Shown here one piece after another: positions 1 to 33,934 of a stretch of DNA of 33,934 bases (its first letter is position 1; every line of letters starts with the position of its first letter). Source of the stretch: Emcibacter sp. (GTDB taxonomy: Bacteria > Pseudomonadota > Alphaproteobacteria > Sphingomonadales > Emcibacteraceae). A program made the translations under genes and the position numbers. The stretch is taken from the NCBI GenBank assembly GCA_027019205.1, contig JALUWZ010000173.1, positions 1-33,934 of the forward strand, written 5' to 3'. Below the pieces are notes generated by a model. It searched no databases, was not told the origin of the DNA, and saw only the letters and a program-made list of their open reading frames with translations.

Positions 1-2
1 GC

Positions 3-566
3 TTCCGGGAAGACCTGCTGTTCCGGCTTAATGTGGTTAACCTGAATATTCCCCGCCTGAAAGACCGGCCCGAGGATATTCGGGTGCTGTGCAAACATTT
101 TGCTGTCAAATATGCCGAATTCAACGGCCTGCCCCACAAAAAAATCTCTGACGGGGCCATGAAGGTGCTGATCAATCACCAATGGCCCGGCAATGTGCGC
201 GAACTGGAAAATACCCTGCACCGGGCGGTTCTGCTGACCATAGGTGATACGATCAATGCGTCTGACATCGTCCTGCCCGATGGCCGACCCCATATGGAAA
301 TCCAGTCCGGTGCGGCCTCCTTTGACAATGGACAGACCCCCGAGGGAACCGAACCGCTTGCCGCCGCCTCGCTAATCGGGCGGACCGTGGCCGATGTGGA
401 AAAGGACCTGATCATTGATACCCTGAAACATTGTCTGGGCAACCGTACCCATGCCGCCAATATTCTGGGTATTTCAATACGGACATTACGCAACAAACTT
501 AATATCTATATGTCGGACGGCGTGACTGTTCCCGGCCCCGGAACGCCGCCTGCCCCAACTTTATAA
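3..566 (+). CDS. flbD: Sigma-54-dependent NtrC-family response regulator, C-terminal part (FlbD-like flagellar activator); 5' end outside the window
   Basis: Open frame enters from the window edge (FREDLLFRLNVVNLNIPRLKDRPEDI...), then NHQWPGNVRELENTLHRAVLL and a C-terminal Fis-type HTH (AANILGISIRTLRNKLN); next to flhA. Confidence 0.75.
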   Translation, partial: FREDLLFRLNVVNLNIPRLKDRPEDIRVLCKHFAVKYAEFNGLPHKKISDGAMKVLINHQWPGNVRELENTLHRAVLLTIGDTINASDIVLPDGRPHMEIQSGAASFDNGQTPEGTEPLAAASLIGRTVADVEKDLIIDTLKHCLGNRTHAANILGISIRTLRNKLNIYMSDGVTVPGPGTPPAPTL

Positions 567-583
567 AATTACTTTATAAAATT
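558..583 (+). repeat. Perfect 13-bp tandem duplication (actttataaaatt x2) spanning the flbD-like stop codon
   Basis: Direct reading: ACTTTATAAAATT|ACTTTATAAAATT; stop TAA at 564-566 lies in the first copy. Confidence 0.9.
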
Positions 584-630
584 ATGCAACAGAAACATCG
601 ACTTGAAACAGAATAAGATAACCCCGGCTT

Positions 631-2730
631 ATGAGCGATACAGTTCCCGATAACCCGTCCGGCACAACAGGCTTGATGGCAAATATTGCCAATCGGTCCG
701 ATATTGTCATGGCCGTCGGCGTTGTGATGATTCTGACCATCCTGTTTCTGCCGATGCCGACCTGGTTGCTGGATATATCGCTGGCAATTTCCTTTACCTT
801 TTCGGTCATGGTTCTGATGACCGCCCTGTTTATCCAGACTCCGCTGGAATTCAACTCTTTTCCCACCGTCCTGCTGCTCGCCACCATGTTGCGGCTGGCG
901 CTTAATGTGGCCTCGACCCGGCTGATCCTGTCCAATGGTCATACCGGCCCGTCAGCGGCAGGGCATGTGATCGAAGCCTTTGGCAATTTTGTTATGGGCG
1001 GCAATTTTGTCATCGGCATTATCGTCTTTTCGGTATTGCTGATCATTAATTTCATGGTGATCACCAAGGGCAGTGGCCGTATCGCCGAGGTTGCCGCCAG
1101 ATTCTCCCTTGACGCCATGCCCGGAAAACAGATGGCGATTGATGCCGATCTTTCATCAGGCCTGATTGACGAAAATTCTGCCCGGACCCGGCGCAAGAAT
1201 CTGGAGGATGAAAGCACCTTTTTCGGGGCCATGGACGGGGCGGCCAAATATGTCCGGGGGGATGCCGTTGCCGGACTGTTGATTACCTTTATCAATATCA
1301 TTGCCGGGATGATTATCGGCGTAGCGCAAAAGGGGATGAGTTTTGGTGATGCGGCCAATACCTATACCCTGCTCACGGTGGGCGACGGTCTGGTCAGCCA
1401 GATTCCCGCCCTGATCATTTCGACCGCCGCCGGCCTGCTGGTAACCAAGGCCGGACTGTCGGGCCGCACCGATCAGGCCCTGTTTAAACAGATCAGCAAT
1501 TATCCCCGCGCCCTCGGGGTCAGTTCGGGCCTGCTTATTGTTCTGTCCCTGTTGCCCGGCATTCCCTTTCTGCCCTTCGCCACCCTTGCCGCCCTGCTCG
1601 GGGTGGCAACCATAGCCCTCGGCAGACAACAAGACAGGAAGGAAGAAGCCAGACTGAAGGCCGTAGATGACGAAGAAAAGCAGATTGAGCCGGTGGAAGA
1701 ACCAATCACCACGGCGCTGGTGATTGACCCGATCCGGCTCGAACTGGGCTATGGTCTGCTGCCGCTGATCAATGATGACAGCGGCATTCGCCTGACCGAT
1801 CAGATCAAGGCCCTGCGCCGACAGCTGGCGACCGATATGGGATTTGTCATGCCGTCGGTGCGGATTCTCGATAATATGCAGCTTCCAGCCAATAATTATG
1901 TTATCCGGCTGAAGGAAACCGATGCCGGCGGCGGCGAGATTCAACCCAATATGCTGCTGGTGATGGACCCGCGCGGCGAGCCGGTGGCCCTGCCGGGGGA
2001 AGATACTCTGGAACCCGCCTTCCAGCTGCCCGCCAAATGGATTGATAAAAGCATGAAGGAGGAAGCCTCCTTTCGCGGCTATACCGTGGTGGATGCCGCA
2101 ACCGTCATCACCACCCATATTACCGAGGTCATCAAGGATAACATGCCGGAACTGCTGTCCTATGCCGAGGTAAAGAAACTGCTGGATGATCTGGCGGCCG
2201 AGCATCAGAAGCTGATCGCCGATCTTGTGCCGACCCTGATTACCCAGAGCGGGGTCCAGCGGGTTCTGCAAAATCTGCTGAGCGAGCGGGTGTCAATCCG
2301 TGACCTGCCAACAATTCTCGAAGGCATTGCCGAGGCCTGTGGCTATACCCAGAATATCGTCATGATCACCGAACATGCCCGGACCCGCCTTGCCCGGCAG
2401 ATCAGTTATGAAAATGCCGATCAGGACGGCGTTATCCCGCTGATCAGCCTGTCCCCGGAATGGGAGCAGGCCTTTATTGACAGCCTCGTTGGCGGCGGCG
2501 AGGAGAAACAGCTCGCCATGCCGCCGAGCCAGTTGCAGGAATTTATCGGGCTGGTCCGCATGACGTTCGAGGATCAGGCCCATGCCGGGGAATTGCCGGT
2601 TCTGCTGACCAGCCCGATGATCCGGCCCTATGTGCGCTCAATCATTGAACGCTTCCGGCCCGCGACCGTGGTGATGTCCCAGAATGAGGTCCATCCAAAG
2701 GTTAAAATCAGAACGCTCGGACAGATCTAG
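631..2730 (+). CDS. flhA: Flagellar biosynthesis protein FlhA
   Basis: 699 aa; multi-TM N-terminus, AEVAARFSLDAMPGKQMAIDADLSSGLI motif typical of FlhA/FHIPEP family, cytoplasmic C-domain. Confidence 0.97.
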   Translation: MSDTVPDNPSGTTGLMANIANRSDIVMAVGVVMILTILFLPMPTWLLDISLAISFTFSVMVLMTALFIQTPLEFNSFPTVLLLATMLRLALNVASTRLILSNGHTGPSAAGHVIEAFGNFVMGGNFVIGIIVFSVLLIINFMVITKGSGRIAEVAARFSLDAMPGKQMAIDADLSSGLIDENSARTRRKNLEDESTFFGAMDGAAKYVRGDAVAGLLITFINIIAGMIIGVAQKGMSFGDAANTYTLLTVGDGLVSQIPALIISTAAGLLVTKAGLSGRTDQALFKQISNYPRALGVSSGLLIVLSLLPGIPFLPFATLAALLGVATIALGRQQDRKEEARLKAVDDEEKQIEPVEEPITTALVIDPIRLELGYGLLPLINDDSGIRLTDQIKALRRQLATDMGFVMPSVRILDNMQLPANNYVIRLKETDAGGGEIQPNMLLVMDPRGEPVALPGEDTLEPAFQLPAKWIDKSMKEEASFRGYTVVDAATVITTHITEVIKDNMPELLSYAEVKKLLDDLAAEHQKLIADLVPTLITQSGVQRVLQNLLSERVSIRDLPTILEGIAEACGYTQNIVMITEHARTRLARQISYENADQDGVIPLISLSPEWEQAFIDSLVGGGEEKQLAMPPSQLQEFIGLVRMTFEDQAHAGELPVLLTSPMIRPYVRSIIERFRPATVVMSQNEVHPKVKIRTLGQI

Positions 2731-2738
2731 GGAAAACC

Positions 2739-3785
2739 ATGCGGTTAAAGATATTCACTGGCGATAGTATGAAGGCCGCCCTTGCCGGGGTTCGGGAAGC
2801 CCTGGGGGACGATGCCATCATCATCAGTTCCACCGAGGAGGGTGGCAAGGTCAAGGTAACGGCGGCCATGGAAATCCCTGCCGCCAAAATCACCCCGCGC
2901 AAGGCCCGGAAGCCCCGACCAAAACCCGCCGCCGTACAGAAAACCCTGAAAGAGCTGGAGCAGGAGGATTACGCCCAGTCCCTCGACCTGCCCCATTTCC
3001 TCGGCCATCATGGCCTTGAAAAGGCCCTGATGAAACGAATAATCGAAACTGCGGCCTCTTTTGATGAGGACAGGAATATCACCGCGCTGGCAAAGGCCCT
3101 TGACGTCATGTTCCATTTCAGTCCGATCAATAATGATTACCAAAAGCGGCCCCTGATGCTGGTCGGTCCGCCCGGCGTCGGCAAGACTGTCACGGCGGCC
3201 AAACTTGCCAGTCAGGCAGTGCTATCGGGGCGGGCGGTACGCCTGATCAACAGTGATACCATCCGCACCGGCGGCACGGCGCAGCTTGAAGGCTATGCAG
3301 AAATTCTGAAAGTTCCGCTGATTGAGGCGGCAGAGCCTGACCTGCTGGCCCCGGCGATTGACACCGGCAGACAGCCTGATGAGCTGGTGATCATTGATAC
3401 GATGGGATATAATCCTCTCAACAGCGATGAAATGGCCGATCTGCATCACTTCACCCGGGTCTGCGATGTTGAACCCCTGCTGGTGATTGCCGCCGGGACC
3501 GATATCCTGGAGGCGCGGGAGATTGCCGAAACCTATGCCGGTCTCGGGGTCAGAAGATTTATCGCCACCCGGCTTGATGTCGCCCGGCGCTATGGCAGCC
3601 TGCTCGCTACTGCCGCCGCCATGGACCTTGCCTTTGCCGGGGTTGGCATTACCCCCTATCTCGCCAAGGGGATCGAGCATATTGATGCGCTGAGCCTGTC
3701 CCGGCTGCTGATCCGGATTGATGACCGCAGGCCTTTCATGCCGCCACAAGAAGATATAGAAGATGATGAAGGTAACACACCATGA
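2739..3785 (+). CDS. flhF: Flagellar biosynthesis SRP-type GTPase FlhF
   Basis: N-term MRLKIFTGDSMKAALAGVREALGDDAIIISS; P-loop VGPPGVGKTVTAAKLA; between flhA and flhG. Confidence 0.92.
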   Translation: MRLKIFTGDSMKAALAGVREALGDDAIIISSTEEGGKVKVTAAMEIPAAKITPRKARKPRPKPAAVQKTLKELEQEDYAQSLDLPHFLGHHGLEKALMKRIIETAASFDEDRNITALAKALDVMFHFSPINNDYQKRPLMLVGPPGVGKTVTAAKLASQAVLSGRAVRLINSDTIRTGGTAQLEGYAEILKVPLIEAAEPDLLAPAIDTGRQPDELVIIDTMGYNPLNSDEMADLHHFTRVCDVEPLLVIAAGTDILEAREIAETYAGLGVRRFIATRLDVARRYGSLLATAAAMDLAFAGVGITPYLAKGIEHIDALSLSRLLIRIDDRRPFMPPQEDIEDDEGNTP

Positions 3786-4540
3786 CCTCCCCTGAGACAA
3801 TCTCCTCAAAAATTATCACCATTGCCTCGGGCAAAGGCGGGGTTGGCAAGACCTGGGTCTCGACCACCCTGTGCCATCTGTTTGCCGCACAGGGCAAACG
3901 CGTGTTGCTGTTTGACGGTGATCTCGGCCTCGCCAATGTTGATATTCAGCTTGGCCTTGTTCCGGAAACTGATCTCGGGCAGGTGCTGTCAGGAGCAATC
4001 CCGCTTGAGCAGGCCATCACGCGCTTTGACAACGGGCCGGGCAGCTTTGACATTATCTCCGGCCAGTCCGGTTCCGGAACCCTGGCCTCGCTGAAAAGGG
4101 AAAAGCTCACGGCGCTTAACCGCGACCTGAGCCTGCTGTCACACCAGTATGACCTGACGGTTCTGGATCTCGGGGCCGGGGTTGAAACCTCGGTCATGAC
4201 ATTATGTGAAACTGCCGACCGGATTATCGTTGTGGTAACCGCCGACCCGACGTCACTGACCGATGCCTATGCCTTCATCAAAATGAACCATATGCGCGAC
4301 CGGAACCTCAATCTGGCCATTCTCGTCAACATGGCCGAAGACCGCCATGAAGGCAAAAAAATCTATCAGAGCCTTAAAAAAGTCTGTGAGAATTTCCTCA
4401 GATTCACCCCGGACTATCTGGGGTCGGTGCACCGGGACAGTCATGTCACCGATGCCATCCGCCACCAGAAACCACTGTTGCAGCGCCACCCGAAATCCCG
4501 CGCCGGGGAAGATATGGCGGAAATTGCCAAAAAGGTGTAA
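3782..4540 (+). CDS. flhG: MinD/ParA-like ATPase FlhG
   Basis: Deviant Walker A IASGKGGVGKTWVSTTL, DGDLGLANVDIQLGL; ATGA overlap with flhF. Confidence 0.9.
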   Translation: MTSPETISSKIITIASGKGGVGKTWVSTTLCHLFAAQGKRVLLFDGDLGLANVDIQLGLVPETDLGQVLSGAIPLEQAITRFDNGPGSFDIISGQSGSGTLASLKREKLTALNRDLSLLSHQYDLTVLDLGAGVETSVMTLCETADRIIVVVTADPTSLTDAYAFIKMNHMRDRNLNLAILVNMAEDRHEGKKIYQSLKKVCENFLRFTPDYLGSVHRDSHVTDAIRHQKPLLQRHPKSRAGEDMAEIAKKV

Positions 4541-4549
4541 TATGGTCCC

Positions 4550-6778
4550 ATGAGCGATATTGATGCCCCTTCACATATTCCCCGTCAAACCGGCGAAGCG
4601 GCGACCCGGGTAACCCGGGCATCAACCACATCCGATGACAGTTCCGCCGAACAGAAATCCGGCGACAACAAGACCCCGCCGCCAGAAAAGACCACGGAAA
4701 CACCGGAAAAAGCTGCCGTCCACGAGACAGCCGTCACCATCTCCACCAGCCTGTCCAGCCTTGAGGCCGGAGGCCGGATCACGGCGGAATATCTTGGGAT
4801 TGATGGCCAGGGCCGTCCGCTGATCGCCTCTGAAAGTGGAACATATACCGTCACATATGATCCAAAAGAGCAGCCGAAAATTGAAAGAATCCCCCGGGAT
4901 GCCACATTGGAAATAAAGATTTTAAAAGTGGACCGGCAGATTGATGCCCGGCTGATATTTCATGACCCGGCGGCCAAAAGCGCCATATCACTTGCCGTGA
5001 CGCTGGAACTGACCAGCCTCGGGAATGGCCCGCCAAGGCCGCGTCCGACTGCCGGTCGGGAACATCTGCCCCTTGAACAGCAGAAAATATCCTACCAGAC
5101 AACTGCCGTTTTCCGGGCGGAAAATATTGCCCGGGAAAGTGCCAGCAAACTTGCCGGACTTCCCCTGCCTGCTGCCACAACCAATTACACCCTGTATGAA
5201 AAGGCGTTGCCACAGGAAAACCGCCCGGCCATCGTCCGCACAGCCATTGCCGGAAATGCCCTGATCGCCCAAGAGCAGACACAGGAGCAGACACAGGGTC
5301 AGACAACACAGGGGCTAATACAGACGGGCACAGGACCGGCAGCCCCCGGGGAAAGCCTGCCGCCGGTCAGGGATATTCAGGGCCTGCTCAATAAAAATAT
5401 GCTGGCAACCGTTATCAAGACTTTCCCCGCAGCCCCGGATACCCTTCCCGAAATAATCCGTCAGCAGCTCGGGCCTGTTTCGCCGCTGATGGCACTCAGG
5501 ACCGGGCGTAATTTTACCCTGCATATAGACTCGGTCGCAATTCCTGACAGCCGCCCTGCCGAGGCCCCGCCAACAAAAATTGATGTTACAGAACAGCCCC
5601 CCGTGGCGAAATCCCCCCGACAGGTCAAGGTCGCCCGGGCTGAATTTTCCGGCATTATTATCACCCCGGGACAAAATATCCTGCCGGAAATACCCGGGAA
5701 AGCCAATTTAACGACTGCCGCAGCCGCAAAATCAAATCCTCTCTATCCCAACCGCTACAGCCCCGCGTCATCCGCCCGGCCCGGATCGGGGCCCGAATCG
5801 GGAAATGACCATAAAACCCTTTATGTCGCGACACCGGTTTCCATCATCAAATTCCAGAGTCCGGTCGAGCTTAAAGCCGGAACAGTGATAAATTTCTCCC
5901 TGCCCGAAAGACCGGTGCAGACCGGATCAAGGGTCGCCTCAACCGGGGATGATATTGCTGCGCGTCAGAATATCCCGGCGCCGGAAAACCGGCCTGCCGA
6001 CCAGGCCATAGCCACGCCCCCGGTGACCCGGCCCGGTTTGCCGCCCGCCGCACCGGCAGAACTGCCGCCGCAGCCGCTGGAAACTTTCATCCAAAACTGG
6101 CAGTCCCTGAGCCAGATTCTATCGGTCCTGTCCGTCGGGGGCAGCAGCATGGCCCAAAGCCTGAATAACCGGCTGCCCGGTATCGAAAATCCGGCCCGAA
6201 TGACCACCGGCATGATTTTTTTCCTTGCCGCCATCGGGGCGAAAACACCTGCGAGAATCTGGCTCGGGCCGGATGTCACCCGGCGTCTTGAACAGGCCGG
6301 GCAGGAAAAATTACTGCAAAAGCTCGATAATGACATGCAGCGCATCTTCCGGCTCGGCACCACAACGACCACGCCGAATGACTGGCGTCCGGCGCTGTTG
6401 CCGCTCCATATCGGCGGCGATGTCACGGCCATCCCGATTCTGACCCGGCAGGTGCGGGATGACAGGCCCGATGGTGAAAATGGCGCCGATAGGGAGGGGG
6501 AAGACCGGGACAAGACGACCCGCTTCATCGTCGAACTTGACCTCAGCCAGTTCGGCCAGATCCAGCTCGATGGTCTGTTAAAAGATCAAAAGCTCAATAT
6601 CATCATCCGGGCCGGGATTAAACTGCCCCCGGCCATGAAGGCCAGCATGACTGATATGTTCACCACCGCGCTTGATATCAGCGGCTATCGCGGCGATCTG
6701 CAATTCAGGGATAATAGCGCCCCTGACCTTTCGGTCCGTAATATCATTAATCAGAGAATTCATATGACGGGGGTATAA
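4550..6778 (+). CDS. FliK-like flagellar hook-length control protein (Pro/Ala-rich, divergent)
   Basis: 742 aa, long low-complexity Pro/Gln-rich middle and a folded C-terminal domain (VELDLSQFGQIQLDGLL...LNIIIRAG); position in flagellar locus. Confidence 0.5.
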   Translation: MSDIDAPSHIPRQTGEAATRVTRASTTSDDSSAEQKSGDNKTPPPEKTTETPEKAAVHETAVTISTSLSSLEAGGRITAEYLGIDGQGRPLIASESGTYTVTYDPKEQPKIERIPRDATLEIKILKVDRQIDARLIFHDPAAKSAISLAVTLELTSLGNGPPRPRPTAGREHLPLEQQKISYQTTAVFRAENIARESASKLAGLPLPAATTNYTLYEKALPQENRPAIVRTAIAGNALIAQEQTQEQTQGQTTQGLIQTGTGPAAPGESLPPVRDIQGLLNKNMLATVIKTFPAAPDTLPEIIRQQLGPVSPLMALRTGRNFTLHIDSVAIPDSRPAEAPPTKIDVTEQPPVAKSPRQVKVARAEFSGIIITPGQNILPEIPGKANLTTAAAAKSNPLYPNRYSPASSARPGSGPESGNDHKTLYVATPVSIIKFQSPVELKAGTVINFSLPERPVQTGSRVASTGDDIAARQNIPAPENRPADQAIATPPVTRPGLPPAAPAELPPQPLETFIQNWQSLSQILSVLSVGGSSMAQSLNNRLPGIENPARMTTGMIFFLAAIGAKTPARIWLGPDVTRRLEQAGQEKLLQKLDNDMQRIFRLGTTTTTPNDWRPALLPLHIGGDVTAIPILTRQVRDDRPDGENGADREGEDRDKTTRFIVELDLSQFGQIQLDGLLKDQKLNIIIRAGIKLPPAMKASMTDMFTTALDISGYRGDLQFRDNSAPDLSVRNIINQRIHMTGV

Positions 6779-6791
6779 CAAAATAATAACC

Positions 6792-7187
6792 ATGGATAAT
6801 CACTTGAAAAAAAATCTTCACACAACGCCAAATCCATACAAGAGCAAGGCCTGTTGCGTTTCGGTCCTTCAGGAAATCACGCTGGATAAGCAGATATTTC
6901 TGCTCGGATTGCGTTATTTCCCGGACAAGCTGTTGCTCGACCACAAGGGGCTGGCAGCCTATCTCGGCACCATGGTTACCCGGGACGGCAGCAAGGTGGA
7001 AGCACTGGCCCACAGCATTCTTGAAGATATCATGGATCAGATTATCCCGAAATGGATCGAAATCACCCTGAAACAACAGCAGAATAAATTTGGCCAGACA
7101 GTTCTCGTCACCATGGAAGACCGTCAGCCCAACTGGCAGGATGACGCCCTGTTAAGCCGCCTGCCCGCCCTGAAGCTGACTCCGTAA
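6792..7187 (+). CDS. Hypothetical protein, 131 aa, in the flagellar locus
   Basis: ORF directly downstream of the FliK-like gene; no recognised family. Confidence 0.55.
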   Translation: MDNHLKKNLHTTPNPYKSKACCVSVLQEITLDKQIFLLGLRYFPDKLLLDHKGLAAYLGTMVTRDGSKVEALAHSILEDIMDQIIPKWIEITLKQQQNKFGQTVLVTMEDRQPNWQDDALLSRLPALKLTP

Positions 7188-7297
7188 TCCGTGCCAGAAC
7201 GAGACAATATTGTCGGAAATCTTTACACTCTTGATATGTTAAATATTTTTATTTGTTTGTTTTTAGTCAAGTATATTATTTTCGAGGTGGGGCCTTG

Positions 7298-7726
7298 CTA
7301 CCCCGTCTGCTGACGGCGGCGGTGGATATTGAGGGACAGCTCGTCAAGGTCATCCTGCTCGCGCTGGTTAAGATCGGCCTTTTTGCGGTCCAGTTTGCGC
7401 TGTTCGACAACTTCGTATTTCTTCAATTCCCTGAAGGCCTCTGCCACCTGGTCTTTCATATTTTCTATGGAAGCCTCAATCTCGACAATGGAATTTTCTA
7501 TATTGGCCCGCCGGACGATAACCTGCTGGGCATAGCCCGCATAGGCAATACTGACAACGGGGGACGCGGCTACATGCTTTTGCTCTGCCGCCAGTTCCTC
7601 CTCCAGATCGGCAAGATTCTGCAGGAACTCCTGCTTCATTTTCTCAAGCGACACCATATCGCGGCGCTTCTCATCCAGCTGCCATTTATGCAGACGGATC
7701 ATGCCTGTCATGCCCTTGTCACTCAT
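7298..7726 (-). CDS. fliJ: Flagellar export chaperone FliJ-like coiled-coil protein
   Basis: 142 aa charged coiled coil directly downstream of fliI. Confidence 0.8.
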   Translation of the reverse strand: MSDKGMTGMIRLHKWQLDEKRRDMVSLEKMKQEFLQNLADLEEELAAEQKHVAASPVVSIAYAGYAQQVIVRRANIENSIVEIEASIENMKDQVAEAFRELKKYEVVEQRKLDRKKADLNQREQDDLDELSLNIHRRRQQTG

Positions 7727-7754
7727 TATACATATATCCCGTTTTAACTGTTAT

Positions 7755-9092
7755 TTATCCGTCCGCGGCTTCTCCTGGCGGGCCGTCCTGTAATATCCGG
7801 GCAAGCTCTTCATAGCCCTGCGCCAGACTGCTGCTTTCGTCCTTTTTCTGCGCCATGAATTCTTCAAGGGCAGGATAGAAATGAATTGCCGCGTCAACTT
7901 CCCGGTTGGCCCCGGGGCGATAGGCGCCAAGGCGAATCATCTCTTCCATGTCATTATAGTCTGCCAAATATTTACGAGCCGTAACCAAAAGATCATTTTG
8001 TTCATTATTATTGCATCCCGGCATGGTGCGCGAAATAGAGCGCAGAATGTTAATCGCCGGAAAGCGGCCCCGTTCGGCGATCGCCCGGTCAAGCACAATA
8101 TGGCCGTCCAGTATGCCCCGGACCGCATCCGAAATTGGCTCGTTATGATCGTCGCCCTCAACCAGAACCGCAAACAGACCGGTGATCGACCCCCGGTCGA
8201 TACCGGGGCCGGCCCGCTCCAGCAGCCTTGGCAGTTCGGCAAATACTGTCGGGGTATAGCCTTTGCTGGCCGGTGGCTCCCCCCCCGCAAGGCCGATTTC
8301 ACGCTGGGCCATGGCAAAACGGGTCACGCTGTCCATCAGGCACAGCACATCATGGCCCAGGTCGCGGAAATATTCACTGATGGTCAGGGTAAGATAAGCC
8401 GCCTGCCGCCGCATCAGGGCGGTTTCATCGGAGGTCGCCACCACCACCACACTGCGGGCAAGGCCTTCTTCGCCCAGATCATCCTCGATAAATTCCTGAA
8501 CCTCGCGCCCCCGTTCGCCGATAAGACCGATCACCGAAACATCCGAGCGCGCATAGCGGGCGAACATCGACAGCAGAATGGATTTGCCGACGCCGGAGCC
8601 GGAAAATATTCCCATACGCTGTCCCTTGCAACAGGTGACAAATGTATTGAGCGCCCGCACACCGAGATCAATCTTGTCGCCGACCCGCTGACGCAGATGA
8701 GCCGGTGGCGGCTGGGCACGGAGCGGATAGGCCTCGCCGCCCGGCTGGACCGGCCCCTTGCCGTCAATCGGCTCACCCATGGCATTCACCACCCGTCCGA
8801 GCCATTTGGCAGAGGGATGAACCACCGGGGTTTCGCCGCCGACATAGGCCTGACAGCCGACCCCGACCCCCTCAAGCATGGAATAGGGCATAAGCAGCGC
8901 CCGGTCCGCCTTGAAACCAACCACTTCGCAGCGAACCGTTTTATCCTGACGCGAGAGAAGATTAACCCGTGAGCCGATACTTAAGGATTGCTGCGCCCCC
9001 GCCACCTCGACCAGAAGCCCCTGAATACCGACAACCCGGCCATAAAAGCGCCAGCTGTGCAGTCTGTCAATTTCTGCCTTCAAGGTATCCAT
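7755..9092 (-). CDS. fliI: Flagellum-specific ATPase FliI
   Basis: F1-type ATPase: [83 protein letters not shown]. Confidence 0.97.
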
Positions 9093-9198
9093 GGGGTTCC
9101 AGATTGATTCATGTTAATTTCTGGTCCATATTACGCGATAATCTGCCGGAATCACAGGAAAACCTGTAGAAAAGTTATATTTTTCCTCTATTTTACTG

Positions 9199-9398
9199 TT
9201 AACTTAAATATTGGGTAATATTCATTAATATTATTATATTTCAACATGTTATACATGCCATTAGCATGCTTCCAGTGCGGTTAACCTTAATAATATCGCG
9301 AAAAACCCCTTGATTTTTTTATCTGGTTACTTTTTGTTAACCAGTAACGTTAATAATAGTTAACAGGAAATGGTTAACCGTAATAATTTAGATATTAA
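9199..9398. promoter_or_regulatory. ctrA upstream region with about ten TTAA half-sites (candidate CtrA autoregulatory region)
   Basis: TTAA at 9199, 9204, 9225, 9281, 9287, 9337, 9350, 9360, 9374, 9395; no exact TTAA-N7-TTAA pair found. Confidence 0.45.
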
Positions 9399-9425
9399 CA
9401 TAATTAGAAAATGATAGGTATTTAC

Positions 9426-10127
9426 ATGCGTGTGCTGCTCATAGAAGATGATCCCTCCACATCCAAAAGTATTGAATTAATGTTATCAGCCGAAGGCTTT
9501 AACATCTACTGTACCGACCTCGGTGAAGAAGGCATCGACCTCGGCAAATTATATGATTATGATATTATCCTGCTGGATCTCAATCTGCCGGATATGCATG
9601 GCTATGATGTATTGAAGAAGCTGCGCCTGTCGAAGGTAACCACGCCTATTCTTATTCTGTCCGGCATGGGTGAACTGGAAAACAAGGTCAAGGGGCTGGG
9701 CTACGGCGCCGACGATTATCTGACCAAACCATTTTACAAGGAAGAACTGGTGGCACGGATACAGGCCATCATCCGGCGCTCCAAGGGCCATGCGGAATCA
9801 ATTATCCGCACTGGCAAGCTCTCCGTCAACCTTGATACAAAGACCGTCGATGTCAATAATCAACGGGTCCATCTGACCGGCAAGGAATATGCCATGCTCG
9901 AACTGCTGTCCCTGCGTAAAAGCACGACGCTGACCAAGGAAATGTTCCTTAATCACCTTTACGGCGGCATGGATGAGCCGGAACTGAAAATCATTGATGT
10001 TTTTATCTGCAAATTACGCAAAAAGCTGATGGCGATCTGCGGCGAAAATTATATTGAAACCGTCTGGGGACGGGGCTATGTGCTGCGTGATCCGGAAAAC
10101 ACAGATGACGTTGCCGTCGCCAGTTAA
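9426..10127 (+). CDS. ctrA: Cell-cycle response regulator CtrA (OmpR-type)
   Basis: [64 protein letters not shown]-terminal winged helix; ORF track start 9411, start moved to the conserved MRVLLIEDD. Confidence 0.95.
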
Positions 10128-10170
10128 CGCTGTCAAAAGAATCTCCGGTAAATATAAAAATTTACCAACA

Positions 10171-10209
10171 CAGAAAGGCCACACCGATTATCCGGTGTGG
10201 CCTTTTCTG
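10171..10209. terminator. Bidirectional Rho-independent terminator between convergent ctrA and cheR
   Basis: CAGAAAGGCCACACCG-attatc-CGGTGTGGCCTTTTCTG long inverted repeat flanked by A/T runs. Confidence 0.9.
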
Positions 10210-10230
10210 TAACGAAATTAACAAATATAT

Positions 10231-11070
10231 TTATCCCACCTTACGCAGTTGACCTGCATGATCAGCGGTCATATACATGCCGCGTTTACCGGATACGGGT
10301 TTGAATTTTTCGGTTAATCCAAGAACGGTTTCTGCGGCGCCGAGGAATAATGTTCCATCTTCGGCCATCTGTCCCCGCAGACGTTCCAGCACGTCGCTCT
10401 TGGTATCCTGATGGAAATAAATCAACACATTCCGGCAAAATACCACATCAAAAGTGCCAAGGGAGCGAAAGCTGTCCAGCAGATTAAACGGTCTGTAGGT
10501 CACCATTTTACGGATTTTTTCGGAAATCTGCCACATCTCGCCGGCCTGGGTAAAATATTTCATCAACAGTTTGATCGGCAGGCCCCTTTGAACTTCAAAC
10601 TGTGAATATACACCGGCCCGGGCCTTGTCCAGAACATCCTTTGACAGATCGGTGCCGATAATTTCAATATTCCAGCCCGCCAGCTGGGTCTCCATCTCAC
10701 TCAATATCATGGCCAGGGAATAAGGCTCCTGCCCGGTTGAGGCCGCCGCACACCAGATACGGATTCTTCTGGCATTTGCCCGTGCCTTCAACAGACCCGG
10801 CAGGACATCCGCCTTGAAAAGATCAAACGGGGTGCTGTCGCGGAAAAAGAAGGATTCATTGGTGGTCATCGCATCGGTGATCTCGCGCAGTAAATCCTCC
10901 TTGCGCCGCAGCCTGACCTCGTTAATCAGATCATCCAGTGTTTCCATGCCTTTCTTGCGGGCAATCGGGGTCAGGCGGCTCTCCAGAAGATAAACCTTGT
11001 TTTCCGACAAGACCAGGCCCGACCTTTCCTTCAGGATCTTGCTCAGCAGCTCAAAATCTTCTTTTCTCAT
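10231..11070 (-). CDS. cheR: Chemotaxis protein methyltransferase CheR
   Basis: 279 aa; RIRIWCAAASTGQEPYSLAMIL, FDVVFCRNVLIYF motifs. Confidence 0.95.
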   Translation of the reverse strand: MRKEDFELLSKILKERSGLVLSENKVYLLESRLTPIARKKGMETLDDLINEVRLRRKEDLLREITDAMTTNESFFFRDSTPFDLFKADVLPGLLKARANARRIRIWCAAASTGQEPYSLAMILSEMETQLAGWNIEIIGTDLSKDVLDKARAGVYSQFEVQRGLPIKLLMKYFTQAGEMWQISEKIRKMVTYRPFNLLDSFRSLGTFDVVFCRNVLIYFHQDTKSDVLERLRGQMAEDGTLFLGAAETVLGLTEKFKPVSGKRGMYMTADHAGQLRKVG

Positions 11071-12218
11071 GATGCCAGTCCCATCAGTTTTTCTTTGATT
11101 TTCCCGCCAATTTCATCAAGCGGATATATTCCACTGCACAGACCCGCTGTGCTGACTGCCCCCGGCATGCCCCAGACGACACTGGATTTTTCATCCTGGG
11201 CGATCAGGTTACCCCCGGCGGCCACCAGCTTGCGGCTGGCCTCAAGACCATCATGGCCCATGCCGGTCAATATGACGGCGAATACTTTTGCGCCATATAA
11301 TTCTGTCACACTCCTGAACATCGGCTCAACGGACGGGCGGCAGAAATTTTCCTGTGGTCCCTGATTGAGCGAGATAACATCCTGTCCGGACTTCTTCACC
11401 ACCGTCATATGATAGTCGCCGGGGGCCAGATAGACCTTGCCTTTTTCCAGTATATCGCCGTCTTCGGCTTCCTTGCAGTCAAATCTGGTGGCGCTGGTCA
11501 GGTGCTTTGCCAGAATGGCGGTAAAAGTTGGCGGCATATGCTGGGTGATGATCACCGGAACATCTGCCGACCCCAGATCTCTGAGAACTGCCAGCAGGGC
11601 CTGTGGTCCGCCGGTAGAACTGCCAATGGCCAATATTGAGACTTTGCCCGGTGAAAAGCGACGTTTTTCCGGCGTTTTACCAACATTCCCGACCGGCATG
11701 AGGTCCTTTTTGACCAGCGTTGTCTTGCCCCGGAAAATTTTGCCGCCATTGCGCAGCCTGCTGGCGGCGGCAATATTTATAACCTTGCTGATGATTTCTT
11801 CCTGAAAGCTCATTGATGAGGCAATATCACGGTTGCTTTCCGGCTTGGAAACATAGTCAGAAGCGCCAAGGGACAGGGCTTTCATGCTGATTTCCGCATT
11901 GCGTTTGGTCAGGGTTGAGGCCATCAAAACTTTAACTTTCGGGTTTATCTTGAAGAATTCCGGCAGGGCCGTCAATCCGTCCATGACCGGCATTTCAATA
12001 TCCAGAATGATAATTTCAGGATCATATCTGGCCATATTGTCCAGAGCAATCTTGCCATTGCCCGCTGTGCCGACAATCTGAATGGCGGGGTCCTCCGAAA
12101 GCCATCGGGACATCATACCCCTGATCACTGCTGAATCGTCAACGATCATAACCCGATATTGACCACTTCTTATATTCCGAGCCGAATTGCCCCTGTCTTT
12201 TATGGAAATACTGCTCAC
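11067..12218 (-). CDS. cheB: Protein-glutamate methylesterase CheB
   Basis: REC domain plus methylesterase motifs LAIGSSTGGPQALLAVL, ITQHMPPTFTAILAKHL, ILTGMGHDGLEA. Confidence 0.96.
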   Translation of the reverse strand: MSSISIKDRGNSARNIRSGQYRVMIVDDSAVIRGMMSRWLSEDPAIQIVGTAGNGKIALDNMARYDPEIIILDIEMPVMDGLTALPEFFKINPKVKVLMASTLTKRNAEISMKALSLGASDYVSKPESNRDIASSMSFQEEIISKVINIAAASRLRNGGKIFRGKTTLVKKDLMPVGNVGKTPEKRRFSPGKVSILAIGSSTGGPQALLAVLRDLGSADVPVIITQHMPPTFTAILAKHLTSATRFDCKEAEDGDILEKGKVYLAPGDYHMTVVKKSGQDVISLNQGPQENFCRPSVEPMFRSVTELYGAKVFAVILTGMGHDGLEASRKLVAAGGNLIAQDEKSSVVWGMPGAVSTAGLCSGIYPLDEIGGKIKEKLMGLAS

Positions 12219-12584
12219 TTAAATTAATCCTACCTGAGAAAATTTTGCTTCAATGATTTCACGGTCAAATGGTTTCATGATATATTCGTCGGCCCCGGCG
12301 GAAATCGCCGCGCTGATATGGCTCATATCATTTTCAGTCGTACAGAACACCACCACCGGCTTGTCACCCCCATCAGAAGCCCTCAGGTTTTTCAGGAAAT
12401 CAAGACCGTTCATCACCGGCATATTCCAGTCCAGAAGAACAACATCCGGCAGAGTCTCATGGCATGAATCCAGAGCATCCTGACCATCGACGGCCTCACG
12501 AATGTCAAAGTCAAGTTCCTCCAGAATACGTCGCGCCACTTTTCTGATAACTTTTGAGTCATCAACCACAAGACAGGATTTCAT
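12219..12584 (-). CDS. cheY: Single-domain response regulator CheY
   Basis: 121 aa REC: VVDDSKVIRKVARRIL, VLLDWNMPVMNGLDFL, KPFD. Confidence 0.9.
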   Translation of the reverse strand: MKSCLVVDDSKVIRKVARRILEELDFDIREAVDGQDALDSCHETLPDVVLLDWNMPVMNGLDFLKNLRASDGGDKPVVVFCTTENDMSHISAAISAGADEYIMKPFDREIIEAKFSQVGLI

Positions 12585-12640
12585 TTTTTATCTCCGAACC
12601 GAATTTAGTCTTATATCATCATTACATAAATATTGTTTGA

Positions 12641-13111
12641 TCAGGCCGCCACAGCCTGGCTTCTCTCAAAATTCAACAATTTTTCCACATCAAGAATAAC
12701 CAGCAATTCTCCCTCCAGACGAAAGATACCGCCGGATACCTCCTGCCAGCAGACATCCAGCGTCACAGGATTGCGTTCAAATGACTCTTCCGGAAATGAC
12801 ATGACATCCCCGACAGAATCAATCAGAAGGCTGTAGGGCTCCTCCTCATATTCAACGACAATGCTCATATTTTCACTATTCTCTTTCTGGTCCTCAAGTC
12901 CCAGACGTTTGCGTAAATCTATCGCGGTTACGATACGACCGCGCAGATTAAGCACCCCGGCAACAGCAGGCGGGGCCAGCGGGACGGCGGTGATTGCCTG
13001 TTCAGACAAAACATCATGCACCGACAGAACCGGAATGCCGCATAACTGTCCGGATAGCCGAAATGTCACAAAATCTCTGTTTTCATTTTCCATTGTCTTT
13101 CCCTTTTCCAA
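12641..13111 (-). CDS. cheW: Chemotaxis coupling protein CheW
   Basis: FRLSGQLCGIPVLSVHDVL...GVLNLRGRIVTAIDLRKRLGL. Confidence 0.92.
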   Translation of the reverse strand: MEKGKTMENENRDFVTFRLSGQLCGIPVLSVHDVLSEQAITAVPLAPPAVAGVLNLRGRIVTAIDLRKRLGLEDQKENSENMSIVVEYEEEPYSLLIDSVGDVMSFPEESFERNPVTLDVCWQEVSGGIFRLEGELLVILDVEKLLNFERSQAVAA

Positions 13112-13116
13112 TATAT

Positions 13117-16100
13117 CTATGCTGCATTCTGTTTTCTGTTGATCTGGTCCATGATGGTGGTCATCAGGGTATCGCGTTCAAGTTTGACCACATAATCATC
13201 AAATCCGACCTCCCGGCCCCGGGCAAAATCTTTCGGTGTATGATGGGATGACAGGGCAATCATCGGCGTTGTCTGCCAGATTCCGCCAGACCGGACCTCT
13301 TCAGCAAAACTGAATCCGTCCATATCGGGCATTTCTATATCGCTGACGATAATATCAAAATCATTGCCTTTCTCCCGAAGAGCGAGGGCGGCTGCCGCGC
13401 TGTCCACCGCCGTAATTTTATACCCCGCCGCCGACAGGAGCGGCCTTATCATATTGAGGAAGAATTTACTGTCATCAATCAACAGGATCTCAGGCATATT
13501 CTGCGTGCTGGTATGGCCGGAAGTGCTGGATGACCCCAGCGTGCCAAAGGCCTTTTCAATATAATAGGCCACATCAATAATTTCCGTGGCATTGCCGTCA
13601 ATGACTGCGGTGCCCACCTGACCGTCAATTTCCGAGGAAAGCTCGATATCAATTTTATCCTCAAGAATATCGACAATCTCATCAACGGCGATACCCATTG
13701 TCCGGTCTCCGTCGGCAAAGACTAGAATTGGCTGTCGGCCTTCTTCCTTGAATTTCCGGCTGCTGTCAAGATTGACCAGCGGCATCAGGCGGCCCCGATA
13801 CTGATAGACCGGTTTGCCATCTGATGACTCGATATCCTTAACGTCAATTTCCTCAAGCCGGGCAACCAGAGACAGGGGAACAGCCCGATGACGGTTTTGC
13901 CCGGCGCTGAACAGCAGGATTGCCTCACGTTCATTTATAATACCCGATGGCATGATCTCTCCTTCCTCTCCCCCGAAACCGGAGGAATCGGATACCTTGT
14001 CGCTGATCTGGTTCACAATGCCGTTCGGATCAAGGATCATGATCACCTTGCCATCACCAAGAATGGTATTTCCGGCAAAGGTCTGTAAATCCCTCAGGAT
14101 AGGGGCCACCGGTTTGACGACGATTTCCTCGGTGTCAAATACCTGATCGACAACAATACCGAAAGTGAATGTCCCGACCTGGGTGATGACGATATAATCT
14201 TCCTGTTTTGTAATATCATTGCCGTCTTCGTCTTTTTCCGGCGCGCCAAGTCCGAGAATTTCTTCCAGCCGGACCAGCGGCAACAGCCGGTCGCGCAGAC
14301 GCAGGACCGGCGTATTATTGATATGTTCAATACTATGTTCGGAATCATTGGATGCCCGGACAAGTTCAAGGACACTGATCTGCGGAATGGCAAATCTGTC
14401 TTCCCGGCATTTGACAATCAGGGCCGATACGATGGCCAGCGTCAGGGGAATCTTGATGCTGAAACTTGTGCCTTTGCCTTCGATTGATTTAAGATCAACC
14501 GTACCGCCGATCTTTTCAATATTGCTCCGCACAACATCCATCCCGACACCGCGACCCGATACAGCCGTTACTTTTTCGGCAGTGGAGAAACCGGCATGGA
14601 AGATAAATCTCTGAATCTGGTTATCAGACATCTCATCCAGTTCTTCCTGGGTGGCAAGCTCATTCTTCAGGGCCTTGGCCTTCAGTTTCTCAACCGGCAG
14701 TCCCGCCCCGTCATCGGTGATTTCAATAATGATATGACCGCCCTCGTGAAAAGCATTCAGGCGGATGGTTCCGGTTTCCTTCTTGCCTGCCGCCAGACGG
14801 TCTGCCGGCATTTCAATGCCGTGATCGGCAGAATTGCGCACCATATGGGTCAACGGGTCCTTGATCATTTCCAGAACCTGCCGGTCAAGTTCAGTATCCG
14901 CCCCCAGCATCTGAAGATCAATTTTCTTGTTCAGTTCCAGCTGCAGATCACGAATAATCCTCGGCAGTTTGGCCCAGGCGTTGCCGACCGGCTGCATCCG
15001 GGTTTTCATGACCCCTTCCTGTAATTCAGTTGTACATTGACTAAGACGCTGCAAGGGAATGGAAAATTCGCTGTCATTGCTGTTGCGTAACAATTGCATA
15101 AGCTGGTTTCTGGTCAGCACAAGTTCACTGACCATCGTCATCAGGTCTTCCAGAACCTGAACATTCACCCGAATGCTCTGGTTGGCGATGCTTTTCTCCC
15201 CCGACTTGGCCCCGGCAGCAGATTTTGTATCAGATTCCGAAGGCTTGTTTTTAGCTTTGCTGCGGGCCTGCTCAAGAATATTAACTGCAATATCATCATA
15301 TTCCACCAGTACGGCATCCACATCCAATGGCGCCAGATCAACTTCCTCCAGTACCGATTGCAGCAATTTACGGACAGTCTCATTCTGTTTTTCTGTCATG
15401 CCGTGGGAAATGAAAGGTTCAAAGGCCGCAGAGATACTCGGGCCACTCTCGGCCTTTCCGGCAAGACAGGCGCTAAAGAAGTTGCCCATTTTATCCTTGC
15501 TGTCTCTTTTATTCACCCCCTCCATAAGGCCTTTGACGGAAATATCGGCAAATAACCGGTTATGGAACAGATGGACAATCACCTTGACCGCCTCGACGCC
15601 GCCAATACGCGTTAACAGGTCTTCCTGTTCGGATTCTGACTGTATTTCCTCTTCTGTATCATCCTCGTCATCCGGGCCGGGCGCGGCGGCAAAGGCGGCT
15701 TCGAGTTCTTCGAGGGAAACCTGTCCGGGTAATATCGTTGCGGGCTGTGTGATCTCCGGCATTTCTATTGCCGCTTCCTCTGCCGCAGGCGCTGCCACTT
15801 CAAGCTGCCCCCCCGAGGCCACGACATTCAACTGGCTGATAATATCGCTGTCATCGCCTTCCGGCTCCTGCTGTGTTGCCTCAAGGGCGGCCAGGATTTC
15901 CTTGATCCGGTCCAGAGCCGCCAGAATAAGTGTGACAGAATCAGACGTGACGGTAAGTTCCCCGTCCCGGTATTTTCCCAGCACATTTTCCCCGGCATGG
16001 GCCACGGTCTCAAGCCGTGGCAGACCAAGAAAACCACAGGTTCCCTTGATGGTATGAACCAGACGGAAGATATTGTCCAGAATGGGTTTGTTGGTCGGGT

Positions 16101-16185
16101 CCTGCTCCAGCGTGACCAGTTCAACATCGACTTCATCAATACTCTCCGCAGTTTCGGTCAGAAACTCATTCAGCAAATCATCCAT
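13117..16185 (-). CDS. cheA: Hybrid chemotaxis histidine kinase CheA (Hpt - globin-like segment - dimerisation - HATPase - CheW - CheW-like - REC)
   Basis: Hpt LVHTIKGTCGFLGL; HATPase DHGIEMPADR and GRGVGMDVVRSNIEKIGG; C-terminal REC ILLIDDSKFFLNMIRPLL; ORF track starts at 16221 (GTG), ATG at 16185 (MDDLLNEFL) is more likely. Confidence 0.95.
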   Translation of the reverse strand: MDDLLNEFLTETAESIDEVDVELVTLEQDPTNKPILDNIFRLVHTIKGTCGFLGLPRLETVAHAGENVLGKYRDGELTVTSDSVTLILAALDRIKEILAALEATQQEPEGDDSDIISQLNVVASGGQLEVAAPAAEEAAIEMPEITQPATILPGQVSLEELEAAFAAAPGPDDEDDTEEEIQSESEQEDLLTRIGGVEAVKVIVHLFHNRLFADISVKGLMEGVNKRDSKDKMGNFFSACLAGKAESGPSISAAFEPFISHGMTEKQNETVRKLLQSVLEEVDLAPLDVDAVLVEYDDIAVNILEQARSKAKNKPSESDTKSAAGAKSGEKSIANQSIRVNVQVLEDLMTMVSELVLTRNQLMQLLRNSNDSEFSIPLQRLSQCTTELQEGVMKTRMQPVGNAWAKLPRIIRDLQLELNKKIDLQMLGADTELDRQVLEMIKDPLTHMVRNSADHGIEMPADRLAAGKKETGTIRLNAFHEGGHIIIEITDDGAGLPVEKLKAKALKNELATQEELDEMSDNQIQRFIFHAGFSTAEKVTAVSGRGVGMDVVRSNIEKIGGTVDLKSIEGKGTSFSIKIPLTLAIVSALIVKCREDRFAIPQISVLELVRASNDSEHSIEHINNTPVLRLRDRLLPLVRLEEILGLGAPEKDEDGNDITKQEDYIVITQVGTFTFGIVVDQVFDTEEIVVKPVAPILRDLQTFAGNTILGDGKVIMILDPNGIVNQISDKVSDSSGFGGEEGEIMPSGIINEREAILLFSAGQNRHRAVPLSLVARLEEIDVKDIESSDGKPVYQYRGRLMPLVNLDSSRKFKEEGRQPILVFADGDRTMGIAVDEIVDILEDKIDIELSSEIDGQVGTAVIDGNATEIIDVAYYIEKAFGTLGSSSTSGHTSTQNMPEILLIDDSKFFLNMIRPLLSAAGYKITAVDSAAAALALREKGNDFDIIVSDIEMPDMDGFSFAEEVRSGGIWQTTPMIALSSHHTPKDFARGREVGFDDYVVKLERDTLMTTIMDQINRKQNAA

Positions 16186-16348
16186 AATTTTTACCCTTTT
16201 CCGCTCAACCAGATGAGCCACAATTGTTCACTCTTTCCCAAGATCAGGTAAATTGGTTAAAAAGCTGTAAAAAGAGATAAAATGAATGGAAAATTATCTT
16301 AAAAAGAATCAGGCTACCGGGGCCTGGGGTATCAATGCGTCAGGGGCA

Positions 16349-16993
16349 TCACGGTTTTTCGATATCCTGACAGGCTATCCGGAGTGAAAAATCCTGGCCC
16401 TCACGCGGAATATAGTCGATGGTGCAGCCAATCCTTGCCGCCACCGTCGCCGCAAGGAATGCCGGGGCGGATTTCGTGGTAATCTCCTCCCCCTCCATCT
16501 CACCCAGAAGAGCCTCGCGCACGGAATCCTGGAAAATAACCTTGTCGCCCTGAACCGTCACCATCACCTCAAGGGGAGAATTCTCTCCATTGATGTCAAC
16601 CAGCAGTCTGCCACCCCGAACCAGACTTTCCCCGGCCACCAGTATCATATTCAGCATCAGCTTCAGCGCATCCTTGTCCATGCCGCCGATATCGGACGTC
16701 CAGTCAAGATCAATATTCCCCGCAGCATACAGTCCGCGCACCGCATTTTCTGCCTCGTTGAGCGGCACCTTTGCCCCAAATCCACCGGCGGAGCCAAAAG
16801 ACAGGCGGAAAAATTTTAGCCGGGCCGATGTCACCTCGGCGCTCTGGGCAAGAAGCTTCATAACCTCGACACGCATCCCGGCGTCATCTTCGTCATCCAG
16901 AATCTCCAGCCCGTTTGCGATCGCCCCGACCGGGCTGATCAGATCATGACACAGGCGGCTGCATAACAAGGCCGAGAACTCCATATCCTTCAT
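16349..16993 (-). CDS. chpT: Histidine phosphotransferase ChpT
   Basis: ALLCSRLCHDLISPVGAIANGLEIL phosphoacceptor helix and degenerate HATPase-like C-domain, size ~214 aa. Confidence 0.85.
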   Translation of the reverse strand: MKDMEFSALLCSRLCHDLISPVGAIANGLEILDDEDDAGMRVEVMKLLAQSAEVTSARLKFFRLSFGSAGGFGAKVPLNEAENAVRGLYAAGNIDLDWTSDIGGMDKDALKLMLNMILVAGESLVRGGRLLVDINGENSPLEVMVTVQGDKVIFQDSVREALLGEMEGEEITTKSAPAFLAATVAARIGCTIDYIPREGQDFSLRIACQDIEKP

Positions 16994-17098
16994 AAAAAAA
17001 CACTTTCTTTTTTAGCCCGTTAAGACATGACAATTGATAAATTGACCATATAATAGCCTTTCTGTAAAAACAATAGCCCCCAGCCGGAAAATAGCCCT

Positions 17099-17905
17099 AT
17101 GACAAATATGCCCCGCCAGACCATTCCTTACCGGACCCTCTCCGAAAAGCTATGTGAAACCACTCTCGAAGCAGGTCGGAAAATCATGGATATTTATGCC
17201 CGGGATTTCGCGGTCGCCTACAAGGATGACAGCTCGCCGGTGACTGAGGCGGATCAGGCAGCGGAAAAAATTATTCTGCGCGATCTGGCCGAAATTGCCC
17301 CGGACATCCCCGTCATTGCCGAGGAAATGGCCAGCGCCGGTAATATCCCCGATGTCGCCGATATATTCTGGCTGGTCGACCCGCTGGACGGCACAAAGGA
17401 ATTCATCAAGAAAGGCACTGATTTTACCGTAAATATCGCCCTGATAGAGGATGGTCAACCAGGGTTCGGCATTGTCTATGCCCCGGCGCTCGGGCGCATG
17501 TTTGTTGCAAAAGACCCCGACACCGCCGTCCAGATGACCATCCGCGAGGGCCGCTTTATCGGCCCGGAACAGCCGATCTCGGTCCGGGACGTGCCGGAGG
17601 GCGGCATCACCGCCGTCGCCAGCAAATCTCACCGGGACGCCGACACCGATGCTTTTCTGGAAAAGCTTGGCATAAGTGATGTCGTCTCCATCGGCAGTTC
17701 GCTCAAATTTTGTCTGGTGGCAAGCGGAGAAGCCGACATATACCCGCGCTTTGGCCCGACCATGGAATGGGACACCGGCGCGGGCCACGCGGTGCTGAGG
17801 GCGGCAGGCGGCACGGTCTCGAACCCGGACGGCACCCCGTTCCACTACCGGAAACCCGGCTTCCACAACGGTTTCTTCATCGCCAATGGCCGGGTTGATT
17901 ATTAA
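17099..17905 (+). CDS. cysQ: 3'(2'),5'-bisphosphate nucleotidase / inositol monophosphatase family (CysQ-like)
   Basis: VTEADQAAEKIIL, FWLVDPLDGTKEFIKKGTDFTVNIALIE, WDTGAGHAVLRAAGG. Confidence 0.9.
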   Translation: MTNMPRQTIPYRTLSEKLCETTLEAGRKIMDIYARDFAVAYKDDSSPVTEADQAAEKIILRDLAEIAPDIPVIAEEMASAGNIPDVADIFWLVDPLDGTKEFIKKGTDFTVNIALIEDGQPGFGIVYAPALGRMFVAKDPDTAVQMTIREGRFIGPEQPISVRDVPEGGITAVASKSHRDADTDAFLEKLGISDVVSIGSSLKFCLVASGEADIYPRFGPTMEWDTGAGHAVLRAAGGTVSNPDGTPFHYRKPGFHNGFFIANGRVDY

Positions 17906-17917
17906 AAAGATGGATTA

Positions 17918-18535
17918 TTAAAGCAGGTTTTTCGCCAGCGCCCAGACCCCGCATCCGGCAACGATCAGGGCCGAAACCCGGTTAATCAGGATCAGATGAT
18001 GGTCAGACAGGCGGTCTTTCATATAGCCCGCACAGCGGGTCACCGTGAACCACCACAGGCTTGAACCAAGGAAAATACCGCCGATAAGGGCCAGCTCGTT
18101 TCCGGTCCGTTGTCCGACATCGCCAAGCCCGAGCGCCCCGAACAGAAAGACAAAACCCAATATGGTCATCGGATTCATAATCGTCAGGGTAAAGGCTCCG
18201 ACCGCCCCTTTAAGCCGGTCACGGACCGTATCCTTTACATCGGCCAGATGAGGATGCCGGGTCCAGAGATTGATACTGACCATAATCAGGATCACCCCGC
18301 CGACAATGCCGAACCAGCCGTCCACCCGGTGCACGATCCCGGTGACCGATGACAGGCCAAATACGGCAATTGACCCGAAAATGGTATCCGCCACTGCCGC
18401 CCCCATCCCGACGGTAAAGCCGTTGCGTTTGCTATAGGCCAATGTGCGCCGGATGCAGATCAGATTTACCGGTCCCAACGGGGCCGCCATCAGCACCCCG
18501 ATCAGTCCCCCCCAGAGAATGTAAATCAAAGACAT
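17918..18535 (-). CDS. LysE/RhtB-family amino-acid exporter
   Basis: Multi-TM protein, GLIGVLMAAPLGPVNLICIRRTL...; ORF track start 18610, MSLIYILWGG start at 18535 preferred. Confidence 0.75.
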   Translation of the reverse strand: MSLIYILWGGLIGVLMAAPLGPVNLICIRRTLAYSKRNGFTVGMGAAVADTIFGSIAVFGLSSVTGIVHRVDGWFGIVGGVILIMVSINLWTRHPHLADVKDTVRDRLKGAVGAFTLTIMNPMTILGFVFLFGALGLGDVGQRTGNELALIGGIFLGSSLWWFTVTRCAGYMKDRLSDHHLILINRVSALIVAGCGVWALAKNLL

Positions 18536-18628
18536 CGCCCATCCCGTTTTGCTCTTATTCATCCTTATATAGGCAATGCGCCGGTAATTTAAAGATTTTA
18601 TCTGGCTCAAACCCTTTTTTCATGTTAG

Positions 18629-18946
18629 ATGCGTTTCATGACACAGGATACAGAAAATATTGACCCGGAGGAAGACCCGGTCATCGGCTATATTATATCT
18701 GCCGTTGAGAGGGGGACTCCCGTCAGCCCGCGTGACATTGCGATAGAGATTGCGGACGACAGGGCAAAGGAAAACAGCCCCAAAGATGCCTGGCGCAAAT
18801 ATCTGCTGGCCGTCAAGCAACAGGCCAAGCATCTGGCCCGCACGGGCCGTATCAGCATTCTGCGGCGGGGCAGACCGATTGACCCCAACAAGATGAAAGG
18901 GCTGGTCAAACTGTCCCTGCCGGTCAGCCCGGCCCCGGAAGAATAG
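18629..18946 (+). CDS. Small DUF3253-like protein
   Basis: 105 aa; SPRDIAIEIADDR...WRKYLLAVKQQAKHLARTGRISILRRGRPIDPNKMKGLVKLSL. Confidence 0.6.
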   Translation: MRFMTQDTENIDPEEDPVIGYIISAVERGTPVSPRDIAIEIADDRAKENSPKDAWRKYLLAVKQQAKHLARTGRISILRRGRPIDPNKMKGLVKLSLPVSPAPEE

Positions 18947-19340
18947 CCGCAAGCCGCCCGGATTTTTCTTCTGTGGCGAAAAAACCTGTCGCGCCACAAA
19001 CGCCGCCACTGACCTGAATGATCATCCATATCAGGCTGGAATCATGATTTTGAGCCTGATCATGAACGGACGGAACCGCCCGGCCATCGGGATGGCTGTG
19101 ATAATGGCCAAGGATTCTTTCAGTCCCGTCGCGGAGCTTTTTCTGATATTCAATGATCAGTGCCGGATCTATTTCAAAATTTTTCTCCGGATTTTGTGAC
19201 AGATTGGCGGAGGCCACGGCTTCCGTGATCATATAATCCGGTCTGCCAATCAATAATCCGCAGGCTTCCCGGGGATAGTCTTCCACGCAATGACTGAAGA
19301 TTCTCTCCCGCAGGTCAGCTGGCAGGCGCAGCATTGTCAT
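18924..19340 (-). CDS. JAB/MPN (Mov34, M67-type) metallopeptidase
   Basis: EACGLLIGRPD...ILGHYHSHPDGRAVPSVHDQAQ: JAMM-like HxHP-x(n)-S-x2-D. Confidence 0.8.
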   Translation of the reverse strand: MTMLRLPADLRERIFSHCVEDYPREACGLLIGRPDYMITEAVASANLSQNPEKNFEIDPALIIEYQKKLRDGTERILGHYHSHPDGRAVPSVHDQAQNHDSSLIWMIIQVSGGVCGATGFFATEEKSGRLAAILPGPG

Positions 19341-19677
19341 TATTCTGTTTCACCCTGATGGTTCCGATGATTTTTCCGGCCCTGTCCACAAGAATCAGCC
19401 GACTGGTTTTGCCGTCCCGGCCTGTCCTGATCCATAAATCCTGACCTGCCGCCGATGTTTCAAGGATTCTTTCCCCGGGATTCAGCATAACTTCAAAGTC
19501 AAAACTTTTATTCCTCACGGTCTCAACCACAGCCTGCTGTTCCTGCCGGGCGGCCCGCTTTTGGGCGAGGTCAATGACCTTCCACACCACAACAATCAGG
19601 CCGAGCGCAATTAAAATTCCCATAAAGATCACAATAAACTTGAGAAAGCTGTGATTTTTTGGCACTTCTTCTGTCAT
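19315..19677 (-). CDS. Small single-pass membrane protein (DUF6476-like)
   Basis: MTEEVPKNHSFLKFIVIFMGILIALGLIVVVWKVIDLAQKRA...; TM helix; start inferred at 19677 rather than ORF start 19887, which overlaps rluD. Confidence 0.6.
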   Translation of the reverse strand: MTEEVPKNHSFLKFIVIFMGILIALGLIVVVWKVIDLAQKRAARQEQQAVVETVRNKSFDFEVMLNPGERILETSAAGQDLWIRTGRDGKTSRLILVDRAGKIIGTIRVKQNNDNAAPAS

Positions 19678-20737
19678 GACGTTACAAATTCCCGATAATG
19701 AGACCATATCCCTTGAGTTAACGGTGGAAGAAGACATGCAGGGCCTGCGCCTTGACAGGTTTCTCGCCCGGAGGGTCCCTGACATCAGCCGCACCCGGCT
19801 GAAACAGATCATCTCCGACGGGGATGTCAGCCTTGCCAAATCCTCCCATCCGCCCGCAACCATAGACGACCCGTCATACCGGGTCAAATATCAAGATCAG
19901 ATATTTTTCACCCTGCCCGTCATCAGGGAATCGGAGCCGGAACCCCAGGATATCCCCCTTGAGGTGACCTATGAGGATGATCAGCTGATTGTTATCAACA
20001 AACCCGCCGGCATGGTGGTTCATCCGGCCCCCGGCAATCCCGACGGCACGCTGGTCAATGCGCTGCTCTATCACTGCGGTGACAGCCTGTCGGGCATTGG
20101 CGGGGTCAAAAGACCGGGCATCGTCCACCGGATTGACAAGGAGACCAGCGGGCTGATGATTGCCGCCAAGACCGACCTTGCCCATCAGAAGCTGGCAAAA
20201 CAATTTGCCCGCCATAGTATGGAACGGGCCTATCAGGCCGTGGTCTGGGGCGTGCCGAACCCGGCCAGCGGCGTCATTGACGAAAAGATTGGCCGCGATT
20301 CGCGCAATCGCCTGAAAATGGCAGTGGTCCCTGCGGAGAGCAGGCGCGGACGCGACGCTGTCACCCATTACAAGGTCCTGCGGCGGCTGGAGCCGAAAAG
20401 ACAGACATTTGATAAAGGCAGCGCCCTGAAGGGCCTGCCGCCGAGTCTCAGTCTGGTCGAATGCCGGCTGGAAACCGGGCGCACTCATCAGGTGCGCGTC
20501 CATATGTCACATATCCGCCATCCCCTGGTCGGCGACCCCTTTTATGGCCGCGTGGCAAGCCTGCGGTCAAAGAATTTCACCGCCCGCGCCCAACAGGCGA
20601 TCACGGAGTTTAAACGTCAGGCATTGCACGCCTTTCTTCTCGGATTCAAGCATCCGGTTACGGGCGCACACTTGACATTTGAAGCCGACCCCCCAAATGA
20701 TATGAAACGCCTTATTTTGGCCCTGGAGGATAAATAA
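19676..20737 (+). CDS. rluD: 23S rRNA pseudouridine synthase, RluD family
   Basis: S4-like domain LRLDRFLARR; catalytic GIVHRIDKETSGLMIAAKT; ETGRTHQVRVHMSHIRHPLVGDPFYG. Confidence 0.95.
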   Translation: MTLQIPDNETISLELTVEEDMQGLRLDRFLARRVPDISRTRLKQIISDGDVSLAKSSHPPATIDDPSYRVKYQDQIFFTLPVIRESEPEPQDIPLEVTYEDDQLIVINKPAGMVVHPAPGNPDGTLVNALLYHCGDSLSGIGGVKRPGIVHRIDKETSGLMIAAKTDLAHQKLAKQFARHSMERAYQAVVWGVPNPASGVIDEKIGRDSRNRLKMAVVPAESRRGRDAVTHYKVLRRLEPKRQTFDKGSALKGLPPSLSLVECRLETGRTHQVRVHMSHIRHPLVGDPFYGRVASLRSKNFTARAQQAITEFKRQALHAFLLGFKHPVTGAHLTFEADPPNDMKRLILALEDK

Positions 20738-20800
20738 AATGATCAGGGTCCAGTTAAGCAGAAAAATATGCTATAATAAGCCGAAAGGTGGAGTATTCCA

Positions 20801-21697
20801 ATGGCCAGACAATTAACACCGGCAATCACGCCTGAGGGCAGCCTTACCCGCTATCTTCAGGAAATCCGCAAATTTCCGATGCTGAAACCGGAAGAGGAAT
20901 TCATGCTGGCCAAGGCATGGACCGAACATGGTGACAGTGACGCCGCCCACAGGCTGGTGACCTCCCACTTGCGCCTTGTGGCCAAGATCGCCATGGGCTA
21001 CCGGGGCTATGGCCTGCCGGTCGGCGAATTGATTTCCGAAGGCAATGTCGGCATGATGCAGGCGGTGAAACGCTTTGACCCCGACCGGGGTTTTCGCCTT
21101 GCGACCTATGCCATGTGGTGGATCAAGGCCTCGATTCAGGAATATATCCTGCGCTCATGGTCGCTGGTTAAAATCGGCACCACCGCCGCCCAGAAAAAGC
21201 TGTTCTTCAACCTGCGGCGCATCAAGGGCCAGATTCAGGCGATTGACGAGGGCGACCTGCACCCGGATCAGGTGACGGAAATTGCCACCCGCCTTAATGT
21301 CAGCGAAAATGATGTGGTGCAGATGAACCGGCGGATGGCCGGGGCCGATCACTCGCTCAACGCGCCGATGCGCGCCGATGCCGAAGGCGAATGGATGGAC
21401 TGGCTGCATGATGACGAGGCCATCGATCAGGAAACCGCCTATGCCAATGACGAGGAACTCAATAACCGCCGGGCATTGATGGCCGACGCCATGAAGGGCC
21501 TGAATGAACGGGAACAGCATATCCTGACCGAACGGCGGCTGAAGGACAGCCCGTCAACCCTGGAAGATCTGAGCAAGGTCTATAAAATCAGCCGCGAGCG
21601 GGTGCGCCAGATCGAGGTCCGCGCCTTTGAAAAGCTGCAAAAAGCCATGCAGAACGCGGCCTCTGAACAAGGCAAACGGGTTATTGACCAGAAATAA
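20801..21697 (+). CDS. rpoH: RNA polymerase sigma-32 factor RpoH
   Basis: RLVTSHLRLVAKIAMGYRGYGLPVGELISEGNVGMMQAVKRFDPDRGFRLATYAMWWIKASIQEYILRSWSLVKIGTTAAQKKLFFNLRR. Confidence 0.97.
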   Translation: MARQLTPAITPEGSLTRYLQEIRKFPMLKPEEEFMLAKAWTEHGDSDAAHRLVTSHLRLVAKIAMGYRGYGLPVGELISEGNVGMMQAVKRFDPDRGFRLATYAMWWIKASIQEYILRSWSLVKIGTTAAQKKLFFNLRRIKGQIQAIDEGDLHPDQVTEIATRLNVSENDVVQMNRRMAGADHSLNAPMRADAEGEWMDWLHDDEAIDQETAYANDEELNNRRALMADAMKGLNEREQHILTERRLKDSPSTLEDLSKVYKISRERVRQIEVRAFEKLQKAMQNAASEQGKRVIDQK

Positions 21698-21698
21698 A

Positions 21699-22616
21699 TT
21701 ACTGGATTTTTACGACCTTGTAACCTTTATCCCCGAGCATTCTGATAATGCCGTCCGGCCCGACAAGATGGGCCGCCCCGACGACGATAAAGGTCGTTTT
21801 GTCAACCGTTAAATACCGTTCAATAGCCGGTAGCCAGTTTCTGTTGCGGCTGACCAGCAATGCCTGATACATCGCCGGATTTTCGGCCATATCATCAACC
21901 ATGGTTTTGACCATCCTGTCCGTATTGCCGGACGCCCATGCCGCGAGATAGCTGTTGATATAGCTCTTGAAATCATCGAGTTTGTCAAGAGTATCGGTCA
22001 ACATGGCAACCTGCACCGACAGCGGATGATCAATCAGGGCCATCATCTGCTCGCGCGGTGTTTCGAGGCCGGATATCGGCTTTCCCGCCTGTTTGGCACG
22101 GGCCTGTAAATATTTATCAACCCCGCTATTCGGGTCCATACCGCTGCTGACAACCGCCGCAACGGAAAGCTGCAGCGCCATTACCCACGGTTTCATCCTG
22201 TCCACTGATGCTTCATTTATTTTTAACAATGTGGCGGTCTTGTTCAACAATTTCCGGTAATGGTCCTCATCCAGATGATTTTTCAGACTGTCCTGCGGCC
22301 CGAAAAAAGCGTTTTTAGCGATCAACCCCTGTATTTTCACCATGCTCTTCGGGTTTATATCCGTTTCAAGAACCAGTCTGTCTGCCCCTTCAAAAGACCG
22401 CCGGATGATACCGTCATACCAATGGTAACTGGCCGGCAGCAGATGAAAGGAGCCGAGCAGGTAAATTCGGCTTTTATCCTTTTTCACCATCCACAGGGCG
22501 GGGCGGGCCGTAATATTATCGGTGGCCCCCGCCGACGATGGCAACCCATCGGACAGGACCACAAGGCCGAAAAGAAAGGTTATAATAAAAAATCGGGCAA
22601 ACAGTTTTCTGATCAT
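21699..22616 (-). CDS. TraB/GumN family secreted protein
   Basis: Signal peptide; ALWMVKKDKSRIYLLGSFHLLPASYHW...FIVVGAAHLVGPDGIIRML; ORF track start 22658, MIRKLF start at 22616 preferred. Confidence 0.85.
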   Translation of the reverse strand: MIRKLFARFFIITFLFGLVVLSDGLPSSAGATDNITARPALWMVKKDKSRIYLLGSFHLLPASYHWYDGIIRRSFEGADRLVLETDINPKSMVKIQGLIAKNAFFGPQDSLKNHLDEDHYRKLLNKTATLLKINEASVDRMKPWVMALQLSVAAVVSSGMDPNSGVDKYLQARAKQAGKPISGLETPREQMMALIDHPLSVQVAMLTDTLDKLDDFKSYINSYLAAWASGNTDRMVKTMVDDMAENPAMYQALLVSRNRNWLPAIERYLTVDKTTFIVVGAAHLVGPDGIIRMLGDKGYKVVKIQ

Positions 22617-22718
22617 ATAAATTATCCTGAATTCAGAGCCAAAAATAACGTTGTACAAAGCTTAGATTTCAATCATGTTAACAACAAGACAAACTTTATG
22701 AAAAGCCGCCAAAACCCC

Positions 22719-22747
22719 TTGCATTTAGGGATAAAGGGGGCTATATA
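22719..22747 (+). promoter_or_regulatory. Candidate sigma-70-type promoter for rpmI-rplT
   Basis: TTGCAT - 17 nt - TATATA, ~108 nt upstream of rpmI; a CACAG-GCAA-CTGTG hairpin follows at 22811-22824. Confidence 0.5.
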
Positions 22748-22855
22748 CCTCAACTTCATCGGGCGGTATGGCTGAGATTTAGGGCATGCCTCACCACCCG
22801 GAAAGCTTGGCACAGGCAACTGTGACAATAAATTTTACCAAAAGGATCAAGCAAA

Positions 22856-23053
22856 ATGCCCAAGATGAAGACCAAAAGCAGTGCCAAAAAGCGCTTCAAA
22901 ATCACCGCGACCGGAAAGGTACGCTCCAGTCAGGCCGGCAAACAGCATGGCATGATCAAGCGTAGCAACAAACAGATCCGCAATCAGCGCGGAACCACCA
23001 TAATGTCAGATCCGGATGCCCGGATCGTCAAAAAATTTATGCCTTACGGTTAA
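22856..23053 (+). CDS. rpmI: 50S ribosomal protein L35
   Basis: [32 protein letters not shown]. Confidence 0.97.
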
Positions 23054-23079
23054 TTCAGACGGTTGATTTAGGATAGAAA

Positions 23080-23439
23080 ATGGCCCATGTAAAAAGAGGC
23101 GTGACATCTCACGCACGTCACAAAAAAGTTCTCAAACTGGCAAAAGGCTACCGGGGTCGGCGTAAAAGCACGATCAGGATCGCCATGCAGGCGGTCGAAA
23201 AGGCCAGCCAATATGCCTACCGCGACCGCAAGGTCCGCAAGCGGAAATTCCGCGCATTATGGATTCAGCGCATCAATGCCGCTGCCCGTATCCATGATAT
23301 GACCTATTCACGATTTATGAACGGCCTGAAACTCGCAGGCATCGAACTTGACCGTAAAGTTCTGGCTGATCTGGCCGTTCGCGAACCGGATGCTTTCAAG
23401 GCAATCGCCGATCAGGCACAGGCAGCACTTAACGCCTGA
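23080..23439 (+). CDS. rplT: 50S ribosomal protein L20
   Basis: [51 protein letters not shown]. Confidence 0.98.
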
Positions 23440-23464
23440 TTCTCCGGAACAGAAATTTACCGTC

Positions 23465-23505
23465 AAGGAGCCTGCTGCACCAGCGGTAGGCTCCTTTATG
23501 TTTTT
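23465..23505 (+). terminator. Rho-independent terminator or attenuator between rplT and pheS
   Basis: AAGGAGCCT-(14 nt)-AGGCTCCTT followed by TATGTTTTT. Confidence 0.8.
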
Positions 23506-23535
23506 CAGGGCAAATAAAATTAATCGGGTGAGCAT

Positions 23536-24810
23536 ATGGAAGACCTGCAGAGTTTGGAAACAGAGATCATCTCGGGCATCAACGCCTGTAATGATCTGGG
23601 TCAATTAGAGAATCTCAGAATATCCGAGGTTGGCAAGAAAGGCCGCGTCAGCCTGCTGATGCGTGAACTGGGCCGGATGACTGCGGAAGAGAAAAAGACT
23701 TTCGGGCCAAAACTGAACGGTCTCAAAACCCGGATTGCCAACAGCATCACCGACCAGAAGACAAAGCTTGAACAGCAGGAACTGAACCGTCGCCTGCAAT
23801 CGGAGAGAATCGACATCACCCTGCCGTCAGCGCCCGAACAATGCGGCAGCATCCATCCGGTCACCCAGGTGATGGATGAGGTGACGGAGATTTTTACCGA
23901 GCTTGGCTTCAGCGTGGCCGAAGGCCCGGAGATCGAAGAGGATTTCTATAATTTCACCGCCCTCAACATCCCGCCCGAGCATCCGGCGCGCCAGATGCAT
24001 GATACCTTTTATTTTCCCGAGGATGAGAATGGCAATCGCAAGCTGCTGCGGACCCATACCTCACCGGTACAGATCAGAACCATGATGGCCGGGCCGCCGC
24101 CCTACCGCATCATTGCCCCGGGCCGTACCTATCGCTGCGACAGTGACGCGACCCACACGCCGATGTTCCATCAGGTCGAGGCCCTGGTCATTGACCGGAA
24201 TATTCATATGGGCCACCTGAAATGGTGTATCGAGGAATTCTGCGCCCGGTTTTTTGAGCGTGACGATATTAAAATCCGCTTCCGCCCGAGCTATTTCCCC
24301 TTTACCGAACCCTCTGCCGAGGTCGATATCGGCTGTGCCTTCCGCGACGGGGAAATCCTGATCGGCGAAGGCGATGACTGGCTGGAAATCATGGGCTGCG
24401 GCATGGTCAATCCCCGGGTACTGGAAAATGTCAATCTTGATCCGGACGAGTATCAGGGCTTTGCCTTTGGCATGGGACTTGACCGGATTGCCATGCTGAA
24501 ATGGGGCATTCCCGACCTGCGCGATTTCTTTGCCGCCGATCTGCGCTGGCTGAAACATTACGGCTTTGCCGCCCTCGACATCCCCTCCCTCAGCACCCGC
24601 AACAAAGACACAAGAGCCAAGCCCCCCATCAGACAAAAAGGGGGGGGAGCGAGCCACGCGAGCGGGGGGGACTCAAGTAGGAGCGGTAGCGACGGTAGGC
24701 CCCCCCATCAGATAAAAAAAGGGGGAGCGAGCCACGCGAGCGGGGGGAACTCAAGTAGCGAGGGTACGAGCGGTAGTTCCCCCCATCAAACAAAAAAAGG
24801 GAGTAAATGA
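23536..24810 (+). CDS. pheS: Phenylalanyl-tRNA synthetase alpha subunit with repeat-encoded C-terminal extension
   Basis: Class II aaRS motifs (FYNFTALNIPPEHPARQMHDTFYF, GCGMVNPRVLENV, GFAFGMGLDRIAMLKWGIPDLRDFFAADLRWL); ~65 residues after GFAALDIPSLS are low-complexity repeats. Confidence 0.96.
   Translation: MEDLQSLETEIISGINACNDLGQLENLRISEVGKKGRVSLLMRELGRMTAEEKKTFGPKLNGLKTRIANSITDQKTKLEQQELNRRLQSERIDITLPSAPEQCGSIHPVTQVMDEVTEIFTELGFSVAEGPEIEEDFYNFTALNIPPEHPARQMHDTFYFPEDENGNRKLLRTHTSPVQIRTMMAGPPPYRIIAPGRTYRCDSDATHTPMFHQVEALVIDRNIHMGHLKWCIEEFCARFFERDDIKIRFRPSYFPFTEPSAEVDIGCAFRDGEILIGEGDDWLEIMGCGMVNPRVLENVNLDPDEYQGFAFGMGLDRIAMLKWGIPDLRDFFAADLRWLKHYGFAALDIPSLSTRNKDTRAKPPIRQKGGGASHASGGDSSRSGSDGRPPHQIKKGGASHASGGNSSSEGTSGSSPHQTKKGSK
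24622..24803 (+). repeat. Two tandem copies (plus a partial upstream tail) of a ~78-bp palindromic element inside the pheS 3' end
   Basis: GGGGGAGCGAGCCACGCGAGCGGGGGG-(A/G)ACTCAAGTAG...GGTAG(G/T)-CCCCCC-ATCARAYAAAAA; junctions at 24627, 24706, 24784 give periods of 79 and 78 bp; stems 24664-24673/24697-24706 and 24742-24751/24775-24784. Confidence 0.95.
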
Positions 24811-24811
24811 T

Positions 24812-27202
24812 ATGAAATTCACACTCTCATGGCTTAAAGAGCATCTTGATACCACCGCCGACATTGATCAGATTTCGGAAAAGCTGACTGCTATCGGTCT
24901 TGAGGTTGAGGAAATCACCAACCCGGCAGATGATCTCGCGCCCTTTATCATCGCCGAAGTGGTCAACGCCGCCCCCCATCCCGATGCGGATAAATTGCAG
25001 GTCCTCAAGGTCAATACCGGCGAGGAGATCATTCAGGTGGTCTGCGGTGCGCCGAATGCCCGCGCCGGTCTGAAGGGGGCCTTTGCCCCGTCCGGGTCCA
25101 CCATCCCGACCAATGGCCTGAAACTTCGTCCGGCCAGAATTCGCGGCGTCGAAAGCAATGGCATGATGTGTTCCGAACGGGAACTGGGTCTGGGTGAGGA
25201 TCATGACGGGATTATTGACCTGCCCGCAGATGCGCCGGTCGGGGTTAAATTTGCTGATTATATGCAGATGGATGATCCGGTGATTGATATTGCCATCACC
25301 CCCAATCATCAGGACGCCCTCGGGGTTTACGGCATTGCCCGCGACCTTGCCGCCGCCGGGATTGGCACATTGAAACCACGGGCCATTCCCGCAATTACCG
25401 GCAATTATGACTGCCCGCAGAAAGTGGTCCTGAAAAACCCGACGGCCTGCCCGGTTTTTGCCGGACGGATGATTCGCGGTCTGAAAAACGGCCCAAGCCC
25501 GGAATGGCTGCAAAAGAAGCTCCGTGATCTTGGCATGAAGCCGATTTCGGCCCTGGTTGATGTGACCAATTTCCTGACCCTTGACATGGGCCGTCCGCTT
25601 CATGTGTTCGATGCGGACAAATTGCAGGGGGATATTGTCGTTCGCCTCTCCGAACGGGGGGAACAGCTTACGGCACTTGATGGTCAGGACTACAGGCTTG
25701 ATGACGGGATATGCGTGATCACCGACAACAGCGGGGTTATCGGCCTTGGCGGCGTTATGGGCGGCATGTCAACGAGCTGTCAGGGGGATACGGTCAATGT
25801 CTTTGTCGAGTCCGCATGGTTTGATCCGGTGACCATTTCCATGGCCGGACGCAAGCTTGGCATTGACAGCGACGCGCGCTATCGTTTTGAGCGCGGGGTT
25901 GATCCCGAAACCGTAATCCCGGGCCTTGAATATGCGACGCAACTGATCCTTGACATGTGCGGCGGCGAGCCAAGTGATGTCACAATTGCCGGTACCGTCC
26001 CGACCATATCAAAATGCGTCACCCTGCGCCCGGCCCGGGTCGGTCATCTCGGCGGTGTGGATGTCAGCCCGCAGGAAATCACCCGCATTCTCCAAAGTCT
26101 CGGCTTTCAGGTCGAACAGGGCGGGGATGACCTCAAGGTCACCACCCCGTCATGGCGCTGCGATATTGACGGCGAGGCTGACCTTGTGGAGGAAGTCCTG
26201 AGGATTCACGGCTTCGAGCATATTCGTTCCGAACCCCTGCCCCTGTCAAGCCGCGCCATCAACACCGGCCTGAATCCGTTGCAGAAACGGGTGCGTATGG
26301 TCAAACGCACCGCCGCCGGACGCGGATTTCGCGAGGCGATCACCTGGTCCTTCCTGTCCTCGGCACAGGCCCGGCTGTTTGCCGATCTGGTGCCCGGACT
26401 GGTCCTCGACAATCCGATCAGTACGGATATGGATGCCATGCGGCCCAATCTGCTGCCCAACCTGATCACGGCAGCGGGGCGTAATATCGACCGGGGATTC
26501 CGCAATGTCGCCCTGTTCGAATGCGGCAACCAGTTTGAGAATGACACGCCCGGCGGGCAAAAACTGCTCCTGGCCGGAATCAGGCGCGGGCAGACCGGTG
26601 ACAAACACTGGAAAATGCCGCCGACAGATGTCGATGCCTTTACGGTCAAGGCCGATGCCGAAGCCATCCTCCGGGCGGGCGGGGCCAGAATTGACACGGC
26701 CCAGGTCACAGCTGATGCCCCGCCATGGTATCATCCGGGACGCAGCGGCATGATCCGGCTCGGCCAGAAGAATATTCTCGCCTGTTTCGGGGAAATTCAC
26801 CCGGCCATCTGCGCGCGCCTTGATGTCAAGGGGCCGCTGGCCGCCTTTGAGATCATGCTGGAAAATATCCCCTTCCCCAAGGCGAAAGGCGGCAATAGTC
26901 GCGGGCCGCTGCGGGCATCGGATTTTCAGGCGGTAGAACGGGATTTTGCCTTCGTTGTTGATCGTGACGTCAAGGCCGCTGACCTCATCCGGGCCGTACG
27001 CGGGACCGACAAAAAGCTAATTCGTGACATCACCCTGTTTGATGTATATACTGGGCCGGGTATAGGTGACGATAAAAAATCTGTGGCTATCAGTGTCATA
27101 CTGCACCCGGAAAACAAAACATTGACCGAGGCGGAGATAGACGACTTTTCCTCAAAACTCCTCGCCAATGTCCACAAAAGAACGGGCGGTATCCTGCGAT
27201 AA
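24812..27202 (+). CDS. pheT: Phenylalanyl-tRNA synthetase beta subunit
   Basis: MKFTLSWLKEHLDTTADIDQISEKLTAIGLEVEEI; B3/B4, B5 and FDX-ACB domains. Confidence 0.98.
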   Translation: MKFTLSWLKEHLDTTADIDQISEKLTAIGLEVEEITNPADDLAPFIIAEVVNAAPHPDADKLQVLKVNTGEEIIQVVCGAPNARAGLKGAFAPSGSTIPTNGLKLRPARIRGVESNGMMCSERELGLGEDHDGIIDLPADAPVGVKFADYMQMDDPVIDIAITPNHQDALGVYGIARDLAAAGIGTLKPRAIPAITGNYDCPQKVVLKNPTACPVFAGRMIRGLKNGPSPEWLQKKLRDLGMKPISALVDVTNFLTLDMGRPLHVFDADKLQGDIVVRLSERGEQLTALDGQDYRLDDGICVITDNSGVIGLGGVMGGMSTSCQGDTVNVFVESAWFDPVTISMAGRKLGIDSDARYRFERGVDPETVIPGLEYATQLILDMCGGEPSDVTIAGTVPTISKCVTLRPARVGHLGGVDVSPQEITRILQSLGFQVEQGGDDLKVTTPSWRCDIDGEADLVEEVLRIHGFEHIRSEPLPLSSRAINTGLNPLQKRVRMVKRTAAGRGFREAITWSFLSSAQARLFADLVPGLVLDNPISTDMDAMRPNLLPNLITAAGRNIDRGFRNVALFECGNQFENDTPGGQKLLLAGIRRGQTGDKHWKMPPTDVDAFTVKADAEAILRAGGARIDTAQVTADAPPWYHPGRSGMIRLGQKNILACFGEIHPAICARLDVKGPLAAFEIMLENIPFPKAKGGNSRGPLRASDFQAVERDFAFVVDRDVKAADLIRAVRGTDKKLIRDITLFDVYTGPGIGDDKKSVAISVILHPENKTLTEAEIDDFSSKLLANVHKRTGGILR

Positions 27203-27288
27203 AAGCATGCCAGACATACATTAACGCTATGTAAAGGCAATGTCTTTACTGTCACGGTCAGTATATGTAATACCGGGATAATAGTTAA

Positions 27289-28254
27289 ATGTCTGAGAAT
27301 ACTAAAAATATCAAGGTTCCTCTCAAACTGAGATTAAAATCATGGTGGGAAGGCTATGATCTTGATGACGTGAAAGAGCGGCTGAAAGCCCTTCAGAATG
27401 ATGACCCATCCGGGGAAGATAATAGCCGGGAAAGCCCCCCGGACCCTGAGATAGACAGCATGCAATGGAGCAAACTCAGGATAGAAATGACCCAGCTGAT
27501 CTGGGGGAATGGCTATTGCGGCCCGGGGGGGCGGGAACATATCAAGGTTATGTGCAAGCTTCTGGCAATGAATTCCAAAATGAGCGCCATTGTTATTGGC
27601 GCCGGATTTGGCGGCCCGTCCCGGGTACTGGCAGAGGAATTCGGCGTCTGGATCACCGGATATGAACTGTCCCGTGAACTTGCCGAAAAAGCCATGCAGA
27701 TGTCCACAGATTCCGGCCTTGCCTCGAAAGCCGCCATTCATCATCTTGACCCGGCAAAGGATGCCCCCTTTAACCGGCGTTATGACCGGGCTTTTTCCAA
27801 GGAGGCGCTCTATTGTTTCCCGGACAAGAGTAAAATCCTCAAAGATGTCTTTGACACCCTGAAAGACGGGTCCCTGTTCCTGGTTACGGACTATGTATTA
27901 TCGGATCTGTCGGCACTCGAAAATCCGGATGTCCGGAAATGGCTGAAACAGGAGGCGACGCAACCCTATCCGGTAACGGCAGACATGATGAAGGAAACCC
28001 TGGAGAAAACCGGCTTTGCCATCCGGGTTAACGAAGACATATCCCCGGAATATGTAAATCTGATTGAAAATAGCTGGTCACATGCCGCAACCGTTGCCAA
28101 ACAGCTTGCCGAAAAGGGCGAGGAGGGAGCTGAAGCGGTAAAATCACTGATGGAGGAGGCGGAACACTGGGCCTTGCGGGCCAAAATCCTCAAAGAAGGC
28201 CATATACATGTATGGCGTTTTCTGGCCCATAAACCCAGTGCTGAAATACGCTAG
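27289..28254 (+). CDS. SAM-dependent class I methyltransferase
   Basis: AIVIGAGFGGPSRVLAEEFGVWITGYELSRELAEKA; SKEALYCFPDKSKILKDVFDTLKDGSLFLVTDYV. Confidence 0.8.
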   Translation: MSENTKNIKVPLKLRLKSWWEGYDLDDVKERLKALQNDDPSGEDNSRESPPDPEIDSMQWSKLRIEMTQLIWGNGYCGPGGREHIKVMCKLLAMNSKMSAIVIGAGFGGPSRVLAEEFGVWITGYELSRELAEKAMQMSTDSGLASKAAIHHLDPAKDAPFNRRYDRAFSKEALYCFPDKSKILKDVFDTLKDGSLFLVTDYVLSDLSALENPDVRKWLKQEATQPYPVTADMMKETLEKTGFAIRVNEDISPEYVNLIENSWSHAATVAKQLAEKGEEGAEAVKSLMEEAEHWALRAKILKEGHIHVWRFLAHKPSAEIR

Positions 28255-28403
28255 AATATATATGCCATGGCCCCCGGGATAACACCAGCCTGACAGCCAG
28301 CCAGTTAATATGGGGCAACGTCCTGTGCAACGGAAAATTACGGCTGCGGCCTTTTTCGGCCCTTAAAAGCGGCTAATTGCTTTATCGGTTTACTGGTCAG
28401 GCG

Positions 28404-30230
28404 ATGAATGATAAAAGCCCTGTCATGACTGAATTATCACATATAAGAAATTTCTCGATCATCGCCCATATTGATCACGGAAAATCGACGCTGGCCGATC
28501 GTATGATCCAGCATTGCGAGGGACTGAGCAATCGTGAAATGAAGGCACAGGTGCTGGACAGCATGGATATTGAACGCGAGCGCGGCATCACCATCAAGGC
28601 CCAGACCGTGCGCCTGCACTACACGGCTCATGACGGCGAAAGCTATATCCTCAATCTTATGGATACGCCGGGCCATGTGGATTTCGCCTATGAGGTCAGC
28701 CGCTGCCTTTATGCCTGCGAAGGCTCGCTGCTGGTGGTTGATGCCAGCCAGGGGGTTGAGGCCCAGACCCTGGCCAATGTCTATCAGGCAATCGATAATG
28801 ATCATGAAATTGTCCCGGTCCTCAACAAGATCGACCTGCCTGCCGCCGAACCCGAACAGGTGCGCCACCAGATCGAAGATGTCATCGGCATTGACGCGAG
28901 CCACGCCATCAAAGTTTCGGCCAAAACCGGCGAGGGGATTGACGAACTGCTCAACAGTCTGGTTGAAAATCTGCCGCCCCCCGAAGGCGACATCACCGCC
29001 CCGCTGAAAGCGCTGCTGGTTGACAGCTGGTATGATACCTATCTCGGCGTTATGGTGCTGATCCGGGTGATTGATGGCCGGATCAAAAAAGGCATGAAAA
29101 TCAAGATGATGGCGGCAGGAAGTGAACATATTCTTGACCGGGTCGGCGTCTTCACCCCCAAAGAGATTCTGGTTGACGAGCTGGGACCGGGCGAAATCGG
29201 CTTTTTTACCGCCTCGATCAAGGAAGTCTCCCAGACCCATGTCGGCGACACCATCACCGAATACAGGAATGAAACCGCCCAGGCCCTGCCGGGCTTCAAA
29301 CCGGTGCAGTCTGTGGTTTTCTGCGGGTTGTTTCCCGCCGACGCCGCCGATTTTGAAACCCTGCGCGACAGCATGAACAAGCTCCGGCTCAATGACGCGA
29401 GCTTCACCTTTGAGACCGAGACCTCGACCGCGCTTGGTTACGGCTTCCGCTGCGGCTTCCTCGGCATGCTCCATCTGGAGATCATTCAGGAGCGACTGAC
29501 CCGCGAATTCGACCTTGATATCATCACCACCTCGCCGAGCGTGATTTACCGCATTCACCTCAACAAGGGCGAGGTGAAGGAACTGCATAACCCGGCGGAT
29601 ATGCCGGACCCGACCCTGATCAATCATATTGAGGAGCCGTGGATTCTCGCGACCATTCTGGTGCCGGACGATCATCTGGGATCAGTCCTGAAATTATGTC
29701 AGGACAAGCGCGGCGAGCAGGTCGAACTGACCTATGCCGGCAGTCGCGCCATGCTGATCTACCGCCTGCCGCTCAATGAGGTGGTCTATGATTTTCATGA
29801 CAAGCTCAAATCAATCTCGCGCGGCTATGCGAGCTTTGATTATCAGATGGACGGCTACCGCGAAGGCGATCTGGTCAAGCTCAGCATTATGGTCAACTCG
29901 GAGCCGGTCGATGCCCTCGGCATGATGGTTCACCGCTCACAGGCGGATGCCCGGGGTCGGGCGCTCTGTGCGCGGCTCAAAGACCTGATCCCGCGCCAGC
30001 TGTTTAAAATCCCGATACAGGCGGCGATCGGCGGCAAGATCATCGCCCGCGAAACCCTGAGCGCCATGCGCAAAGATGTGACCGCCAAATGTTACGGCGG
30101 CGACATCAGCCGCAAACGCAAACTGCTCGACAAGCAGAAAAAGGGCAAGAAGAAAATGCGCCTTTACGGCAATGTGGAAATCCCCCATTCCGCCTTTATC
30201 GCCGCCCTTAAAATGGGCGATGACAAGTAA
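28404..30230 (+). CDS. lepA: Elongation factor 4 (LepA)
   Basis: [67 protein letters not shown] track start 28377 (TTG), ATG 28404 or 28425 likely. Confidence 0.97.
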
Positions 30231-30304
30231 CAGCCCGCCGAAGAAACCCTTGAGGTCGCTCCGGCGGGCCGGGGGCAGCAACTTAATCTGTGCTTTATGA
30301 AACA

Positions 30305-30802
30305 TCACCCCCCGCGAACCGCATCCTTTGCAGCCTGGCGGGCGTCACGGACAGCTTCCCTTGCGGACTCGCGTGCCGCCCGGGCGGCTTCGCGCGCAGA
30401 CTCGCGGGCAGTACGGGCTGCCTCTCTGGCAGATTCACGCGCGGCATGGGCGGCCTCTTTGGCCGATTCGCGGGCGGCGAGTATGGTTTCCCTTGCCGCA
30501 TCACGAGCCGCCTGCGTGCCATCTTTTGCCGCTTCACGAGCCGCCTGCGCAGCTTCCTTTGCGGCTTCGCGCGCGGCCTGTGTCGCCTCTTTTGCCGAAG
30601 TGCGCGCCGCCTGTGTGGCCTCTTTGGCAGAGTCCCGCGCCGCCCGGGTCGCTTCCCTTGCAGAAGTGCGAGCCGTATGAATGGCGTCCTTTGCGGCCTC
30701 AATGGCGGCCTTGCGGTCTTCTTTGGTCGACGCAAATCCTGCCTGTGCCGAAAAAATCAGCAGCAGGGGAATAAGAGCCAGTTTAAATGATGTCCTTCGC
30801 AT
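30305..30802 (-). CDS. Exported Ala-rich hendecad (11-residue) repeat protein, LEA-like
   Basis: Signal peptide MRRTSFKLALIPLLLIFSAQAGFA then ~12 repeats of EAxxAARxSA(K/R); ORF track start 30871, MRRTSF start at 30802 preferred. Confidence 0.75.
   Translation of the reverse strand: MRRTSFKLALIPLLLIFSAQAGFASTKEDRKAAIEAAKDAIHTARTSAREATRAARDSAKEATQAARTSAKEATQAAREAAKEAAQAAREAAKDGTQAARDAARETILAARESAKEAAHAARESAREAARTARESAREAARAARESAREAVRDARQAAKDAVRGG
30308..30721 (-). repeat. 33-bp coding tandem repeat array
   Basis: Twelve complete 11-aa units EDRKAAIEAAK/DAIHTARTSAR/EATRAARDSAK/.../EAVRDARQAAK. Confidence 0.9.
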
Positions 30803-30898
30803 TGTCTCTGTCCTCGTTATTGTCCTGAAATCATAAACAGACACATCCTCGTGATGCATCATGACCATCACAATAATGACAGGCCGATGAACGGCCCA

Positions 30899-30925
30899 TT
30901 AACGAAAATTTAACATCTTGTTAAC
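30899..30925 (+). promoter_or_regulatory. Triple TTAAC half-site array (two overlapping TTAA-N7-TTAAC CtrA-type sites)
   Basis: TTAAC-GAAAAT-TTAAC-ATCTTG-TTAAC, exact 11-bp period. Confidence 0.75.
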
Positions 30926-30952
30926 TATGGAAAAACAGCGGAGGCTATATCC

Positions 30953-31381
30953 TCACATGACATGTTTCTGATAGACGATGCCATTGGCGCGCTGGACTTC
31001 GCGGATATATTTTATAATCAGGGTAACATCATCTTTACTGACCTGTTTCTGCGGCGGCATATCACCAAAACGCCAGTGATGCTGTCGCGTCCCCATATTG
31101 GCGGCGCGGTAAAAGGCCATGTCCGCATGATGGCCGGGGTTATAGATATTATGGATAAGCGGCGGCCCCTGATCCGTGCCTGCGGCATTCTTGCCGTGGC
31201 AGGCTGCACAATTGGCGTTGAAGACCACTTCGCCCTTCTTCGCCTGTGACGATAAAGCCGGAATTTTAATCGCCCGGGCTGCGGTCCCGGAACCGGACTT
31301 GCCGCCGGTAAAGAACAGCATATAGCTTCCCCCGGCAGCAATCAGGGTGATCAGAATTATAGTCCGCGCGCTAACCTTCAT
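30953..31381 (-). CDS. Membrane-anchored or exported class I cytochrome c
   Basis: N-terminal hydrophobic segment; ANCAACHGKNAAGTDQGPPL (CxxCH); distal GDMPPQ Met ligand. Confidence 0.88.
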   Translation of the reverse strand: MKVSARTIILITLIAAGGSYMLFFTGGKSGSGTAARAIKIPALSSQAKKGEVVFNANCAACHGKNAAGTDQGPPLIHNIYNPGHHADMAFYRAANMGTRQHHWRFGDMPPQKQVSKDDVTLIIKYIREVQRANGIVYQKHVM

Positions 31382-31456
31382 TTCTCTCTTCTCCGTATTT
31401 CGTGATCTTCACCCGCTTATACGAAGGAAAACAGATTTCCCCTCACCTTTCTGGTC

Positions 31457-32728
31457 CTATGAGGACAGGGCCTGATCAATATCGGCAAGGATGTCCACAG
31501 CATTTTCAAGCCCGGCGGAAATCCTGACCAGTCCTTCGGTGATGCCGAATCTTGCCCGCTCCGAAGGCTCGTAGGGGGAATGGGTCATTGAGGCCGGATG
31601 CTCGATCAGGGTTTCCGCATCGCCGAGGCTGACGGCAATCTTGCACAGCTTCAGGCCATTGAGAAATTGAAGCCCCGCATCATGACCCCCGGTCAGCTCA
31701 AAGGCAATCATGCCGCCGAACCGCCTCATCTGTGATTTGGCCAGCTCATATTGTTCAAATGATTTCAGACCGGGGAAATAAACCTTGCTGACTTCGGGGC
31801 TTGCTTCAAGCAAGGCGGCGATTTTTTCGGCATTGTCACAATGGCGTTCCATACGCAGCTCAAGAGTTTTCAGGCCGCGCGCGATCAGAAAGGCATTCAT
31901 TGGTGCCAGCACGGCCCCGGTCATATCTTTCAGACCAACATAGCGGATCTGCTCCATATCCTCTGCCGAGGACAGGATCACCCCGGCCATCAAATCCCCG
32001 TGTCCGCCGAGATATTTGGTCGCACTATGGACGACAATATCCGCCCCGAGGCCAATCGGATTTTGCAGATAGGGCGTTGAATAGGTATTATCCACCACCA
32101 CCCGGGCGCCGCATCCGTGGGCAATGGCGGAAATCGCCCGGATATCAATGATCCGCATATTGGGATTGGCCGGGGTTTCAAAATAAACAATCCGCGTTTT
32201 ATCAGATATCTCCCGGGCGAGATTCTCAGGATCGCGCATATCGACATGACGCACTTTAATGCCGAATTTGGATAATCCGTGGCGGAAATAGGCAAAGGTA
32301 CAGCCATATAAAGTCTCATCGACCAGAATTTCATCGCCCGGCTCCACAAAGGACCAGAATACGGAAGTAATCGCCCCCATGCCGGAGGCGACGGTCAGGC
32401 AGGCTTCCGCCCCCTCAAGATTGGCGAGCCGCTGTTCCAGCTCATTCAGGGTCGGGTTGCCGAGCCGGGTATAGATATAGCCGCTGTCCTCGCCGGAAAA
32501 ACGCGCCGCCCCCTGCTCGGCGGTGTCAAACTCGAACGTTGATGTCATATAGATCGGTGAGGTCAACGCCCCGTAAGGATCATTCTTGTCGTGACAGGCA
32601 TGAATCGCCCGGGTGGCGAAACCTCTTTTTGTTTGACGGGGGGACCTACCGCTCTTACCCTCGCTACTTGAGGTCCCCCCACTCGCGTGGCTCGCTCCCC
32701 CCTTGTTATACTGTTCTCCGGATGACAT
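31457..32728 (-). CDS. Methionine gamma-lyase (Cys/Met metabolism PLP enzyme) with repeat-encoded N-terminal extension
   Basis: GFATRAIHACHDKNDPYGALTSPIYMTSTFEF; ETLYGCTFAYFRHGL (YGC motif of methionine gamma-lyases); VHSATKYLGGHGD PLP lysine. Confidence 0.9.
   Translation of the reverse strand: MSSGEQYNKGGASHASGGTSSSEGKSGRSPRQTKRGFATRAIHACHDKNDPYGALTSPIYMTSTFEFDTAEQGAARFSGEDSGYIYTRLGNPTLNELEQRLANLEGAEACLTVASGMGAITSVFWSFVEPGDEILVDETLYGCTFAYFRHGLSKFGIKVRHVDMRDPENLAREISDKTRIVYFETPANPNMRIIDIRAISAIAHGCGARVVVDNTYSTPYLQNPIGLGADIVVHSATKYLGGHGDLMAGVILSSAEDMEQIRYVGLKDMTGAVLAPMNAFLIARGLKTLELRMERHCDNAEKIAALLEASPEVSKVYFPGLKSFEQYELAKSQMRRFGGMIAFELTGGHDAGLQFLNGLKLCKIAVSLGDAETLIEHPASMTHSPYEPSERARFGITEGLVRISAGLENAVDILADIDQALSS
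32625..32705 (-). repeat. Third copy of the ~78-bp palindromic element, inside the methionine gamma-lyase 5' coding end
   Basis: On the minus strand: AAGGGGGGAGCGAGCCACGCGAGTGGGGGGACCTCAAGTAGCGAGGGTAAGAGCGGTAGGTCCCCCCGTCAAACAAAAAGAGG; stem 32638-32647/32671-32680, 23-nt loop. Confidence 0.95.
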
Positions 32729-32861
32729 GGCATAGCTCTTTAAATACTGTTATACTTAACGGAGGTTATTATATCAAAAACATGAAATAATTGCTCTAAT
32801 ATGGAGAAAATCAAAATATATCCGAATGAATTACTGATAAAGAGAAATAGAATAAAGAAAT

Positions 32862-33752
32862 ATGCTCAAATTTAATAAAAAATTTTCTCCTCATTATGGC
32901 GAGATTACCAAGATCAGCCCGCTGATCCGCCGACTCGTGGCCCCCAACCCCTCACCCTTTACCTTTCACGGCACCGGCACATATATTATTGGCAAAAACC
33001 AGATAGCCCTCATTGACCCGGGACCGGCAATAGCGTCCCATATTCAGGCGCTGGAGAAATTTCTGGAAACTGTGGCGGTCAGCCATATTCTGATCACCCA
33101 TAATCATGTTGATCATTCACCGGCCGCCCGGCCCCTGAAACGGGTGACCGGCGCAGAGATATACGCCTTTGATGTCTCGGGACAGGCCGATATTGACAAT
33201 CATGCCGAGGAGGGCCGCGACCGGGATTTCAAACCGGACCATATTCTCAAAGACGGGGATATAATAGACGGTGATGGCTGGACCATAGAGGCCGTCCATA
33301 CCCCGGGCCATCTATCCAATCATTTATGTTTCGCCCTTCTGGAAGAAAAAGCCCTGTTTAGCGGCGATCATGTTATGGGCTGGTCAACATCGGTGGTGTC
33401 GCAACCGGACGGTGATATGAAGGATTATCTCGCGAGCCTAGAAAAATTGCTGTCCCGGGATGACAAGATCTATTACCCGACTCACGGTGCGCCGATTGAA
33501 AATCCAAAGCCCTATGTCAGGGCCTTGATAGCCCACCGCCATCAGCGGGAAAGCCAGATTCTCGAGGTGCTGTCCGCAGGTCCCGCCACCATCGACCGGA
33601 TGGTCGATATTATTTACAGCGATATTCCGGCCTATCTCCACCCCGCTGCGGCAAGCTCATTACTGTCCCATCTGATTCATATGGTCGGCAATCATCAGGT
33701 GACCTGTCAGGGGAATCCCGGGCAAAACAGTGTTTTTGCCCTGTCTGATTAA
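32862..33752 (+). CDS. MBL-fold metallo-hydrolase
   Basis: ILITHNHVDHSPAARPL (HxHxDH), VHTPGHLSNHLCF, LFSGDHVMGW, YYPTHGAPI. Confidence 0.9.
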   Translation: MLKFNKKFSPHYGEITKISPLIRRLVAPNPSPFTFHGTGTYIIGKNQIALIDPGPAIASHIQALEKFLETVAVSHILITHNHVDHSPAARPLKRVTGAEIYAFDVSGQADIDNHAEEGRDRDFKPDHILKDGDIIDGDGWTIEAVHTPGHLSNHLCFALLEEKALFSGDHVMGWSTSVVSQPDGDMKDYLASLEKLLSRDDKIYYPTHGAPIENPKPYVRALIAHRHQRESQILEVLSAGPATIDRMVDIIYSDIPAYLHPAAASSLLSHLIHMVGNHQVTCQGNPGQNSVFALSD

Positions 33753-33755
33753 TTT

Positions 33756-33770
33756 GTTCTTGTTTTGTTC
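33756..33770 (+). promoter_or_regulatory. Alphaproteobacterial LexA/SOS box
   Basis: GTTC-TTGTTTT-GTTC, perfect GTTC-N7-GTTC, 53 bp upstream of the Y-family polymerase ATG. Confidence 0.8.
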
Positions 33771-33822
33771 TTATTTTTGAGTCTATAATACCGGCCCTTT
33801 CTTTTACGAGAGACTCTGGAAC

Positions 33823-33934
33823 ATGCTGGACCTGCCCGCCCCTTTGCGCTGGTTATATATTGACCTCAACAGCTATTTCGCCAGTGTCGAGCAGCAGCTT
33901 CAGCCCCGTCTGCGCGGCAGGCCGGTGGCCGTGG
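33823..33934 (+). CDS. Y-family DNA polymerase (UmuC/DinB-like), 3'-truncated by the window end
   Basis: [37 protein letters not shown]; (Y/H)xDxNxFFASVEQ-type catalytic start. Confidence 0.85.

Follow-up and report, generated by a model that had tools for sequence, protein, structure and literature searches.

A group I truncated-globin domain lacking the usual haem ligands in the chemotaxis kinase CheA of Emcibacter sp.

The chemotaxis kinase CheA encoded in the window (the whole stretch of 33,934 nucleotides of Emcibacter sp. DNA analysed here) almost certainly contains a group I truncated-globin domain, which occupies residues 188-306 and from which the usual haem ligands are missing. Our preferred reading, to which we give a probability of about 0.75, is that the domain stems from an input domain that bound haem, has itself become haem-free, and is retained under moderate purifying selection as a tethered module for regulation or docking.

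The cheA gene (13117-16185, minus strand; translation and Pfam) encodes 1022 amino acids, numbered here from the ATG at position 16185. Pfam analysis revealed an Hpt domain with its His, H-kinase_dim, HATPase_c and CheW, as belong to a CheA, in the order Hpt - linker - truncated globin - linker - H-kinase_dim - HATPase_c - CheW - CheW - receiver. On the minus strand, P1/Hpt (residues 3-96, 15898-16179) carries the phospho-acceptor His44 in the motif VHTIKG, which is invariant in CheA alignments, and is followed by the low-complexity linker 1 (residues 121-187, 15625-15825; pLDDT below 50 over most of it). The globin (15268-15624; Pfam, PDB searches, alignment and predicted structure) thus lies between Hpt and P3/H-kinase_dim (residues 335-395, 15001-15183), after which come P4/HATPase_c (residues 443-582, 14440-14859), P5/CheW (residues 588-726, 14008-14424) with another CheW stretch behind it, and the C-terminal receiver (residues 900-1009, 13159-13488), all assigned by Pfam. 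Apart from the globin, this is the layout of hybrid CheA proteins with a C-terminal receiver, in which Hpt, P3, P4 and P5 are joined to a receiver and P2 is absent (PMC10782961). The cluster reads chpT-cheA-cheW-cheY-cheB-cheR, with a chpT-like histidine phosphotransferase (PF10090; 16349-16993), cheW (12641-13111), cheY with a single receiver domain (12219-12584), cheB (11067-12218) and cheR (10231-11070), all on the minus strand. An OmpR-family response regulator, possibly CtrA as judged from Pfam only, is encoded near the che cluster and chpT at 9411-10127 on the plus strand.

The initial annotation had proposed a truncated-globin-like segment of group I/II inside CheA; the sequence it quoted corresponds to residues 189-306. 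Against the PF01152 (Bac_globin) cut-off of 21 bits, full-length CheA scored 18.8 bits, below it, and the isolated segment 23.8-24.5 bits (E 3e-5 to 5e-5), above it; the genome scan gave 23.1 bits for the same segment. When the single segment was searched against the PDB, truncated haemoglobins were the top matches (E = 9e-6), and a profile of 27 orthologous segments, all from the window's order, matched group I truncated haemoglobins at 3e-15. Individually, 18 of the 27 profile members match PF01152 (E up to 0.1). The AlphaFold model of the domain, built from 19 sequences, reached a pLDDT of 95.7 and gave 19 PDB matches at E<=0.001, every one a truncated haemoglobin of the 2/2 globin fold, the closest being HbN of M. 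tuberculosis (TM 0.83, rmsd 2.3). The modest single-sequence Pfam score, sub-threshold on the full protein, could have reflected a chance alignment of helical sequence. We give this practically no credence, because the family profile, the PDB searches, the 27-segment profile and the predicted fold all point to a globin, and ligand-complete CheA globins occupy the same site in other lineages; the profile match and the structural match to HbN rule chance resemblance out. The globin fold was therefore upheld, by a family match above cut-off as well as by structure prediction, and the group could be narrowed: group I structures were clearly better in profile and structure comparison, and group II was rejected. 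Nor is it a 3/3 sensor globin of the globin-coupled sensor type, since it lies within the protein and matches group I 2/2 globins best; PF11563 is not listed among the Pfam matches of the window CheA.

Pocket positions were assigned by placing the window sequence on HbN and the Chlamydomonas truncated haemoglobin. By this alignment, F8, the proximal His in haem-binding truncated globins, is Phe255 (15421-15423, minus strand), confirming the earlier remark that the proximal His is missing. B10, a Tyr in haem-type CheA globins, is His208 (15562-15564, minus strand), CD1 is Met221 in place of Phe, E11 is Met233 in place of Gln, and E7 is Ser; the Phe residues at B9, E14 and E15 are the same as in haem globins, and B7 is His205 (15571-15573, minus strand). 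The domain is thus like group I truncated haemoglobins (M. tuberculosis HbN, Chlamydomonas THB1; PF01152) in fold, profile match, GG motif and the B9 and E14 Phe, and unlike them in having none of F8 His, B10 Tyr, CD1 Phe and E11 Gln and, where they are free-standing, in being embedded in a kinase. With both the proximal His and the distal Tyr lost, its sequence predicts that haem is no longer held in the usual manner.

Could haem or metal still be bound through other residues, for example the His205/His208 pair? The motif HLxHNR that holds this pair (15562-15573, minus strand) is kept in nearly all of the window's family, and nearly all of the order's orthologues have His at B7, a position held by Asp or Glu in most CheA globins of other lineages. 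However, the other families of the order combine the B7 His with Ala, Ser, Cys or Glu at B10, and CD1 Phe and E11 Gln have been replaced too. A restoring His elsewhere in helix F was ruled out, as none is conserved among the order's CheA globins. Alternative haem or metal binding is therefore quite improbable.

In E. coli and T. maritima CheA, the position between P1 and P3 is that of the P2/CheY-binding domain, and the globin had been described as standing in place of P2. The positional part of this description is right, as the site corresponds to that of E. coli P2; the replacement is not. The fold is unrelated to P2, and neither P2 nor a CheY-binding domain had any Pfam match at E<=1 in the window CheA. 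The globin-less orthologues are likewise without recognisable P2 and have only a disordered, low-complexity Ala/Pro/Glu linker at the globin site, mostly 60-110 amino acids long, in a family where linker length varies widely. Comparison thus shows that the globin entered the linker between P1 and P3 in an alphaproteobacterial hybrid CheA devoid of P2, and did not take the place of a P2 domain. In the predicted model of residues 1-402, P1, the globin and P3 each fold on their own, and the connecting stretches 129-186 and 315-337 are largely below pLDDT 50; its pTM of 0.36 is too low for judging whether the globin touches P1 or P3. Linker 1 contains the motif PGQVSLEELEAAFAAAPGP (PGEVSLEELEAAFxAAPGP; residues 153-171, 15673-15729, minus strand), which is also present in globin-less CheAs and is a possible docking motif. 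It is duplicated in loci L113, L115, L118 and L132.

Among 46 genomes of the window's order in which a CheA orthologue was examined, 38 have a recognisable globin and eight have none, although one of these eight (L040) keeps a globin-sized remnant. The orthologue survey for the segment and its F8 residue, suggested at the outset, found F8 His in none of the 38, with the qualification that other families of the order have a short F-helix deletion, so that the letter aligned at F8 shifts with the alignment. Relatives with the CheA globin include putative Emcibacter MAGs, Kordiimonadaceae and the cultured Eilatimonas milleporae DSM 25217. Contigs were searched with an Hpt plus globin query and the best 80 loci were retained. 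A sample of the class gave a globin-like domain in CheA at this site in 19 of 385 genomes, two of them weak (L094, L133). No CheA globin was found outside Alphaproteobacteria among the matches listed for a 399-genome sample of the phylum; four long frames that seemingly embedded the domain outside the class were rejected as short globins in chance-extended frames.

Nei-Gojobori counts for pairs of the order with usable dS, some of them near saturation, gave dN/dS values of 0.05-0.16 for the globin, 0.00-0.07 for the P3-P5 kinase core and 0.04-0.28 for linker 1; the f94 pair L086/L088 was exceptional, with 0.5 for the globin. The globin is thus under purifying selection that is weaker than that on the kinase core and not clearly stronger than that on the linker, which lends a role for the globin moderate support.

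Ligand-complete globins were found in other alphaproteobacterial lineages, at the same CheA site as in the window. Both B10 Tyr and F8 His are present in the CheA globins of loci L084, L087, L093, L096, L097/L098, L100 and L173. The full HbN-type pocket (B10 Tyr, CD1 Phe, E7 Leu, E11 Gln, E14 Phe and F8 His) occurs in L084, L096, L097, L098 and L173 and in the second globins of L099 and L100; judged by these residues, haem binding is predicted for L084, L096, L097 and L173. The second, ligand-complete globins lie inside the CheW/P5 domain (L100:1893-5453, plus strand; L099:2-2587, minus strand), the L099 CheA being the same gene as in L177. L084, L087 and L100 have the chpT-cheA-cheW-cheY-cheB neighbourhood of the window in common with it, and chpT lies upstream of cheA in L173 and L099; the neighbourhoods of L096, L097 and L093 are unlike that of the window. 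Partly stripped forms also occur: L174 and L180 retain F8 His and have Phe at B10, and in L178 and L089-L092, of the same clade, the F8 segment is deleted.

Truncated globins were also seen in other proteins. L102 (1965-4829, plus strand) and L060 (1441-2490, plus strand) encode PAS proteins with an N-terminal truncated globin; the L102 frame runs on into an MCP signalling domain, which makes its product a chemoreceptor with a truncated globin, in contrast to receptors with 3/3 globins. L095 (1979-3184, plus strand) encodes a CheW with a C-terminal truncated globin, of which L103 (2863-4044, minus strand) looks like a degenerate version. A stand-alone globin in the genome of L031 (G000:C104:6377-6724) has F8 His and B10 Leu.

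On the globin tree, forms with and without the ligands stand together in a clade of 13 CheA globins (support 80/84, and 95/94 without L084), and the globins of the window's order form a long branch of their own. A single origin of all CheA globins was not rejected (p-AU 0.365), and common descent of the window globin with the haem-type CheA globins is compatible with this tree. Ligand-less forms stand in at least three separate places (the window's order; L104 with L085/L086; L178 with L089/L091); on the assumption that the ancestral globin bound haem, F8 His therefore appears to have been lost on three or more occasions. The tree of the CheA core, made by a quick method and having long branches, counts 14 gains or losses of the globin, with the direction indistinguishable. 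We infer that the window globin most likely descends from a haem-binding globin.

What such a domain might do can be sketched as follows. In the other lineages, a ligand-complete CheA globin would most likely be a built-in O2 or NO input to the kinase. Loss of the proximal His and distal Tyr in the window's order would have left a folded module, independent of haem and held between phosphoacceptor domain and kinase core by flexible linkers, and this module might alter P1 access or phosphotransfer through protein contacts or through a small hydrophobic ligand in the empty pocket. Such a haem-independent mode of action, on the model of the non-haem RsbR globins of Bacillus, is put forward by analogy and tentatively, at somewhat under even odds. 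The wider scheme, in which CheA gained a truncated-globin input within Alphaproteobacteria that directly senses O2/NO and gates the kinase in several lineages, and that in the window's order became a sensor or docking domain without haem after parallel loss of ligands, is possible to a similar degree, a little short of an even chance.

Two other roles were weighed against the tethered regulatory module. In protein sequence the globin evolves several-fold faster than the core, at a pace not clearly below that of the adjacent linker, and it is absent from 8 of 46 orthologues, in several clades. It can therefore be dispensed with and might be a spacer: a former haem sensor without a job, folded into the linker and heading for deletion. 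The great variability of linker length would suit such a passive relic, as would the dN/dS of the globin, which exceeds the kinase-core value several-fold and roughly equals the linker value. Yet this dN/dS stays near 0.1, the predicted fold is of high confidence, 38 of 46 orthologues retain the domain, and His persists at B7 in nearly all of the order's orthologues and at B10 in nearly all of the window's family; a relic is thus rather unlikely. Retention of the fold with loss of the ligands would equally fit a surface role, in which the globin acts as an analogue of P2, docking CheY, CheB, CheW or ChpT to raise their local concentration near P1, with no small-molecule input. The globin sits at the P2 position in a protein lacking P2, and ChpT, CheY, CheB and CheW are all encoded alongside cheA. 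The linker motif PGEVSLEELEAAF, however, being common to globin-less CheAs, is an equally good docking candidate, and we consider docking by the globin surface unlikely, slightly more so than the relic.

Among the closest known parallels to a haem-free descendant kept as a module is the stressosome protein RsbR, whose Bacillus globins are non-haem, one having been crystallised with a fatty acid, and whose Vibrio globins bind haem and show O2-controlled phosphorylation (PMC4976288). Here too one and the same domain position is taken by a signalling globin that is haem-free in one lineage and binds haem in the sister lineage (PMC4976288); by analogy, the RsbR globins offer direct precedent for both the haem and the non-haem state. 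Unlike the CheA globin, they belong to the sensor-globin (3/3) family and are N-terminal on a STAS protein. Globin-coupled sensors such as the aerotaxis receptor HemAT likewise feed a chemotaxis pathway, with a 3/3 sensor globin at the receptor N-terminus in contrast to the 2/2 truncated globin in the middle of the kinase. Multidomain truncated haemoglobins also place a globin within a larger protein; the relevant passages of one account mention fusions to kinase, nitrate reductase and antibiotic monooxygenase and do not name CheA (PMC7082302). The main text of a survey of 13,673 CheA proteins names P2, CheY-like and CheC/CheX domains as the auxiliary ones, never uses the word 'globin', and describes CheA as a kinase without a sensor domain that relies on chemoreceptors (PMC10782961); a 2026 review of aerotaxis, where it deals with globins, places them in receptors (PMC13401364). 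In the open-access literature, to which our search extended, we found no report of a globin in CheA.

A globin within CheA that has all its ligands in some lineages and has been stripped of them in others makes a direct input to the kinase possible: the central kinase may take gas or other input directly, bypassing the receptors. As related bacteria have an apparently intact globin at this place in CheA, there may be chemotaxis kinases that detect oxygen or nitric oxide on their own. The series from ligand-complete through partly stripped and fully stripped to domain-less orthologues makes the idea of direct input testable, and may show how a haem sensor was turned into something else with its fold kept.
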